From: Micromonospora sp. WMMD1082
GTDB taxonomy: Bacteria > Actinomycetota > Actinomycetes > Mycobacteriales > Micromonosporaceae
Length of the DNA: 64,000 nt
Direction: 5' to 3'
Assembly: GCF_029626175.1 (NCBI RefSeq)
Contig: NZ_JARUBM010000002.1
Span: forward strand, 5,039,001-5,103,000
In this document: piece by piece, positions 1 through 64,000 of the stretch
How the letters are laid out: each line of letters begins with the position of its first letter
Position numbering within the stretch: position 1 is the first letter of the stretch
Made by a program: the position numbers and the translations under genes
Notes under the pieces: model-generated
Seen by the model: only the letters and a program-made list of their open reading frames with translations
Database searches by the model: none
What the model was told of the DNA's origin: nothing

Positions 1-2
1 CG

Positions 3-482
3 CAGAGCTGCATCGGCGGCGGGTTCCTCGACGCCTCCTGGGAGGACGTGGCGACGGCGCTGCACGTCTCGACGTACTCCTACAAGTCCCTGGCCATCGC
101 GGCGCTGCCGCTGATGTCGCCGGGCGGCGCGGTGGTCGGGCTGACCTTCGACGCCAGCCAGGCGTGGCAGGTCTACGACTGGATGGGCGTGGCCAAGGCC
201 GGGCTGGAGTCCGTCTCCCGCTATGTCGCCCTGCACCTGGGCAAGCAGGGCATCCGCAGCAACCTGGTGGCCGCCGGTCCGCTGCGCACCATGGCCGCCA
301 AGTCGATCCCCGGCTTCGAACAGTTCGAGGACGCCTGGACCAAGCGGGCTCCGCTGGGCTGGGATCTGACCGACCAGGAGCCGGCCGCCCGCGCCTGCCT
401 GGCGCTGCTGTCGGACTGGTTCCCGGCCACCACCGGTGAGATCGTGCACGTCGACGGCGGCTTCCACGCCATCGGCGCCTAG
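3..482 (+). CDS. fabI: Enoyl-ACP reductase (FabI/InhA type), 3' part only
   Basis: NADH-dependent reductase of the last step of each FAS-II elongation cycle, cytosolic. The 5' end lies outside the window; 159 codons remain. The short-chain dehydrogenase catalytic pair is visible as YDWMGVAK (Tyr and Lys seven residues apart), followed by GIRSNLVAAGP and the C-terminal LLSDWFPATTGEIVHVDGG, which match the InhA/FabI C-terminal third including the substrate loop. A ferrochelatase gene follows 96 bp downstream; inhA followed by a ferrochelatase gene is also the order in mycobacteria, which supports the call. Only the missing N-terminus prevents certainty about cofactor binding. Confidence 0.93.
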   Translation, partial: QSCIGGGFLDASWEDVATALHVSTYSYKSLAIAALPLMSPGGAVVGLTFDASQAWQVYDWMGVAKAGLESVSRYVALHLGKQGIRSNLVAAGPLRTMAAKSIPGFEQFEDAWTKRAPLGWDLTDQEPAARACLALLSDWFPATTGEIVHVDGGFHAIGA

Positions 483-578
483 CCGACTCTCACGCCTGGG
501 CACCGCAGGCAGCCCTGTTAACGGCCGCGACCCGGGGGCGTTGCCGGGTCGCCGCCGGCCACCGGCAAGAATGGGCCC

Positions 579-1610
579 ATGGGGTACGACGCGGTGGTGC
601 TGGTCTCCTTCGGTGGCCCGGAGGGGCCGGACGACGTGCTGCCCTTCCTGCAGAACGTGACGCGGGGCCGGGGCATCCCGCCGCAGCGGCTGGCCGAGGT
701 CGCCGAGCACTACCAGCACTTCGGCGGGGTGTCACCGATCAACCAGCAGTGCCGGGAACTGCTGGCGGCGGTCCGCGCGGACTTCGCCGCCCACGACCTC
801 GACCTGCCGGTGTACTGGGGCAACCGGAACTGGAACCCGATGCTCGCCGACACCGTGGCGCAGATGCGCGACGACGGCGTACGGCGGGCGCTGGCGTTCG
901 TCACCAGCGCCTTCGGCGGATACTCCTCCTGCCGGCAGTACCAGGAGGACATCACCGCCGCCCGGGCGGCGGTCGGCCCGGACGCCCCGGTGATCGAGAA
1001 GCTGCGCCAGTTCTGGGACCATCCCGGCTTCGTCGAGCCGCACGTCGACGCGGTACGCGCGGCGCTGGCCCAGCTCGACCCCGCGCTACGGGACAGCACC
1101 CGGCTCGTCTTCACCGCGCACTCCGTCCCGGTCTCGATGGCCGACAGCGCCGGCCCGCACGGCGGTCGATACACCGCCCAGCTCGCCGAGGCGACCCGGC
1201 TGGTGCACGCGGCGGCGGCCCCGGACCTGCCGTACGACCTGGTCTGGCAGAGCCGCTCCGGCCCGCCGCACGTGCCGTGGCTGGAGCCGGACGTCAACGA
1301 CCACCTGGCCACGCTCGCCGGGCAGGGCGTGACCGCTGTGGTGGTCAGCCCGATCGGCTTCGTCTCCGACCACCTAGAGGTGGTGTGGGACCTCGACACC
1401 GAGGCACTGGACACGGCGAAACAGCTCGGCCTGGACTTCGTCCGCGCCGGCACGCCCGGCACCGACCCGCGTTTCGTGACCATGGTCCGGGAGCTGGTGC
1501 GGGAACGGATCGAGCCGGACGGGGCGGGCCGGCGTCGCCGCCTCGGCGAGCTGCCGATGTGGGACACCTGCCCCACGGTCTGCTGCGTCCCGCCCCGCCG
1601 CCCGGCCTGA
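579..1610 (+). CDS. hemH: Ferrochelatase (coproporphyrin type)
   Basis: Inserts ferrous iron into the porphyrin ring; in actinobacteria the substrate is normally coproporphyrin III (family knowledge; the gene is then also called cpfC). The 343-residue protein has the usual length. Seen in it: the N-terminal VLVSFGGPEG, the block SAFGGYSSCRQYQEDI near residues 110-125, the metal/porphyrin His in FTAHSVP (H181) and the conserved Glu in SDHLEVVWDLD (E267). Three cysteines close to the C-terminus (C331, C335, C336) fit the [2Fe-2S] cluster described for actinobacterial ferrochelatases, but the ligand set is not proven here. ATG 579 has no ribosome site; AAGAAT at 567-572 suggests a leaderless start. 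Confidence 0.95.
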   Translation: MGYDAVVLVSFGGPEGPDDVLPFLQNVTRGRGIPPQRLAEVAEHYQHFGGVSPINQQCRELLAAVRADFAAHDLDLPVYWGNRNWNPMLADTVAQMRDDGVRRALAFVTSAFGGYSSCRQYQEDITAARAAVGPDAPVIEKLRQFWDHPGFVEPHVDAVRAALAQLDPALRDSTRLVFTAHSVPVSMADSAGPHGGRYTAQLAEATRLVHAAAAPDLPYDLVWQSRSGPPHVPWLEPDVNDHLATLAGQGVTAVVVSPIGFVSDHLEVVWDLDTEALDTAKQLGLDFVRAGTPGTDPRFVTMVRELVRERIEPDGAGRRRRLGELPMWDTCPTVCCVPPRRPA

Positions 1611-1665
1611 CCGCCGGTGCTGACCGCCCGTCCTGACTGTTCCGGCGACTCCGACACCCCTGGGA

Positions 1666-2454
1666 ATGACGACCATGCATGACCGTAAACCCGTCGAGAG
1701 TTGGCTCACCGACATGGATGGCGTGCTGGTGCACGAGGGCCAGCCGGTGCCCGGCGCGCCGGAGTTCATCGCCCGGCTGCGTTCCTCCGGCAAGCCGTTC
1801 CTGGTGCTGACCAACAACTCCATCTACACCCCGCGAGACCTGCAGGCCCGGCTGGCCCGGATGGGTCTGGACGTGCCGGAGCAGGCGATCTGGTCGTCCG
1901 CCCTGGCCACCGGGCAGTTCCTGGCGGACCAGCGGCCGGGCGGCACCGCGTACGTGATCGGGGAGGCCGGGCTGACCACGGCCCTGCACGCGGTGGGCTA
2001 CGTGCTCAGCGACTTCGCCCCCGACTACGTGGTGCTGGGGGAGACCCGTACCTACAGCTTCGAGGCGATCACCAAGGCGGTCCGGCTGATCAACGACGGG
2101 GCCCGGTTCATCTGCACCAACCCCGACGCCACCGGCCCGTCCGTCGAGGGTGCCCTGCCGGCCGCCGGCTCGGTCGCCGCGATGATCTCCAAGGCGACCG
2201 GCGTGGAGCCGTACTTCGTCGGCAAGCCGAACCCGATGATGATGCGTTCGGCCCTGAACACGATCAACGCGCACTCGGAGAGCACCGCGATGATCGGCGA
2301 TCGGATGGACACCGACATCCTCTGCGGCCTGGAGGCCGGGCTGGAGACGGTCCTCGTGCTCACCGGGATCAGCACCCGCGCGGAGGCGGAACGCTACCCG
2401 TACCGGCCCTCCCGGATCGTCAACTCCGTCGCCGACCTGATCGACGAGGTCTGA
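1666..2454 (+). CDS. HAD-IIA family phosphatase (NagD-like)
   Basis: Predicted cytosolic phosphatase of the NagD group acting on small phosphorylated metabolites or nucleotides; the substrate cannot be read from the sequence. The 262 residues show HAD motif I as TDMDGVL (nucleophile D16, acid/base D18), motif II as VLTNNS near residue 48, the GKPNP lysine motif with PNPMMM typical of NagD proteins, and the acidic motif GDRMDTDI near residue 210. A C2-type cap domain fits between motifs II and III. ATG 1675 is a possible alternative start, with GGGA nine bases before it. The gene stands alone, facing the next gene tail to tail. Confidence 0.88.
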   Translation: MTTMHDRKPVESWLTDMDGVLVHEGQPVPGAPEFIARLRSSGKPFLVLTNNSIYTPRDLQARLARMGLDVPEQAIWSSALATGQFLADQRPGGTAYVIGEAGLTTALHAVGYVLSDFAPDYVVLGETRTYSFEAITKAVRLINDGARFICTNPDATGPSVEGALPAAGSVAAMISKATGVEPYFVGKPNPMMMRSALNTINAHSESTAMIGDRMDTDILCGLEAGLETVLVLTGISTRAEAERYPYRPSRIVNSVADLIDEV

Positions 2455-2478
2455 CCCCCGCGGCCCCCAGGGGGACCG

Positions 2479-3273
2479 TCAGGGGCGGAGGGGGGCGTTG
2501 CAGGCGGCCACCAGGGCCTGGCGGCAGGCGGCGGTGAGCGGGCGCAGGGCGGCGTCGCGCTGCTGGGCCTCGTGGTTGTTGACCGCGCCGCCCGGTGCCG
2601 CGTGCCCGGCGAGGGCGAGCACCCGGTCGAGCACGGCGGCGCGGGCGAACAGCCGGCGGGCCCGTGGGTCGAACCCGGGCGGCAGGTCGGTGGTGCCGTC
2701 GGGACGGCGCAGCGCCTCCAGGGCTCCGGCCAGCTCCGGGCGCCACTGGGCGACGTCGAGCCGGGTGAGCGCGGCGGTCGTGTCGGCCAGCGCGGCGGCC
2801 AGCTCCGCCTCCGCCTCGGCGGCGCCGGGCAGGGTGAGCGAGGCGGCGGGGGCGTCCGCCGGCAGCGGGTGGACCCGCCAGAGAACCGTCTCGAACGTGT
2901 CCCCGGAGCCGGAGGTGTGCACGCGGACCTCGGGGATCAGGCCCAGCGCGCCGGCGATCACCGCCTCGCCGGCCAGCAGTGCGGCACCGGCGAAGTCGCC
3001 CGGGCCGGGCAGGCCGCGGGGGTCGCCCGGGGCCGGTAGCACCAGCCGGATCTCGTCGGGCGAGAGCTTGGCCAGGGTGGGCAGGGCCTCCCGCAGCGGC
3101 ACGTCCATCCAGGTGCCGGGCGCGTCGGCGACCAGGTGCTCCTCGTCGCCGGCGACCGCACCGGCGACCTCGTCGAAGGGCACGAGCCCGGCGCGCCAGG
3201 CGCGCACCCAGGCAACGAACCGGCTCGACCGGCGCGGCGCGAGGATGGCCGCACCCGCAGCGGGGGTGGACAT
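2479..3273 (-). CDS. Hypothetical actinobacterial protein
   Basis: A 264-residue, Ala/Leu/Pro-rich soluble protein with no signal peptide or membrane segment that I can see. I do not recognise a catalytic motif. The start at MSTPAAGAA is preferred; an extension to about 3324 is open but reads like antisense of a non-coding stretch. The middle contains LPTLAKLSPDEIRLVLPAPGDPRG in two conserved-looking blocks, suggesting a folded domain rather than a random frame. Its 3' end faces the HAD phosphatase gene 24 bp away. The upstream gap contains a palindromic repeat shared with other gaps in this window. Function unknown. Confidence 0.6.
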   Translation of the reverse strand: MSTPAAGAAILAPRRSSRFVAWVRAWRAGLVPFDEVAGAVAGDEEHLVADAPGTWMDVPLREALPTLAKLSPDEIRLVLPAPGDPRGLPGPGDFAGAALLAGEAVIAGALGLIPEVRVHTSGSGDTFETVLWRVHPLPADAPAASLTLPGAAEAEAELAAALADTTAALTRLDVAQWRPELAGALEALRRPDGTTDLPPGFDPRARRLFARAAVLDRVLALAGHAAPGGAVNNHEAQQRDAALRPLTAACRQALVAACNAPLRP

Positions 3274-3339
3274 GCCGAAAGAGTACGTGGTGACGCCCGC
3301 CCCTGTCTCGACTGCCGCGCCCACACCTCCCCGTCGCGC

Positions 3340-3410
3340 CGATCATGCAGTTGTACTGGGCGGTTCGCGGTGTTCACGGCTTTTTGCCGGATGCCACAAC
3401 CGCATGATCG
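3340..3410. repeat. Intergenic palindrome, copy A
   Basis: Arms at 3340-3354 and 3396-3410 (CGATCATGCAGTTGT against a reverse complement differing at one base) enclose about 41 bases. The same arm core GATCnTGCAnTT occurs at 20500, 41643 and 58884. This copy lies between two divergent genes rather than at 3' ends. Confidence 0.75.
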
Positions 3411-3464
3411 GAGGCCGTGGGTGGGGGAGGGGTGTGTCGGAGGGCGGGGTGCGGGTGGGTGGAT

Positions 3465-3470
3465 TAGCTT
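3465..3470 (+). promoter_or_regulatory. -10-like hexamer of a probable leaderless start
   Basis: TAGCTT ends eight bases before ATG 3479 and no Shine-Dalgarno sequence is present, so the transcript probably begins at the start codon. Confidence 0.5.
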
Positions 3471-3478
3471 GGGTGGGT

Positions 3479-4291
3479 ATGGGGCGGCGGTATGGCGATG
3501 ACGTGTTGGCGGGGGACTGGCGGCGCCGGAGGGTGACCCCTGAGGTCGACGCCGAACCGGGCCTCGTGGTCGAGGACGCCGAATCGGGGTTCTGCGGTGC
3601 GGTGGTCGGCTTCGACTCCGGCGCGGTCGTGCTGGAGGACCGGCACCGGCGGCGGCGCAACTTCCCACTGCTGCCGGCCGCGTTCCTGCTCGACGGTCAC
3701 GCGGTCACGCTGCGTCGCCCCGCCCGGCCCCCGGTGCCGGCGGCCCGGCGCCGCACCGCGTCGGGCTCGGTGGCGGTGGACGGGGCACCCGCCCGGGTCG
3801 CCCGGGCCAGCCGGATCTGGGTGGAGGGCGGGCACGACGCCGCCCTGGTCGAGCGGATCTGGGGCGACGACCTGCGCGTCGAGGGCGTGGTCGTGGAGCC
3901 GCTGTCGGGCATCGACGCCCTCGACGCCGAGGTACGCGACTTCGGCCCCGGACCGGGTCGGCGGCTCGGCGTGCTGGTCGACCACCTGGTGCCCGGCTCC
4001 AAGGAGAGCCGCATCGTGGCCCGGGTCGACTCCCCGTACGTCCTCGTCACCGGCCACCCGTACGTCGACGTGTGGCAGGCGGTGAAGCCGTCGGCGCTGG
4101 GCATCGCGGCGTGGCCGGTGGTGCCACCGGGGCGGCCGTGGAAGGAGGGCGTCTGCGCCGCGCTCGGCGTCGCCGAACCGGCCGACATGTGGCGGCACAT
4201 CCTGTCCAGGGTGAACACGTTCGCCGACGTGGAGACGCCATTGATCAACGCGATGGAGCGGTTGATCGACTTCGTGACCGAGCCCGCGTGA
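3479..4291 (+). CDS. DUF3097 family protein
   Basis: A 270-residue protein of the actinobacterial DUF3097 family, whose function is unknown. It starts MGRRYGDDVLAGDW and continues with VEAEPGL-like and VVEDAESGFCGAVVGF segments that are hallmarks of this family; a DRHRRRRNFPLLPAAF block follows near residue 60. The C-terminal half (LGVLVDHLVPGSKESRI, VTGHPYVDVWQAVKP) is well conserved in the family as I know it. The reading frame stays open far upstream, but ATG 3479 begins exactly where family members begin and is preceded by a TAGCTT hexamer. The next gene starts 63 bp downstream and may be cotranscribed, although a hexamer at 4312-4317 suggests its own promoter. Confidence 0.9.
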   Translation: MGRRYGDDVLAGDWRRRRVTPEVDAEPGLVVEDAESGFCGAVVGFDSGAVVLEDRHRRRRNFPLLPAAFLLDGHAVTLRRPARPPVPAARRRTASGSVAVDGAPARVARASRIWVEGGHDAALVERIWGDDLRVEGVVVEPLSGIDALDAEVRDFGPGPGRRLGVLVDHLVPGSKESRIVARVDSPYVLVTGHPYVDVWQAVKPSALGIAAWPVVPPGRPWKEGVCAALGVAEPADMWRHILSRVNTFADVETPLINAMERLIDFVTEPA

Positions 4292-4354
4292 GCCGCGACG
4301 GCGCGGACCGCTACCGTGGACGGCCAGGTCCCTAACACCCCCGGGGGTGCGCCC

Positions 4355-5629
4355 TTGAGCCGGTTCCAACAGCTGCGGCAGCGGCTGCGCCAGGCGTACG
4401 AGACGGGACGTGAGTCGGTGCGTGCGGCCCGTGAGCGGGAGCGCATCCGGCGTGCGGAGGATGCGGACGGGCTGATCCCCGAACCCGAGCCCGTCCGGCC
4501 CGCGGACGACGGTGCCCTGTCGACGACGAGCCGCGACGACGCGGACGTGCCCCGGGCGCTGCGGATCGCCGCCGCCTGGTCGTGGCGGCTCATCGTCATC
4601 GGGATCGTCGGCTGGGCGTTGCTGCGGGTCCTGGGTGCCGTCCGCATCGTCATCGTCCCGTTGCTGGTGGCGTTGCTGCTCGCCGCGTTGCTCGCGCCGG
4701 CCGTCGGTTGGCTGCTGCGCGCCCGGTTCCCCCGCACGCTGGCCACCGCGGTGGTCCTGATCGGCGGGCTGGCCGCGGTGGTCGGCACGCTGACCCTGGT
4801 GGTCAACCAGTTCATCGTGGGTCTGCCCGAGCTGAGTTCCAGCGCCGCGGCCGGCATCGGGCAGATCCAGAACTGGCTGCGGGACGGCCCGCTGAACCTC
4901 TCCGACGGGCAGCTCAACCGGTACATCGAGGCCGGGCAGAGCTGGATCAACGAGAACTCCCAGGCGTTGACCAGCGGTGCGATCTCCACCGCGGGCACCG
5001 TGGTCGAGTTGTTCACCGGCGCCCTGCTGGTGCTGTTCGCCACGTTCTTCTTCCTCCGGGACGGTGGCCGGATCTGGCGGTTCCTCGTGGGGCTGTTCCC
5101 GGTGGCCGCCCGCTGGCGGGTCGACGACGCCGGGCGCGCCTCCTGGCTGACCCTGGTGGCCTACGTGCGAGCCACGGTGCTGGTGGCCTTCATCGACGCG
5201 ATGGGCATCGGGATCGCGCTCGTGCTGTTCGACGTGCCGTTCGCCTTCCCGCTGGCCGCCCTGGTGTTCCTCGGTGCGTTCATCCCGATCGTCGGTGCGA
5301 CGCTGTCCGGAGCGGTGGCGGTCCTGGTCGCGCTCGTCGACGGCGGCTGGGTCACCGCGCTGATCATCTTCGGGGCGGTGATCGTGGTGCAGCAGGTGGA
5401 GGGGAACGTCCTCCAACCGTGGATCATGGGCCGGGCGGTGGCCCTGCACCCGCTGCCCGTCGTCCTGGCGGTGACCGCCGGGGTGGTGCTGGAGGGCATC
5501 GTCGGCGCGCTCGTCGCCGTACCACTGATCGCCGTGCTCAACACCGCCGTACGCCGCCTGGCCCGCCGCCGGCCGGATCCGCCGTCACCGGTCCCGGAGG
5601 CGGTGGTGGTCAGGTCGACCCCGCCCTGA
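4355..5629 (+). CDS. AI-2E family (PerM-like) membrane transporter
   Basis: Predicted inner-membrane exporter of the AI-2E/PerM family; the real substrate is unknown in most members. From TTG 4355 the protein has 424 residues. An acidic and basic N-terminal tail of about 75 residues is followed by membrane segments (LIVIGIVGWALLRVLGAV; IVPLLVALLLAALLAPAVGW), a soluble loop with the family's amphipathic helices, then a C-terminal bundle containing FLGAFIPIVGATLSG and VVQQVEGNVLQPWIMG, the signature of the family. A GTG at 4316 is in frame, but the -10-like TACCGT at 4312-4317 would put the transcript start downstream of it; GGGGG eight bases before the TTG supports 4355. Confidence 0.85.
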   Translation: MSRFQQLRQRLRQAYETGRESVRAARERERIRRAEDADGLIPEPEPVRPADDGALSTTSRDDADVPRALRIAAAWSWRLIVIGIVGWALLRVLGAVRIVIVPLLVALLLAALLAPAVGWLLRARFPRTLATAVVLIGGLAAVVGTLTLVVNQFIVGLPELSSSAAAGIGQIQNWLRDGPLNLSDGQLNRYIEAGQSWINENSQALTSGAISTAGTVVELFTGALLVLFATFFFLRDGGRIWRFLVGLFPVAARWRVDDAGRASWLTLVAYVRATVLVAFIDAMGIGIALVLFDVPFAFPLAALVFLGAFIPIVGATLSGAVAVLVALVDGGWVTALIIFGAVIVVQQVEGNVLQPWIMGRAVALHPLPVVLAVTAGVVLEGIVGALVAVPLIAVLNTAVRRLARRRPDPPSPVPEAVVVRSTPP

Positions 5630-5648
5630 GGTGCCGGCCGGGCGCCGG

Positions 5649-6968
5649 TCAGGGTTCGTCATCGGGGGTACGGGTGAAGACGAAGGTGGCGATGTCGAGC
5701 GCGACGGGATGGCCGGCCGCGTCCCGCGACACCGTCAGCACCTCGCCGTTCTCGATGCCGCTGACGCCACGCCACCGGTCGGTGCCCGCCGGGGCGTAGC
5801 GGCTGATCCGGTCGCCGCGCACCGTGCCGACCAACTCCCCGGTGTCGCGGTCCCAGCTGAGGTCGAGCGGGGTGCCCATCCACCACCACCGGCCGGTGAG
5901 CGGGGCGAGGTCGGCCGGGGGCGGGGTGTCGACCGGGCGCCACGGGTGGGCCGGTGCCGGCTCGGCGTCGAGCACCCGGGTCAGGACCCGGTGGCCGAGC
6001 GCGCCGAGGGAGCCGGTGCGGAAGCCGTACGAGTTGGCGAAGCCGACGATGCCGGTGCGGCTGCGGCGGTGCACGGCCAGGGCGGCGACGTAGCCGGGCA
6101 TCGAGCCGCCGTGCCCGACGTGGATCCGGTCCCCCAGGCGGGTCAGCTGGATCCCGAGGCCGTATCCGCCGCGCCAGGATTCGAGGTCGCTGAGGACCAC
6201 CGGGGCACACATCTCGTCGAGGGTGCCCGGGGCGAGCACGGCCGGGTCGGGGTCGGCGAGGAAGGCCGCCCAGCGGGCGAGGTCCGTCGCGGTGGACCAG
6301 AGCTGCCCGGCCGGGGCCATCGCCCCGCTGTCGGTACGCGGCTCCTCCCGCAGGGTGCCGTGCCACGGGTGCACCACGTAGCCCCGGGCGAACGGCTCGG
6401 CGGCCGCGTACGTGGTGCGCTGCATGTCCAGCGGCGCGAGGATCCGCTCGTGCACCAGCCGCGCCCACGGCGTACCGGTGAGCCGCTCCAGCACCCCGCC
6501 GAGCAGCCCGTACGCCAGGTTGGAATAGTGCCACGCGCGGTGCGGCGGGTACGCGATCTTCGCGGCGGAGAACCCGGCCAGCAGGGTGGCCAGGTCGACG
6601 CCCTCGCTGCGTTCCCACCACGGACCGTCGGGCTCGCGTTGCAGGCCGCCGGCGTGCCCGAGCAGCTGCCGCAGCGTGACCTCGCCGGCGGCGCTCACCT
6701 CGGGCAGGTGCCGCCGCAGCGGGTCGGCCAGCGCCAGGCGGCCGGCGTCGCGTTCCTGCATGAGCAGCACGGCGGTCATCGTCTTGGTGATCGAGCCGAC
6801 GCGGTACTGCAGGTCGGCGTCGGGTCGGGGGTGCGTGCCGGCCGTGGCCAGGTGTGCCAGCGTGCCGTCGCGCACCACGCCGACGACCAGCGACGGGACG
6901 TGGTTGGCGGCCTGCGCGTCGGCCACCAGGGCGTCGACCTGCCGGGCGGTCTCGGGCAGCAGGGGCAA
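5649..6968 (-). CDS. Serine hydrolase, beta-lactamase/class C-like family
   Basis: Penicillin-binding-protein-like serine hydrolase of the AmpC/esterase EstB type (PF00144). From TTG 6968 it has 439 residues. The active-site motif SITK holds the nucleophile S59 and K62, the second motif is YSN (Y148, N150), and HGG stands in for KTG near residue 285. The last 110 residues form a smaller domain with WWMGTPLDLSW, seen in many stand-alone hydrolases of the family. No signal peptide is evident, so a cytosolic esterase or peptidase role is as likely as beta-lactam hydrolysis. The start was placed at TTG because GGGAGG lies five bases upstream; ATG 7010 is an alternative. Confidence 0.85.
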   Translation of the reverse strand: MPLLPETARQVDALVADAQAANHVPSLVVGVVRDGTLAHLATAGTHPRPDADLQYRVGSITKTMTAVLLMQERDAGRLALADPLRRHLPEVSAAGEVTLRQLLGHAGGLQREPDGPWWERSEGVDLATLLAGFSAAKIAYPPHRAWHYSNLAYGLLGGVLERLTGTPWARLVHERILAPLDMQRTTYAAAEPFARGYVVHPWHGTLREEPRTDSGAMAPAGQLWSTATDLARWAAFLADPDPAVLAPGTLDEMCAPVVLSDLESWRGGYGLGIQLTRLGDRIHVGHGGSMPGYVAALAVHRRSRTGIVGFANSYGFRTGSLGALGHRVLTRVLDAEPAPAHPWRPVDTPPPADLAPLTGRWWWMGTPLDLSWDRDTGELVGTVRGDRISRYAPAGTDRWRGVSGIENGEVLTVSRDAAGHPVALDIATFVFTRTPDDEP

Positions 6969-7052
6969 CGGGGCCTCCCTCGATAGGAGCGGTATCGGGC
7001 CTACGATCATGACAGTTCGATGACACGTGCGTTGCCATGTCACGATCGTGGT

Positions 7053-7523
7053 GTGGATGCCGTGCTGTGGATCGTGCTGGGTGTGGTATTGGCGGTCGCT
7101 GAGATCTTCACGGCGACGCTATTCTTGATCATGTTCGCGGTCGGTGCGTTCGCCGCTGCCGGCGCCGCCGCGCTCGGTGCGCCGGTGGCGGTGCAGGCGG
7201 TGGTCTTCGCCGCGGTGTCGGCGTTGACCGTGCTCGCCGCGCGTCCGGTCATCCAGCGGCACAAGCAGACGGCGATGGAGAGCGGCGACACCGCGTTCGG
7301 CGTGGAGGCGATCGAGGGTTCCACCGCCCTGGTGCTGGAGCAGGTCGATGCCGACCAGGGCAGGGTGAAGATCGACGGCGAGTTGTGGAGCGCCCGCGCG
7401 TACGACGCCACCCAGGTTTTCGCACCCGGCGAACGGGTGCAGGTTATCCAGGTCAAGGGAGCGGTAGCCCTGGTCTGGCGGGACGTTTCGACGCCCGGTG
7501 AGCTACCCGAAGCGGAAAGGTGA
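7053..7523 (+). CDS. NfeD family membrane protein
   Basis: A 156-residue NfeD-like protein that partners SPFH/stomatin proteins in membrane microdomain organisation (family knowledge). Three hydrophobic stretches cover about residues 3-75 (LWIVLGVVLAVAEIFTATLF first), followed by a soluble beta-barrel domain of the OB type with GSTALVLEQVDADQGRVKIDG and RVQVIQVKGAVALVW. GTG 7053 gives the usual short N-terminus; CACGAT six bases upstream suggests a leaderless start, while ATG 7020 is open in frame. The SPFH partner begins five bases after the stop, so the two form an operon. Confidence 0.88.
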   Translation: MDAVLWIVLGVVLAVAEIFTATLFLIMFAVGAFAAAGAAALGAPVAVQAVVFAAVSALTVLAARPVIQRHKQTAMESGDTAFGVEAIEGSTALVLEQVDADQGRVKIDGELWSARAYDATQVFAPGERVQVIQVKGAVALVWRDVSTPGELPEAER

Positions 7524-7527
7524 ACGG

Positions 7528-8637
7528 ATGGAATTCGTATTCCCCGTCCTATTGATAGCCGTGGCGCTGATCTCGGTGATCACTCTGGCCAAGTCGGTGC
7601 GGATCGTGCCGCAGCAGCGTCAGGACGTGGTCGAGCGGCTCGGTCGGTACAAGCGCACCCTGAACCCGGGGCTGAACATCCTCGTGCCGTTCGTGGACGC
7701 GGTGCGTACCAAGGTCGACATGCGCGAGCAGGTGGTGAGCTTCCCGCCGCAGCCGGTGATCACCTCGGACAACCTCGTCGTGTCGATCGACACCGTCCTC
7801 TACTTCAAGGTCGTGGACTCCGTCCGGGCCACCTACGAGATCTCCAACTTCCTCCAGGCGATCGAGCAGCTCACCGTCACCACCCTGCGTAACGTGATCG
7901 GTTCGCTGGACCTGGAGCGCGCGCTGACCAGCCGCGAGGAGATCAACCGGCACCTCTCCGGCGTGCTGGACGAGACGACCGGACGGTGGGGCATCAAGGT
8001 GACCCGGGTCGAGATCAAGGCGATCGAGCCGCCGCCGAGCATCCGCGACTCGATGGAGAAGCAGATGCGCGCCGAGCGGGACCGCCGGGCCGCGATCCTG
8101 AACGCCGAGGGCCACAAGCAGTCGCAGATCCTCTCCGCCGAGGGTGAGAAGCAGGCGGCGGTGCTGCGCGCCGACGGTGACCGGCAGGCCCGCATCCTCC
8201 AGGCCGAGGGCCAGGCCAAGGCGATCCGGACCGTGTTCGACGCCATCCACCAGGCCAACCCGAGCCAGAAGGTGCTCGCGTACCAGTACCTCCAGGCCCT
8301 GCCGCAGATCGCCAACGGCACGGCGAACAAGGTGTGGATCGTGCCGGCCGAGTTGACCAAGGCCCTGGAGGGCATGGGCGGCGCACTCGGTGGGCTGAGC
8401 CAGATGGTCGGCGACGCCCCGAGCAAGGAGGCCTCCGACGACGCCAGCGCGGTCGAGCGGGAGGCCGCCGAGGCGGCGCAGGCCGCCGCCCTGGCGGCCC
8501 AGGAGATCCACGACGAGGTACGCGTCGCCGAGGCGCAGGCCACCGGCGGCACGGGGCCGCAGGGGCTACCCGCCCCGGAGCCGGTCTCGCCGGCGAGCCT
8601 GGTCAACGATCCGGCCGACCAGCGCGAGCGGGGCTGA
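7528..8637 (+). CDS. SPFH/band 7 (stomatin-prohibitin) family protein
   Basis: Membrane-anchored scaffold protein of the QmcA/stomatin type, 369 residues. One N-terminal membrane anchor (residues 2-22) is followed by the band 7 domain: VRIVPQQRQDVVERLGRY, PGLNILVPFVD and RNVIGSLDLERALTSREEIN. A long helical region (about residues 180-245) rich in repeated ILxAEGxKQ units should form a coiled coil used for oligomerisation. The C-terminal 90 residues are acidic and Ala-rich and probably disordered. It follows its NfeD partner with a five-base gap and has AAAGG before ATG 7528. A strong hairpin at 8645-8676 ends the operon. Confidence 0.92.
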   Translation: MEFVFPVLLIAVALISVITLAKSVRIVPQQRQDVVERLGRYKRTLNPGLNILVPFVDAVRTKVDMREQVVSFPPQPVITSDNLVVSIDTVLYFKVVDSVRATYEISNFLQAIEQLTVTTLRNVIGSLDLERALTSREEINRHLSGVLDETTGRWGIKVTRVEIKAIEPPPSIRDSMEKQMRAERDRRAAILNAEGHKQSQILSAEGEKQAAVLRADGDRQARILQAEGQAKAIRTVFDAIHQANPSQKVLAYQYLQALPQIANGTANKVWIVPAELTKALEGMGGALGGLSQMVGDAPSKEASDDASAVEREAAEAAQAAALAAQEIHDEVRVAEAQATGGTGPQGLPAPEPVSPASLVNDPADQRERG

Positions 8638-8644
8638 TCCAACG

Positions 8645-8676
8645 CCGGCCCGGACCGCTGCGGCGGTTCGGGCCGG
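8645..8676 (+). terminator. Hairpin terminator of the nfeD-SPFH operon
   Basis: Fourteen-base arms 8645-8658 and 8663-8676 with a TGCG loop; two positions pair as wobble or mismatch. It lies eight bases after the SPFH stop codon. No T-run follows, as usual in this G+C range. Confidence 0.65.
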
Positions 8677-8860
8677 TTCCGGCCGTTCGGGCCGGCTCGC
8701 GGCCGTTACGCGCTCGGCGCTCGGCGGCACCACGGGCAAATGCGAGAAAGACTCATGAGGCGCTCCGGTGCCTGTCACGATCGCTGTTGAGGCGGGTGGT
8801 GACCAGGCATCGGGGCGCCTCGGCGTGTCCCGGCACCGCCCGTGGTGAGCGAGGTGACGC

Positions 8861-9670
8861 ATGGAGCCGGTGCGGCGGCTGTGGTCCACCCCGGAGGTGT
8901 CCGGAGCACACGACCCCGACGGGCCGCTCGGCACCCGGCGTACGGGTGGGGGGTTCGGCGTACTTCCCTTCGTCGACGAGCCGGCGCCGCTCGGACCGGC
9001 CACCAACGCCAGCTGGGCCTGGTCGCTGCGGCGGCTGGCCCGCGCGGCGGTCTGGCTGCTGCCGGCGTACGCGATCCTCTACGGCGCGGTGGCGATGGCC
9101 AGCGACGGTGGGGTGGGCAACGACCCGTACCCGGCCGACGGGCGGCCGTTGTATCTGATCGGCTGGGTGGCCGCGGTCTGGCTCGGCCTGCTGGCCCTGC
9201 TCGGGCTGGCCGGCCTGCTCGCCGCCACCCGTAGCCGCCATGCCGCGGTGGCCGGGCTGCTGGTCAGCATCGCCGGTACGGTGCTGATGCTGCCCTTCGC
9301 GGGGCTGTCCGAGCAGACCCCGGTCTTCGGCACCACCGCCCGGTCGCTGGTGCTGGTCGGTGCGACCTGCTACAGCGTGGGCTGGCTGCTCACCGGCTGG
9401 GCGGTGGCCCGGTCGGGCATGTTCAGCATCGGGGACGGGACGATGCTGATCATCGCCAGCCCGCTGCTCGGCCTCGGTGGGGCGCTGATCGGCTCCCTGC
9501 AGACCTTCGGGGCGATCTTCGTGCTGATCGCGGGCATCGGCATCTGCTACCGGTCGGGCCGCCTGATGCCGAGGGAGATCCTCCGCGACGCCACCAGTGC
9601 CAGCGTCGCCACGGCCGGTCCGGCCGGACCGGTGGGCCCCGGCGGTGCGGGTCCGCTCGGCGCCGCCTGA
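8861..9670 (+). CDS. Multi-pass membrane protein of unknown function
   Basis: A 269-residue membrane protein. The first 45 residues are soluble and Pro/Gly-rich; about six hydrophobic segments follow, among them AAVWLLPAYAILYGAVAM, AVWLGLLALLGLAGLLAA, AVAGLLVSIAGTVLMLPFAG, LVGATCYSVGWLLTGWAV and MLIIASPLLGLGGALIG. The C-terminal tail is rich in Gly, Pro and Ala. I do not recognise a family or a catalytic residue. It is not tightly linked to either neighbour: 223 bp upstream contain the previous terminator and otherwise nothing obvious, and a palindrome separates it from the downstream penicillin-binding protein gene. Confidence 0.7.
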   Translation: MEPVRRLWSTPEVSGAHDPDGPLGTRRTGGGFGVLPFVDEPAPLGPATNASWAWSLRRLARAAVWLLPAYAILYGAVAMASDGGVGNDPYPADGRPLYLIGWVAAVWLGLLALLGLAGLLAATRSRHAAVAGLLVSIAGTVLMLPFAGLSEQTPVFGTTARSLVLVGATCYSVGWLLTGWAVARSGMFSIGDGTMLIIASPLLGLGGALIGSLQTFGAIFVLIAGIGICYRSGRLMPREILRDATSASVATAGPAGPVGPGGAGPLGAA

Positions 9671-9696
9671 CCTGCTGGCGGGCTGACCAGCGTAAA

Positions 9697-9732
9697 GGTT
9701 GTTGGCAACTCACGGTGAGTTACCTGACAACC
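9697..9732. promoter_or_regulatory. Nested palindrome before the penicillin-binding protein gene
   Basis: Inner arms AACTCAC and GTGAGTT are perfect and nearly contiguous, and outer arms GGTTGT and ACAACC are also perfect. It lies 27 bp after one stop codon and 50 bp before ATG 9782, so it could be an operator or a terminator. Confidence 0.45.
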
Positions 9733-9781
9733 GGGCGCTGGTGGTGGTCGGAAGGTGGCTTTCGCGGCAATCCTGGTGACC

Positions 9782-11965
9782 ATGGCCACCCCCACGCCGC
9801 TGTCGCGGCTGTTCACCGTGCTGCTGACCGGCGTGCTCGCCGGCCTGGTCCTCGCGGTCGCCGCGCTGCCGGGCAACCTGCTGCTCGGTTTCGCCGCGCG
9901 GGCGGCCCTCGGCAACTACGCCGCGCTACCGGAGGCGCTGCGGACCCCGGCCACCCCGCAGCGCTCCTACCTCTACGCCAGCGACGGCACGACGTTGATC
10001 ACCACGTTCTACGACGTCAACCGCACCGACGTGCCGCTGACGGAGATCGCCCCGGTGATGCGGCAGGCGATCGTGGCCGCCGAGGACCGACGCTTCTACG
10101 ACCACGGCGGGGTCGACCTGCGCGGCATGCTGCGCGCCCTGGTCAGCAACGTCACCGAGGGCACCGAGCAGGGCGGTTCGACGCTGACCATGCAGTACGT
10201 GCGCAACGTGCTCAAGACCGACCCCGGCCGCACCGCCGAGGAGCGGGCCGCGGCCACCGAGCAGACCGTGGTGCGCAAGCTCCAGGAGATCCGGTACGCC
10301 AACGCGCTGGAGCAGCGCCTGGGCAAGGACGAGATCCTCAACCGCTACCTCAACATCGCGTACTTCGGCTCCGGGGCGTACGGCATCGCCGCCGCGAGCC
10401 AGCGCTACTTCTCCAAGGCACCGGCCGAGCTGACCCTCGCCGAGGCGGCCCTGCTCGCCGGACTGGTGCAGGCGCCGGAGGCGTACAGCCCGATCGACGG
10501 TGACGCCGATGCGGCGCTGACCCGGCGCGGGTACGTGCTGGACGCGATGGCCGAAACCGGGGCGATCACCGCCGAGCAGGCCGCCCGGGCCCGGGCCGAG
10601 GAGCTGACCCTGGACCCGAGCGAGCAGGCCAACGGCTGCGCCGCCACCGCCAGCGCCCGCGACGGCTGGGGCTTCTTCTGCGACTACCTGCGCCGATGGT
10701 GGATCGCCCAGCCCCAGTTCGGCGACACCGTCGCCGAGCGCGAGCAGGCGCTGCGCCGGGGCGGCTACACCGTCGTCACCACGCTGGACCCGAAGATCCA
10801 GGCCGCCGCGCAGCAGCAGGCCACCAGCGTGTACGGGTACGACAACCCGCGCGCCCTGCCGATCGCCGCGGTGCAGCCCGGCACCGGCCGCGTCCTCGCC
10901 ATGGCGGTCAACCGGCACTACGGCCTCGACGCCAACCCGGACGGGCAGGCCAACTACCCGAACACCGTCAACCCGCTGATCTCCGGCGGCGGTGGGGTGG
11001 CCGGCTACCAGGCCGGCTCGACGTTCAAGCTGTTCACCATGCTCGCCGCGCTGGAATCCGGCCGGCCCCTGTCGACCGGGTTCGACGCGCCCAGCCGACT
11101 GCCCACCCGGTACCCGGCCGGCGACGACGACAGCAGCTGCGCGGGCCGCTGGTGCCCGGCCAACGCCAACCCGCAGTGGATGGACGGCTACCGGATGATG
11201 TGGGACGGCTTCGGCCGCTCGGTCAACACGTACTTCGTCTGGCTGGCCGAGCAGGTCGGCCAGGACAAGGTGGTCGAGATGGCGCAGCGGCTGGGCATCA
11301 CCTTCCGCGCCGAGTCCGACGCCGACTTCGCCGAGCACGACGCGGCCGACTGGGGCGCGTTCACCCTCGGCGTGGCCGCCACCACCCCGCTCGACCTGGC
11401 CAACGCGTACGCCACCGTGGCGGCCGAGGGGACGTACTGCACGCCGCTGCCGGTGATCTCGGTGACCGCGCCCGACGGCGGACGGTTGCCGGTCGGCGAC
11501 CCGTCCTGCCAGCGGGTGCTCGACGCCGACGTGGCCCGCGCCGCCACCGACGCGGCGCGCTGCCCGGTCGGCCAGCAGTCCGCGTTCGGGCAGTGCAACG
11601 GCGGCACCGCCACCGCCGTGAACCGGATCCTCGACGGCCGGCCGGTGGCCGGCAAGACCGGCAGCTCGGACGGGGCGGCGACGGAGAGCTTCGTCGGGTA
11701 CACCCCGCAGGTCGCGGTCGCCGGCATCGCCGCCAACCCGGACGACCCCACCGACCTGGTCGGCAGCGCCGTGCAGGCCAGGGTGATCGACGCGGTCGCC
11801 CGGATCATCGACACCGCCGTCGACGGCCAGCCCGAGCAGGCGTTCACCCCGCCCAGCCGGGCCCTGGTCGGCGACCCCCGCCGCCCCGTCGAACGCACTC
11901 CCGCCACCGACCGCGGCACCGACCCGCTGTCCGACCTCCGCCGCTGGCTGCGAGACCGCGGCTAA
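9782..11965 (+). CDS. Class A penicillin-binding protein (transglycosylase/transpeptidase)
   Basis: Bifunctional peptidoglycan synthase anchored by one N-terminal membrane helix (about residues 10-35), 727 residues from ATG 9782. The GT51 domain has the catalytic Glu in VAAEDRRFYDHGGVD (E101) and the block GGSTLTMQYVRN, with RYLNIAYFGSGAYGI further on. The transpeptidase domain has STFK (S413), SVN (S480) and KTGSS (K625). After the KTG box the domain closes within about 100 residues, with no PASTA repeats. An in-frame GTG at 9755 touches GGAAG and is an alternative start. The gene ends at a G+C-rich hairpin shared with the convergent downstream gene. Confidence 0.93.
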   Translation: MATPTPLSRLFTVLLTGVLAGLVLAVAALPGNLLLGFAARAALGNYAALPEALRTPATPQRSYLYASDGTTLITTFYDVNRTDVPLTEIAPVMRQAIVAAEDRRFYDHGGVDLRGMLRALVSNVTEGTEQGGSTLTMQYVRNVLKTDPGRTAEERAAATEQTVVRKLQEIRYANALEQRLGKDEILNRYLNIAYFGSGAYGIAAASQRYFSKAPAELTLAEAALLAGLVQAPEAYSPIDGDADAALTRRGYVLDAMAETGAITAEQAARARAEELTLDPSEQANGCAATASARDGWGFFCDYLRRWWIAQPQFGDTVAEREQALRRGGYTVVTTLDPKIQAAAQQQATSVYGYDNPRALPIAAVQPGTGRVLAMAVNRHYGLDANPDGQANYPNTVNPLISGGGGVAGYQAGSTFKLFTMLAALESGRPLSTGFDAPSRLPTRYPAGDDDSSCAGRWCPANANPQWMDGYRMMWDGFGRSVNTYFVWLAEQVGQDKVVEMAQRLGITFRAESDADFAEHDAADWGAFTLGVAATTPLDLANAYATVAAEGTYCTPLPVISVTAPDGGRLPVGDPSCQRVLDADVARAATDAARCPVGQQSAFGQCNGGTATAVNRILDGRPVAGKTGSSDGAATESFVGYTPQVAVAGIAANPDDPTDLVGSAVQARVIDAVARIIDTAVDGQPEQAFTPPSRALVGDPRRPVERTPATDRGTDPLSDLRRWLRDRG

Positions 11966-11980
11966 CCCAACCCCGCTCCT

Positions 11981-12009
11981 GCCCCGCCCGCCCGGGGGTG
12001 GGCGGGGGC
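11981..12009. terminator. Bidirectional terminator between convergent genes
   Basis: Arms GCCCCGCCC (11981-11989) and GGGCGGGGGC (12000-12009) lie between the stop codons of the convergent penicillin-binding protein and TPP-enzyme genes and can serve either strand. Confidence 0.55.
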
Positions 12010-13907
12010 TAGGGGGTGCGGCGGGGGCGGTAGGTGGTGACGACGCTGGGTAGGCCACGGCGGATGATGCCGGCCCAGTCGGTGTCGCCGCGCAGCACCG
12101 CCGCGGCGGTCTTGCGGGCCTGTTCGGCGGTGAAGTGCGGCGGCATCATCAGCTCGGCGGGGTCGACCAGCGCGTTGATCACCGTGGGACGGTCGGCGCG
12201 CAGCGCCCGGTCCCAGGCGTCCGGCACCTGGTCCGGGTGGTCGACCAACTCGCCGCGCAGCCCCAGCACCTCGCCCCAGCGGTGGTACGCGATGTCGGGC
12301 AGCTGCTGGCTGTCCGGGAACATCGGGGTGCCCTCGGTGGAGCGCTGCTCCCAGCTGACGAACGCCAGGTCCCGGTTGTTGAGCACCAGCACCACGAAGC
12401 GCGGGTCCGCCCAGCCCTGCCAGTACTTCGCCACCGTGATCAGCTCGTTGACGCCGTTCATCTGCATCGCGCCGTCGCCGATGAGGGCCACCAGCGGGCG
12501 GTCCGGGTGGGCGAACTTGGCCGCGAGGGCGTACGGCATGGCGCCACCCATCGACAGCAGCGTGCCCGACAGGCTGGCCAGCATCCCCGGGCGGACCTTG
12601 ACGTGCCGGGCGTACCAGGCGGTGGTGGTGCCGCAGTCCACGGCGAGCAGCACGTCGTCGGGCAGCCGCTCGCTGAGGGCGGCGAAGAGGAGCTGCGGGT
12701 TGACCGGGTTGGCGTTCTGCTCGGCCAGCTCCCGCTGCGACTGCCGCCAGGCGGCAGTGGCCCCGGCGACGGTCTGCCGCCAGCGGGTCGGCCCCGGCCC
12801 GGGCCCCAGCTCACGCAGCAGGGCCCGCAGGGTGGGGGCGGCGTCGCCGGTCAGGTTCACCTCGGTCGGGTACCGCAGGCCCAGCTGGGTGCCATCGTGG
12901 TCGATCTGCACCGCCCGCGCCTGGCCGGGTGGCGGGTAGAACTCCGAGTACGGCATGTTGCTGCCGACGATGAGCAGCCGGTCGCACTGGTTCATCAACT
13001 GCCAACTGGGCCGGGTGCCGAGCAGGCCGACGGCACCGGTGACCCACGGCTCCCGATGGTCCACGGTGGTGAACCCGAGCAGCGCCGTGGCCACGCCCGC
13101 ACCGAGGCGGTGGGCCACCTCGCGTACCTCGTTCTCGGCGCCGAGCGCGCCCTGGCCGACCAGCATGGCCACCCGCTCGCCGCTGCCCAGCACCTGGGCG
13201 GCGTGCCGGATGTCCGCCTCCGGCGGCACCGTCGGGCCGCTGCTGGGCACGCTGCTGGTGTGGTAGTAGCCGTGCGCGTGCGGCGGGTTGGGCACCGCCG
13301 CCAGGTCCTGCACGTCGAGCGGCAGGACCAGGGCGGTGACGGTACGCCGGGCCAGCGCGGTCCGGCAGGCCCGGTCGACCAGGTGCCGCACCTGGGAGGG
13401 GTGGTCGAGCTGGGCCAGGAACGCCGCCGCGACGTCCTTGTAGAGGGCGAGCAGGTCCACCTCCTGGTAGTAGCCGCCGCCCTCGGCGGTGAGCGCGGTG
13501 TGCCCGACCAGCGCCACCACGGGTTGGTGGTCCAGCTTGGCGTCGTAGAGGCCGTTGAGCGCATGAATGGCGCCCGGACCGCTGGTCACCAGGACGGCAC
13601 CGATCGGCCCGCCGCCGTACTTGACGTGCGCCGACGCGGCGAACCCGGCCGTCTCCTCGTGCCGCACCTGGACGAACTGCGTCTGCTCGGTCCTGCGTTG
13701 CAGGGCGGAGGTCATGCCGTTGATGCCGTCGCCGGGGAAGCCGAAGTAGCGGCGGACGCCCCAGCAGGCGAGCCGTTGCACGATGTGGTCCGCGACGGTG
13801 GCCCCGCGGGGCAGGGGCCACGGGTCGGCCGGCACCTGGCTGCCGACGTGCTCTGCGCTCACCTGGACCGCCTTCCGGTCGGCTGCTTGGACGAAGTGGC
13901 CCGGCAT
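12009..13907 (-). CDS. Thiamine diphosphate-dependent enzyme (pyruvate oxidase/acetolactate synthase-like)
   Basis: A 632-residue member of the POX/ALS family of TPP enzymes, which decarboxylate 2-keto acids. The N-terminal domain has the cofactor-activating Glu in VRHEETAGFAASAHV and the nearby GFPGDGINGM; the central domain resembles the FAD/ADP-binding domain of the family; the C-terminal PP domain has GDGAMQMNGVNEL followed about 25 residues later by LNNRDLAF, the TPP/magnesium motif. These features and the lack of a valine-sensitive ALS partner favour a pyruvate oxidase-like enzyme over biosynthetic ALS, but the substrate is inferred. ATG 13907 has GGGACGGGGA before it; an in-frame GTG near VSAEHVGSQ is possible. 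It is divergent from the next gene. Confidence 0.85.
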   Translation of the reverse strand: MPGHFVQAADRKAVQVSAEHVGSQVPADPWPLPRGATVADHIVQRLACWGVRRYFGFPGDGINGMTSALQRRTEQTQFVQVRHEETAGFAASAHVKYGGGPIGAVLVTSGPGAIHALNGLYDAKLDHQPVVALVGHTALTAEGGGYYQEVDLLALYKDVAAAFLAQLDHPSQVRHLVDRACRTALARRTVTALVLPLDVQDLAAVPNPPHAHGYYHTSSVPSSGPTVPPEADIRHAAQVLGSGERVAMLVGQGALGAENEVREVAHRLGAGVATALLGFTTVDHREPWVTGAVGLLGTRPSWQLMNQCDRLLIVGSNMPYSEFYPPPGQARAVQIDHDGTQLGLRYPTEVNLTGDAAPTLRALLRELGPGPGPTRWRQTVAGATAAWRQSQRELAEQNANPVNPQLLFAALSERLPDDVLLAVDCGTTTAWYARHVKVRPGMLASLSGTLLSMGGAMPYALAAKFAHPDRPLVALIGDGAMQMNGVNELITVAKYWQGWADPRFVVLVLNNRDLAFVSWEQRSTEGTPMFPDSQQLPDIAYHRWGEVLGLRGELVDHPDQVPDAWDRALRADRPTVINALVDPAELMMPPHFTAEQARKTAAAVLRGDTDWAGIIRRGLPSVVTTYRPRRTP

Positions 13908-13963
13908 TCCCCGTCCCTCGGCGACGAAACACCGCCGGGCGGCACGGGACAGCGCCGGTGGAC

Positions 13964-13969
13964 TAGGGT
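13964..13969 (+). promoter_or_regulatory. -10-like hexamer of a probable leaderless start
   Basis: TAGGGT ends seven bases before ATG 13977 and no Shine-Dalgarno sequence lies between. Confidence 0.5.
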
Positions 13970-13976
13970 CGGCGGC

Positions 13977-15221
13977 ATGGTCGCCCATCGACTGACGCGG
14001 GACGAGGCCCGCCGGATCGCGATCCACGCGCAGTTGCTCGCCGTACCGCGTCCGACCGATCTCGTGGGTGTCGTCGAGCGCCTGACGATGGTGCAGCTCG
14101 ACCCGACGGCGGCCATCGCACCGAGCGCCGATCTCGTGCTGTGGAGCCGGCTCGGCCCGGCCTACCACCCCGCGCACCTGACCACGGCGATCGAGGTCGA
14201 GCGGACCCTGGTCGAGACGGTCGCCTACGTCCGGCCGCCACGCGACCTGCCCGCCGTGCTCGCCGAGGCGCGCGCCGCGACCCATCCGGGCGCCCGGGAG
14301 TGGATCGAGCGCAACGAGTCGTTCCGCCGGGACATCCTGGCGCTGCTGGCGGAGCGGGGGCCGCTGCTGTCCCGGGACATCCCCGACACCAGCGTGGTGC
14401 CGTGGCCGTCGAGCGGCTGGACCAACAACCGCAACGTCACCAAGATGCTCGAACTGCTGGCCCGGCAGGGCCAGGTGGCGATCTCCGGCCGTAAGAGGCT
14501 GTCGGGAAACCCCGGGGCGAGCGAGGCGGAGTCCAGGCGGCGATCCGGCAAGGCGGAGATTGGTTCGGATACCGGTGTTGTATCCGGGCCGATCTCCAAC
14601 GCCGCCGGTCGTCGGCTGGGCCCGCCGCAGCCGTCGCGAGGTTTCCCGACAGCCTCTATGGGACGGCAGCGCTACTGGGACCTTCCCGAGCGGGTGTACG
14701 CCGTCGAGCTGCCCGACCTCGACCCGGACGAGGCGGTGCGGCGGCGCAACGAGCGCCGGCTCGCCGCGTTGGGCATCGCCCGCTCCGGCGGCACCGTGAC
14801 CCCGGGTGAGTCGCCGTACGTCGGCGACGCGGGAGAGGAGGCCGTGGTCGAGGGCGTGCCCGGGACCTGGCGGGTCGATCCGGCGTACCTCGGGCTGCCG
14901 TTCGAGGGGCGCACCGCGCTGCTGTCGCCGTTCGACCGGTTGATCCATGATCGGGTACGCACCGAGCAGTTGTTCGGCTTCGAGTACTTCCTGGAGATGT
15001 ACAAGCCTCGGGACAAGCGCCGGTGGGGCTACTTCGCCCTACCCGTACTCCATCATGATCGGCTCGTCGGCAAGCTGGACGCGACCGCCGACCGCAAGGC
15101 GGGCACCCTCGTGGTCAACGCCCTGCACGAGGACGTCCCCTTCACCCGGGAGATGACCGCCGACGTCGACGCCGAGATCGAGAACCTCGCCACCTGGCTC
15201 GGCCTGACGACCACCCGCTGA
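13977..15221 (+). CDS. YcaQ/AlkZ-like winged-helix DNA glycosylase, with in-frame insertion
   Basis: Member of the HTH_42 (PF06224) family, whose YcaQ and AlkZ members unhook interstrand crosslinks or alkylated bases (family knowledge). The MVQLDPTA segment near residue 35 gives the Q-hydrophobic-D motif of the YcaQ subgroup. The C-terminal half has LLSPFDRLIHDR and YFALPVLHHDRLVGKLD, typical of the family. The 414-residue protein is longer than expected because about 55 codons are inserted between VAISGR and GRQRYWDLPERVY, two blocks that are normally adjacent. The insert is a palindromic element (14494-14658) read through without a stop. ATG 13977 is probably leaderless. Whether the product is active is unknown. 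Confidence 0.85.
   Translation: MVAHRLTRDEARRIAIHAQLLAVPRPTDLVGVVERLTMVQLDPTAAIAPSADLVLWSRLGPAYHPAHLTTAIEVERTLVETVAYVRPPRDLPAVLAEARAATHPGAREWIERNESFRRDILALLAERGPLLSRDIPDTSVVPWPSSGWTNNRNVTKMLELLARQGQVAISGRKRLSGNPGASEAESRRRSGKAEIGSDTGVVSGPISNAAGRRLGPPQPSRGFPTASMGRQRYWDLPERVYAVELPDLDPDEAVRRRNERRLAALGIARSGGTVTPGESPYVGDAGEEAVVEGVPGTWRVDPAYLGLPFEGRTALLSPFDRLIHDRVRTEQLFGFEYFLEMYKPRDKRRWGYFALPVLHHDRLVGKLDATADRKAGTLVVNALHEDVPFTREMTADVDAEIENLATWLGLTTTR
14494..14658. mobile_element. In-frame palindromic element (MITE-like)
   Basis: Perfect 18-bp terminal inverted repeats at 14494-14511 and 14640-14657 (outer end AGAGGCTGTCGGGAAACC) bound the element. TA at 14492-14493 and again at 14657-14658 looks like a two-base target duplication, as made by IS630/mariner-type transposases. 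Removing one TA plus 163 bp restores a continuous protein; 165 bp equals exactly 55 codons, so the reading frame is kept. Inside, 14555-14572 pairs with 14580-14597 around a seven-base loop; all three non-Watson-Crick positions are T against G, so they pair as G-U in RNA of this strand. It codes for no transposase. Confidence 0.8.
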
Positions 15222-15231
15222 CGGCCGCCCA

Positions 15232-15274
15232 CGATGTCGAGCTGCGGACCCGCTGGGAGTCGCCGCACGGCCTG
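15232..15274 (+). repeat. 43-bp copy of an internal RNA methyltransferase segment
   Basis: Matches 17941-17983 at 42 of 43 positions (difference at 15260). The second copy is coding sequence of the RNA methyltransferase gene (DVELRTRWE region); this copy lies 10 bp after the glycosylase stop codon and codes for nothing. The pair brackets the XRE-IS605-DUF397 region as direct repeats. Confidence 0.85.
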
Positions 15275-15302
15275 AAGGCCCCACCGGGGCGGGGCCTTCA
15301 GG
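15271..15302 (-). terminator. Hairpin terminator after the DUF397 gene
   Basis: Perfect 12-bp arms CCTGAAGGCCCC and GGGGCCTTCAGG around an eight-base loop, 11 bp past the DUF397 stop codon on the minus strand. It may also stop transcription arriving from the glycosylase gene. Confidence 0.8.
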
Positions 15303-15312
15303 GTGTACGCGG

Positions 15313-15501
15313 TCAGTGGCGCTTCGCGAGCCCGAGGAACGACTGCCAGGCGGTCGGGTCGAAGGCGAGCACCGGCCCGGACGGGTCCTTGCTGTCGCGG
15401 ACGGCGACCACCCCGGCCAGGTTGTCGGCCACCTCGACACACTCGCCGCCGGATGAATTGCTGCGGGTGGACTTGCGCCAACGGGCGCTACTGAGGTCCA
15501 T
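15313..15501 (-). CDS. DUF397 domain protein
   Basis: A 62-residue protein of the DUF397 family, small actinobacterial proteins normally encoded directly after an XRE/DUF5753 regulator and thought to work with it. Seen: WRKSTRSNSSGGECVEVA near the start, then VAVRDSKDPSGPVLAFDPTAW, the two signature blocks of the family. The ATG at 15501 overlaps the 3' end of the broken regulator gene by 14 bases, the usual coupling. Because the regulator upstream is disrupted by an IS200/IS605 element, this gene has probably lost its normal promoter and partner. Confidence 0.92.
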   Translation of the reverse strand: MDLSSARWRKSTRSNSSGGECVEVADNLAGVVAVRDSKDPSGPVLAFDPTAWQSFLGLAKRH

Positions 15502-15587
15502 GCTGGCTCTCCACTTCCTTGATCAGGGCGACCGAGAGGTCTTCGGGGAGGGCGACGCCCCTCACGCATTCCCATCTGGCCAGAAGT
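15488..15587 (-). pseudogene. 3' remnant of an XRE/DUF5753-type regulator
   Basis: An open frame of about 33 codons runs from the right end of the IS element to a TAG at 15488-15490. It reads WECVRGVALPEDLSVALI and then KEVESQHGPQ, resembling the last helix of DUF5753 regulators that precede DUF397 genes. The 5' remnant lies on the far side of the element at 17358-17649. The two remnants together are far shorter than the usual 270-290 residues, so the middle of the gene is missing. Assignment to the same gene is inferred from order and coupling, not from a continuous alignment. Confidence 0.6.
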
Positions 15588-15618
15588 TTGACATCCTCTC
15601 CGCCCTAAAGGACGGAGA
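15588..15618 (-). ncRNA. IS right-end hairpin and probable 3' end of a TnpB guide (omega) RNA
   Basis: Ten-base arms 15597-15606 and 15609-15618 with one wobble, just past the tnpB stop codon, followed on the minus strand by GGATGTCAA. In studied IS200/IS605 elements the RNA covering the tnpB 3' end and right end acts as the scaffold, and bases just outside the element are the guide. Here those would begin near 15587 (minus strand, ACTTCTGGCCAGATGG). The RNA itself is inferred. Confidence 0.5.
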
Positions 15619-16834
15619 TTCCCTCCACGCTGCGCGTGGACCGCGCGGTGTCCGGGTGGGTTCCCGCTTCGTTGCGCGCCGCTGGCACGGATGCCGGTCT
15701 TACGTGCGCTCTACGGGCGTTGAAGTCCGCCTGTCCGGCGGCCTTGACGTTCTTCGCGGCGTTGACGTCCCGGTCGTGGGCTGCTCCACAGGGGCAGTCC
15801 CACGCTCGGACGTTCAGCGCCATCTTCTCGTTGACCCGTCCACAGTCGGAGCACATCCGGGTGGACGGGAAGAACCGATCCACCCGGCCGAAGGTCCGCC
15901 CCCAGCGGGCGGCCTTGTACTCCAACATGCCGGTGAAACTCGCCCACCCCGCATCGTGCACGGACTTCGCCAGCCGGGTCCGGCTGAGACCGACGACGCA
16001 CAGGTCCTCGACATAGATCGCTTGGTTGTCGCGAACGATGCTCGTGGACAGTTTGTGCTGCCAGTCCCGCCGGGTGTCGGCCACGTGGGTGTGTGCCCTG
16101 GCGACCTTCACGACGGCTTTCTTGCGGCGGTTGCTGCCCCGCTGTTTGCGGGACAGATCCTGCTGCAACCGCTTGAGCTTGCGGGCCGCGCGGCGCAGGA
16201 ACTTCGGCGCGGCCACCTTCGTGCCGTCGGACATGACCGCGAAGTGGGTCAGCCCGAGGTCGATCCCGATCTCGGATTCGACCGGCGGTAACGCCGCGTC
16301 GGTCACCTGCACGACGAACGAGGCGAAGTACCGCCCGGCCGCGTCCCGGATCACCGTGACCGAGCTGGCCTCGGACGGCAGGCTCCGCGACCACCGGACC
16401 GGCACCTCGCCGATCTTCGGCAGCCGCAGTCGTCCGTTGTCGAGCACCTTGAACCGGGAGTTCTTCGTGAACCGGATGGCCTGCCGGTTGTCCTTGCGCG
16501 ACCGGAACCGGGGCGGCGCCAGCTTGCGGCCCTTGCGCTTGCCCGTGACCGAGGCGAAGAAGTTGCGGTACGCCACGTTCAGATCGGCCAAGGCCTGCTG
16601 GAGCACTACCGACGACACCTCGCCCAGCCAAGCCCGTTCCGGGGTCGTCTTGGCCTGCGTGATGATCCGCTTCGACAGTTCGGCGTCCGAGACGTACTTC
16701 TCGCCCGCCTCGCGTGCTTGTTGACGCAGACGCAGCCCGTCGTTGAACACCACGCGAGCGCACCCGAACGACCGGGCCAGCGTTTCGCGCTGAGCGGTGT
16801 CCGGGTAGAGCCGGTAGTTGTAACGGAGCTGCAC
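15605..16834 (-). CDS. tnpB: TnpB, RNA-guided nuclease of IS200/IS605 element
   Basis: A 409-residue TnpB, ancestor-type relative of Cas12. An N-terminal helix-turn-helix/beta region (YNYRLYPDTAQRETL) precedes the RuvC-like domain, whose three acidic residues are all present: D192 in GIDLGLTHF, E276 in YVEDL and D356 in DRDVNAAKN. A four-cysteine zinc finger (C328, C331, C347, C349) lies between the second and third motif. Length and motifs indicate a full, catalytically competent protein rather than a fragment. The start is GTG 16834; the divergent tnpA begins 23 bp away, so both promoters share the 22-bp gap. The 3' end probably doubles as guide-RNA scaffold. Confidence 0.95.
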   Translation of the reverse strand: MQLRYNYRLYPDTAQRETLARSFGCARVVFNDGLRLRQQAREAGEKYVSDAELSKRIITQAKTTPERAWLGEVSSVVLQQALADLNVAYRNFFASVTGKRKGRKLAPPRFRSRKDNRQAIRFTKNSRFKVLDNGRLRLPKIGEVPVRWSRSLPSEASSVTVIRDAAGRYFASFVVQVTDAALPPVESEIGIDLGLTHFAVMSDGTKVAAPKFLRRAARKLKRLQQDLSRKQRGSNRRKKAVVKVARAHTHVADTRRDWQHKLSTSIVRDNQAIYVEDLCVVGLSRTRLAKSVHDAGWASFTGMLEYKAARWGRTFGRVDRFFPSTRMCSDCGRVNEKMALNVRAWDCPCGAAHDRDVNAAKNVKAAGQADFNARRAHVRPASVPAARNEAGTHPDTARSTRSVEGISVL

Positions 16835-16856
16835 GACGCCACTGTATCATTGGTTT

Positions 16857-17273
16857 ATGGCTGACCTCGAAGGCATCCGCACTGGTAGGCACTGCGTTTT
16901 TGCTCTGCATGCTCACTTGGTCTTCGTCACGAAGTTTCGGCACAGGGTGTTCAGCGACCGGCACCTCGCCCGAATGGAGGAGATCGTGCGGGACGTGTGC
17001 CGGGACTTCGAGACCGAACTGGTCGAGTTCAACGGGGAGAACAGCCACGTCCACCTGCTCGTCAACTTCCCGCCCAAGGTCGCCCTCGCCAAGCTGGTCA
17101 ACTCGCTTAAGGGTGTGTCGTCCCGTCGGCTCCGCCAAGAGTTCCCCGACCTACGGCGGCACTACTACCGGGCCAACAAGCTTTGGTCGGGCTCGTACTT
17201 CGCAGGCTCCGTCGGCGGCGCCCCGCTCTCGATTGTGAAGCAGTACATCGAGCAGCAGAACCGCCCGGTCTAA
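16857..17273 (+). CDS. tnpA: TnpA, Y1 HUH transposase of IS200/IS605 element
   Basis: A 138-residue single-strand DNA transposase. The metal-binding HUH motif is HVH (H64, H66) in NSHVHLLV, and the single catalytic tyrosine is Y130 in VKQYIEQQ; length is normal for the Y1 family. The N-terminal FALHAHLVFVTKFRHRVF and the WSGSYFAGSVGGAP block are typical of the group. ATG 16857 is preceded by TATCAT at 16845-16850, probably its -10 element. With tnpB facing the other way it makes a complete autonomous element. No frameshift or lost catalytic residue is visible. Confidence 0.95.
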   Translation: MADLEGIRTGRHCVFALHAHLVFVTKFRHRVFSDRHLARMEEIVRDVCRDFETELVEFNGENSHVHLLVNFPPKVALAKLVNSLKGVSSRRLRQEFPDLRRHYYRANKLWSGSYFAGSVGGAPLSIVKQYIEQQNRPV

Positions 17274-17322
17274 GGCACTGCTCGGGCCTTGGCCGCCCTC
17301 CCAGCGCGGGCCTTCACCCCCC

Positions 17323-17346
17323 GGCCTGAAGGCCAGAGCACTGGCC
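17323..17346. repeat. Left-end hairpins of the IS element
   Basis: Two overlapping stems, GGCC-TGAA-GGCC (17323-17334) and GCCAG-AGCA-CTGGC (17332-17345), lie just after tnpA and fit a subterminal TnpA recognition hairpin. Confidence 0.5.
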
Positions 17347-17357
17347 CGCATTCCGGT

Positions 17358-17649
17358 AGCGCAGTTGCCGGGCGGCGCGCTCGGCCTTCAGCCAGGGCAT
17401 GAACCAGACGGGTTGGCCGTCCAGTCGGGCGGAGCACAGCAGGTGTTCGAAGAGGCCGCTGGTTTCCAGGATCTTGTCCGCCCGGCGGGCGTACGGCAGG
17501 TCCACCGCGCGGGTGCCGGTCTCCACAGCGGACACCATCGAGCCCGAGTAGTTCATACGCTTGCCGAACTCCTCCTGGGTCATGCCGGCCAACGCCCGCT
17601 GCTTGCGAAACTGGACGCGGATCAGATCCACGCTCTGCTCACGTTCCAT
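17358..17649 (-). pseudogene. 5' part of an XRE-type regulator, interrupted by IS
   Basis: Begins MEREQSVDLIRVQFRKQR and continues with a clear XRE helix-turn-helix (MTQEEFGKRMNYSGSMVSAV, about residues 22-42) and then the start of a DUF5753-like region (FMPWLKAERAARQLRY). Homology stops at about residue 97, where IS sequence begins; the frame then runs about 11 meaningless codons into the element to a stop. In intact relatives roughly 170-190 more residues follow. The TTGACT-like and -10 elements upstream were not resolved. Such regulators act on their own DUF397 neighbour; that function is lost here unless the truncated HTH still binds DNA. Confidence 0.8.
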
Positions 17650-17866
17650 GCGCCCTCCAGGGGAGTAGAGAAAATCGCCAAACATGACGTAACCATGTCC
17701 TCAACAGACTGTCACGGAAGTGGATTCGTTTCACGCCCTCCACGCCGGGAGGGCTGGGGTGGATCCTGCTCCCGAGGCCGCCCGATGGCGGACCGTCGGC
17801 GCCGGTCGCCAGGTGCTGCACAACCCACTGGGTCGCTGCCGGTGCAGCTCGGCCTCGCGGGTCCGG

Positions 17867-17872
17867 CAGAAT
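17867..17872 (+). promoter_or_regulatory. -10-like hexamer of a probable leaderless start
   Basis: CAGAAT ends six bases before GTG 17879. The same hexamer with a seven-base spacer precedes the polymerase gene at 31361. Confidence 0.4.
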
Positions 17873-17878
17873 CGGTGG

Positions 17879-18688
17879 GTGCCCGTCCACCTGATCACCG
17901 ATCCCGGCGACGAGCGGATCGCCGACTACCGTGCGTTGACCGATGTCGAGCTGCGGACCCGCTGGGAGCCGCCGCACGGCCTGTTCATCGCCGAGGGGGA
18001 GCTGGTGCTGCGCCGGGCGTTGCGGGCCGGCTACCCGGCCCGGTCGTACCTGGTCGACGCCAAGCGGGTCGACCAGCTGGCCGACCTCGACACCGGCGAC
18101 GCCCCGGTGTACGCCGCGACGCAGGACGTGCTGCGGGCAGCCACCGGCTTCCACGTGCACCGGGGCGTGCTCGCCTCGTTTCGGCGCACGCCGCTGCCGG
18201 CCGCCGCGGAGGTGCTGGCCGGCGCGGGTCGGGTGGTGATCCTGGAGGACGTTAATAACCACACGAATCTGGGCGCTATTTTCAGGGCGGTGGCGGGGCT
18301 GGGTGTGGACGCCGTGCTGCTCTCGCCCACCTGCGCGGATCCCCTCTACCGGCGTAGCGTACGGGTCAGCATGGGCGAGGTCTTCGCCGTGCCGTACGCG
18401 AAACTGGAGCCGTGGCCGGCGGCGCTGGCCGACGTGCGGGCCGCCGGCTTCACCGTCCTGGCGATGACCCCGGCACCGGACGCGGTGCCCATCCAGCGGC
18501 TGGATCCGGCCCAGCGGGCCCGGGCCGCGCTGCTGCTCGGTGCCGAGGGCGCCGGGCTGACGAGCGCCGCGATGGCGGCCAGCGACGTACGCGTGGTGAT
18601 CCCGATGCGGCGCGGCGTCGACTCGCTCAACGTCGCCGCCGCGACCGCGGTCGCCTGCTGGGAACTGGGCCGCGACGACCCGCACTGA
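17879..18688 (+). CDS. TrmH/SpoU family RNA 2'-O-methyltransferase
   Basis: S-adenosylmethionine-dependent methyltransferase of the SPOUT class acting on rRNA or tRNA ribose; the target base cannot be deduced. The 269 residues comprise an N-terminal substrate-binding domain (about 1-100) and the trefoil-knot domain with its three motifs: NNHTNLGAIFRAVAGLG, LLLGAEGAGL and IPMRRGVDSLNVAAATAVACWE. The invariant Asn and Arg of motif 1 and the Ser-Leu-Asn of motif 3 are present. GTG 17879 agrees with family starts. Codons 22-35 are the source of the 43-bp duplication found near 15232. A PucR gene follows after 35 bp. Confidence 0.92.
   Translation: MPVHLITDPGDERIADYRALTDVELRTRWEPPHGLFIAEGELVLRRALRAGYPARSYLVDAKRVDQLADLDTGDAPVYAATQDVLRAATGFHVHRGVLASFRRTPLPAAAEVLAGAGRVVILEDVNNHTNLGAIFRAVAGLGVDAVLLSPTCADPLYRRSVRVSMGEVFAVPYAKLEPWPAALADVRAAGFTVLAMTPAPDAVPIQRLDPAQRARAALLLGAEGAGLTSAAMAASDVRVVIPMRRGVDSLNVAAATAVACWELGRDDPH
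17941..17983 (+). repeat. 43-bp segment duplicated at 15232-15274
   Basis: Part of the RNA methyltransferase coding sequence; 42 of 43 bases are identical to the downstream-of-glycosylase copy. Being coding and in the conserved frame, this is the original copy. Confidence 0.85.
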
Positions 18689-18723
18689 GGGACCGTCGAG
18701 CCTCGCAGGTCACGGAGGGTAGC

Positions 18724-20466
18724 GTGTCGGCCGTGTTCCCTACCGTCCGTGAGGTCCTCGCGTTGGACCCGGTCCGCCACGGCGCCCCGCGCCTGCTCGC
18801 CGGGGCGGCCGGGCTGGACCGTCGGGTGCGTTGGGTCCACCTCGCCGAGGTACCGGACATCGCCACCCAGCTCGGCGGTGGTGAGCTGGTGCTCACCACG
18901 GGCATCGGGCTGCCGGCCGAGGACGCCGGGCTGCGGGCCTTCATCGGCGACCTCGCGGGCGTCGGCGTCTCCGGCCTGGTGGTCGAGCTGGGCCGCCGCT
19001 ACGTCGACGGCGTACCCCGGGTGATGGTCGCCGCTGCCGAGCGTCACGGCCTGCCGCTGGTGGAGCTGCGCCGCGCCACCCCGTTCGTCCGGATCACCGA
19101 GGCGGTGCACGCCCTGATCGTGGACGCCCAGCTCACCGAGCTGCGCTCCACCGAGGAGATCCACCAGCGGTTCACCGAGCTGTCGGTGGAGGGCGCCGCC
19201 CCGGGAGAGGTGGTCCGGCAGGCGGCCGAGCTGTCCGGCTGCCCGGTGGTGCTGGAGAACCTGTCTCGCCAGGTGCTCGCGTACGACCCGGCGGGGGAGA
19301 ACGCCGAACTGCTGCTGGACGGCTGGGAGCAGCACTCGCGGCGGGTCCGACCGGCCGGGCGCACGGCGTACGACGGGGCCAACGGCTGGCTGGTCACCAC
19401 GGTGGGCGCCCGAGGGCAGGACTGGGGGCGGTTGCTGCTGCGCTGGCCCGCCGGGGGTGACCTGGCCGGTGGACGTCGCGTGCCCACGCGGGCCGACGCC
19501 GCTCCCGGCGAGCCGCCCACCCGGCTGAGAATCCTCGTCGAGCGGGCGGCGTCCACGCTGGCCCTCGGTCGGCTGATCCGGCGCGACGCCGAAGGGTTGG
19601 AGCGGCAGATCCACCGGACCCTGCTCACCGCCCTGCTCGACCACTCCCGTCCGGTCGACGAGGTCGCGCTGCGGGCCCGGGCGCTCGGGGTGCCGCTGGA
19701 GCGCCGGCACCTCGTCGGCGTGGTGGTCCGCTACCGCGCCGACGACCCGGCGGCGGAAACCGGCCCCCTCGGGGAGGAGGCGCACGCTGGTGAGGTGCCC
19801 GACGGCGGCGCGGACACCGGACCCGCCCGGCTGCGGGACCTCGCCGAGGCCGTCGGCCAGGCGCTCCGCGAGGCGAACCTGACCGGGCTCACCAGCGCCC
19901 TGGACGACCAGGCGGTCGGCGCCCTGCTCGCCCTGCCCGAGGCGGCGGCGGAGGATCGGGCGCTGTCCGCCTTCGCCGCCGCTCTGCGCCGGGCTGCCGC
20001 CCGACCGTCCGGCGGCGCCGGGCTGCTCGTCGCGGCAGGATCCGGCGTGGGCAGCCTGCGGGAGGCGCGCCGCTCGCTGATCGAGGCCCGCCAGGTCGCC
20101 GACGCGGCCCGTCGGGACCGCCGCGATCTGCCGATCTTCCGGCTGCCGCATGTGGGGCTGGCCGGGCTGCTGCACCTGCTGCGCGACGAGCCCCGGGTGC
20201 AGACCTTCGTCGAGCGGCAGCTCGGCGCGTTACTGGCCCACGAGGCGCAGCACCCCCGGGAGCGCCTGCTCGACACCCTGCGGGCGTACCTAGAACAGGG
20301 CCGGAACAAGTCGGCGGCGGCTGCCGCGGCACACCTGTCCCGGCCGGCGTTCTACGAGCGGCTGGCCCGCATCGGCCGGATCCTGGACGTCGACCTCGAC
20401 TCCGTCGACGCCTGCCTCTCCCTCCACGTAGCCCTCCTGGCCCTAGACGCCATCCGCACCCCCTAA
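18724..20466 (+). CDS. PucR family transcriptional regulator
   Basis: A 580-residue regulator of the PucR type, which commonly controls purine or other nitrogen-compound catabolism. The N-terminal PucR domain (about residues 8-125) contains GLDRRVRWVHLAEVPDIA and GGGELVLTTGIGL; a GGDEF-like/CdaR middle domain follows; the C-terminal HTH_30 domain contains LDTLRAYLEQGRNKSAAAAA, HLSRPAFYERLARI and the final DSVDACLSLHVALLAL. GTG 18724 follows GGAGGG with a good spacing. No catabolic operon is adjacent; the molybdenum hydroxylase cluster at 33-38 kb would be a natural kind of target but nothing here links them directly. Confidence 0.92.
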   Translation: MSAVFPTVREVLALDPVRHGAPRLLAGAAGLDRRVRWVHLAEVPDIATQLGGGELVLTTGIGLPAEDAGLRAFIGDLAGVGVSGLVVELGRRYVDGVPRVMVAAAERHGLPLVELRRATPFVRITEAVHALIVDAQLTELRSTEEIHQRFTELSVEGAAPGEVVRQAAELSGCPVVLENLSRQVLAYDPAGENAELLLDGWEQHSRRVRPAGRTAYDGANGWLVTTVGARGQDWGRLLLRWPAGGDLAGGRRVPTRADAAPGEPPTRLRILVERAASTLALGRLIRRDAEGLERQIHRTLLTALLDHSRPVDEVALRARALGVPLERRHLVGVVVRYRADDPAAETGPLGEEAHAGEVPDGGADTGPARLRDLAEAVGQALREANLTGLTSALDDQAVGALLALPEAAAEDRALSAFAAALRRAAARPSGGAGLLVAAGSGVGSLREARRSLIEARQVADAARRDRRDLPIFRLPHVGLAGLLHLLRDEPRVQTFVERQLGALLAHEAQHPRERLLDTLRAYLEQGRNKSAAAAAAHLSRPAFYERLARIGRILDVDLDSVDACLSLHVALLALDAIRTP

Positions 20467-20499
20467 CCCCCGCCCGCACCCTCCCCACCCAGACCCCGG

Positions 20500-20568
20500 C
20501 GATCTTGCACTTTCGGTCGCCGATACGTGACGTTTGCACCAAGTGTCGAGGCAGAAAGTGCAAGATCG
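20500..20568. repeat. Intergenic palindrome, copy B
   Basis: Perfect 15-bp arms CGATCTTGCACTTTC (20500-20514) and its complement (20554-20568) around 39 bases, between two convergent genes. Shares its arm and the following GGTCGCCG with copy C. Confidence 0.8.
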
Positions 20569-20604
20569 CGGCAGCGGAGGGCGGGGGTGGGGGAGGGCGG
20601 GGGG

Positions 20605-21960
20605 TCAGGGGGTGAGGGTGTGGAGGGTTTTGGTGTAGGTGGGGGGGATGTAGTGGGGGGCGGCGGCGGGGGTGAAGGTGTCGGAGGTGGCGGCCGTCGC
20701 CCAGGCGGTGTCGGGGAGCGCGGCGACCAGGGCGCGGACCACCGGGGTGTCGCGCCAGTCGGGCTGCTGGGCGAGCAGGCTCAGCGCCACCACCGACTCC
20801 TCCACCTCGCCGACGCACTCGAACGGCTTGTGCCCGTCGATGCCGAGCAGCTCCCGGTAGCCCGGGAGCTGCGCCTCGTCGGCGAGCAGGTCCCCGCCGA
20901 AGATGTGGGTGATCCGTTCGCGGGGCATGAAGGGGGCCAGCGCCAGGAAGACGAACCGGCACTTGGGGCAGTCGCGGCACCAGCGCTTGCTGGCGTCACG
21001 GAGCTTGAACGCCGCGTTGCAGCTGGTCACCACGTCGTCGTAGCGGTCGATGCCGGCGAAGAGCCGGGCGATGTGCAGCTCCGACAGCGGGCGCAGCAGG
21101 GAGAAGTACGGTTCGGCGAGCCCGGCGTGCTCGGCGAGGGCCGCCCGCAGCAGCCCCTCCGCCTCCACACCCTTGGACCACTGGTGGTTGATCTCGTGAC
21201 CGTTCCAGATCAGATTCGGATCCGATGCCGAACGCTCGTTGGACATCACCACCGGGCCCAGCCCGTGCAGCACCGCCGTGGCGACCGCGATCAGCGAGTT
21301 GATCGCGGTGACCGGGATGTGACCGTTGCGGGCACCGGCCGCGTTCAGGTCGAACAGCACCGGGTCGATGCGCCGCCGGGCCGCGAGCGGGGCGAGCCCG
21401 GACGCCTCGTTCACCGAGTTGATCACGTGGTTCGGGTTGACCGAGAAGGGCACCGGGTCGAGGCCGGCCCGGCGCAGCGCCTCCAGGCTGACGATCGAAT
21501 CCTTGCCGCCGCCCACCGCCGACAGCGGGCGCCGGTCGGAGTTGTCGTACTCGGCGGCGGGTTTCACCCGGCCGTCCGGGATCACCGGCGTCAACTCCAG
21601 CACGTACGGCAGCTGGTTGCGGTACGCGTACTCGGCGAGGCCCTTGGTGTAGACGGCCGTGACGTACTCGACGGAGGCCGGGCCCAGCGGCGCCGGCAGC
21701 AGCAGCCGGCCCGGCGCGGCGGTCTTGTAGTAGCTGACCCCGGCGACCACGTGCAGCAGCTCCAGCACGCGGCCCAGGGCCGCCACGGCGGCGTCCGACG
21801 GCGACTCCTCCGGCACCGGCAACGTGATCACCTCGGTGAACCGCTGCTCGCCGTCGGGCCCGGTCAGGGCGTAGTCGAACAACACCTCCCCGGTGGAGAG
21901 GTCGATCGAGTAGGACGGGAAGGTGAAGGCTTCCATCCGCGCCAGCTGCGAGTTGAGCAC
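20605..21960 (-). CDS. murL: UDP-MurNAc-L-Ala-L-Glu epimerase (MurL)
   Basis: Predicted to epimerise the terminal L-Glu of UDP-MurNAc-L-Ala-L-Glu to D-Glu in an ATP-dependent reaction, replacing glutamate racemase plus MurD (pathway described in Xanthomonas and found in some actinobacteria). The protein (451 residues from GTG 21960) has a PP-loop-like ATP site LSAVGGGKDSIVSLEALR, the VNPNHVINSVNEASG block, and a cysteine cluster RDCPKCRF in the C-terminal part. The divergent neighbour is a MurD2-like ligase, exactly the known partner, which makes the call strong. TAGTAT lies five bases before GTG 21960; ATG 21936 is the alternative start. Confidence 0.9.
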   Translation of the reverse strand: MLNSQLARMEAFTFPSYSIDLSTGEVLFDYALTGPDGEQRFTEVITLPVPEESPSDAAVAALGRVLELLHVVAGVSYYKTAAPGRLLLPAPLGPASVEYVTAVYTKGLAEYAYRNQLPYVLELTPVIPDGRVKPAAEYDNSDRRPLSAVGGGKDSIVSLEALRRAGLDPVPFSVNPNHVINSVNEASGLAPLAARRRIDPVLFDLNAAGARNGHIPVTAINSLIAVATAVLHGLGPVVMSNERSASDPNLIWNGHEINHQWSKGVEAEGLLRAALAEHAGLAEPYFSLLRPLSELHIARLFAGIDRYDDVVTSCNAAFKLRDASKRWCRDCPKCRFVFLALAPFMPRERITHIFGGDLLADEAQLPGYRELLGIDGHKPFECVGEVEESVVALSLLAQQPDWRDTPVVRALVAALPDTAWATAATSDTFTPAAAPHYIPPTYTKTLHTLTP

Positions 21961-21965
21961 ACGCC

Positions 21966-21971
21966 ATACTA
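21966..21971 (-). promoter_or_regulatory. -10-like hexamer before murL
   Basis: TAGTAT on the minus strand, five bases before GTG 21960; no Shine-Dalgarno sequence is visible for either candidate start. Confidence 0.45.
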
Positions 21972-22049
21972 GGCCCTGGTTCGTCCGGCCGTGCCCGGCT
22001 CCGCCGGACCGTGCCGTGCCCATGCCACCGCCGCACCCGAGGAGAACCT

Positions 22050-23399
22050 GTGCGTCTGTCTGACCTGCGCGGACGTCGAATCGCCGTCTGGGGGGCCGGC
22101 CGGGAGGGCCGGGCCGCGGTGACCGCGATCGCCGCCCACGGCCCGGCCGACCTGGTCGCCGTCGACGACAGCGCCAACTTCCTCTCGCTGCCCTGGGACG
22201 GGCCGCTGGCGGAGGCCGCCCCGCTGGTCACCGGCGAGGCGGGGTTCGCCCGGTTGACCGGTGCCGACGTGGTGATCCGCTCGCCGGGCGTGCCGCAGAC
22301 CCACCCGTGGTTGGTGGAGTTGCGCCGGCGGGGCGTGACGGTCACCCAGGGCACGTCGCTGTGGATGGCCGACCACGGCGAGCGCACCATCGGGGTGACC
22401 GGCAGCAAGGGCAAGAGCACCACGTCGAGCCTGATCAGCCACCTGCTGACCGCGGTGGGCCGGCCGAACGTCTTCGGCGGCAACATCGGCGTGCCGACGC
22501 TGGACCTGCCGGAGGCGGAGCTGTACGTGCTGGAGCTGTCCAGCTACCAGTGCAGCGACCTGGCCGACTCGCCCCGGGTGGCCGTGGTCACCGCGCTCTT
22601 CCCCGAGCATCTCGACGCGCACGGCGGCGAACGGGAGTACTACCGCGACAAGCTCAACCTGCTCGCATACGGCCCGCGTACCGTGGTGGTCAACGGCGCG
22701 GACCCGCGGCTGGCGTTCGAGCTGGGTGATCGCGCGGCGGTCCGCGCCGGCACCGCCGACTCGGTGAACGTCGCCGCCGGCCCGGACGGTACGGCCTGGT
22801 TCCACCTGGTCGACCAGCCGCTCTTCCCGCGGGCGGTGCTGCCGCTGGTGGGTCGGCACAACGAGGGCAACCTCTGCGTGGCCCTGGCCGTGCTCGGCGC
22901 GATCGGCGTGGACCTGCTCGACCGCAAGGACGCCCTGGCCGTGGCGGTCGCCGAGTTCCAGGGGCTGGCCCACCGGCTGACCGAGATCGCCGACCCGTCC
23001 GGCCTGACCTTCGTCGACGACACCCTGGCGACCAGCCCGTACGCGGCCATCCACGCCATCGACGCGTACGACGGGCGGCCGTTGACCGTGATCGTCGGCG
23101 GTAACGACCGGGGCGTCGACTACACCCCGTTGCGCGAGCACCTGGCCGAGCGGGAGCTGACCGTGATCGGCATCCCGGACAGCGGCCCCCGGATCGTCGA
23201 GGCGCTCGACGGTCTGCCAAAGGTGCGCACCGAACTGGTCGAGGACCTCGCCGGCGCGGTGCAACTGGCCCGGCAGGTCACCCCGGCGGGCGGGGTGGTG
23301 CTGCTCTCGCCGGCCGCGCCGAGCTACGGCCGGTTCCGCAACTTCGAACACCGCTCCGAGGTCTTCGCCGAGGCCGTCCGCGCCACCGCCCCCGCCTGA
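22050..23399 (+). CDS. murD2: UDP-MurNAc-L-Ala--L-glutamate ligase (MurD2)
   Basis: Mur ligase family enzyme of 449 residues that should add L-Glu to UDP-MurNAc-L-Ala, giving the substrate for MurL. The N-terminal nucleotide-fold domain begins LRGRRIAVWGAGREGRAA; the central domain has the ATP-binding loop GVTGSKGKSTTSS (about residues 113-126) and the conserved LELSSYQCSDL; the C-terminal domain contains HRLTEIADPSGLTFVDDTLATSP and IVGGNDRGVDYTPL. These are MurD-like. The assignment to MurD2 rather than canonical MurD rests on its pairing with murL and absence of other mur genes around it. GTG 22050 has GGAGA eight bases upstream. Confidence 0.88.
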   Translation: MRLSDLRGRRIAVWGAGREGRAAVTAIAAHGPADLVAVDDSANFLSLPWDGPLAEAAPLVTGEAGFARLTGADVVIRSPGVPQTHPWLVELRRRGVTVTQGTSLWMADHGERTIGVTGSKGKSTTSSLISHLLTAVGRPNVFGGNIGVPTLDLPEAELYVLELSSYQCSDLADSPRVAVVTALFPEHLDAHGGEREYYRDKLNLLAYGPRTVVVNGADPRLAFELGDRAAVRAGTADSVNVAAGPDGTAWFHLVDQPLFPRAVLPLVGRHNEGNLCVALAVLGAIGVDLLDRKDALAVAVAEFQGLAHRLTEIADPSGLTFVDDTLATSPYAAIHAIDAYDGRPLTVIVGGNDRGVDYTPLREHLAERELTVIGIPDSGPRIVEALDGLPKVRTELVEDLAGAVQLARQVTPAGGVVLLSPAAPSYGRFRNFEHRSEVFAEAVRATAPA

Positions 23400-23412
23400 C
23401 CCTGCTCCGGGC

Positions 23413-23484
23413 TCGTGATCGTTTGACGGACAGTGTCTGGCCCGCCGGCGTGTCGGGTCACTGACGCGCAAACGATCGAGGTCA
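23413..23484. repeat. Intergenic inverted repeat with GATCGTTTG arms
   Basis: Arms around 23416-23426 (TGATCGTTTG) and 23468-23478 (CAAACGATC) lie between convergent murD2 and the acyltransferase gene. Arm sequence differs from copies A-D, so it may be a separate type or simply a bidirectional terminator. Confidence 0.55.
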
Positions 23485-24927
23485 CCCTCGGCCTTCCCAG
23501 CCGGACCTGAGCAGGCGCAGCGTGCCCGCGCCGGCCAGGTAGGCCACCAGCGCGACCACGGGCACTCCGAGCGGCTCCGGTGCGGTCTTCGCGGCCGCGC
23601 CGTTGGCCGCGAGCGCGTACACGACGGCGGCGAAGCCGGCCACGGTGAGCAGGGTGCGGGCAACCGCCCACCGGCCGGGCGGTTGGCTCGTGGTGGAGCG
23701 GCCGGTGCGGGCCTCGATCGGGCCGAAGATCGCGACCAGGACGGCCAGCACCACGGCCAGCATCAGCACCCAGGGCAGGCGCCAGGCCAGCCAGGCCGCC
23801 GAGCCGGCCGCCGGGGTGGGCAGCACGCCGAGCCCGTGCAGCGCGCCGACCAGCAGCACCGTCGCGCTCAGGTGCCACAGGAACACGGTCAGCACGACCG
23901 AGTTGACGGCGATCACCGCCTGCCATGGGCGGCTGCGGTGCAACCAGCGTTCCGCCCGCTCCCGCAGCAGCAGGATCAGCCCGAGCTGGGCGGTGGCGAC
24001 CGCGAGCAGCGCCACGCTGGGCGGGGCGGCGTTGGCCAGCCGTTGACCGGGAAGGTTGATCATGCTGACCGGGTAGGGGCCCGGGCCGGTGAGCAGCACC
24101 GCCACCACGAGCCCGCCGACCAGCATGGCAGCCGCTGCCCGGGGTGACATCGGCAGGCACCGGCTCCGGACCCCGAGCCGCCGGCCCGCGCGATCCTCCG
24201 TGCCGCGCCCCTCCGTGGTGCGATCTTCCGTGGTGACGGCCGGCGGGATGGCGTCGAGGGGACGGCAGTGTCCCCGGCGAGCGTCGAACCAGGCGAAGCC
24301 GATCTGGTGGACGGCCAGCCAGCCGAGCAGGTAGCTGGGCAGGGCCAGCGCGGCCGGTCCGAGCGCGCGGCCCAGGTCACCGGCGGCCACCAGCAGCGCC
24401 AGCACCAGCGGCACCAGCAGCCCGTAGCGGCGGTGCAGCGCGTACATGAGCGGGGTCAGCGGCACCACCGCGAGGTAGGCGGCGAGGAACCACAGCGGGA
24501 TGGTGGCGAACCAGACGACCGGGCGCACCTGGGCCGGCTCGGCGCCGGCCAGCCGGGCGATCAGCGCCCCGCCGGCGAGCACCAGGATCAGCGCGCTGGT
24601 CGGGCGCAGCAGCCGGGCGCTGCGGCCCAGCAGCCAACCGCCCGCGTCGCCGCCCCGGCGGCGGTGCGCGGCCAGTGAGGCGGCGTTGGCGTACCCGCCG
24701 ACCAGGAAGAACACGGGCATGACCTGGACCGCCCAGGTCAACGGGTAGGCCCAGGGGATCGCGGTCAGGGCCGAGTGGCCGTCGGGTCGGCCGTGCTCGT
24801 CGTAGGAGACGGCGGCGATCGCCCAGTGACCGAGGACGACCAGCACGATGGCCAGCGCCCGGAGCAGGTCGAGGTAGCGCTCCCGGTCGGCCGGCGTCCG
24901 GGCGGCGAGGCGGGCCAGGCGGCGCAT
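23482..24927 (-). CDS. Acyltransferase family membrane protein (acyltransferase 3)
   Basis: Integral membrane O-acyltransferase of the PF01757 type, 481 residues with about ten hydrophobic helices. The N-terminal signature RERYLDLLRALAIVLVVLGH carries the conserved Arg and His of the family, and VMPVFFLVGGYANAASL follows. The middle contains an unusual hydrophilic stretch (about residues 215-255, rich in Arg, Thr and Glu: EDRTTEGRGTEDRAG) that is probably a cytosolic loop. The acceptor (a polysaccharide, lipid or small molecule) cannot be told. It stands alone; the start ATG 24927 faces the GlcNAc kinase gene end 87 bp away. Confidence 0.85.
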   Translation of the reverse strand: MRRLARLAARTPADRERYLDLLRALAIVLVVLGHWAIAAVSYDEHGRPDGHSALTAIPWAYPLTWAVQVMPVFFLVGGYANAASLAAHRRRGGDAGGWLLGRSARLLRPTSALILVLAGGALIARLAGAEPAQVRPVVWFATIPLWFLAAYLAVVPLTPLMYALHRRYGLLVPLVLALLVAAGDLGRALGPAALALPSYLLGWLAVHQIGFAWFDARRGHCRPLDAIPPAVTTEDRTTEGRGTEDRAGRRLGVRSRCLPMSPRAAAAMLVGGLVVAVLLTGPGPYPVSMINLPGQRLANAAPPSVALLAVATAQLGLILLLRERAERWLHRSRPWQAVIAVNSVVLTVFLWHLSATVLLVGALHGLGVLPTPAAGSAAWLAWRLPWVLMLAVVLAVLVAIFGPIEARTGRSTTSQPPGRWAVARTLLTVAGFAAVVYALAANGAAAKTAPEPLGVPVVALVAYLAGAGTLRLLRSGWEGRG

Positions 24928-25013
24928 GGGTCCGAGGGTATGCCAGCCGGGGCGGTGCCGTCGGCGAAGGCGCGATCAGCCTGGACGTGCGGCTCCGGAG
25001 TGGTCCGCACGCG

Positions 25014-26003
25014 TCAGGCGGGCGGGCGGACGATGGGTGCGTGCAGGGCGGTCGGGTCGGTCACCTCGGGCAGGTCGCGGGCGGCGAGCCAGGCCGCGGC
25101 GGCGGCCCCGTCACCGGCGAGGCGCAGCGGCGCGTCCGGCCAGCGCCGTCGGGCCTCGGCGCGGACCGCGTCGGCCAGCGGGGTGTCGCCGGTCAGCAGC
25201 CCACCGCCGAGCACCAGCGGGGTGGTGTCCCCGGCCGGGCGGATCCGGCTGACCGTGGCGGCCAGGTGCGCGCCGGCCTGCCCGATCAGCGCGGCACCCG
25301 CCGGGTCACCGGCTGCGGCGGCGTCGACCACGAGCGGGGCGAGGCGGGCCAGCTCCACCGGCGGGCGGCGGGTGACGGCCTGCACGAGCGCGTCGACGGT
25401 GTCCCGGGTACGGGCCGCCACCTCGGTCGAGCCGGTCAACCGGGTGAGGACCCGTCGACCGAGGTCGTCCGGGTCGCCGCCGGTGTCGAGGGCGGCGAGC
25501 AGCCGGCGTACCGCCTGGTGGCCGAGCCAGAAGCCGGAGCCGATGTCGCCGAGCAGCCAACCGTGTCCGTCGGCGATCCGGTCCAGCCTCAGCTCGTGCA
25601 CCCGCGCGGCGATCGCCCCGGTGCCGGCGACGAGGATGGTGCCCGCCGGGCTGGCGGCGCCCGAGGCGTACGCGACCAGGGCGTCGCCGTGCACCGCGTA
25701 CGGGCAGCGCAGTCCGGCGGCCCGCCACGCGTCGTCGAAGGCGGTACGACCGGCCGGGTCGGCGAGCAGCCGGCCCGCCCCGGCCAACCCGATCGCCCCG
25801 GCCCGGACCCGGTCCGGGTCGACGTCGGCGAGCGCCTGTCGCAGGGCGGCGAGGAGTTCCCCGGCGGCCCGTGCGGCACCGTGGCTGGTGGGGTTGCCGC
25901 CGCCGGCCCGGCCCACGCCGAGCCGTTCGCCGTCGAGCGTCACCGCGATGGCCCGGGTGGACGTACCCCCGACGTCGAGGCCGACCACGACGGTGCTGGA
26001 CAT
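25014..26003 (-). CDS. N-acetylglucosamine kinase-like (BadF/BadG/BcrA/BcrD ATPase family)
   Basis: Sugar kinase of the ASKHA fold, 329 residues. Phosphate-1 motif VVGLDVGGTSTRAIAV at the N-terminus, phosphate-2/connect region with VAGTGAIAARV and GWLLGDIGSGFWLG, and adenosine motif LVLGGGLLTGDTPL match GlcNAc kinases of the BadF/BadG family. Its divergent neighbour is an RpiR-SIS-NgcEFG operon, so the predicted role is phosphorylating GlcNAc (or MurNAc) after ABC import. ATG 26003 follows GAGGAGGG with ten bases spacing, better than the upstream in-frame ATGs. The shared 190-bp divergent gap suggests common control by the RpiR protein. Confidence 0.85.
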   Translation of the reverse strand: MSSTVVVGLDVGGTSTRAIAVTLDGERLGVGRAGGGNPTSHGAARAAGELLAALRQALADVDPDRVRAGAIGLAGAGRLLADPAGRTAFDDAWRAAGLRCPYAVHGDALVAYASGAASPAGTILVAGTGAIAARVHELRLDRIADGHGWLLGDIGSGFWLGHQAVRRLLAALDTGGDPDDLGRRVLTRLTGSTEVAARTRDTVDALVQAVTRRPPVELARLAPLVVDAAAAGDPAGAALIGQAGAHLAATVSRIRPAGDTTPLVLGGGLLTGDTPLADAVRAEARRRWPDAPLRLAGDGAAAAAWLAARDLPEVTDPTALHAPIVRPPA

Positions 26004-26099
26004 CGCCGCCCACCCTCCTCGACCGGACGCGTTCATGCTGGTCGCGCCGGCCTCCCGGGGCAAGGGAGGGGCCCGGTTCACCTCTGTGCGCCAGGTAAC

Positions 26100-26111
26100 A
26101 GTTTGAAAACT
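26100..26111. promoter_or_regulatory. Candidate operator (AGTTT-GA-AAACT)
   Basis: Perfect five-base arms in the divergent gap between the kinase and rpiR genes, 13 bp upstream of the -35 element at 26124. A related near-palindrome, GTAAGAACTTTTAC, lies at 26144-26157 and overlaps the -10 region. Both suit RpiR-type binding; neither is proven. Confidence 0.4.
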
Positions 26112-26123
26112 TCGCCCACGGTC

Positions 26124-26150
26124 TTGACACAGAGGTGCCTTCAGTAAGAA
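26124..26150 (+). promoter_or_regulatory. Promoter of the rpiR-SIS-ngcEFG operon
   Basis: A consensus -35 TTGACA (26124-26129) and a -10 TAAGAA (26145-26150) with a 15-base spacer. The gap is unusually A+T-rich for this window, and GGAAAGG stands before ATG 26194. Confidence 0.6.
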
Positions 26151-26193
26151 CTTTTACCACTAACAGTTAACAGTCTTTTCGGAAAGGCGTCCC

Positions 26194-27156
26194 ATGGTTG
26201 ATCACGAGGCGGACACCTCTGCGGGCACCGCGGTGGCCGACGCCGATGGGGTCGACCGGCGGGGCGCTCTCGGCGTCGCCTCCGACGGGACGCTGGCCCG
26301 GGTGCGCACCGGCGCCGCCGAACTGACCGGCGCGCTGCGCCGGGTCGCCGAGCACGTGCTCAGCGACCCGGAGGCGGCGGCGCGGGCCACCATCGTGGAA
26401 CTGGCCGAGCGTAGCGGCACCTCGCCGGCCACGGTCACCCGCTTCTGCCGGGCGATGGGCTTCGACGGCTACGCCGACCTGCGGCTGGGCATCGCCGCCG
26501 AGACCGGTCGGGCCCGCTCGGCCGGCTGGACGGTCGACATCGGGCGCGAGATCCAGCCCGGCGACCCGCTCGAACGGGTGCTGGACCAGATCATCGCCGC
26601 CGACACCCGGGCCATGCACGACACCGCCGCGCTGCTCGACCTGGCCGAGGTGGAGCGGGCCGCCGTCGCCATCGCCGGTGCGCAACGGGTGAACATCTTC
26701 GGCGCCAGCGGCAGCGCCCTGGTCGGCGAGGAGATGCAGTTCAGCCTGCACCGCATCGGGGTGGCCGCGTGGGCCTGGAACGACGTGCACTCCGGGCTGG
26801 CCGCCGCCGCGCTGCTGCGGCCGGGCGATGTCGCGCTCGGCATCTCGCACAGCGGGCAGACCCGGGAGGCCATCGAGATGCTCGCCGAGGGGGGCAGCCG
26901 GGGCGCGACCACCATCGCGCTGACCGGTTTCCGCCGCTCGCCGCTGGCCGAACTGGCCGACATCGTCCTGCTCACCGCCAGCCAGGCCACCACGTTCCGG
27001 CCGGACGCGCTGTCGGCCCGGCACCCGCAACTGGTCGTCCTCGATCTGCTGTACATCGCGGTCGCCCAGCGCACCCACGACCGCGCCCACGCGGCCTTCC
27101 GGCGTACCGCCCAGGCCGTCGACGGGCACAAGGCCGCGAGGGGAGCCAGCGCATGA
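26194..27156 (+). CDS. MurR/RpiR family transcriptional regulator
   Basis: A 320-residue regulator: after a 30-residue variable N-terminus, an HTH_6 domain (about 35-110; ATIVELAERSGTSPATVTRF is the recognition helix region) and a SIS sugar-phosphate-binding domain (about 150-290; NIFGASGSALVGEEMQ and LGISHSGQTREAIEM). Such proteins sense an amino-sugar phosphate. It heads the operon: its TGA overlaps the ATG of the SIS-protein gene by four bases. Divergence from the kinase gene and two dyads in the gap suggest it represses or activates both transcription units, probably in response to GlcNAc-6-P or MurNAc-6-P (inferred). Confidence 0.93.
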   Translation: MVDHEADTSAGTAVADADGVDRRGALGVASDGTLARVRTGAAELTGALRRVAEHVLSDPEAAARATIVELAERSGTSPATVTRFCRAMGFDGYADLRLGIAAETGRARSAGWTVDIGREIQPGDPLERVLDQIIAADTRAMHDTAALLDLAEVERAAVAIAGAQRVNIFGASGSALVGEEMQFSLHRIGVAAWAWNDVHSGLAAAALLRPGDVALGISHSGQTREAIEMLAEGGSRGATTIALTGFRRSPLAELADIVLLTASQATTFRPDALSARHPQLVVLDLLYIAVAQRTHDRAHAAFRRTAQAVDGHKAARGASA

Positions 27157-27902
27157 TCAGTGCACAGGCGTACGCGGACGCCGTCCGGCCGGTCCTCGAC
27201 CGGCTCGTCGACCGGCAGGCCGAGGCGCTCGGCCGGGCCGCCGACCTGATCGCGGCCAGCCTGCGCGACGGCGGGGTGCTACAGGCGTTCGGTGCCGGGC
27301 ACTCGGAGGGCTTCGCCGCCGACCTGGTCGCCCGGGCCGGCGGGCTGGCCCCCACCAACCGGATCTCCCTGCACGACCTGGTGCTGCACGGCGACGCCCC
27401 GCGCGACGTGCTCGCCGACCCGAAGCTGGAGCGCGACCCGGCCGTCGCCCACCAGCTCTACGCGATCGCCGCACCGCAGCCGAGGGACGTGTTCGTGGTG
27501 GCGTCCCAGTCCGGCATCAACGGCTCGGTGGTCGAACTGGCCCTGCTGGCCACCCGGCACGGTCACCCGCTGATCGCGGTCACCTCGGTCGAACACACCG
27601 GACGGGTCGCCCCGCGCCACCCGTCCGGCCGGCGACTCGTCGATCTCGCCGACGTCGTGCTGGACAACGGCGCGCCGTACGGTGACGCACTGCTGCCGCT
27701 CGAGGGCGGCGGCGCGGTCTGTGCGGTCTCCTCGGTCACCTCGGCGCTGCTGGCGCAGCTGCTGACCGCTGAGGTCGTACGACGGTTCCACCAGGCCGGA
27801 GAGGTGCCCCCTATCTACCTCTCCGCCAACGTCCCCGGTGGGGACGAGCACAACCTCGCCCTCGAGTCGCGGTACGCCGGGCGTCTCCGGCGCACCGCCT
27901 GA
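27153..27902 (+). CDS. SIS domain sugar isomerase-like protein (UPF0309-like)
   Basis: A 249-residue single SIS domain protein. The phosphosugar-binding pattern is seen in LQAFGAGHSEGFAADLVARA near residue 43 and VVASQSGINGSVVELALLA near residue 112; GGLAPTNRISLHDLV is typical of UPF0309 proteins found beside amino-sugar genes. Likely binds or isomerises a phosphorylated amino sugar, but the reaction is not known. It lacks the longer architecture of the MurQ etherase. The start overlaps the rpiR stop (ATGA), and the solute-binding protein gene follows after 26 bp with AAGGAG as ribosome site, so all belong to one operon. Confidence 0.85.
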   Translation: MISAQAYADAVRPVLDRLVDRQAEALGRAADLIAASLRDGGVLQAFGAGHSEGFAADLVARAGGLAPTNRISLHDLVLHGDAPRDVLADPKLERDPAVAHQLYAIAAPQPRDVFVVASQSGINGSVVELALLATRHGHPLIAVTSVEHTGRVAPRHPSGRRLVDLADVVLDNGAPYGDALLPLEGGGAVCAVSSVTSALLAQLLTAEVVRRFHQAGEVPPIYLSANVPGGDEHNLALESRYAGRLRRTA

Positions 27903-27928
27903 CCCGACACCACAAGGAGAGTCAGACG

Positions 27929-29332
27929 ATGTCCGTTTCCCCCGATCTCAACCGCCGGACCCTGCTGCGCCGCGCGGCGGCCGCGGGCCTCCTGGTGACC
28001 CCGGCCGCCGGTCTGCTCAGCGCCTGCGCCGGCAGCACCCCGAGCCAGAACAACGACGACGCCGGCGAGAAGAGCAACGACAACCCCTTCGGCGTGCAGG
28101 ACGGCAGCGCCGTGAAGGTGGTCATCTTCAACGGTGGTCTGGGTGACGCCTGGGCCAAGGAGGACCAGGCGGTCTTCAGCGCCAAGCACCCGAACGTCAC
28201 CGTCAACATGAGCTCCACCCAGAAGATCAAGACCGAAGAACAGCCCAAGATGGCGACGACGCCCAGCGACCTCATCATGAACTCGGGCGCCGACCTGATG
28301 GACCTGAGCACGCTGATCAACGAGGGCGCCATCGAGCCGCTGGACGACCTGCTCGCCGCGCCCGCCTGGGACAGCGAGGGCACCGTCGCCGACTCCCTGC
28401 TGCCGGGCACCGTCTCCGACGGCACCTTCCAGGGCAAGTTCTACGTGGTCTTCGTCGCCTTCACCGTGTGGGGCAACTGGTACAACGGCGCGCTGTTCGA
28501 CCGCGAGGGCTGGACCCCGCCGACCACCTTCGACGAGTTCTTCGCCCTCGCGCCGCAGATCAAGGCCAAGGGCATCGCCCCGTACGTGTACGACGCCGTG
28601 CACGGCTACTACCCGCGCTGGGCGCTCCAGTCGACCATCTGGAAGTCGGCCGGCAAGCAGGCGATCGTCGACATCGACAACCTGAAGGAGAACGCCTGGC
28701 GGGCCGAGGGCATCCTGCCCGCCCTGGAGGCGTGGGAGAAGCTGGTCAAGGACAAGCTGGTGCTGCCGGGCAAGCTCGACCACACCCAGTCGCAGCAGGC
28801 GTGGCTCGACGGCAAGGCGGCATTCATCCAGGTCGGCACCTGGCTGAAGAACGAGATGGCGGCGACCATCCCGCCGGGCTTCGAGTTGAAGCTCTCCGAC
28901 TACTGGGGCCTGGGCGCCAGCGACAAGGCGCCGAAGGACGTCTACGCCGGTGCCGGTGAGGGCTTCGTGGTGCCGAGCAAGGCCCCGAACAAAGCGGCGG
29001 CGAAGGAGTTCCTGCGTGCGGTGCTCTCCAAGGCCGGCTCGGCGAAGTTCGCCGAGCTGACCAAGTCTCTGGCGTCGACCAAGGGCTCCGGCGACAACGT
29101 GGACGACCCGGCGCTGGCCACCGCCAACGAGCTGATGAAGAACGCCGGCTCGGACCTGATCTCGGTCAAGCTCTGGGACTTCTACGCCGACCTGGACAAG
29201 GAGAGCCAGAACCTCTCGCAGGAGCTGATGGCCGGCCGGCTCACCGCCGCGCAGTTCGTCGACAAGATGCAGGCCGCCGCCGACAAGGTCGCCAAGGACT
29301 CGTCGATCACCAAGCAGACCCGCGACGCGTGA
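27929..29332 (+). CDS. ngcE: Sugar ABC transporter substrate-binding lipoprotein (NgcE-like)
   Basis: Extracytoplasmic solute-binding protein of 467 residues, probably for N-acetylglucosamine/chitobiose. The N-terminus combines a twin-arginine pattern (NRRTLLRR, R9-R10) with a lipobox LLSAC (C33), so it is likely a Tat-exported lipoprotein anchored outside the membrane. The mature part is a family 1 binding protein (VVIFNGGLGDAWAKEDQAVF; WLKNEMAATIPPGFELKLSD). Similarity to NgcE of Streptomyces is judged from remembered features and context: GlcNAc-type kinase, RpiR regulator and SIS protein next door. Two permease genes follow; no ATPase is present, as for systems served by the shared MsiK ATPase. 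Confidence 0.82.
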   Translation: MSVSPDLNRRTLLRRAAAAGLLVTPAAGLLSACAGSTPSQNNDDAGEKSNDNPFGVQDGSAVKVVIFNGGLGDAWAKEDQAVFSAKHPNVTVNMSSTQKIKTEEQPKMATTPSDLIMNSGADLMDLSTLINEGAIEPLDDLLAAPAWDSEGTVADSLLPGTVSDGTFQGKFYVVFVAFTVWGNWYNGALFDREGWTPPTTFDEFFALAPQIKAKGIAPYVYDAVHGYYPRWALQSTIWKSAGKQAIVDIDNLKENAWRAEGILPALEAWEKLVKDKLVLPGKLDHTQSQQAWLDGKAAFIQVGTWLKNEMAATIPPGFELKLSDYWGLGASDKAPKDVYAGAGEGFVVPSKAPNKAAAKEFLRAVLSKAGSAKFAELTKSLASTKGSGDNVDDPALATANELMKNAGSDLISVKLWDFYADLDKESQNLSQELMAGRLTAAQFVDKMQAAADKVAKDSSITKQTRDA

Positions 29333-29367
29333 CACCGCCCGGACCCAACCGAACGAGGAAGTGAGAA

Positions 29368-30309
29368 ATGCGGCACGGTGTTGGGCGTTTCGCCACCGGC
29401 TTCCTGGCGCTGCCGGTCGGGCTCTACCTCTTCTACGTGGTGTGGCCCTTCCTCCAGGCGGCCGGGTACTCCCTGACCGACTGGGGAGGCTACTCGGATC
29501 GGCAACAGTTCGTCGGGCTGGACAACTACGTCCGGCTGTTCGCCGACGAGCTGATCAGGAAGGCGTTCTGGCACAACGTCTTCTTCCTGGTCACCGTGCC
29601 GCTGTTCACCATCGCGCTGGCCCTGTTCCTCGCGTTCCTGCTCAACGTGGGCGGACGCGAGGACAGGGCTGGCATCCGGGGCGTCTTCGGCTCCGGCCTC
29701 TACAAGGTGATCTTCTTCTTCCCGCAGGTGCTCTCCCTGGTCGTCATCGCGGTGATGTGGCAACAGATCTACCGCGCCGACGGCCAGGGCCTGATCAACG
29801 GCGTGCTGATGAGGATCGGGTTGGTCGACGAGAACGACCCGATCACCTTCATGTACGACCCGGAGCCCTTCCTCGGCGTACCGGCGGTGCTGTGGTGGCT
29901 GCTGCTGATCGCGGTCTGGAGCGGCGCCGGCTTCTACATGGTGCTGTTCTCCGCGGCGATGCAGTCCATCCCGAAGGACATCTACGAGGCGGCCATCCTC
30001 GACGGCGCGGGCCGCTTCCACACCTTCTTCCGGATCACGCTGCCGCTGCTGCGGGACACCGTCTCGGTGGCCTGGGTCTACCTGGGCTTCATCGCGCTGG
30101 ACATGTTCGCGCTGGTCTACATCATGACCCCGAGCCAGGGCGGGCCGAACCACGCCAGCGAGATCTTCGCCTCGGTGATCCACTTCAACGCGTTCCAGAA
30201 GGGCCAGTTCGGCTACGCCTGCGCGATCGCGGTGGCCCTGGCGATCTTCACGATCCTGCTGGCCGCGCTCCAACTGAGGATCACCCGTCGTGAGCGGATC
30301 GAGTACTGA
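29368..30309 (+). CDS. ngcF: Sugar ABC transporter permease (NgcF-like)
   Basis: First membrane subunit of the importer, 313 residues with about six to seven helices (FLALPVGLYLFYVVWPFLQA first). The EAA loop that contacts the ATPase reads EAAILDGAGRFHTFFRITLPLL. A somewhat long periplasmic loop (about residues 135-180) lies between the second and third helix pairs, as in MalF-like permeases. ATG 29368 follows GAGGAAG. It lies 35 bp after ngcE and 13 bp before ngcG, inside one transcription unit. Substrate assigned from context. Confidence 0.85.
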   Translation: MRHGVGRFATGFLALPVGLYLFYVVWPFLQAAGYSLTDWGGYSDRQQFVGLDNYVRLFADELIRKAFWHNVFFLVTVPLFTIALALFLAFLLNVGGREDRAGIRGVFGSGLYKVIFFFPQVLSLVVIAVMWQQIYRADGQGLINGVLMRIGLVDENDPITFMYDPEPFLGVPAVLWWLLLIAVWSGAGFYMVLFSAAMQSIPKDIYEAAILDGAGRFHTFFRITLPLLRDTVSVAWVYLGFIALDMFALVYIMTPSQGGPNHASEIFASVIHFNAFQKGQFGYACAIAVALAIFTILLAALQLRITRRERIEY

Positions 30310-30322
30310 GGAGACCTGGACG

Positions 30323-31285
30323 ATGAGCACGGTAACCCACACCCCGGGTGGACTGGCCGGCCCCGACCAGGCCCCACCTCCCGACCGTACGAGGGCAGAG
30401 CGCGCGGGCGTCGGCGGTGGCGGCGCCGGGGCGCGGTTCTTCAACGGCTTCTCGCACCTGTTCCTCGCCGTCTGGACGGTGATGGTGGTCTACCCACTGC
30501 TGTGGGTGGTGATGTCGGCGCTCAAGACCGACGCGGAGGTCATCCGCAAGCCGCTGTCGTTGATCCCCGAGCGGTTGCAGTGGGACAACTTCGCCCGGGC
30601 CTGGACCGAGGGGCAGATCGGCGCGTTCTTCCTCAACACCGTGCTGGTGCTGACCGGCAGCGTCTTCCTCACCATGCTGCTCGGGTCGATGGCCGCCTAC
30701 GTGCTCGCCCGCTACGACTTCCCGGGCAACCGGCTGATCTACTACACGTTCCTGTCCGGGCTGACCCTGCCGATCTACCTCGCCGCGGTGCCGCTGTTCA
30801 AGGGCGTCTACAACATGGGCGTGGTGCTGCCGTTCCTCGGCCCGAACAAGCACCTCATGCTGATCCTGGTGTACGTGGCCTGGTCGCTGTCGTTCACCGT
30901 CTTCTTCATGCACTCGTTCTTCCGTACCCTGCCCAACGCCATCGCCGAGGCGGGCATGGTCGACGGGGCCTCGCACAGCCGGCTCTTCTTCAGCGTGATG
31001 CTGCCGATGGCCAAGCCGGGCCTGATCAGCATCGGCATCTTCAACGTCCTCGGCCAGTGGAACCAGTGGTACCTGCCGACCCTGCTCATGCAGTCGGTGG
31101 CCGGGGAGCCGAAGAACCAGGTCATCTCGCAGGGCCTGATCGAGTTGTCGGTCAACCAGGGCTACCGGTCGGACTGGTCCGGCCTCTTCGCCGGGGTGAC
31201 CATGGCGATGCTGCCCGTGCTCGTCGTCTACATCGTCTTCCAGCGCCAGGTGCAGTCCGGCCTCACCGCCGGCGTCGGCAAGTAG
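30323..31285 (+). CDS. ngcG: Sugar ABC transporter permease (NgcG-like)
   Basis: Second membrane subunit, 320 residues, MalG-like: a 40-residue hydrophilic N-terminus and six helices, with the EAA loop EAGMVDGASHSRLFFSVMLP. ATG 30323 follows GAGGAG. It closes the operon that began with rpiR. As in other actinobacterial GlcNAc/chitobiose importers the ATPase is missing from the cluster, implying use of a shared MsiK-type subunit encoded elsewhere. Only 75 bp separate it from the next gene, whose CAGAAT hexamer suggests an independent promoter. Confidence 0.85.
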   Translation: MSTVTHTPGGLAGPDQAPPPDRTRAERAGVGGGGAGARFFNGFSHLFLAVWTVMVVYPLLWVVMSALKTDAEVIRKPLSLIPERLQWDNFARAWTEGQIGAFFLNTVLVLTGSVFLTMLLGSMAAYVLARYDFPGNRLIYYTFLSGLTLPIYLAAVPLFKGVYNMGVVLPFLGPNKHLMLILVYVAWSLSFTVFFMHSFFRTLPNAIAEAGMVDGASHSRLFFSVMLPMAKPGLISIGIFNVLGQWNQWYLPTLLMQSVAGEPKNQVISQGLIELSVNQGYRSDWSGLFAGVTMAMLPVLVVYIVFQRQVQSGLTAGVGK

Positions 31286-31347
31286 GTGAACGCTCGGCCA
31301 CCGACGCTGTGACCCGAGCCGTGGCCCGGGTTGTCGGACGGGCCGGG

Positions 31348-31353
31348 CAGAAT
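31348..31353 (+). promoter_or_regulatory. -10-like hexamer of a probable leaderless start
   Basis: CAGAAT ends seven bases before GTG 31361 with no ribosome site between. Confidence 0.4.
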
Positions 31354-31360
31354 CACGACC

Positions 31361-33040
31361 GTGCTGGTGGCGGTGGTCTCCGACGACCGGGGCGGGGGAG
31401 TGCTGCAACCCCTCGACCCGGCCGGCGCGCCGCTGGGCGCGCCGGAGCCGGTGGCCGACCTGGCCGCCGCGGTGGCCGCCCGGGAGCGCGCCGACCAGCC
31501 GCGCTGGGTCTGGGCGTCCGGCGCCACGCTCTACCCCGCGCTGCTGCGCGCCGGGGTCCGGGTCGAGCGGTGTCACGACGTGGAGCTGACCGAGACGTTG
31601 CTGCTCGGGTACGCCGGTCGGTGGGGTGAGCCACGCGGGCTGGCCGCGGCGTGGGCGCGGCTGAGCGGGGCACCGGTGCCGGCCGATCCGCCGCCCCGCG
31701 CCGCCGCGCCGCCGGGCGCCGGGCAGGCCGCGCTCTTCGATGCCGTGCCCGGCCCGCCGGGCCCGGGCATCACGGCGTTGACCAGGGTGTACGCCGACCA
31801 GCTCGACCGGGTCGCGGCGACCGACGCGCCGGGGCGGTTCCGGCTGCTGGTGGCCGCCGAGTCGGCCGGCGCGTTGATCGCGGCGGAGATGGGGGCGGCG
31901 GGTCTGCCGTGGCGGGCCGATGTGCACGACGCGGTCCTGGCCGAGCTGCTGGGGGAGCCGTCCCCGGTGGGCGGGCCGCCGCGGCGGCTGGCCGAGCTGG
32001 CCGCGCGGATCGCCGACGCGTTCGGCGTCCGGCAGGTGCACGCCGACAGCCCGGCCGGGCTGCTGCGGGCCTTCGCCCGGGCCGGGGTGGAGCTGCCGAA
32101 CACGCGGGCCTGGGTGCTGCGCGGGGTCGATCATCCAGCGGTGCCGCTGGTCCTGGAGTACAAGGAGCTCTACCGGATCTGGACGGCCCACGGGCGGGCC
32201 TGGCGGGACGCCTGGGTCCGGGACGGCCGGTTCCAGCCGGAGTACGTCCCCGGCGGGGTGGTGTCGGGGCGGTGGGCCACCCGGGGTGGTGGTGCGTTGC
32301 AGATCCCGAAGGTGATCCGGCGGGCGGCGGTGGCCGATCCGGGCTGGCGGTTCGTGGTGGCCGACGCCGGGCAGTTGGAGCCCCGGGTGCTGGCGGCGGT
32401 CTCCGGCGACGCCCGGCTCGCCGCCGCGGGCGCGACCGGTGACCTCTACGCGACGCTGGCCCGGGACGCGTTCGGCGGCGACCGGGGCCGGGCCAAGCTG
32501 GCCCTGCTCGGCGCCATGTACGGGCAGACCGGTGGGGAGGCGGTGCCGGCCCTGGCGGTGCTGCGGCGCAACTATCCGACGGCGTTCGGCTACGTGGAGG
32601 CGGCGGCGCGTACCGGGGAGGCCGGTGGGCTGGTGCGCTCGTGGCTGGGGCGGACCTGCCCGCCCGGGACGGCCGGGTTCGGCGCCGGTGACGACGGGGC
32701 GGCCGACCCGGACGCGGCCGGTGATCCGCAGTCGCCCCGAGCCCGGGCGGCCCGGTCCCGGGGCCGGTTCACCCGCAACTTCGTCATCCAGGCCACCGCC
32801 GCCGAATGGGCCTCGACGCTGCTCGCGGTGCTCCGGGGCGAGCTGGCCGGCACCGGCGCGGAGCTGGTCTTCTTCCAGCACGACGAGGTGCTGGTGCACT
32901 GCCCGGCCGAGTGGGCCGAGCGGGTCGCCGAGGCGGTCGACCGGGCCGGGCGGCGGGCCACTGCGCTGCTCTTCGGCGACACCCCGGTCCGCTTCCCGTT
33001 GGATCTGTCCGTCGTGGAGTGCTACGCCGACGCGGCATGA
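31361..33040 (+). CDS. Family A DNA polymerase-like protein (bifunctional 3'-5' exonuclease/polymerase type)
   Basis: A 559-residue protein annotated in actinobacteria as bifunctional 3'-5' exonuclease/DNA polymerase. The polymerase half is clear: motif A ADAGQLEPRVLAAVSGD (about residue 332), motif B RAKLALLGAMYGQ, and motif C HDEVLVH (about residue 507). The N-terminal 200 residues should be the exonuclease-like domain, but I cannot find an intact DEDD set, so proofreading may be lost. Motif A has Gln-Leu-Glu as in Pol I. GTG 31361 was chosen over TTG 31331 because of the CAGAAT hexamer and the VAVVSDDRGGG start seen in relatives. Probably a repair polymerase. Confidence 0.85.
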   Translation: MLVAVVSDDRGGGVLQPLDPAGAPLGAPEPVADLAAAVAARERADQPRWVWASGATLYPALLRAGVRVERCHDVELTETLLLGYAGRWGEPRGLAAAWARLSGAPVPADPPPRAAAPPGAGQAALFDAVPGPPGPGITALTRVYADQLDRVAATDAPGRFRLLVAAESAGALIAAEMGAAGLPWRADVHDAVLAELLGEPSPVGGPPRRLAELAARIADAFGVRQVHADSPAGLLRAFARAGVELPNTRAWVLRGVDHPAVPLVLEYKELYRIWTAHGRAWRDAWVRDGRFQPEYVPGGVVSGRWATRGGGALQIPKVIRRAAVADPGWRFVVADAGQLEPRVLAAVSGDARLAAAGATGDLYATLARDAFGGDRGRAKLALLGAMYGQTGGEAVPALAVLRRNYPTAFGYVEAAARTGEAGGLVRSWLGRTCPPGTAGFGAGDDGAADPDAAGDPQSPRARAARSRGRFTRNFVIQATAAEWASTLLAVLRGELAGTGAELVFFQHDEVLVHCPAEWAERVAEAVDRAGRRATALLFGDTPVRFPLDLSVVECYADAA

Positions 33041-33090
33041 GCCATCGGGCGCAGTTGCGGTGATTGGCGCCGTGATGATCCGATAACACC

Positions 33091-33096
33091 TATCGT
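33091..33096 (+). promoter_or_regulatory. -10-like hexamer before a leaderless upstream ORF
   Basis: TATCGT ends seven bases before ATG 33104, the same geometry as the leaderless starts elsewhere in the window. Confidence 0.45.
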
Positions 33097-33103
33097 GAGC
33101 GTT

Positions 33104-33148
33104 ATGCGTGGTGAGGCGTGGGCGCCGGTCGACGGGACGTGGCGATGA
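33104..33148 (+). CDS. Short upstream ORF overlapping the next start (14 codons)
   Basis: Encodes MRGEAWAPVDGTWR and stops with TGA 33146-33148, which overlaps ATG 33145 of the molybdenum hydroxylase gene as ATGA. A TATCGT hexamer seven bases upstream suggests that the ribosome enters here on a leaderless message and reaches the main gene by stop-start coupling. The main start has no good Shine-Dalgarno sequence of its own. The peptide has no recognisable function. Confidence 0.45.
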   Translation: MRGEAWAPVDGTWR

Positions 33149-35226
33149 GTGCGGCCGTGGGGCAGCGGTACGCGCGGCTGGAGGGCCACGACAAGGTGAC
33201 CGGCACGGCGCGGTACGCGGTGGAGTACCCGGCGGCGGGCGTGGCGTACGCCCAGCTGGTGCCGGCGACGATCGTCCGGGGCGTGATCACCGCGGTTGAC
33301 GCGGAGGCCGCCCTGGCGGTCGACGGGGTGCTGGCGGTACTGCACCACGGCAACGCCCCCCGGCTCGCCGCCGGCGTCGACGCGGAGCTGTTCCGCCTCC
33401 AGGAGCCGACCGTCCACTTCCGGGGCCAGGCCATCGCGGTCGTGGTGGCGGAGACCCTGGAGGCGGCCCGGGAGGCGGCCGGGCTGGTCCGGTTCGACTA
33501 CGCCCCGCAGCCGCACCACACCGAGTTCTCCGCGCAGGATCCCGGGCTGTACCAGCCCGGCCACGTCAACCCGAGCTACCCGACGGACGTGCTCGCCGGC
33601 GACTTCGACGCGGGGTTCACCGCCGCCGAGGTCCGGCTGGACCTCACCTACCGGACGCCGGCCTACTTCAACAGTCCGTTGGAGCCGCACGCGGCGACCG
33701 CACAGTGGCAGGACGGTCGGCTGCTGGTGCACGACTCCAGCCAGGGCACCTCACCGGGACAGGAGATCCTGGCCCGGCTGTTCGAGCTGCCCCGGGAGGC
33801 CGTCCGGCTGGTCAACCCGCACGTCGGCGGCGGCTTCGGCGGCAAGCTGTACCTGAAGGTGCAGACGGTGCTCGCGGCGATGGCGGCCCGGGTGGTCGAC
33901 CGGCCGGTCCGGCTGGCGCTGACCCGCCAGCAGACGTTCGGACCGGTCGGCTACCGCACCCCGACCATCCAGCGGGTCCGGCTCGGCGCCGACCGGGACG
34001 GGCGGATCACCGCCGTCGCCCACGACGCGATCAGCCAGACCTCGACGGTGACCGAGTTCGCCGAGCAGACCGCGGTCTACACCCGCAACATGTACGCCGC
34101 CCCGAACCGGCGCACCACCCACCGGCTGGCCCGGCTGGACGTGCCCACGCCGTTCTGGATGCGGGCTCCGGGGCACACCCCGGGATCGTTCGCGCTGGAG
34201 TCCGCCCTGGACGAGCTGGCGTTGGCCTGCCAGGTCGACCCGGTCGAACTGCGGCTGCGCAACGACACCGCGATCGACCCGGAGAGTGGACATCCGTTCA
34301 CCAGCCGCAACCTGGCCGCCTGCCTCGACGACGGGGCCCGGCGGTTCGGCTGGGCCGATCGGGATCCGACCCCTCGGGCCCGACGCGAGGGCCGGTGGCT
34401 GTTCGGCACCGGAGTGGCCGGTTGCTGCTACCCCGCCCGGGTGCGTCCGGCCACCGCGTCGGCCACCGCGTCACCCGACGGCAGCTACGAGGTACGGATC
34501 AACGCGGCCGACATCGGCACCGGTGCGCGGACGGCGCTGTGGCAGGTGGCCGCCGACGCGCTCGGCGCGCCGCCCGAACGGGTGCGCATCGAGGTGGGCG
34601 ACACCGCCCTGCCGCCCGCCGACCCGGCCGGTGGGTCGACGGGCCTGGCCTCGTGGAGCTGGGCGGTGGTCCGGGCCTGCGAGCGGCTCTGCGACCGCCT
34701 CGCGAAGCTGCGCGGCAGCGTGCCGGCCGGAGGGCTGTCCGTCGAGGTGAGCATCGACGACGAGGTGGCGGCGCAGGCCACGCTGCCGAGGTACGCGTAC
34801 GGGGCGCAGTTCGCCGAGGTGCGGGTGGACGGGGAGACCGGCGAGGTCCGGGTGCGGCGTCAGCTCGGTGTCTTCGCCGTCGGCCGGGTGGTGAACCCGA
34901 CCACCCTGCGCAGCCAGTTCATCGGTGGGATGACCATGGGCCTGTCGATGGCGCTGCACGAGGCGGGCCTGTTCGACGCGCGGTACGGCATGTGGGCCAA
35001 CCACGACCTGGCCACGTACCACGTCAGCAGCAACGCCGACGTGCCGGCGGTGGAGGCGTACTGGGTCGCCGACTCCGACAGCCAGCTCAACCCGCTCGGG
35101 ATCAAGGGCGCCGGTGAGATCGGCATCGTCGGTGCCGCCGCCGCGATAGCCAACGCGGTGCACCACGCCACCGGCGTACGGGTCCGCGAGCTTCCGATCA
35201 CCCTGGACAAACTCCTGGCCGCCTGA
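33145..35226 (+). CDS. Molybdenum-binding subunit of aldehyde oxidase/xanthine dehydrogenase family (PaoC-like)
   Basis: Large catalytic subunit of a molybdenum hydroxylase, 693 residues. N-terminal Ald_Xan_dh_C region (RLEGHDKVTGTARYAVEY), then the Moco-binding domain with NPHVGGGFGGKLYLK, FWMRAPGHTPGSFALESALDE and, near the C-terminus, KGAGEIGIVGA containing the catalytic base Glu (about E658). The GE-IG form of this last motif is PaoC-like and differs from the GEPP form of true xanthine dehydrogenases, so an aldehyde substrate is favoured. The FAD and 2Fe-2S subunits are on the opposite strand at 36.4-37.9 kb, separated by a sulfotransferase gene. Translation is probably coupled to the upstream ORF. 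Confidence 0.88.
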   Translation: MSAAVGQRYARLEGHDKVTGTARYAVEYPAAGVAYAQLVPATIVRGVITAVDAEAALAVDGVLAVLHHGNAPRLAAGVDAELFRLQEPTVHFRGQAIAVVVAETLEAAREAAGLVRFDYAPQPHHTEFSAQDPGLYQPGHVNPSYPTDVLAGDFDAGFTAAEVRLDLTYRTPAYFNSPLEPHAATAQWQDGRLLVHDSSQGTSPGQEILARLFELPREAVRLVNPHVGGGFGGKLYLKVQTVLAAMAARVVDRPVRLALTRQQTFGPVGYRTPTIQRVRLGADRDGRITAVAHDAISQTSTVTEFAEQTAVYTRNMYAAPNRRTTHRLARLDVPTPFWMRAPGHTPGSFALESALDELALACQVDPVELRLRNDTAIDPESGHPFTSRNLAACLDDGARRFGWADRDPTPRARREGRWLFGTGVAGCCYPARVRPATASATASPDGSYEVRINAADIGTGARTALWQVAADALGAPPERVRIEVGDTALPPADPAGGSTGLASWSWAVVRACERLCDRLAKLRGSVPAGGLSVEVSIDDEVAAQATLPRYAYGAQFAEVRVDGETGEVRVRRQLGVFAVGRVVNPTTLRSQFIGGMTMGLSMALHEAGLFDARYGMWANHDLATYHVSSNADVPAVEAYWVADSDSQLNPLGIKGAGEIGIVGAAAAIANAVHHATGVRVRELPITLDKLLAA

Positions 35227-35323
35227 CGTTCCCGCACACGTTCCCCCGGGTTTCCCTGGCGTCCTCCTGGGACCTCGAAGTTGACTACCTGGGTCGACAA
35301 GGTGAGGGTTTGCGGGAGGCGGC

Positions 35324-36432
35324 ATGGCCAGACGCGTCTATCTGCACATCGGTGCGCCGAAGACGGGTAGCACCTACGTGCAGAACGTGCTCTGGACGAA
35401 TCGGAGCGCGTTGCGCGACGCCGGCTTCCTGTTGCCGGGCAGCGCCGTGGCGCACGACCAGGCGATGGCCGACCTGCGTGCGGCGTCCTGGCGGGACGCC
35501 GAGGTCTACTGGACGTGGGACCGGTTGGCCGCGGAGGCCCGCGGGTGGCCCGGCGACGTGATCATCAGCAACGAGGGGCTCGGCGCCGCGACCGACGCGC
35601 AGGCCGCCCGGGCGGTGCTGAGCCTGGAGCCCGCCGAGATCCATGTCATCGCGGCCGGGCGTGATCTGTGGCGTACCTTCCCGTCGTTCTGGCAGCAGAG
35701 CGTCCGGGCCCGCAGCGGTTGGCGCTTCGAGGGCTTCCTGCGCGCGGTGGAAGAGGGCCGGGCCGATGCCTTCTGGACCAACCACACGGCACCCCACATG
35801 CTGCGCCGCTGGGGTGGTCTCGTCCCGGCGGAGCGGCGATACCTGGTGACGGTGCCGCCGGCCGGTGCCCCACACGATCTCCTGTGGCACCGCTTCGCCG
35901 GGATCATGGGCATCCCGGACGGGCTGTGCGAGCTGGCCGAGCCCACCTCGAATCCCTCGCTCGGTGCCGCCGAGATCGAACTGCTGCGCCGCGTCAACCT
36001 GGCGCTGGGCGACAGCTACCCGCTCCGGACGCCGTACCAGCGGGTCGTCCACCGTCACCTGGTCAACGCGGTGCTCAAGCGGCGCGTTGACGGGTTGCGG
36101 TTCGGTGTCGGCCTGGACCGGGCCGAGTGGGTGCGCGACCTCGCGGAGCAGCAGATCAAGGAGCTTCGGGACTATCCGTGCCGGATCGTGGGCGATCTCG
36201 ACGAGCTGCGGCCGACCACCATGAGGCCGAGCATCGGCCCCGACGAATTGGACGACGGGCAGCTGCTCCAGGCCGCCATCGAAACGATCGTCGGCATGCT
36301 GGGTCACGCCGAGTCGCTCACCCAGCGGACGGCGGACCGCGACCACGGCACCGTCCTGTCCCGACTCAAGACCCGGGCGGCCGGGGGCGTCCGGCGTCAC
36401 CTGCGGCTGACCACCCGGCCGGACCCGGAGAG

Positions 36433-36436
<4 letters not shown>
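35324..36436 (+). CDS. Sulfotransferase-like protein
   Basis: A 370-residue cytosolic protein with a PAPS-binding 5' phosphosulfate loop HIGAPKTGSTYVQNVLW at residues 7-23, as in P-loop sulfotransferases. The rest is weakly conserved: AGRDLWRTFPSFWQQSV near residue 110 could carry the 3' phosphate-binding Arg/Ser. The acceptor is unknown. GGGAGG is placed well before ATG 35324, and TTGACT at 35281 may be its -35. Its TAG shares three of four bases (CTAG, 36433-36436) with the stop codon of the convergent FAD-subunit gene. It sits inside what should be a contiguous hydroxylase operon and may be a later insertion. Confidence 0.75.
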
Positions 36437-37415
<979 letters not shown>

Positions 37416-37419
<4 letters not shown>

Positions 37420-37946
37420 GAGCGGGCCACCTCCTGGATCGCGGGCACCATGTTGGCGTACGCGGCGCAGCGGCACAGGTTGCCGCTCATCCGTTCCCGG
37501 ATCTCGTCGGGGTCGGCGGCCAGGTCGACCGGTCCCGTCCGCGGCCCACCGTCGGGCGGCGCGAACGTGACCGCGCTCGGCCAGCCCGTCGCCGCCTCCT
37601 CCAGCATGGCGACGGCGGAGACGATCTGGCCGGGTGTGCAGTAGCCGCACTGGAAGGCGTCGTGCGCGATGAAGCTGCGCTGCACGGGGTGCAGGCCGTC
37701 GCCGTCCGCGAGCCCGGCGGCGGTGACGATCTCGGCGCCGTCGTGGGCCACCGCCAGCGCGAGGCAGCTGTTGGCGCGCCGCCCGTCGAGCAGCACCGTG
37801 CAGGCGCCGCACTGGCCGTGGTCGCAGCCCTTCTTGGGGCTGGTGTTGCCGAGCCGTTCGCGCAGCGCGTCGAGCAGGGTGGTCCGGGTGTCGACGGTGA
37901 GTCGGTGGTCGGCGCCGTCCACGCGGAGCGCGATCTCGGTATCCAT
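37416..37946 (-). CDS. 2Fe-2S subunit of molybdenum hydroxylase (PaoA-like)
   Basis: Small electron-transfer subunit of 176 residues. The plant-type ferredoxin domain has CDHGQCGACTVLLDG with a fourth Cys at NSCLAL; the helical domain has the second cluster motif CGYCTPGQ and GNLCRCAAY. No twin-arginine signal is present from ATG 37946, unlike periplasmic E. coli PaoA, so the enzyme is probably cytosolic. GAGG/GGCGGGA lies upstream of the start. It is first in a two-gene unit divergent from xdhC, with an A+T-rich promoter region at 37980-38040. Confidence 0.92.
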
Positions 37947-37979
37947 GGTGTCCCGCCTCGGGAGTTGCCGACGAAGTCC

Positions 37980-38040
37980 AACCCCATTAAACGGATCGAC
38001 AGCGGATAGATCTGGCAAAAGCTATAAAAGTTACGCAAAG
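37980..38040. promoter_or_regulatory. A+T-rich divergent promoter region
   Basis: Contains TTTAAT (minus strand, 37986-37991) and TATAAA (plus strand, 38024-38029), plausible -10 elements for the 2Fe-2S subunit gene and xdhC. Its composition contrasts strongly with the surroundings. Confidence 0.4.
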
Positions 38041-38066
38041 GGCGTGCGACCGAAGGGGTTCGACAG

Positions 38067-39104
38067 GTGTTGGCGGAGGTGTGGCCGTTCGTCGCGCAGC
38101 GGCAGGGCGCCGGCCAGCGGGTGGTGCTGGCCCGGCTGGTGCGCCGTGCCGGCCCGGGATCCCGCCCGCTGGGTGCCACCATGGCGGTGGCCTCGGACGG
38201 CGCCTGGAGCGGGTCGGTCTCCGGCGGCTGCGTGGAGGGAACCCTGCTCGACGAGGCCCGCTCGGTGCTCGACGGGGCCCGTCCCCGCCTCGTCTCGATC
38301 AGCCCCGGCGTCGACCTGATGCCCTGGGAGCCCGCCCCGGCCTGCGCCGGGGAGTTGGGCGTGCTGATCTGCCCCGTGCCGACCGGCCCGGTGTACGCGG
38401 CCATCGGCGCGGCGCTGGCCACCCGCCGTCCGCTCGCGCTGGGCGTCGAACTCCGGGAGCCGTTCCGGTGGTCGACGGCCGCCAGCCGGGACGCGTTGCC
38501 GAGCGGCGACGACCACTTCGTGGAGGAACTGGACCCCGGGCCGGTGCTGCTGCTGGTCGGCGCCACGGACCTGGCCGCCGCGCTGGCGACCCTGGCGGTG
38601 CCGACGGGTCACCGGGTGGTCGTGGTCGACCCGCGTCCCACGTACGCCCGGCGCGAGCGGGTGCCGGCGGCCGACGACGTGATCTGCGTCTGGCCGGACG
38701 AGTGGCTGGCCGCCGCCTCGCTCGGCCCGCGTGACGCGGTGCTGGCGCTGACCCACGACCCGCGGATCGACGACCGGGCGATCCGCGCCGCCCTGATCGG
38801 GTCGGCCGGGTACATCGGCGCCCTGGGCAGCCGGGAGACGCACGCCCGGCGGCTGGCCCGGTTGGCCGGCGCGCCGGGCCTCGACCGCCTCGCCGGCCCG
38901 GCCGGGCTGGACCTCGGCGCGGCCTCCCTGGCCCAGACCGCGCTGTCGATGCTCGCCGAGGTGGTGGCGGTCGGCAACCGGCGGACCGGCGGCCGGCTAT
39001 GCGACGCGCGGGGAGCGATCCGAGCGGCCGTCCTGACTACTCACGATTGGACCACGAGCGACGGGACAACACGAGGCGATACCCGTCCGGATCTTCGACT
39101 GTGA
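38067..39104 (+). CDS. XdhC/CoxI family molybdenum cofactor maturation protein
   Basis: A 345-residue XdhC-type factor that inserts sulfurated molybdenum cofactor into hydroxylases. The N-terminal XdhC_CoxI domain contains GATMAVASDGAWSGSVSGGCVE near residue 40; the C-terminal NAD-binding-like domain contains VLALTHDPRIDDRAI and GYIGALGSRETHARR. GTG 38067 follows AAGGGG with eight bases spacing. The last 25 residues after GGRL are unlike the family and run over the 3' end of the convergent VOC gene, so the original stop may have been lost. Adjacent hydroxylase subunits are its likely client. Confidence 0.88.
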   Translation: MLAEVWPFVAQRQGAGQRVVLARLVRRAGPGSRPLGATMAVASDGAWSGSVSGGCVEGTLLDEARSVLDGARPRLVSISPGVDLMPWEPAPACAGELGVLICPVPTGPVYAAIGAALATRRPLALGVELREPFRWSTAASRDALPSGDDHFVEELDPGPVLLLVGATDLAAALATLAVPTGHRVVVVDPRPTYARRERVPAADDVICVWPDEWLAAASLGPRDAVLALTHDPRIDDRAIRAALIGSAGYIGALGSRETHARRLARLAGAPGLDRLAGPAGLDLGAASLAQTALSMLAEVVAVGNRRTGGRLCDARGAIRAAVLTTHDWTTSDGTTRGDTRPDLRL

Positions 39105-39439
39105 CCCCCCCACCGGTCCCAGTACGCGCCCTGCGATACGCGCTTGCCGCCGGCCTGTTCAAGGCGAGCTACGAGCGCGTCGTCGACCGCCCCAGACAGA
39201 TAGAGCACAAGGAGATCCTCGTCCGTCGGCGTCGGCTGCACGGTGAGATTCGAACCACCAACCAGTTCCAGATGCCACGACGCCTCACGCCAGCCCAGCA
39301 TCAGTAGGTCGTGCTCTCCCGTACCACCCGCAGCCCGGTACAACACCTCCAGTCCGAGCCCCTGCACATAGAAGCGCTCGACTGCGGCAAGGTCACGGGT
39401 GGGACGGGCGATGCGGAGAACCGACTTCGGGTCGATCAT
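39037..39439 (-). pseudogene. VOC (glyoxalase-like) protein with frameshift in a G7 run
   Basis: The frame from ATG 39439 (GGAG eight bases upstream) encodes a normal VOC domain: VLRIARPTRDLAAVERFYVQ, LELVGG and the approach to the last strand at YWDRWG. There, a run of seven C on the plus strand (39105-39111) shifts the frame and the tail becomes unrelated. Removing one base restores TVEDPDGYRLVLSRRSW and a stop at 39037, the usual VOC ending with its metal-ligand Glu position. Read as sequenced, it ends at 39041 with a 132-residue product. Either a real frameshift, a phase-variable tract or a sequencing error. Confidence 0.8.
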
Positions 39440-39524
39440 GCAGATGACTCCATTCATTCAGGGAACCACAGCCTGCAACCTGAACCCTGCGTGACTACGG
39501 CTGGACAGTGCTGATGCGCAAGCA

Positions 39525-40016
39525 TCATGGAACGTCCCCAGCCGAGCCCACCGGAGACGGGACGGGGCTGATCGGGACGGGGCTGGGTAGGTTTCCCGGC
39601 GGGGGCAGGTCGGGGCCGATGGGGACAGGGCTGGCCGAGCCCACCGGGGGCGGGACGGGGCTGATCGGAACAGGGCTGGGTAGGTTTCCCGGCGGGGGCA
39701 GGTCGGGGCCGATGGGGACAGGGCTAGCCGAGCCCACCGGGGGCGGGACGGGGCTGATCGGGGCAGGGCTGGGGAAGTCCGCGGGTGGCGGGTCGGCGGG
39801 GGCGGACGGTGGCGGGGCGTCCCGGTTCACGGCCGCGAACGCCAGTGGTGTGCCGACCATGAGGGCGACGACGACGCCCGCGGCCCCCACCGAGATGGTG
39901 AGGGTACGACGCTTGCGCGCCCGGGCGACGGCGGAATCTGCCAGATTCATCGGGACTGCCTCCTCGGCAAGATCGGTAAGGGTGGCTCGGATGAGGTCGT
40001 CGAGCGGGGTGTTCAT
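39525..40016 (-). CDS. Anti-sigma-like single-pass protein with Pro-rich tandem repeat
   Basis: A 163-residue protein. The N-terminal 35 residues (LDDLIRATLTDLAEEAVP) resemble proteins encoded after SigE-family sigma factors; one membrane helix covers about residues 40-62; the outside part consists of 31-residue repeats rich in Pro, Ser and Val (PVPISPVPPPVGSASPVPIG). Relatives as I recall them have a longer folded extracellular domain, so this may be truncated with a repeat-derived tail. Its ATG overlaps the stop of the sigma gene by four bases. The sigma gene is frameshifted, so the pair is probably not functional as a unit. Confidence 0.65.
   Translation of the reverse strand: MNTPLDDLIRATLTDLAEEAVPMNLADSAVARARKRRTLTISVGAAGVVVALMVGTPLAFAAVNRDAPPPSAPADPPPADFPSPAPISPVPPPVGSASPVPIGPDLPPPGNLPSPVPISPVPPPVGSASPVPIGPDLPPPGNLPSPVPISPVPSPVGSAGDVP
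39541..39780. repeat. 93-bp tandem repeat, about 2.6 copies
   Basis: GCCGAGCCCACCGG recurs at 39541, 39634 and 39727, exactly 93 bp apart, with near-identical sequence between. The unit is a multiple of three and keeps the frame of the Pro-rich tail. Near identity implies recent expansion. Confidence 0.85.
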
Positions 40017-40524
40017 CGCTTCAGCTCCAGCGCGAGTTCGGCACCGGGCAGCACCTCACGCAGCCGACTGACCGCCCGGTGGGTTCGGCTGCGGACCGTC
40101 CCGACCGAGCAGCCGAGCACCTCGGCCACCTGTTGCTCGGGCAGGTCCTCGTAGTACCGCAGGACCAGCACCGCGCGCTGCGCCACGGGAAGGCGCAGCA
40201 GGGCTGCCCGCATGGCCAGCCGCAGGTCGGCATGGCCGCTGTCGTCCGGGTGTTCCCGCTCGACCGGCGAACCGACCAGCGTCTCCCGTAGCCGTCCCCG
40301 GCGCCGCCACCAACTGACCCGCTCGCGGTACATCACCGCGCGCACGTACCCCTCGGGGTCCTCGTGCCGGATCGTCGGCCATTTGACGTACGTCTGGCCA
40401 ACGCCGACTGCACCAGATCCTCGGCGGCATGCTGGTCGCCGGTGAGCAGGTAGGCCGCCCTGATCAGGGCGGCGGTCCGGCTCTGCGCGAACTCACCGAA
40501 CCTGGCTCTCGCCTCGTCGTCCAA
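40013..40524 (-). pseudogene. SigE-family ECF sigma factor, frameshifted
   Basis: Region 2 is in one frame (ARFGEFAQSRTAALIRAAYL and AEDLVQSALA) and regions 3-4 in another (YRERVSWWRRRGR and LPEQQVAEVLGCSVGTVRSR). Between them the expected KTYVKWPTIRHEDPEGYVRA is recovered only if one base is added near 40395, so a one-base deletion splits the gene. Total length when repaired, about 170 residues, is typical for the SigE family. The start is probably TTG 40524 before DDEARARF, with GGAG upstream. As sequenced, no intact sigma factor can be made, unless the frameshift is a sequencing error. Confidence 0.8.
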
Positions 40525-40585
40525 CCGCTCAGCTCCGTTCCGTACGCCACATCCACCACCACAGACGCACGGGACCGCGCCCACT

Positions 40586-40798
40586 ATCCATGACACGCTC
40601 GGCATCCTGGACGCGGCTCGTTTCGACATCGTGCAGGACGAGGACGGCCTGCACGTTCACCGGCGAGGCTTCCGGTTGGGGCCACCCTCGCGCTCGGCGG
40701 GATCCTCACCGCCACGCTGCGCGAGTTCGTCGGCCTCGGCGCCGACAGCGACACCGGACCGCTGCGCGCCCCCGCCACCATCCACCAACCCGCCTGAC
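40586..40798 (+). pseudogene. 3' fragment of an unidentified gene, frameshifted
   Basis: One frame reads LGILDAARFDIVQDEDGLH then VHRRGFRLG; after one extra base near 40678-40681 (a G run) the second frame continues ATLALGGILTATLREFVGL and GADSDTGPLRAPATIHQPA to a TGA at 40796. Codon composition of both parts is coding-like and they join sensibly only with that correction. No start codon or 5' half is present. I do not recognise the family. A 25-codon ORF (GTG 40812, GAGGAG upstream) follows and may be the start of another lost gene. Confidence 0.45.
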
Positions 40799-41032
40799 CG
40801 AGGAGATCCCCGTGACCCGCACCAACCGCCCGCTGTGCCGTCCGGCGTCCGATGATCGGGCGCGGCGCGTGTGGCGAAGGATGAGATAGATATCCAATTT
40901 ATACGATTTGCCCCGCCACTCTCCTCCGACGCTGGTCGTTGCAAACGGTGTGCGTCGGACGGGACGGCCTGGGTCATGTGGCTCCGCCGGTCCCACACTG
41001 GAGGGAGCGCAGCTCTGAACCGGATCGCAGGA

Positions 41033-41626
41033 ATGATCATCGCTGCGGGGGGTGGCCGCCGGATCGGCGGCCCGGAGGCCCTGCTGCACCAGGGCGGCAA
41101 GCCCCTGGTCGATCAGATGATCGACACGCTGACGGAGGCGGGCTGCGGGCAGATCGTGGTCGTGCTGGGTGCTGCGGCCGACCAGGTCCGCGAGACCGCC
41201 GACCTGAGCCGCGCCACGGTGGTGGTCAACCGTGCCTGGGGCACCGGCGTCGGCTCGTCCATCCGGGCCGGCCTGGCCGGGATCGACGACGACCGGGTCG
41301 AGGCGGCGGTGGTCGTGCCGGTCGACATGCCGGGGCTCACCGCCGCGGCGATCCGCCGGGTGACCGCGCTGCCCTTCCCCGACGTACTGGTCTGCGCCAC
41401 CTACAACGGGCTGCGCGGCTACCCGATGCTGTTCGGCCGCCGGCACTGGCCGGGCATCGCGACCCTGGCCAGCGCCGACGTCGGCGCCCGGCCCTACCTG
41501 CTGGCGCACAAGGACCAGATCGTCGACATTGCCTGCGACGCGGTGGCCGACGGCAGCCGGGTGGACACCCCCGAGCTGATGGCCCTCTACGGCCTCTCCG
41601 TACCCGAACAACGCGTCGGCGCCTGA
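41033..41626 (+). CDS. MocA/MobA-like molybdenum cofactor nucleotidyltransferase
   Basis: Nucleotidyltransferase of the GT-A-like fold that activates molybdopterin with CTP or GTP, 197 residues from ATG 41033. The nucleotide-binding loop is IIAAGGGRRIGGPEALL near the N-terminus (consensus LAAGxGxRMGxxK; the Lys is replaced by Glu here, a notable change); VVVPVDMPGLTAAAIRRV carries the metal-binding Asp. Family members often belong with XdhC and hydroxylase genes, as here. The true start may be slightly upstream (CTG 41015 after GAGGGA, or ATG 40976), since ATG 41033 leaves a very short first strand. Confidence 0.78.
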   Translation: MIIAAGGGRRIGGPEALLHQGGKPLVDQMIDTLTEAGCGQIVVVLGAAADQVRETADLSRATVVVNRAWGTGVGSSIRAGLAGIDDDRVEAAVVVPVDMPGLTAAAIRRVTALPFPDVLVCATYNGLRGYPMLFGRRHWPGIATLASADVGARPYLLAHKDQIVDIACDAVADGSRVDTPELMALYGLSVPEQRVGA

Positions 41627-41642
41627 CCCGCCCACCCGGCCC

Positions 41643-41716
41643 GTCGATCTTGCAGTTTCGGTCGCCGTTTCGTGACTCCTGACCCGATATGTGACGACCA
41701 CAACTGCATGATCGAC
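41643..41716. repeat. Intergenic palindrome, copy C
   Basis: Arms GTCGATCTTGCAGTT (41643-41657) and a complement with one difference (41702-41716) between convergent genes; the left arm is followed by TCGGTCGCCG, as in copy B. Confidence 0.8.
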
Positions 41717-41749
41717 GCGTTCCGGGGTGGGGGCGGGGGCGGGGGTGGG

Positions 41750-42667
41750 TTAGGTGGGGGTGAGGGTGAAGAGGGTGGCGGCGGATTGCCAGCAGACGGC
41801 GCGTAGCCAGTCGTCGCCCAGGTCGAGCCGGGCCAGGCCGGCCAGCTGCTCCGCGTACGGGTAGGGGATGTTCGGGAAGTCGCTGCCCAGCAGCACCTTG
41901 CCGGCCAGCCCCAGCTCGCGCAGCCGGGGCAACTCGTCGCCGGGGAAGGGCACGAACTGGTCGAAGAACGCGGTGAAGGCCATCGTGGTGTCCAGCCGCA
42001 CCCGCGCGTACCGCTCGGTGAGGTCGAGGAAGGCCGGATAGTCCGGCGCACCCATGTGCGCGACGATCGCGGGCAGCCGTGGGTGCCGGGCCAGCAGCGC
42101 GGCGAACGGCTCCGGGCCGGTGTGGGCGGTGCCCACCGGTGCGTGCCCGGCGTGCACCACCACCGGCACGTCCGCCTCGGCGAGCAGGCCCCACACCTGG
42201 TCCAGCGCGGGGTCGGTCGGTGCGAAGGCACCCACCTGGAGGTGCACCTTGAACACCCGGGCGCCCTCGTCGATCGCCTCGGCGACGTAGCGGGGGGCCT
42301 CCGGCTCGGGGAAGAACGTCGCCGAGGGCAGGCAACCGTCGGTGGCGCGGGCGAAGTCGAGCGTCCAGCGGTTCAGCTGCTCGGCCATGCCGGGTCGGTG
42401 GGCGTACGCGAGCGCGCTGAACGCCCGGACGCCGAGCCGGCGCAGGTGGACCACCCGGTCCTCGTCGCTCCACCGGTACCGGATCGGCCACTCGACGCCC
42501 ACCAGCGGCCCGGCCGCCGCGAAGTACTCCCACACCCGCCGGCGCAGCCGGGGCGGCAGGAAGTGCACGTGGACGTCGGCCAGGCCGGGCAGGCCGAGCC
42601 CCTGCCAGAATCGCGGTACGGCCGCGTCGGCCGCGACGATCCCCGGGTCGACGGCGTCGACGCTCAT
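41750..42667 (-). CDS. Amidohydrolase family protein (amidohydrolase 2)
   Basis: Metal-dependent TIM-barrel hydrolase or decarboxylase of the PF04909 type, 305 residues. Metal ligands expected at DVHVHFLP (HxH, about residue 33), KVHLQ, VVVHAGHAP (His), HMGAPDYPAF (His) and GSDFPNIPY (Asp) are all present. Substrate unknown; relatives include ACMSD and 2-amino-3-carboxymuconate-type decarboxylases. Its ATG 42667 overlaps the stop codon of the upstream membrane-protein gene by four bases, so both form an operon. Palindrome copy C follows the 3' end. Confidence 0.85.
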   Translation of the reverse strand: MSVDAVDPGIVAADAAVPRFWQGLGLPGLADVHVHFLPPRLRRRVWEYFAAAGPLVGVEWPIRYRWSDEDRVVHLRRLGVRAFSALAYAHRPGMAEQLNRWTLDFARATDGCLPSATFFPEPEAPRYVAEAIDEGARVFKVHLQVGAFAPTDPALDQVWGLLAEADVPVVVHAGHAPVGTAHTGPEPFAALLARHPRLPAIVAHMGAPDYPAFLDLTERYARVRLDTTMAFTAFFDQFVPFPGDELPRLRELGLAGKVLLGSDFPNIPYPYAEQLAGLARLDLGDDWLRAVCWQSAATLFTLTPT

Positions 42668-43473
42668 ATCTTGAGGTCGAGGTTCTGTAGCACCGAGGGG
42701 GCGACCAGCCCGATGGCGGCCAGCACCGAGACGATGGTCAGCGCGGTGCGGACGAAGACGATCTCGGTCCGACCGCCGGCCCGCAGCGCGATCCTGTCGG
42801 GCAGGCTGATCGGCGTCCACATCCGCCGTTTGAGCGGGATCGGCCAGAGGATCGGCACGCCCGCCCGGGTGATCATGTCGCCGATGATGTGCACGAAGCA
42901 GCCCACACCGACCGCCAGGCCGATCATCGGATAGCCCCGGTCGCCGGGCAGGTTGGCGGCGGTGAAGACGGCGGCGCCGGCCGAGATCAGGGTGACGACG
43001 AGCCAGCCGGCGCGTTCGGCCCACTTGTCGAACAGCCCGCGCAGGGCCAGGCCGATCATGAAGAACAGGATGCCGATGACCGCCCACTTGCCGTACCGGG
43101 CGCACAACGTGGTGGTGCCCCAGCCCACCAGTACGGTGAAGGGGATGGTGTGGGTCAGCGTACGGTGGCCGTTGTTGCGCTTCGGGTCGCGGCTGAGCTT
43201 CGTGGCGTAGTAGACGCCCAGCGAGACCTTCTCCACCACCTCGGCGACGAACAGCGAGAAGACGCCGAAGGTGCGGGCCACCGTCGCGCCACCCCTGTTA
43301 CGGGTCACCTTGCCGGACAGGTCGAGGTCGGGCAGCAGCGCCCCGCCGGCGCAGACCGCCGTGCCGACGGCCAGCGCCAACGTCGACTGCTCGTAGTCGT
43401 AGAACTGCTGCAGCGCCCAGGCCCCGCTCAGCCATACCGCCGCGCCGGACAGCGCGTGCGACGGTCCCATCAT
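42664..43473 (-). CDS. YdjM-like membrane-bound metal-dependent hydrolase
   Basis: A 269-residue inner-membrane protein of the YdjM/DUF457 family. Conserved polar residues in membrane context match the family: GPSHALSGAAVW (His), GALLPDLDL (Asp-x-Asp), NNGHRTLTHT (His, His) and VGCFVHIIGDMIT (His, Asp). Four or more hydrophobic helices alternate with these. Start at the first of two adjacent ATGs (43473), with GGAGGG nine bases upstream. First gene of a two-gene unit with the amidohydrolase. Biological role uncertain; LexA-controlled in E. coli, but no SOS box is visible here. Confidence 0.82.
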   Translation of the reverse strand: MMGPSHALSGAAVWLSGAWALQQFYDYEQSTLALAVGTAVCAGGALLPDLDLSGKVTRNRGGATVARTFGVFSLFVAEVVEKVSLGVYYATKLSRDPKRNNGHRTLTHTIPFTVLVGWGTTTLCARYGKWAVIGILFFMIGLALRGLFDKWAERAGWLVVTLISAGAAVFTAANLPGDRGYPMIGLAVGVGCFVHIIGDMITRAGVPILWPIPLKRRMWTPISLPDRIALRAGGRTEIVFVRTALTIVSVLAAIGLVAPSVLQNLDLKI

Positions 43474-43763
43474 CTCGGCTCGCCCTCCCCAGGGATCTTG
43501 AGCGCCAAAACTACGCCACTGTAATTCGCTGCGGCGCCGCAGGGGGAGCACCCAACCGGTCCACAGGGGACGATGCCGGGACACGGTCGGTGGACCGGGC
43601 CGACCACCAGGGAGTATCGCAGTCCGCGCGCCGATCACCGGGCGCTGTGTCGGCCATGGGACGCGGCGCCGTCGGTGCGGCGCGGTAACGTCCTCGGACG
43701 GTGCCGCTCCCGGTGTGGCCGGGGTGCAGGCACCCGCCACCGGTGGACGGCGGGGAGGATCCG

Positions 43764-44141
43764 ATGACCGAGGACGTCACGTTCGACGGGATCGCCCCGG
43801 TCGTACCGGTGCGTGACCTGGATGCCGCGCTCGACCGCTACGAGCGGCTCGGCTTCACCGTGCGCGCGCACACCGGCGCCGAGCGGTACGGCTTCGTGGC
43901 GCGCGGCCAGGTGTCGCTGCACCTCACCGAATGGGCCGAGCACGACCCGACCCGCACGGCGTCGGCGGTCTACCTCTACGTCTCCGACGCCGACGCGCTG
44001 CACGCCGACTGGGCCGCGTCAGGTGTCGAGGGCCGGCTGGGCGAGCCGCGCGACACCCCGTACGGCCTGCGTGAGTTCGCCTTCGTCGACCCGGACGGGA
44101 CCCTGCACCGCGTCGGCTCCCCGCTCACCGGGCGAGCCTGA
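43764..44141 (+). CDS. VOC family protein (bleomycin-resistance-like)
   Basis: A 125-residue single-unit VOC fold protein. Seen: PVVPVRDLDAALDRYERLGF, ARGQVSLHLTEW and FAFVDPDGTLHRVGSPL. The pattern resembles bleomycin-binding proteins, which trap drug as a dimer without catalysis, though many members have other ligands. GGGGAGG precedes ATG 43764 at ideal spacing. The 290 bp upstream hold no gene and no clear regulatory element. It is followed after 45 bp by a FUSC gene on the same strand; cotranscription is possible. Confidence 0.85.
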   Translation: MTEDVTFDGIAPVVPVRDLDAALDRYERLGFTVRAHTGAERYGFVARGQVSLHLTEWAEHDPTRTASAVYLYVSDADALHADWAASGVEGRLGEPRDTPYGLREFAFVDPDGTLHRVGSPLTGRA

Positions 44142-44186
44142 GCGCGCGGTGGCGTTCCCGGCGACCGATCGGGGGTAAGCCCGGCC

Positions 44187-45365
44187 ATGGCTGACCGGAG
44201 CGACGCCGTGTGCCCCTGTTCCTCGGCCGAGGCGGCGGCCAGGGAGATCACCATGCGGGTCCGGCGGCACGGCGGCGAGATGGGCCGCCTGCGGCTGCGC
44301 CAGCTGGAGATCATCCTGGTCATCGCGGGTCAGGCGGGTGTCGCCGCGGCACTGTCCTGGGCGGTCGCCCATAACCTGCTCGACCGGCCGTTCCCGATCT
44401 TCGCCCCGAGCGCGGCGGTGGGCATCATCGTGGCCGCCCTCGGTCAGCGGGCTCGGCGTACCGTCGAACTGATGCTCGGCGTCGCGCTGGGGCTCGTCGT
44501 GGGCAACCTCCTGCTGCTCGTCCTCGGGTTCGGTGCCTGGCAACTCGGCGTGGTCGTCGCGCTCGCCATCACCGTCGCGCTGCTGCTGACCGGGCGTAGC
44601 GGCGCGCTCGTGGCGCAGGCCGGCAGCGCCGCCGTCCTGATAGCCACCCTGTCACCGGGCGAGCCGGACCTCGAATGGTCCCGCCTGCTCGACGCCGCGG
44701 TCGGCGGCGTCGTCGGACTGGTCGTGGTCGGGTTGCTGCTGCCGGTCAACCCGATGCGCGTCATCGACCGCGCCGCCACACCGATCATCACGACCCTGCA
44801 CGAGCAGCTACAGGAGATCGCACACGCGATGACCGAGCGGGATGCCGGCCGCGCGGTGCGGGCACTGGACCGACTCCGTGCGGTGGACGCCGACGTCGAC
44901 CGGCTGCACGAATCCCTCCAGGGCGCCGAGGAGGTGGCTCTCATCGCGCCGCGGCACTGGCGCCGCCGCCACGACGTCGAGCGCTACCTGCGCGGAGTCC
45001 AGCACTTCGACCGGGTGATGATCGAGTGTCGTGGGCTGGCCCGCTGGACGGCCACCAGCCTCCAGAACGGGGAGCGACTTCCGGCGGAGCTGCCCGTCGC
45101 CGTGCGGCGGCTCGCGGAAGCGCTCCGGCTGCTGCGGCAGGAATCCCGGACCGGCAGGCCACCCACGAAGGCGCTGCGCCTGGCCCTGGCCACCGCGGAA
45201 GCGGCGGGCCGGGCGCGCGTACACCCCCTGGAGCGATACGCCGACGGCGTGGTGACCCGGTTGTTCACCGCGGTGAGCGACCTCATCCGGTCGATCGGGT
45301 ACGAACCGGATCGCGCGAACCGGATGACCCGGGCGGCGGCGCAGCGGGCCACGCGCGATGCCTGA
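44187..45365 (+). CDS. FUSC family membrane protein (aromatic acid exporter-like)
   Basis: A 392-residue FUSC/YccS-type protein. An N-terminal half-bundle of about six helices (residues 45-195: LEIILVIAGQAGVAAALSWA, VELMLGVALGLVVGNLLLL, LLDAAVGGVVGLVVVGLLLP) is followed by a cytosolic helical region of about 190 residues rich in Arg and Glu, likely coiled coil. Related proteins export aromatic acids or are membrane scaffolds; the substrate is unknown. The first 30 residues (MADRSDAVCPCSSAEAAA) are poorly conserved-looking, and ATG 44253 or 44280 could be the true start. Confidence 0.8.
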   Translation: MADRSDAVCPCSSAEAAAREITMRVRRHGGEMGRLRLRQLEIILVIAGQAGVAAALSWAVAHNLLDRPFPIFAPSAAVGIIVAALGQRARRTVELMLGVALGLVVGNLLLLVLGFGAWQLGVVVALAITVALLLTGRSGALVAQAGSAAVLIATLSPGEPDLEWSRLLDAAVGGVVGLVVVGLLLPVNPMRVIDRAATPIITTLHEQLQEIAHAMTERDAGRAVRALDRLRAVDADVDRLHESLQGAEEVALIAPRHWRRRHDVERYLRGVQHFDRVMIECRGLARWTATSLQNGERLPAELPVAVRRLAEALRLLRQESRTGRPPTKALRLALATAEAAGRARVHPLERYADGVVTRLFTAVSDLIRSIGYEPDRANRMTRAAAQRATRDA

Positions 45366-45367
45366 CG

Positions 45368-45946
45368 TCACCACCAGCGCTTGCGCGGCGGGCGGACGGT
45401 CACGTCCCCGAAGATCGCGCGGCAGTGCACCTCGATCACCGGGGCGCCCGCGGCGACCGGCCCGCTCAGCTTGGACTGCTTACTGCCGAAGACCGCACTA
45501 CCGGTGAGCCGGACGTCCGTGCCCTCCGCGACCACGATCGTGACGTTGCCGAAGATCGCCTCCGCATCGATCCGGGTCACCCTCCCGGGCAGCCGGGCCT
45601 CGTGCAGCTCGATCCGGCAGTCGCCGAAGACGGCCCGGGCATCGATGCGCTCCGGCACCGGCCAGGCGCCCTTGCGCACGTCGTTGCCGAAGACGGCCAG
45701 GAGCCGCTCCGATGCCGGGACGAGCGCACCGGTGGCCGGTCGGCCGGGCGCGTCCGGCAGGTCGCTGGTCAGCTTGGCCAGCTCGCCCCGGGTGAGCGCG
45801 GCGTGGGCGGCGCCGGCCCGCTCGGTGTACTCGTCGAGGGTGAGTCGGCCCTCGGCGGCCGCCTTGCCGAGCAGCTCCACGACCTCCTCCCGTTCCCGGT
45901 CGGAGACTCGCAGCCGGTCGTTGTCGTCGTTCCTGTCGCGTTCCAC
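45368..45946 (-). CDS. DUF1707 and LiaF-like domain protein
   Basis: A 192-residue protein. DUF1707 domain at the N-terminus (LRVSDREREEVVELLGKAAA with LTLDEYTER), then a cell-wall-active-antibiotic response (LiaF C-terminal-like) beta-helix domain with repeated VFGDxxIEL and IFGNVTIVV units. No membrane helix. Family members are common in actinobacteria and probably sense envelope stress, but the function is unproven. GTG 45946 is the start. It is convergent with the FUSC gene, whose stop lies 2 bp away. Confidence 0.85.
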   Translation of the reverse strand: MERDRNDDNDRLRVSDREREEVVELLGKAAAEGRLTLDEYTERAGAAHAALTRGELAKLTSDLPDAPGRPATGALVPASERLLAVFGNDVRKGAWPVPERIDARAVFGDCRIELHEARLPGRVTRIDAEAIFGNVTIVVAEGTDVRLTGSAVFGSKQSKLSGPVAAGAPVIEVHCRAIFGDVTVRPPRKRWW

Positions 45947-45976
45947 CGCCCGAGACTAACGGCGCCCCGCGAACCG

Positions 45977-46002
45977 CCCCTCCCTCGCGGGGGAGGGAGG
46001 GG
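45977..46002 (-). terminator. Hairpin after the GT4 glycosyltransferase gene
   Basis: Arms CCCCTCCCT (45977-45985) and AGGGAGGGG (45994-46002), 13 bp past the minus-strand stop codon at 46015. Confidence 0.55.
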
Positions 46003-46014
46003 ATTGGGGTGGGG

Positions 46015-47343
46015 CTAGGAGGCGGCGACGTGGATGGCGAGGAGGTTGCCGTCGGGGATGGTGATGGCCCGTCGGGGCGGCCCGTCGGGGTCCGCGCGGC
46101 GGGCGTGCGGCGGGACGTGGTCGCGGCGGGCGGCGGCGTACGTCTGGGCGGTGCGCGTGGCGATGGTGGCCCAGCCGTACCGCTGGCCGACCATGCTGCG
46201 GGCCCGCCGAGCCACCCGTCGGGCGAAGACCTCGTCGCCGAGGAGTTGCCCGACGGCGCCGGCCAGGGCCGGCGGGTCGCTGTGCGGGAAGGTGACGCCG
46301 GTGACGCCCGGTTCGACGATCTCCGCCAGCCCGCCGGTGCGGGCCACGGCCAGCGGTGCCCCGGCCGCCGCGGCCTCCAGGGCCACCATGCCGAAGGGCT
46401 CGTAGAGGCTCGGTACGACGGTCGCGTCGGTGGCGCCGAGCACCGCCGGCAGCTGGGTGTTGTCGAGGAAACCCGCGAAGCGTACGGCCCCGCCGAGCCC
46501 GAGCTGGCGGGTCCGGTCCTCCAACTCGCCCCGGTAGGGGCCGTCCCCGGCGATCAGCACCCGCAGCCCGGGGTGCCGCACGCGCAGCTGTGGCACGGCG
46601 TCGACCAGGTGCTGCACGCCCTTCTCGTAGACCAGCCGGCCCGCGTAGCCGATCAGCGGGCCGGTCCCGGCGAAGCGGGCGCGGGCCGAGGCGACGGCGC
46701 GGGGGCGGGCGCGCCAGGCCCGGTCGTCGACGCCGTTGGGCACCACGTCGATCTGGTCCTCCGGCGTCTCGAACAGCGTGGCGACCTGCTCGCGCATGTA
46801 GCCGGAGCAGGCGATGACGCGGGTCGAGGCGTTGCTGAGCCAGTGCTCGACGCCGTGGATGGTGCGGTTCATCTCCTCGGGCAGCCAGCCCTGGTGCCGG
46901 CCGGCCTCGGTGGCGTGCATGGTGGTCACCAGCGGCAGGCGCAGGTGCTCGGCGAGGGTGATGGCGGTGTGCGCGACGAGCCAGTCGTGCGCGTGGACGA
47001 CGTCGTAGTCGCCGGTGTCGGCGGCGCGCAGGGCGGCCCGGGTCAGGGTGTGGTTGAACGCCATCGTCCAGGCCAGCAGCGAGCCGGTGGCCAGCGGGAA
47101 GGTGACCGGGTCCTCGGCGGCGCGCAGCACGCGTACGCCGTCGATGTGTTCCTCCAGCGGCGCGCCGTCGGCGTGGCGGGTGACGACGGTGACCTCGTGC
47201 CCGGCGGCGGCCAGGGCCACGGAGAGGGCGTGCACGTGTCGGCCGAGACCGCCGACGAGGACGGGTGGGTACTCCCAGGACAGCATCAGCACCCGCTGCG
47301 AGCGTGCGGGGTTGATGTCGATCACGTCGGCGTTCGGTGACAT
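46015..47343 (-). CDS. GT4 family glycosyltransferase (glycogen synthase-like)
   Basis: A 442-residue GT-B fold glycosyltransferase of family GT4. The N-terminal acceptor domain begins VLMLSWEYPPVLVGGLGRHV, the lid pattern of glycogen/maltose-phosphate synthases such as GlgM; the donor domain has GYAGRLVYEKGVQHLV and EPFGMVALEAAAAG, the E-x7-E motif. Together with the adjacent debranching enzyme gene upstream it suggests alpha-glucan synthesis, with ADP- or UDP-glucose as donor (inferred). AAAGGGGG stands before ATG 47343. A LacI-type operator-like sequence lies 131 bp upstream. Confidence 0.87.
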   Translation of the reverse strand: MSPNADVIDINPARSQRVLMLSWEYPPVLVGGLGRHVHALSVALAAAGHEVTVVTRHADGAPLEEHIDGVRVLRAAEDPVTFPLATGSLLAWTMAFNHTLTRAALRAADTGDYDVVHAHDWLVAHTAITLAEHLRLPLVTTMHATEAGRHQGWLPEEMNRTIHGVEHWLSNASTRVIACSGYMREQVATLFETPEDQIDVVPNGVDDRAWRARPRAVASARARFAGTGPLIGYAGRLVYEKGVQHLVDAVPQLRVRHPGLRVLIAGDGPYRGELEDRTRQLGLGGAVRFAGFLDNTQLPAVLGATDATVVPSLYEPFGMVALEAAAAGAPLAVARTGGLAEIVEPGVTGVTFPHSDPPALAGAVGQLLGDEVFARRVARRARSMVGQRYGWATIATRTAQTYAAARRDHVPPHARRADPDGPPRRAITIPDGNLLAIHVAAS

Positions 47344-47474
47344 ACGCGCCCCCTTTGAGTTGTCTCCGCGCGGCGGCCCGCCGCCCCCCGGTGGGCGGTG
47401 TCCAGGTCACGGCCGGATCGGGACCAATCCTGGTCGGGGCTGGATAACCAGCCGAGACGTACCCGTTGCAGGGG

Positions 47475-47488
47475 TGTAAAGCGCTAAC
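47475..47488. promoter_or_regulatory. LacI-family operator-like sequence
   Basis: TGTAAAGCGCTAAC has the central CG-type palindrome and A-rich flanks of LacI/GalR operators. It overlaps the debranching-enzyme stop codon and lies upstream of the GT4 gene. Confidence 0.3.
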
Positions 47489-49418
47489 GGCGGGCGCGCA
47501 GCAGCTCCGCGACCGACCACGCCTGGAAGGGGCATCCGGTGGCGGTGTGTGGTGCCGTGCCGTCGGCGGTCTCGCTGACCGAGCCGAGACCGTACTCGGT
47601 CAGGTGCGCCTCCAGACCGGTGAAGAGCGCGTCGACCGGCAGGCCCGCCCGGCGGGTGGCGTCGGCGTACGGGCCGATCAGCCACGGCCAGACGGTGCCC
47701 TGGTGGTACGCGGTGTCCCGCTCGGCCGGCCCGCCCCGGTGCCGGTCGTGGAAGCCGGGACAGTCGGGGGAGAGGCTGCGGGGGCCGAGCGGGGTGAGCA
47801 GCCCGGCGCCGACGCGGCCCAGCGCCTCGGGGTCCGGCTCCAGCGGTGCGAACGGCAGCGACCAGGCCAGCAACTGGTTGGGGCGCAGCAGGTCGTCGTC
47901 GTGGTGCGCCGCGCCACCCAGCGGGTACGCCGGTGCGGGCGCGTCGACCACGTCGTGCAGCCAGCCGGCCGGGGTGGGGAAGCGGTCCCGGAACGCCGTG
48001 ACCGCCCGCCGGTGCCACCGGTGCAGCCCGTCGGCGTCCCGCCCGGCCAGCTCGGTCAGCTCGATGACCCCGGCCAGACCGTTGATCCACAGTGCGTTGA
48101 CCTCGACCGGTTTGCCATGGCGGGGGGTGACCGGCACCCCGTACACGCGGGCGTCCATCCAGGTCAGTGCGGCGCCCGGGGCGCCCTGGGTGAGCAGCCC
48201 GTCGGCCGGGTCGACGACGATGCCGTAGCGGGTGCCGGCCAGGTGGGCGTCGACCACCGTGCGCAGCGCGGGCACCAGCTCGTCGCCGAGGTCGGTGTCG
48301 CCGGTGACGGTGACGTGCCGGCTGACCGCGTGCAGGAACCACAGCGTGCCGTCGACGGTGTTGTACTCGACCCGGCCGGTGTCGGCGGTGTTGGCCAGCA
48401 TCCCCTCCGACAGCCGCGCCGCGTACCCGCGCAGCAGCTCCCGGCCGAGTTCGGCCCGGCCGGTGTGCAGGAACAACCCCTCGTAGGAGATCATCGTGTC
48501 CCGCGACCAGGCGCCGAACCACGGATACCCGGCGACCACCTCCACGGCGGTGTCGTCGGTGCGGACCACGAACGCGTCGGCGGCCAGCGCCAGGGTGGCC
48601 CCGACGTCGTCGGCGGGTTTCGCCGCCGCCACCACCGCCCGGTTACGCCGCCGCGCCGCCGCCACCACCTCGGGCGCCGGGGGCGGTTGCTGGTCCAGCT
48701 GGCCCGCCCAGGCCAGCACCGACACCGTGTCCCCGGGGCGGCGCAGGGTGTCGTGGAACTGGCCCGCGTACCACAGGTCCTCCTCCGGGTGCAGGCCCCG
48801 GGCCGCCTCCTCGCGGTGGTGGACGCCCCGCCACCAGTGGCCCTGCGGCGTCCAACCGGGCCCGGACAGCCGGTACGCCTCCTCGATCACCGCGCCGCCG
48901 TCGACCGGGTCCATCCGCAGCGGCGGCCCGTCGCCGCGGCGCTCGCCGTGCGCGTCCCGCCAGGTGCCGGCGGCGGCCAACTCCAGCTCGACCGGGCCGC
49001 CGCTGACCAGCCGGTGCACCACCGCCACGCAGGAGCGGCCGTGCAGGGTGGCCAGTTCCCGCTCGATCACCACGTCGCCGATGCGCCACCGCCAGCGCGG
49101 CAGCCCGTCGGTCAGGTCGAAGCGTTCCAGCAGCTCGAAGCCGCGCGGGTCGAGGTCGCCGGAGGCCCACTCGTGCGCGCCGAGCCGGACCCGGGCGCCG
49201 GAGGGCAGCAGCACCGCCGGATCCAGGCTGGTCAGTCCGACCTTGCGGGAGGCCGGAGTGTCCCCCGGCACCACCAGCAGCCCGTGGTAGCGGCGGGTGC
49301 GCAACCCACCGACGGTGCCCATGGCGTATCCGCCGAGGCCGTCGGGCACCAGCCATTCGCGGCTGGCGGCGCTGGTCAGCTCGCCGCAGACCTGCGAACC
49401 GAAGTGAATCTCGATCAA
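47484..49418 (-). CDS. Glycogen debranching enzyme, amylo-alpha-1,6-glucosidase type
   Basis: A 644-residue GDE_N plus GDE_C protein (GH133-like). The N-terminal domain opens REWLVPDGLGGYAMGTV and RTRRYHGLLVV; the catalytic (alpha/alpha)6 barrel contains VEVVAGYPWFGAWSRDTMIS, GMLANTADTGRVEYNTVDGT, VEVNALWINGL and DTAYHQGTVWPWLIGPYADA, including the conserved acidic residues. It hydrolyses alpha-1,6 branch linkages of glycogen. TTG 49418 is the likely start, with GGAGG four bases upstream. The frame remains open for thousands of bases further upstream, but that is antisense to two real genes. Confidence 0.9.
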   Translation of the reverse strand: MIEIHFGSQVCGELTSAASREWLVPDGLGGYAMGTVGGLRTRRYHGLLVVPGDTPASRKVGLTSLDPAVLLPSGARVRLGAHEWASGDLDPRGFELLERFDLTDGLPRWRWRIGDVVIERELATLHGRSCVAVVHRLVSGGPVELELAAAGTWRDAHGERRGDGPPLRMDPVDGGAVIEEAYRLSGPGWTPQGHWWRGVHHREEAARGLHPEEDLWYAGQFHDTLRRPGDTVSVLAWAGQLDQQPPPAPEVVAAARRRNRAVVAAAKPADDVGATLALAADAFVVRTDDTAVEVVAGYPWFGAWSRDTMISYEGLFLHTGRAELGRELLRGYAARLSEGMLANTADTGRVEYNTVDGTLWFLHAVSRHVTVTGDTDLGDELVPALRTVVDAHLAGTRYGIVVDPADGLLTQGAPGAALTWMDARVYGVPVTPRHGKPVEVNALWINGLAGVIELTELAGRDADGLHRWHRRAVTAFRDRFPTPAGWLHDVVDAPAPAYPLGGAAHHDDDLLRPNQLLAWSLPFAPLEPDPEALGRVGAGLLTPLGPRSLSPDCPGFHDRHRGGPAERDTAYHQGTVWPWLIGPYADATRRAGLPVDALFTGLEAHLTEYGLGSVSETADGTAPHTATGCPFQAWSVAELLRARR

Positions 49419-49460
49419 CTTTCCTCCACCGGCGGCGGGGTGTAACACGACACGACGACA

Positions 49461-52157
<2,697 letters not shown>

Positions 52158-52202
52158 GCGGGCCCGGTCGCTCGCCCGGTGCCGCTCGCCCGGGCGGCGT
52201 GG

Positions 52203-52208
52203 GATGAT
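52203..52208 (+). promoter_or_regulatory. -10-like hexamer before a leaderless upstream ORF
   Basis: GATGAT ends seven bases before ATG 52216. The first base departs from the TAnnnT consensus. Confidence 0.35.
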
Positions 52209-52215
52209 CGGCCAC

Positions 52216-52248
52216 ATGCCGCCGGTACCCGATCCGCGCCCCCGGTGA
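52216..52248 (+). CDS. Short upstream ORF overlapping the next start (10 codons)
   Basis: Encodes MPPVPDPRPR and ends with TGA 52246-52248, which overlaps GTG 52245 of the regulator gene as GTGA. Four of ten residues are Pro, a feature that slows ribosomes. The hexamer GATGAT seven bases before the ATG suggests leaderless entry, with the regulator translated by coupling. No Shine-Dalgarno sequence serves GTG 52245. Confidence 0.45.
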   Translation: MPPVPDPRPR

Positions 52249-54611
52249 CCGAGCCGAACCGCTTCGGTCTGCTGCTGCGCCGGCACCGTACCGGCGCGGG
52301 GCTGACGATCGAGGAGTTGGCCGAGGCGTCGCGGGTCAGCATCCGGGCGATCGGCGACATGGAGCGCGGGCGCAGCCGGGTACCGCAACGGCGTACCGTC
52401 GAGGCGCTGGTCCGGGCGCTGAGGCTCTCGGAGGGCGCCGCCACCGCCCTGCGGGACAGCGCCCGTGCCGGCCGTCGCGTCGACCGGCCGGCGCCGGCGC
52501 TGGCGCCACCCCGGGCGGTCGCCGACTTCACCGGCCGGCAGGCGGAGTTGACCTGGTTGGGCGAACGGGTCGCGCGCGGTACCGCGCCCGGGGACCGGCC
52601 GGACGCCCCGGTGGTCGCGGTCGTCTCCGGGCCGCCCGGCCTGGGCAAGACCGCGCTGATCGTGCAGGCCGCGGCCCGGTACGCCGGATCGTTCCCCGAC
52701 GGGGTGCTCTTCGTCGACCTGCGCGGCCTCGACGCCGACCCGCCGCACCCCGGCGAACTGCTGCTCCGCCTGCTGACCGCGCTGGGCGTGGAGGAGACCC
52801 GGGTCGCGGGCGACGAGCACGCGCGGGGCGCGCAGTACCGGGCACTGCTGCGCGAGCGGCGCTGCCTGCTGCTGCTCGACAACGCCGCCGACGAGGCGCA
52901 GGTGCGCCCCCTGCTGCCGGGCACCGGGAGCACGATGACGATCATCACCAGCCGGCGGGCGCTGGCCGGGTTGGAGGCGGTCGACCGGCTCACCCTGCCG
53001 GCCCTCACCGGGGGTGAGGCCGTCAGCCTGCTGCAACGGATCGTCGGTACGGGACGCGCCGCCGCCGAGCCGGACGCCCTGCTGCTCGGCCTCGCGCGGG
53101 CCTGTGGGCAGCTGCCGCTGGCGCTGCGGATCGCCGGCAACCGCCTGCTCAGCCGCCCGGACTGGAGCATCGGGTACCTGCTGTCCCGACTGTCCGACCA
53201 GGACGATCGACTGGATCTGCTGGTCGCCGGGGACCTCCAGATCGCGGCGCCGTTCATGCTCTCGTACCGGCAGCTGTCCGCCGCCGCCGCGCGGACCTTC
53301 CGGCGGCTGTCGGTGATCCCCGGCCCGGACGCGGGCCCGGAACTGGCCGCCCGGGCGGCCGGCCTCGGCCGCCGCGAGACCGAGGCGGCCCTGGAGGAGT
53401 TGGCCGAACTCGGCCTGCTTCAGCCGGCCACCGACGGCCGCTACCGGTTCCACGACCTGCTGCGGCTGTTCGCCCGGGCCCGGCTGGCGGCCGAGGAGAG
53501 CGCGGCCGCGCGGCGCGACATCTCCGACCGCGTGGTCACCTGGCTGCTCGACACCGCGGTCGCCGCCGGACGATGGTTCGAACCGGGGTACGCCGACGGC
53601 GCCCCCGCCTCCGTCCCGGCCCCCGCACCGGCTCAGCGGTCCGGGCCGGCTGAGGGGTCCGGGCCGGCGGGTGGGTCCGGGCCGGCCGGTCCACCGTGGA
53701 CGACGGCGGAGGACGCCGGTCGCTGGATCGAGCGGGAGAGCCGCAACTGGCTCGGCGCGCTGCGGGAGGCCGCCGCCGCCGGCCGGCACGCCGAGGTGAT
53801 GACGGTCGCCGACTCCATGCACTGGTTCTCCGACCGGTGGACGCACTGGGAGCACTGGCTGGAGGTGTACCAGCTCTCGGCGGCCTCGGCCGAGGCGCTC
53901 GGTGACCTTCGCGGCCGGGCCGTTCACCTGAACTACGTCTCGTGGGCGTTCACGGCCTGCGCGATGCGCCCGGACCGTGCCGAGGAGCCGGCCCGGGAGG
54001 CGCTGCGCCTGGCCGCCGCCGCGGGCGACCCCAGCCAGCAGGGCTGGGCGTGGACCTACCTCGGGGCGGCGGCCCGCCGCCGGGGCGACGCCGCCCAGGC
54101 GCAGGAGGCCGCCGCGCAGGCCCTGCCGTTGTTCGAGGCCGGCGCCGACTGGGACGGCTACGCGCAGGGACTGTCGCTGCTGGCCGGCAGCCTGGCCGGG
54201 GCGGGCCGGCACCGGGAGGCCATCGCGCAGTACCGTCGATTGGCGGACCTGCTGGCCGACCCGGGCCGGGCACCGTCCCCGCTGATCGGGGACGTCACCG
54301 CCGGTCATCTGCACCTGAACGTCGGCCTGAGCCAGCTGGCGCTGCGACGGTGGGCGGCCGCCGCGACCAGCTTCCGGGCGGCGCTGCCCCTGCTCCAGCG
54401 GGCCGGGATACGGCAGAGCGAGGCGCGATGCCGGTACGGGCTGGGTACCGCCTCGGCCCGGCTGGGACGGGCCGACGAGGCCCGGGGCGAGCTGCGACGA
54501 GCGGCCCGGATCGCCCGCCGTGTCGGGCCGACGGATCTGGTGGACCTGGTGGAGCTGGCGCTGCGCCGGCTCGCCGAACCCGGGCCGCCGGCGAGTCGAC
54601 GGGCACTCTGA
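52245..54611 (+). CDS. XRE-NB-ARC-TPR regulator (AfsR/STAND-like)
   Basis: A 788-residue signal-transduction ATPase. An XRE helix-turn-helix (residues 5-65: LLLRRHRTGAGLTIEELAEA and SRVSIRAIGDMERG) precedes an NB-ARC domain with Walker A SGPPGLGKTALI (about residue 128), Walker B RCLLLLDNAADE and the ARC blocks GLARACGQLPLALRIAGN; the last 290 residues are TPR-like helical repeats. A repetitive linker (GPAEGSGPAGGSGPAG) sits before the TPR part. Such STAND proteins gate gene expression on ligand binding. Convergent with the protease gene; divergent target not evident. Start GTG 52245 is coupled to a 10-codon ORF. Confidence 0.88.
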   Translation: MTEPNRFGLLLRRHRTGAGLTIEELAEASRVSIRAIGDMERGRSRVPQRRTVEALVRALRLSEGAATALRDSARAGRRVDRPAPALAPPRAVADFTGRQAELTWLGERVARGTAPGDRPDAPVVAVVSGPPGLGKTALIVQAAARYAGSFPDGVLFVDLRGLDADPPHPGELLLRLLTALGVEETRVAGDEHARGAQYRALLRERRCLLLLDNAADEAQVRPLLPGTGSTMTIITSRRALAGLEAVDRLTLPALTGGEAVSLLQRIVGTGRAAAEPDALLLGLARACGQLPLALRIAGNRLLSRPDWSIGYLLSRLSDQDDRLDLLVAGDLQIAAPFMLSYRQLSAAAARTFRRLSVIPGPDAGPELAARAAGLGRRETEAALEELAELGLLQPATDGRYRFHDLLRLFARARLAAEESAAARRDISDRVVTWLLDTAVAAGRWFEPGYADGAPASVPAPAPAQRSGPAEGSGPAGGSGPAGPPWTTAEDAGRWIERESRNWLGALREAAAAGRHAEVMTVADSMHWFSDRWTHWEHWLEVYQLSAASAEALGDLRGRAVHLNYVSWAFTACAMRPDRAEEPAREALRLAAAAGDPSQQGWAWTYLGAAARRRGDAAQAQEAAAQALPLFEAGADWDGYAQGLSLLAGSLAGAGRHREAIAQYRRLADLLADPGRAPSPLIGDVTAGHLHLNVGLSQLALRRWAAAATSFRAALPLLQRAGIRQSEARCRYGLGTASARLGRADEARGELRRAARIARRVGPTDLVDLVELALRRLAEPGPPASRRAL

Positions 54612-54631
54612 ACGGCGGGCCTTCGGAACGG

Positions 54632-54662
54632 CGGCGGCCGGGCAGGTCGTGCCCGGCCGCCG
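54632..54662. terminator. Bidirectional terminator
   Basis: Perfect 13-bp arms 54632-54644 and 54650-54662 with a five-base loop, between the convergent regulator and protease genes. Confidence 0.8.
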
Positions 54663-54678
54663 CGCGTCCGTCACCGGT

Positions 54679-57600
54679 CTACCTGACCTCGTAGGCCCGG
54701 TAGACCGTGGTGGTGACCCGGTTGCCCGCCGTGTCGACGGCGGTGGCCCGCAGCGACACGAAGCCCGACCGACCCTTCGGGTGTCGCACCGAGGCGGTGT
54801 ACGCCCCGGCCCGCGTGGTAACCGGTGCCGGCGCCCAGGTACGACCGTCGTCGTACGACACCGACACCGTTGCCGAGCGCACCCGGCCGGCGGTCTCCTG
54901 CTGGGCGAAGGTCAGCGGGATGCTCAGCGGGCCGCCCGCCCGGGCGGTGTTGTCCAGCGCCAGCGTGGGCCGGAGACCGATCGAGGTGAGCGGCAGCGCC
55001 CCCGGCCGGTCGGCGGAGGTGGTGAAGGTCCACTCCGTCTCCACCCGTCGGGACAGCCGGTACGGCTCGGGCAGGTCGAACACGTACCGCATCCGGTAGC
55101 TCGCCGGCTCCGGGGCCACCTCCCACGAGCCGTAGAGGTAGTCGTACTCGCCCAGCAGCGTGCCGCCCCGGTGCAGGGTGAGTTCGTGATGGTTCATCGC
55201 GTACGGCAGGCCCAGGTGGCCGGCCCCGTCGGTGTAGTTGGTCAGGGCGGCCCGGATGGTGTTGCCGTCCCGCACCACGGCCGGTGAGCCGGGGTACTCC
55301 GGGGTCAGGGTGGCGTTGAGCACCGCCGGGTTCCACCGCTCGTCGAAGCGGTCACCGGCCCGGTAGGCGACCTCCGTCGGCTTCGCCAGGGCGAGCGTCA
55401 ACAGGTCGTCGGCGACGGTCCGCTCCCAGATGCCGGATCGCCAGCGCACGTCGCCGGTGTAGTACTCGGTACGCCGTCCCGGCGTCGGCACCGCCGGCAG
55501 TTGGCTGCTCAACGCGTACACGACGTCCGGATCGGGGGTGCTGTTGATCCGCCACGCCGCCACGCCGGTCGCGTTCCGCGCGTACTCGGCGTGCACGGTG
55601 GCGAGGGTGCGCTTCGGGACGTGCCGGACCAAGCCGGTGATGAAGGAGCCCTTGACCCGCCAGGCGAGCTGGTAGACGTCCGCTGCCCGGTCCCGTCGGG
55701 TGGGGCCCTGGAAGACCGCGTGCACCTGGGTGGTCACGCCCGGCAGGCCGGTCGGACCGAGGTCCGCAGTGAGGATCTTCGACGGCGTGCCCGAGACACT
55801 CGCGTACGTCCAGACCTGGTCGGTGACGCGCTGCACCATGACCGACGCGTCGTAGGGCCGCGCGGCGGGGTCGGGGACGGTGATGTCCAGCGGTCGGGCC
55901 TTACGCGCGTCGAGCACCACCTCCCGGTTGGTGTCGGCGACGATCCGGTTGTTGGTCAGGAGCGCGACGGTGCCGTCGGGGTTCTCGACGTACGCGGAGA
56001 GCTGCCAGGAGCTGTGCAGCGGCACCCGTACCGACGCGTTGGCGGTGTAGAACGTGTGGCTGGTGTAGCTGCGCGGGTCCACCAGCTCGATCAGCACGGT
56101 GTCGGGGGCCCGGCCGTCGCGGTCCAGGGTGGAGATGGTCAGGCTCGCCGCCGGCTCCTCGTGGTAGACGCTGAACGGCGTCTGCAGCGTCACGCCGTCG
56201 CCGGTGGCCACCAGCCGCCCCCGGTAGAGGCCGTACGAGGTGCTGGCCCGCTCGTCCACGGTGACCTGGACGGTCGCGTCACCGCCCGCCGGGACGGTCA
56301 GGGTGCTGGCGCCGAGGGTCAGCAGCCCCGGCGGGGCGTCGCCGTCCAGGGCGAGGTCCAGCGTCACCGGGCGATCGCCCCGGTTGTGGTAGGTCATGGT
56401 CCGGGTGCTCGGTTCCTCGACGTGCGGCCAGTCGAGCACCCCGATGCTGAGCGACGCCGGCGCGACGGTCACCGGCTGGCTCATCGCGCCGGCCACGTCG
56501 ACGAAGCCGGCGCCCTGGGCGAACACGTCGTACGCCGGGTTGGGCGCCGCCGCGGCCATCAGCGTCTCCTTGATCCGGTTGGCCTTCCACCCCGGATTGG
56601 CCTGGGTCAGCAGGGCGGCAGCGCCGGCCACGTGCGGCGTCGCCATCGAGGTGCCGGTGGCGGGGAAGTACGGCCCGGCCGGCAGGTGGTCGAGCGCGCT
56701 CGGTGACCGCGCCGCGGTGATCTCGGTGCCGGGCGCGCCGATGTCCGGCTTGAGGCCGTAGTCGCCGACCCGTGGGCCGCGCAGCGACGACCAGTTCAGC
56801 TCACCGGCCTTGTCCACGTTCGCCACCGACAGCGCCGCGTCGGCGGTCGACGGTGAACTGACCCGGGCCTGCCAGCCGTCGTAGTTGCCGGCGGCGATGA
56901 CGAACAGCGTGCCGTACTCGGCGGTCAGGTCGTTGACGGCCTGCTCCAGCGGGTCGACACCGGGCTCGTCCGGCCCACCGAGGCTCATGTTGACCACCGC
57001 CGCCCCCGACTCGGCGGCCCACTGCATGGCGGCGATGATGGCCGAGTCGGAGCAGAGACCCCGCCCCTGCACGTTCCAGCAGACCTTGCCGTCGAGCAGG
57101 GTCGCGCCGGGCGCCACGCCGACGTGCCTGCCGTCCGAGGCGGCGCCGCTGCCGGCGATCGTCGACGACACGTGGGTGCCGTGGCCGTTGAGGTCCAGCG
57201 CGGTCTCGTACTCGGGTACGAAGTTGCGCCGGGCCGCCACCCGGCCGGCCAGGTCGGGGTGGCTGTCGTCGATGCCGGTGTCGAGCACCGCGACCTTCAC
57301 ACCGGTGCCGTCGTACCCGGCCGACCAGGCGGTCGGCGCGCCGATCATCGGCACGCTGACGTCCAGCGTCGACCGGCGGACACCGTCGGCCCAGATCTTG
57401 CCCCGCGTCAACGACGTGCGGGTGGTCTGCCAGCTGGCGGCGAGGTCGGTGACGGGCACCTTCGTGGCGAAGCCGTCGACCGCCGCGAGTGTGCGTCCGG
57501 TGGCGATGCCGCGTACGGCCGTCGCGTCGGAGACCACCAGGGGCAGGTAGGACAGCTCGTCGAAGCCGAACTCCAGCAGGGTGGTGACGTTGAACAGGCG

Positions 57601-57924
57601 CTCGTCCAACCGGTCGGCCTTCAACAACGCGATGGCGTCGGACGGAATGACGTAGTCGGAGCGGTCCCGTTGCAGGCGTACGAAGTGGACGCCCTCGCGG
57701 GGAGCGACGGTCACCTCCGTGCCGCGCACGGTGACCTGGTCGCCGGTGATCAGGGTCAGCGTCCGGGCCGGGCCGGCGTCGCCGGTCCCGGGCGCCGCCG
57801 CGGCCGGCGGTGCCGACGGCGCTGGTGCGGCGGTGGGTTGGGCGGCGGCGGGCGGGACTCCGACCAGCAGAGTCGCCAGGACGGCGCCGAGCGCGCCGTA
57901 CGTCAGAAGGCGGCGTTGTCGCAT
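54679..57924 (-). CDS. Secreted subtilisin-like serine protease (S8)
   Basis: A 1081-residue exported protease. Signal peptide at residues 1 to about 28 (MRQRRLLTYGALGAVLATLL, then VGVPPAAA), an inhibitor-like propeptide region, then the peptidase S8 domain with the triad D215 (AVLDTGID), H248 (NGHGTHVSS) and S426 (GTSMATPHVAGAA) and the oxyanion Asn in VIAAGNYDG. The remaining 600 residues are beta-rich modules with no LPxTG or membrane anchor, so the enzyme is probably released. ATG 57924 is preferred; GTG 57939 is possible. Secreted S8 proteases of this kind are frequent in Micromonosporaceae. Confidence 0.93.
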   Translation of the reverse strand: MRQRRLLTYGALGAVLATLLVGVPPAAAQPTAAPAPSAPPAAAAPGTGDAGPARTLTLITGDQVTVRGTEVTVAPREGVHFVRLQRDRSDYVIPSDAIALLKADRLDERLFNVTTLLEFGFDELSYLPLVVSDATAVRGIATGRTLAAVDGFATKVPVTDLAASWQTTRTSLTRGKIWADGVRRSTLDVSVPMIGAPTAWSAGYDGTGVKVAVLDTGIDDSHPDLAGRVAARRNFVPEYETALDLNGHGTHVSSTIAGSGAASDGRHVGVAPGATLLDGKVCWNVQGRGLCSDSAIIAAMQWAAESGAAVVNMSLGGPDEPGVDPLEQAVNDLTAEYGTLFVIAAGNYDGWQARVSSPSTADAALSVANVDKAGELNWSSLRGPRVGDYGLKPDIGAPGTEITAARSPSALDHLPAGPYFPATGTSMATPHVAGAAALLTQANPGWKANRIKETLMAAAAPNPAYDVFAQGAGFVDVAGAMSQPVTVAPASLSIGVLDWPHVEEPSTRTMTYHNRGDRPVTLDLALDGDAPPGLLTLGASTLTVPAGGDATVQVTVDERASTSYGLYRGRLVATGDGVTLQTPFSVYHEEPAASLTISTLDRDGRAPDTVLIELVDPRSYTSHTFYTANASVRVPLHSSWQLSAYVENPDGTVALLTNNRIVADTNREVVLDARKARPLDITVPDPAARPYDASVMVQRVTDQVWTYASVSGTPSKILTADLGPTGLPGVTTQVHAVFQGPTRRDRAADVYQLAWRVKGSFITGLVRHVPKRTLATVHAEYARNATGVAAWRINSTPDPDVVYALSSQLPAVPTPGRRTEYYTGDVRWRSGIWERTVADDLLTLALAKPTEVAYRAGDRFDERWNPAVLNATLTPEYPGSPAVVRDGNTIRAALTNYTDGAGHLGLPYAMNHHELTLHRGGTLLGEYDYLYGSWEVAPEPASYRMRYVFDLPEPYRLSRRVETEWTFTTSADRPGALPLTSIGLRPTLALDNTARAGGPLSIPLTFAQQETAGRVRSATVSVSYDDGRTWAPAPVTTRAGAYTASVRHPKGRSGFVSLRATAVDTAGNRVTTTVYRAYEVR

Positions 57925-58284
57925 GGGGGTCGTCTCCACTCCGGGTCGATCGGCGGTGGCCGATCGGTCTACAGGGGCACCGGAATGAGGTCACCCATAC
58001 GTTTCGTGGTGGCGGCGGCACGGTGCCGCCGTCGTTTCACCGGCGGGGGCGATCGCGGCGCCGGGCGACATCGCGGCAGCTCAGCGCGTTGCTCGCGGAG
58101 TGGTGCTGTGAGCTTCACCATGGCAGCGGGCGCGCTTTCCGCCCCGACTTCTGCCGGTCGTTCTGCCACCCGTCGAGCGGCTGGGCGTTTCGTTACCGAC
58201 CGCCTGGCACGCTGAGCTGTGGATTCAGTCGCCAATCCGTCGCGATGGGCTGACGCCGCTGGTCGCGGGGCTAGCATCGGCGGC
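57925..58284. other. 360-bp divergent gap with two palindromes
   Basis: Between the protease and tetR genes. It holds the dyads CGATCGGC-GGTG-GCCGATCG (57947-57966) and a perfect 19-bp palindrome with arms CGGCGGCAC/GTGCCGCCG (58013-58031). Either could be the TetR operator or part of the protease control region; they lie 14-100 bp before the protease start and over 250 bp from tetR. No gene is evident in the rest. Confidence 0.45.
58272..58277 (+). promoter_or_regulatory. -10-like hexamer of a probable leaderless start
   Basis: TAGCAT ends seven bases before GTG 58285; CTGACG at 58250-58255 is a fair -35 with a 16-base spacer. Confidence 0.5.
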
Positions 58285-58851
58285 GTGTCCGGAGCAGACG
58301 AACCAGGCACCGGGCGGGACGCGATCGTCGCCACCGCCGGGCAGTTGGCCGAGGCCGAGGGCTGGGCGGCGGTGACCACCCGCCGGCTGGCCGAACGCGC
58401 CGACATCGACCTCGGCACCTTCTACGAGTGCTTCGCCGACCGGGACGCGGTGATCGCCGCGGTCGCGGTGCGCGGCTTCGCCGACCTGGCGGCCACGCTG
58501 GGCGCCGCGCGTACGGCGGTCGACCGCCCGCCCGAGGTCTGGCCGGCGGTGATGGCGGCCTATCTGGACTTCGCGTACGCCAACCCCGAGGTGTACGACG
58601 CGATGTTCGCCCACACCCCGGAGCTGATCCTCGGCGCCGAGCAGGTGCCCGAGACGGTCGCGGCGGCCTTCGGTGAACTGCGCGCGGCGCTGAGCGCGCT
58701 GGCCGCCGGGCGGGACGCCGACACCCTCGCCGAGCTGGGCTGGAGCCTGCTGCACGGCATGGTGATGCTCACCCGAGGCGGCCGCCTACGCCCCGAAGCC
58801 CAGGAACAACGCGAGCACCTGCTAGCCCGCCACCCCCTAAACCTCCTCTAA
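58285..58851 (+). CDS. TetR family transcriptional regulator
   Basis: A 188-residue repressor. The DNA-binding domain occupies about residues 10-55: RDAIVATAGQLAEAEGWAAV, then TTRRLAERADIDLGTFYECF, where the family usually has Tyr-Tyr-His-Phe and here has FYECF. The C-terminal ligand domain is helical, with AYLDFAYANPEVYDAMFAHT typical of WHG/TetR_C groups. It is divergent from the protease gene; an autoregulatory role is likely. Start GTG 58285 appears leaderless. The regulated target is unknown. Confidence 0.9.
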   Translation: MSGADEPGTGRDAIVATAGQLAEAEGWAAVTTRRLAERADIDLGTFYECFADRDAVIAAVAVRGFADLAATLGAARTAVDRPPEVWPAVMAAYLDFAYANPEVYDAMFAHTPELILGAEQVPETVAAAFGELRAALSALAAGRDADTLAELGWSLLHGMVMLTRGGRLRPEAQEQREHLLARHPLNLL

Positions 58852-58883
58852 CCACCCCACCCTTCCCGCCCCCATCCCCACCT

Positions 58884-58958
58884 CGTCGATCTTGCACTCT
58901 CGGTCGGCACTTCGCCCCTTTCGTTCCCTTTGCCGGGGCAAGAAGTGCAAGATCGACG
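58884..58958. repeat. Intergenic palindrome, copy D
   Basis: Perfect 15-bp arms CGTCGATCTTGCACT (58884-58898) and complement (58944-58958), 33 bp after the tetR stop codon. Unlike B and C it lies between two genes of the same strand. Confidence 0.8.
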
Positions 58959-59044
58959 GGGCGGGTGCTGGCGGCGGGTGTTGCGGGGCGGGGGTGTGGC
59001 GTAGGTTCTGGGTACGCCGTCGTGACTGGAGGGAGGTCAGAACA

Positions 59045-59095
59045 ATGTTCGATGTTCTGCGCCCCCTCCGCGGACCGGCGTTCACGCGGATCTGA
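59045..59095 (+). CDS. 16-codon ORF with strong ribosome site
   Basis: GGGAGG (59031-59036) lies eight bases before ATG 59045, and the ORF reads MFDVLRPLRGPAFTRI to TGA 59095, ending 31 bp before the GNAT gene. MFDVLRPLR resembles the N-terminus of some MFS transporters, so it may be the truncated start of a lost transporter; a leader peptide is the alternative. TAGGTT at 59002-59007 could be its -10. Confidence 0.4.
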   Translation: MFDVLRPLRGPAFTRI

Positions 59096-59126
59096 CCGGG
59101 GCGTCGCGCTTCCCGGAGGATCACAC

Positions 59127-60071
59127 ATGACCGATCTGGTCATCCGCCCGCTCGTCGCGGGCGAGGAGGAACTGTTCGACTCGATGCCCGACCCGCTGCC
59201 GCAACTGCGACAGACCAGCTACGCCGACGGGATCGCCGGCGGCGGCTACCGGCCCGAGCACACCTGGATCGCACTGCGCGCCGGCCGGGTGGTCGGCCGG
59301 GCCGCGTGGCTGCTGCCGCCCGGGTCCGTCGGCGACCCATGGTTGGAGCGCTTCGACCTGGACCTCGCCGTGGACGACCTGGGCCCCGGCTGGAACGTCG
59401 ATGCCGCGCCGAGGGCTGGTGCCGCCGCGGAGGTCGGTGCCGCGTTGCTGCGCGCCGCCCACGAGGCGCTCGGCGGTCCGAAGGTGTACTACGCGTCCCT
59501 GCCGGCGTACTGGCGTCGGCAACCGCAGGTGCGGGCGGTGGCCGAGGTGTCGATGGCGGCGGCCCGGCGCGCGGGCCTGGTCGAGCAGGGGGAGCGGTTG
59601 AGGTGCAGCTGGACGGGCGGGCCGCTGCCGGCCTCCGCCGGCCGGTTCTCCTTCCGCCCGGCCGCCGGTGCGGCGGAGATCAACGACCTGGTGGCCCGCA
59701 TCGCCGAGCCCGTCGTGCTGACCGGTGCCGAGACGGCGCGGGTGGTCGCCGGGGTGGATCTGGCCCGTGATCCGCTGGCCTGGCTGGCCGGCACGCCGCT
59801 CGGGAACTGGCGCGTGGCGCTGGCCGGTGACGAGCCGGTGGGCTTGGCAGGGCCGACGGCGGACGCCTGCTACCCGATGATCGCCTACCTGGGGCTGCTG
59901 GACGAGGCGGCCCGGGGCGAACTGCTGGCCGACGCGGTCGCGACGCTGGCCGCCGAGGGGGCGTACGAGGTGGTCGCCGACGTGGACGCGCACCGGGTGG
60001 CGGTGGTGGCGGAACTGGAGCGGACCGGCTTCCGGCGGCTCCGCTCCCGGGTGGCCTTCGCGCCGGCCTGA
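59127..60071 (+). CDS. GNAT family N-acetyltransferase
   Basis: A 314-residue protein with two GNAT-like halves. The first half (LVIRPLVAGEEELFDSMP, then WIALRAGRVVGRAAWLLPP) gives the N-terminal beta sheet, and GAALLRAAHEAL near residue 115 could be the acetyl-CoA-binding segment, though the Q/RxxGxG/A motif is imperfect. The C-terminal half repeats the pattern (WRVALAGDEPVGLAGPTAD; FRRLRSRVAFA). Acceptor unknown. GGAGGA lies well placed before ATG 59127. The gene follows the 16-codon ORF and may be cotranscribed with it. Confidence 0.78.
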   Translation: MTDLVIRPLVAGEEELFDSMPDPLPQLRQTSYADGIAGGGYRPEHTWIALRAGRVVGRAAWLLPPGSVGDPWLERFDLDLAVDDLGPGWNVDAAPRAGAAAEVGAALLRAAHEALGGPKVYYASLPAYWRRQPQVRAVAEVSMAAARRAGLVEQGERLRCSWTGGPLPASAGRFSFRPAAGAAEINDLVARIAEPVVLTGAETARVVAGVDLARDPLAWLAGTPLGNWRVALAGDEPVGLAGPTADACYPMIAYLGLLDEAARGELLADAVATLAAEGAYEVVADVDAHRVAVVAELERTGFRRLRSRVAFAPA

Positions 60072-60122
60072 GCCGGCCGAGCCGGCCCCGGATTATCGGT
60101 CGCCGGTCGCGGGGGTGTCGCC

Positions 60123-60128
60123 TAGAGT
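60123..60128 (+). promoter_or_regulatory. -10-like hexamer of a probable leaderless start
   Basis: TAGAGT ends seven bases before GTG 60136. Confidence 0.5.
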
Positions 60129-60135
60129 CCGGCGG

Positions 60136-60846
60136 GTGGTGGACGACCGGGTGCTGATCGAGCCGGGCCGGGTGCTCGTCTTCGACGCCGACGACACGCT
60201 CTGGGAGAACAACGTCGTCTTCGAGCGGGTGATCGACGACTTCCTGGCGTGGCTGGCGCATCCGACCCTGGACCGGCGACAGATCCGGGCCGTCCTCGAC
60301 GACATCGAGCGGGCCAACGCCCTCACCCACGGGTACGGCAGCAAGGTCTTCCTGCGCAGCCTGCGGGAGTGCCTGGAACGGCTGCGCCAGCGGCCGGCGA
60401 CCGAGGCGGAGCGCCGCGAGATCGACGAGTTGGCGGTGGCGCTGGTGAATCACCAGGTCGAGCTGATGCCCGGGGTGGCCGACGCGTTGGACGAGTTGGC
60501 CGGCCGGCACGAGTTGCTGCTGCTGACCAAGGGCGAGCGCGAGGAACAGCAGCGCAAGCTGGACGCCTGCGGGCTGCTGCACCACTTCACGGCCGCGCAC
60601 ATCGTGCCGGAGAAGAACGTCGAAACCTACCGGTGGCTGGTCCGGGAGCACGCCGTCGACGCCTCCCGGGCGTGGATGATCGGCAACTCGCCCCGCTCGG
60701 ACATCCTGCCCGCCCGGGCGGCCGGTTGGCAGGCGGTGTTGATCCCGAACGCCAACACCTGGGTGCTGGAGCACGACGAGCTGGATCCGGCGGACGCCGG
60801 CGTGCTGCACCTGACCGCCTTCCCGGACCTGCTGCGCCACTTCTGA
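60136..60846 (+). CDS. HAD family hydrolase
   Basis: A 236-residue HAD phosphatase of the YjjG/phosphoglycolate-phosphatase-like type. Motif I is VLVFDADDTLWENN (nucleophile and acid Asp), motif II LLLLTKGEREEQQRKL (Thr), motif III Lys in VPEKNVETYRWL and motif IV WMIGNSPRSDILPARAAGW with the acidic residue. A helical cap (about residues 25-95) fits subclass I. Substrate unknown. GTG 60136 follows the TAGAGT hexamer and is probably leaderless. It lies 64 bp after the GNAT gene, apparently with its own promoter. Confidence 0.88.
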   Translation: MVDDRVLIEPGRVLVFDADDTLWENNVVFERVIDDFLAWLAHPTLDRRQIRAVLDDIERANALTHGYGSKVFLRSLRECLERLRQRPATEAERREIDELAVALVNHQVELMPGVADALDELAGRHELLLLTKGEREEQQRKLDACGLLHHFTAAHIVPEKNVETYRWLVREHAVDASRAWMIGNSPRSDILPARAAGWQAVLIPNANTWVLEHDELDPADAGVLHLTAFPDLLRHF

Positions 60847-60849
60847 CAG

Positions 60850-60960
60850 TGACGCCGCCCGCCCGCGTCGGCCACGTCGGCGGGCCGGGTCGGTCACGCT
60901 GCCCGCCCGCGCCGGTCACGTCGCCCGGCCGGGTCGGCCATGTCGGACGGGCCGCGTCGG
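60850..60960. repeat. Degenerate GTCGGCCACGTCGG-type repeat
   Basis: Imperfect units of about 20 bases related to GGCCGGGTCGGTCACG recur four to five times between the HAD and ltrA genes. No function is apparent. Confidence 0.4.
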
Positions 60961-61030
60961 CCGGGTCCTCAGTGGGCGGAATTCCACCAAGTCCGCCAAC
61001 CCGGAGGTGCGATCGCGCAGGATAGGGCCG

Positions 61031-62230
61031 ATGGCAGGAGGTGAGGTGTCGGGGGAGCAGCTACCGCGGATACTCCGTAAGCGGGGCGACGCCGAGTATC
61101 CGACGTTCGTCGAGCTCTTCTTCGACCTGGCCTACCTCTTCATATTCCTCCGCCTCGCCGAGAGCCTGATGGCGGACGAGAGTCCGTGGGCACTGGCGCA
61201 GACCGCGGTGATGCTGCTCGCGGGGTGGTGGGTCTGGGTGCTCACCGCCTGGCTCACCGACCTGTTCGATCCCCGGGTACCGGTCATCCGGAACCTCGTC
61301 ATGGCGGTCGCGGTCGGTGCGATCGTGATGGCGACCGCCATGCCGGAGGCGTTCCACGGGCACGGCATCGTCTTCGTGTCGGCGTACTTCGCCATTCATC
61401 TGGCGCGCGACTTCGTGCTCATTCCGGGAACCCGGGTCAACCCCGACATCCAGGCGCGCAGCATACGAGTCTTCTTCTGGCTAGGGGTCAGCGCGGTGCC
61501 GTGGCTGGCCGGGGCGCTCATCGGCGGCCGGGCCCAACTCGTGCTCTGGACCGTCGCGGTCGTGATCGACTACGGCTCGGCGCGGATCGGCTGGCCCACC
61601 CCACGACTCGGCCGTACCGACCTGGCCAGCCGGATCTTCACCGCCCCCCACCTGGCGGAACGGCATCGGCAGATCGTCATCATCGCGTTCGGCGAACTCA
61701 TCCTGGCCGCCAGCATGGGGTTCGCCGCCAGTGACTTCAGCGCGTCGCAGATCGTCGTGTTCGCGCTGAGCATCGGTAGCGTGATCCTGCTGTTCCAGTT
61801 GTACTTCGAGCAGATACACAGCTTGCTGGAGCCGGAGGCGGCGGCGCGGGTGGAACTCATCCGGCTCGGCACCTTCGCCTCCTACTGGCACCTGATGATG
61901 GTCGCGGGAGTCGTCTGCATCTCCGCGGGCGCGCGTACCATCGCCGACGAGCCCGTCGCCGAGGTGTCGGTCACCCGGACCCTCATCGTGCTGGCCGGAC
62001 CCGCCCTGTTCCTCCTCGGGTCCTGCCTGTTCGACTGGTCGGTGACCGGCCGGCTGCCCTGGGTCCGGGTGGTCGGTGCGCTCGCCGCGTTGGCCGTGAC
62101 GCCCGTGGTGCATCCGTTGCCCGCGTTGACGATCATGATCGCGGTCGACGTGATCCTGTTGCTGACGCTGACCGTCGAGGTGCTGATGAAACGGTTCGCC
62201 TCCGGCCCGGCCCCGGCCAGCCTCAGGTGA
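61031..62230 (+). CDS. Low temperature requirement protein A (LtrA) family membrane protein
   Basis: A 399-residue integral membrane protein of the LtrA family, whose role is unclear (named from growth at low temperature in Listeria). The signature YPTFVELFFDLAYLFIF near residue 23 and FTAPHLAERHRQIVIIAFGELIL near residue 205 are diagnostic. Ten or so hydrophobic helices follow the usual pattern. ATG 61031 has CAGGAT seven bases upstream and no ribosome site, so it may be leaderless. The last eight bases overlap the 3' end of the next gene on the opposite strand. Confidence 0.9.
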   Translation: MAGGEVSGEQLPRILRKRGDAEYPTFVELFFDLAYLFIFLRLAESLMADESPWALAQTAVMLLAGWWVWVLTAWLTDLFDPRVPVIRNLVMAVAVGAIVMATAMPEAFHGHGIVFVSAYFAIHLARDFVLIPGTRVNPDIQARSIRVFFWLGVSAVPWLAGALIGGRAQLVLWTVAVVIDYGSARIGWPTPRLGRTDLASRIFTAPHLAERHRQIVIIAFGELILAASMGFAASDFSASQIVVFALSIGSVILLFQLYFEQIHSLLEPEAAARVELIRLGTFASYWHLMMVAGVVCISAGARTIADEPVAEVSVTRTLIVLAGPALFLLGSCLFDWSVTGRLPWVRVVGALAALAVTPVVHPLPALTIMIAVDVILLLTLTVEVLMKRFASGPAPASLR

Positions 62231-62492
62231 CCTCGCCCCGGACGATGGCGACCGCGACCCGGCACAACTCGTCCATGTCGGGCTCGAAGCCGGCCGCGAT
62301 GTCGGGGTGCAGGCCGGCGCGGGTCTCGTCGAGCAGCCGCTGGCAGACCTGCTCCACCGGCTCACCGGCGTAGCTGTCGCGGACCCGGTCGGCGGCCACC
62401 TGCAGGGCAGAGGTCAGCTGCTCCTCCAGCGGCCCGCGCAGCTTCTCCTGCACGGGGTCACGGGGATCCAGCGAGACATGTGGCTCCGACAT
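62223..62492 (-). CDS. Small acidic hypothetical protein
   Basis: An 89-residue soluble protein of mostly helical character (QEKLRGPLEEQLTSALQVAA, VEQVCQRLLDETRAGLHPDI). No known motif. GAAGGGA precedes ATG 62492 at suitable distance, and the frame has coding-type third-position G+C. It is followed on the opposite strand by the overlapping ltrA end. Another minus-strand gene ends 48 bp upstream of its start; the two may be one operon. Confidence 0.65.
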   Translation of the reverse strand: MSEPHVSLDPRDPVQEKLRGPLEEQLTSALQVAADRVRDSYAGEPVEQVCQRLLDETRAGLHPDIAAGFEPDMDELCRVAVAIVRGEVT

Positions 62493-62539
62493 CGGTGCTC
62501 CCTTCCTCGGCGGCTGCGGTACCCCACCTCGGCCGCCGG

Positions 62540-62974
62540 TCAAACCCTGTCCGGTACGGCGGCGACGCGAATCTGGTACGAGAACTCCTCGGCCGGCTCC
62601 TCGACGTACGACAGCCGGCGGATCTGCTTGTCGTCGTCGTAGAGCGCGACGTCGACCAGCACGCCGAGGTGGGCCAGACCGATGCTGGAGACCCGCTTCT
62701 TGTCCTGGAGCACCGCGCACACCCCACCGAGCAGCGTGCTGGCATCGGCGGTGCGGTGCCCGGGCGGGCAGCGTAGGGTCAGGTCGATCTCGATCGGGCC
62801 GGACAGTGGCGTCCAGCCGGTCTGCTGCGCGGCCGCGCAGGCGGCGTGCAGCAGCGCGCGTACCCTCGTCGCCTGCCGGTGCCCGGCGGCGAAGATGGAC
62901 AGCGCCTCGGTCTTGACCGGTGGCAGGCCGCTCACCTCGAACGTCAGGGTGAGAGCGCGGGTGTCCTGCACCAC
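62540..62974 (-). CDS. Hypothetical protein, possibly RusA-like fold
   Basis: A 144-residue protein starting at GTG 62974 (GAGGAGG seven bases upstream). The segment IEIDLTLRCPPGHRTADAST, then LLGGVCAVLQDK, followed by VALYDDDKQIRRLSYVEEPA, resembles the layout of RusA-type proteins (beta strands, an Asp-containing centre and a D-D-K/Q segment), but several expected acidic residues are not certain and I would not call it a resolvase. The product is otherwise unknown. It is probably cotranscribed with the small protein gene at 62223-62492. Confidence 0.6.
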   Translation of the reverse strand: MVQDTRALTLTFEVSGLPPVKTEALSIFAAGHRQATRVRALLHAACAAAQQTGWTPLSGPIEIDLTLRCPPGHRTADASTLLGGVCAVLQDKKRVSSIGLAHLGVLVDVALYDDDKQIRRLSYVEEPAEEFSYQIRVAAVPDRV

Positions 62975-63160
62975 GGCGGCACCTCCTCGTTGGGACGATC
63001 CTGCCCAACCGGCATGCCGGTGAGGGGCTGTTCCCGGGAGAACCAACCGATCGGGCGGGTCGGGGTCGGCCGGTGGCGTATCGACGGCGACGGCGTACGC
63101 GCTGACGGCGAAACGTGTTAAACGCTAGTCCACCCGACGGTTACCCGGTAGCGCCACCGG

Positions 63161-63868
63161 TCAATCGGTGGGACTCGGCGGGAAGGCGCAGAACTCGTTG
63201 CCCTCCGGGTCGGCCAGTATCCACCAGCTCACCGCGTCGTCCGGCTCCCGCAGCAGGCGGGCGCCGGCACCGATCAGCGCGGTCGGCTCGGGGTCGGTCA
63301 GGTCGACATCCCAGTGCATCCGGTTCTTGACGGACTTGCGTTCGGGAACCGCGTTGAAGATCCAGTAGTCCCAGGGGAAACCGGCCGCCCCGACGAGCGT
63401 GGCGTACCCCTTGTCGCCGTCGCGGACCTCACCGCCGACGACGCCGGCCCACCAGGCGGCCTGGGCGGCCGGGTCGGTGGAGTCCACGATCATCTCGAAC
63501 GGCCCGGTGCCGGTGGCGCCCTCGCCGGGCGGGATGCCGCAGAACCGGTTGCCCTCCGGGTCGGCCAGCACCCACCAGTCGGTCTCCGAGTCCGGCTCGC
63601 GGACCAGCCGCGCGCCGGCCGCCAGCAACGCCGCCGGGCTCGCCTCCGCCAGCCGCAGATCCAGGTGTACGCGGGTCTTGACGGTACGCGGCTCGGGCAC
63701 CCGGTTCACCCAGATCGACTCGGCGCTGGACCGGGCCGGGCGCGGATCGATCCGGGTGTCGCCGTCGCCGGTGTCGACCACGTTGGCGTCGAGGATGCGA
63801 GCCCAGAACCCGCCGAGGGCGTGCGCGTCGGCGGCGTCGAGACAGAGATCCTTGAAGCGGGCGAGCAT
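63161..63868 (-). CDS. Two-domain VOC family protein
   Basis: A 235-residue protein with two consecutive glyoxalase-like units. Each ends with the same type of segment: DWWVLADPEGNRFCGIPP in the first and SWWILADPEGNEFCAFPP in the second, and each contains KTRVHLDL/KNRMHWDV, so the two halves are internal duplicates. The metal ligands of classical glyoxalases are only partly kept; ligand binding or a still unknown reaction is likely. Common in actinobacteria as a single-gene unit. ATG 63868 is the start; no other gene lies within 70 bp. Confidence 0.88.
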   Translation of the reverse strand: MLARFKDLCLDAADAHALGGFWARILDANVVDTGDGDTRIDPRPARSSAESIWVNRVPEPRTVKTRVHLDLRLAEASPAALLAAGARLVREPDSETDWWVLADPEGNRFCGIPPGEGATGTGPFEMIVDSTDPAAQAAWWAGVVGGEVRDGDKGYATLVGAAGFPWDYWIFNAVPERKSVKNRMHWDVDLTDPEPTALIGAGARLLREPDDAVSWWILADPEGNEFCAFPPSPTD

Positions 63869-63941
63869 ACCCAGATCATGCCCCCTGCCACCGACATCCG
63901 CAGGCCGTCGGCGTGCGGGCCGGCGTCTGCACCCCGGAGGC

Positions 63942-64000
63942 TCAGTGGCGGGCGCGCTTGAGTTCGTGGAAGGCCGGCATGCGCATCAGCGGCAGGATGC
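63942..64000 (-). CDS. 3' end of an unidentified minus-strand gene
   Basis: A minus-strand frame runs from the window edge to TGA at 63942-63944 and ends ILPLMRMPAFHELKRARH. The basic, helical tail is coding-like and its position after a short gap fits a gene ending here. The family cannot be told from 18 residues. Confidence 0.5.
   Translation of the reverse strand, partial: ILPLMRMPAFHELKRARH

Follow-up and report, generated by a model that had tools for sequence, protein, structure and literature searches.

The 55-codon insert in the AlkZ-like DNA glycosylase gene of the window (the whole 64,000-nt stretch of Micromonospora sp. WMMD1082 DNA that was analysed) is a palindromic, non-autonomous MITE, one copy of a family whose members are built of two modules, a conserved hairpin core of about 113 nt and ends of about 18 bp that vary between near-identical cores. 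According to the reading favoured here, to which we assign a probability of roughly 0.73 on the strength of sequence comparison, an IS5-family transposase acting in trans would recognise the ends of the MITE and would have inserted the element at a TAA site in the AlkZ-like gene, and one strand of the core would be selected to fold as RNA, in a transcript of the element that exists alone or within a neighbouring mRNA. The new part is the occurrence of differing ends on like cores together with the folding of one strand.

The insert in the AlkZ-like gene and its empty sites

The host open reading frame matches the Pfam family PF06224 (AlkZ-like) with 116 bits (cut-off 25.9), and an identical reading frame was obtained with our own codon-usage gene caller (Table 1). 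The insert is bordered by perfect 18-bp terminal inverted repeats (AGAGGCTGTCGGGAAACC), as had been claimed in an earlier sequence-only reading, whereas the length of 163 bp and the TA duplication given there are better read as 162 bp and a TNA-type duplication. Element and duplication together amount to 165 bp or 55 codons with a stop-free frame, so that the AlkZ-like protein has gained 55 residues and has not been cut, in agreement with the previous description of 55 codons added without a stop inside a YcaQ/AlkZ-like gene. Of the six frames of this copy, four are open, and the other two have a stop only at an edge; the insertion is in frame through its length and GC-richness, not through evident design.

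Table 1. Features of the AlkZ-like gene, its insert and the downstream region (positions in the window)
Feature	Position	Strand	Basis
AlkZ-like (YcaQ-type) DNA glycosylase gene including the 55-codon insert, 414 aa	13977..15221	+	PF06224; own gene caller
Left target duplication TAA, TNA type	14492..14494	.	TNA triplets of type-A copies; empty site in relatives
Palindromic MITE, 162 bp, GAGGC...GCCTC, core orientation +	14495..14656	+	Span of exact end pairs across the genus
Left arm, perfect 18-bp terminal inverted repeat; under the TNA reading, 14494 is part of the duplication	14494..14511	+	
Right arm, perfect 18-bp terminal inverted repeat	14640..14657	-	
Right target duplication, at present TAT, one substitution from TAA; Lys in the four closest relatives, Met here	14657..14659	.	
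Hairpin core, about 113 nt, occurring elsewhere on other ends	14518..14630	+	Covariance model R1; 140 aligned cores
Inner hairpin, 18-bp stem, outer part covarying between copies, apex GGATAC-CGGTGTT-GTATCC	14555..14597	+	
TnpB-like protein, OrfB_IS605 and Cas12f1-like TNB	15605..16834	-	
Y1 transposase	16857..17273	+	

Relatives of the AlkZ-like protein are present in 117 of 121 genomes, many of them distant. Thirty relative loci were fetched, one of which was the window gene itself, leaving 29 for comparison. The insert is missing from all 29, which have no residue in the columns of residues 176-226, and 28 of them also align at the DNA level across the joined flanks. In the four closest relatives (86-89% identity) the empty site reads CG(T/G/C)AAGGG, from which it follows that the target was probably TAA and that the right duplication has changed to TAT. 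In view of the TNA triplets of the type-A copies described below, a duplication of 3 bp is a better reading of the junctions than TA. The open frame through the insert would also be expected if the 55 residues were a native domain of the protein, but this explanation is refuted by the empty sites, element copies occur elsewhere, and it can practically be dismissed. Both checks proposed in the sequence-only reading had the outcome expected of a mobile insert: the 29 fetched homologues lack the 55 residues, and copies of the element are carried by the own genome and by other genomes of the genus and the family.

Codon changes in the host gene that are private to the own genome comprise 6 silent and 7 replacement changes, compared with 70 silent and 26 replacement changes in the same count pooled over the four relatives (p 0.06), a hint of relaxed constraint on the host gene and not a proof. 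Just downstream of this gene (15605-17273) lies an apparently intact IS200/IS605-type pair.

Copies, target duplications and a probable partner insertion sequence

The element family is found at four places in the own genome, namely as two whole copies with type-A ends, the end type of the AlkZ insert, a third copy whose ends are different (7263520) and a 62-bp half. The latter (L004/L047, G000:C2:7000558-7000619) is the left half of a type-A element and stops abruptly inside the core. A search of 160 genus genomes for exact type-A end pairs located 10 places in 6 genomes, always with a span of 162 bp at an allowed range of 147-175; as exact ends were required, diverged type-A copies were missed by this search. 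Identical TNA triplets (TGA, TCA or TTA) flank 10 of 20 type-A copies on both sides, while TNA is present on one side only in nine, including the AlkZ copy, and on neither side in one. For GG-type ends, TA is found on both sides in 32 of 55 copies. Matches by DNA search occur in at least 92 of 201 genomes, with no more than 4 candidates scored per genome. The family thus displays the properties by which MITEs are recognised: terminal inverted repeats, target duplications and empty sites, dispersed copies, the lack of a transposase gene and, for type A, a partner insertion sequence (IS).

Some copies show rearrangements. Two derivatives, L294 (G045:C4:3647828-3647922, 95 bp) and L295 (G075:C1:2922326-2922376, 51 bp), have intact type-D ends and a deleted middle, as expected from hairpin-driven central deletion. 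At L291 (G120:C1:1804877-1805208), two elements are arranged head to tail and share TAG at the joint, where the end of one element seems to have served as the target of the next.

The own genome contains a 1026-bp IS (C2:3960274-3961299) with the ends AGAGACTGTCGGGTAAC and a TAA duplication. It encodes a 300-aa transposase with DUF4096 and DDE_Tnp_1, which is assigned to the IS5 family (NF033580, 216 bits; cut-off 110). The ends of the AlkZ element equal those of this IS at 15 of 17 positions (16 of 18 in direct comparison), and for the ISs with type-A-like ends in the own genome and in genome G228, 1-2 mismatches in 17 were found. The transposase in G228 is 93% identical and its IS has the same ends, and this genome carries five exact type-A MITEs. 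The likeness between the AlkZ element and the own-genome IS is confined to the ends, as a comparison of the interiors gave no similarity better than E 0.24.

Within the IS5 family, subgroup IS1031 uses TNA targets and subgroup IS427 uses TA targets. The MITE family resembles IS5-family ISs in its type-A ends and target triplets as well as in the CTAG/TA targets of other end types, whereas the element has neither a transposase gene nor an interior match to the own-genome IS. The partner of the AlkZ element is likely an IS5-family transposase and not an IS630-type one, and the IS described above would have mobilised the element in trans. An IS630-type transposase with the same ends had been predicted from the sequence, and TA at the junctions would suit an IS630/Tc1-mariner MITE; however, the TNA triplets of the type-A copies and the IS5-family membership of the same-genome IS with these ends speak against such an origin, which is very improbable.

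For other end types, an IS5-family IS of 1027-1035 bp in genome G045 has ends close to, but not equal to, those of the local MITE (type D), and its transposase is 26% identical to that of the type-A partner. A search with the end pattern of types B-E in 12 genomes, nine of which had matches, yielded element-sized and shorter pairs and no IS-sized pair. In the own genome, one end like that of the type-A partner lies beside a partial transposase-like frame (L046, G000:C2:3779600-3782200), which is probably an IS remnant.

Similar cores on differing ends

Positions 26-141 of the query, corresponding to the core, were matched in many genomes whose outer 25 bp or so were not. A pattern derived from the apex detected at least 120 stretches in Micromonospora, Asanoa, Rugosimonospora, Longispora, Virgisporangium, Catenuloplanes and others, and nhmmer on the collected loci returned 236 rows at 173 places, representing 144 unique copies. 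The ends could be measured in 135 of these copies; most elements measure 160-171 bp, a length that comprises some duplicated bases, and the longer values look like chance extension. The end sequences include GAGRCTGTCGGGAAAC (TNA target), GGGCCTGTGTCGAAG, GGGCGTGTGTCAAAG and GGGCCTGTTTCATAAGG (CTAG target), plus others.

Cores and ends were compared in 117 copies whose ends were good. Of the 1593 core pairs with an identity of at least 88%, 774 sit in different end clusters, the 13 clusters being rough, as register errors split at least one of them. For instance, the cores of L083 and L023 (types A and B) are 97% identical, while their ends, aligned in the best register, agree at 11 of 18 positions. 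Different end types also occur side by side in single genomes, with two in the own genome and at least four in M. musae MS1-9 (L149, L143, L125, L093). Core identity and end identity are correlated (Spearman 0.39), and this correlation and the partial identity of type A and B ends make gradual divergence of the ends possible beside outright exchange. Exchange of ends may nevertheless have been part of the process, as judged from such pairs of cores.

MITEs are usually regarded as shrunken copies of one parent IS. The finding of nearly one and the same core with several end types suggests a parasite with changing transposase partners, in which one core would be able to ride different IS5 transposases. 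A further-reaching interpretation sees in the core a mobile gene for a structured RNA with a function of its own, comparable to SINE-like parasites except that it moves as DNA, which would spread through the family by repeatedly swapping transposase-recognition ends and thereby outlive any single IS. We regard this interpretation as tentative and rather doubtful; if true, the core RNA would serve the element, for example by the recruitment or sparing of host factors, or would have a role at the 3' ends of genes.

Using the covariance model R1 (E 1e-8, strict filters, up to 12 candidates per genome), the core was detected in at least 143 of 300 Micromonosporaceae genomes and in 18 of 44 genera. 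In a class-wide draw, R1 detected it in at least 3 of 296 genomes, which are the own genome and two genomes of another family; because of the limited number of candidates per genome, these counts are lower bounds. The relatives from the other family (L317, L318 and L320 in G442 and G465) have a similar stem but differ in the apical loop, their ends are of the CTAGGAGGG type, and they likewise fold better on the core strand. An apex-pattern match in Streptomyces sp. E2N166 (L127) was taken as a chance hit, as the long hairpin is absent from this stretch. Plasmids searched with a type-D copy and phages searched with the AlkZ copy gave no match, and searches of window positions 14300-14800 and of 14 copy-bearing loci yielded no Rfam match at the gathering score. 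A description of the family was not found in the titles and abstract openings of literature on palindromic repeats and MITEs of actinobacteria and Micromonosporaceae, a scope outside of which most subscription journals lie.

Strand-specific pairing and genomic location of the copies

The AlkZ element as a whole is predicted to fold with -131 kcal/mol (z -11.9) in the sense and with -106 kcal/mol (z -8.7) in the antisense orientation, and none of 200 shuffled sequences folded as well. This fold contains 6 G-U pairs and 26 unpaired nt. The inner hairpin forms 18 uninterrupted pairs with three G-U pairs as the sole exceptions to Watson-Crick pairing, which bears out the initial observation that all its mismatches are G-U pairs. 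R1 scores the core of this copy at 119 bits, the copy itself being part of the seed alignment.

The proposal that selection acts on the folded strand, which had been derived from this hairpin, is upheld by strand-specific pairing in an alignment of 140 near-complete cores (4 of the 144 copies were dropped). The consensus energy is -62.6 for the cores as oriented and -36.1 for the complement. A G-U pair on one strand corresponds to A-C on the other, so that a surplus of G-U marks one strand. The pair cells of the alignment comprise 4937 Watson-Crick, 768 G-U, 34 A-C and 258 other combinations. Apex pairs are biased because 103 of the 140 cores were collected via the apex pattern; the ratio of G-U to A-C is 293:28 after removal of the apex pairs and of five pairs with a G-U consensus, 41:9 in the 37 cores that did not come from the apex pattern, and 83:14 in 32 cores with less than 85% identity. 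Considering 32 pairs individually, G-U is commoner at 25 and A-C at 4. Parsimony on a tree yielded 121 changes from Watson-Crick to G-U, 28 from Watson-Crick to A-C and 83 double Watson-Crick changes, whereas the same kinds of change in unpaired columns gave 86:104 (Fisher p 9e-12 against 121:28). In a 30-sequence alignment, double changes that keep pairing were found at 21 of 40 pairs. Compensatory changes thus keep the core paired across the 140 copies, and the G-U surplus argues for selection on one strand to fold. The selected molecule would be RNA rather than single-stranded DNA, RNA being the simplest carrier. With strand-specific covariation in 140 copies, the question whether a MITE hairpin acts as RNA becomes directly testable.

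The orientation of the cores relative to replication was analysed under the assumption of a circular chromosome with an opposite terminus. As most chromosomes do not start at dnaA according to PF08299, the located dnaA positions were used. R1 copies were present in 19 of 22 genomes. The analysis covered 44 places in 16 genomes, after exclusion of G045 and G091, whose sequences are divided among large contigs, of G061 and of weak or second-strand matches. They represent 43 independent sites, two of which are near the terminus; at the other 41, the core strand is leading in 12 and lagging in 29 cases (p 0.012, in a post hoc and second orientation test). This bias is a lead, and it leaves room for a cause at the DNA level. 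Without any selection on RNA, the palindrome might be kept by DNA processes alone, such as arm homogenisation, hairpin-templated repair or strand-biased mutation, and the 95- and 51-bp derivatives that have lost their middle also suggest hairpin-driven DNA events. However, homogenisation would erase G-U and A-C sites equally, the unpaired columns have no surplus of G-U-making changes, and, since the complement comes to lie on the lagging template under this bias, deamination would be expected to raise A-C and not G-U. DNA processes alone are therefore an unlikely explanation, and selection for folding as RNA is preferred.

Enough flanking sequence for a survey of neighbouring genes was available for 117 of the 144 copies (27 were dropped), representing 110 independent sites, with genes called by our own codon-usage caller and not curated. 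The neighbouring genes are convergent at 51 sites, divergent at 8, in tandem with the core in sense at 28 and in tandem with the core in antisense at 23. At 90 of the 110 sites a gene 3' end is located within 60 nt, with the gene in sense only at 30, in antisense only at 28 and on both sides at 32, and stop codons often lie at the element edge. Such positions near 3' ends and between convergent genes may simply be harmless to land in, or the element may act there as a transcript end that can be spread. The core shows no orientation bias relative to genes of at least 60 aa when one copy per site is counted (28 vs 23; 30 vs 28 in the 3'-end set), and this random orientation fits poorly with selection by read-through from neighbours. 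An initial count of coding flanks (22 sense vs 2 antisense) had seemed to indicate orientation selection; this was rejected, as the count was inflated by very short gene calls at edge stop codons and by orthologous sites.

Several described repeat families share part of these properties. Correia/NEMIS, ERIC and RUP are MITEs of about 100-200 bp with terminal inverted repeats, TA termini and stable RNA stem-loops according to the part of the source drawn on here (PMC2229807), and to this extent they resemble the present family in size, inverted repeats, terminal TA and stem-loops. The present family may differ in the near-identical core on several end types, and it differs in its quantified strand-specific pairing and IS5-family partner. 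Rickettsia palindromic elements (RPEs) are described in the portions of the sources used as palindromic, with a long hairpin, and inserted in frame in protein genes (PMC2229807, PMC10969869). By these described properties, the AlkZ insert is alike in being a palindrome with a long hairpin that is inserted in frame in a protein gene. In contrast to RPEs, the present family has few in-frame genic copies, most of its copies being located at the 3' ends of genes, and it shows target duplications and a matching IS.

The Rickettsia-like behaviour proposed earlier accordingly holds for the mobile palindrome and for its frame at this site, but in-frame insertion is not a habit of the family, as only one of the 110 sites has a clearly in-frame genic copy. 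Coding sequence extends across both edges at three sites, L001 (the window copy), L154 and L160, of which only L001 is in frame. A palindrome shaped for in-frame insertion and tolerated as a peptide would be in line with the AlkZ copy, with a length of 165 bp that is divisible by three, and with one orthologous site in three genomes (L016, L115 and L020; Pfam on L016) at which the element, read in the same frame, lengthens an RpiR-family protein at its C-terminus. A copy in Asanoa (L157) may be a further in-frame case, in antisense. However, the insertion measured for type B-E copies at CTAG targets, such as L027, amounts to 166 bp, which is not a multiple of three, the AlkZ copy would be open in most frames anyway, and some of the changes among the RpiR copies are paired, structure-keeping replacements as judged by eye. 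Adaptation to proteins is thus decidedly improbable, and the IS5-mobilised MITE remains the preferred reading. L154 and L160 seem to interrupt genes, the former by a frame shift across the element and the latter by a stop inside it.
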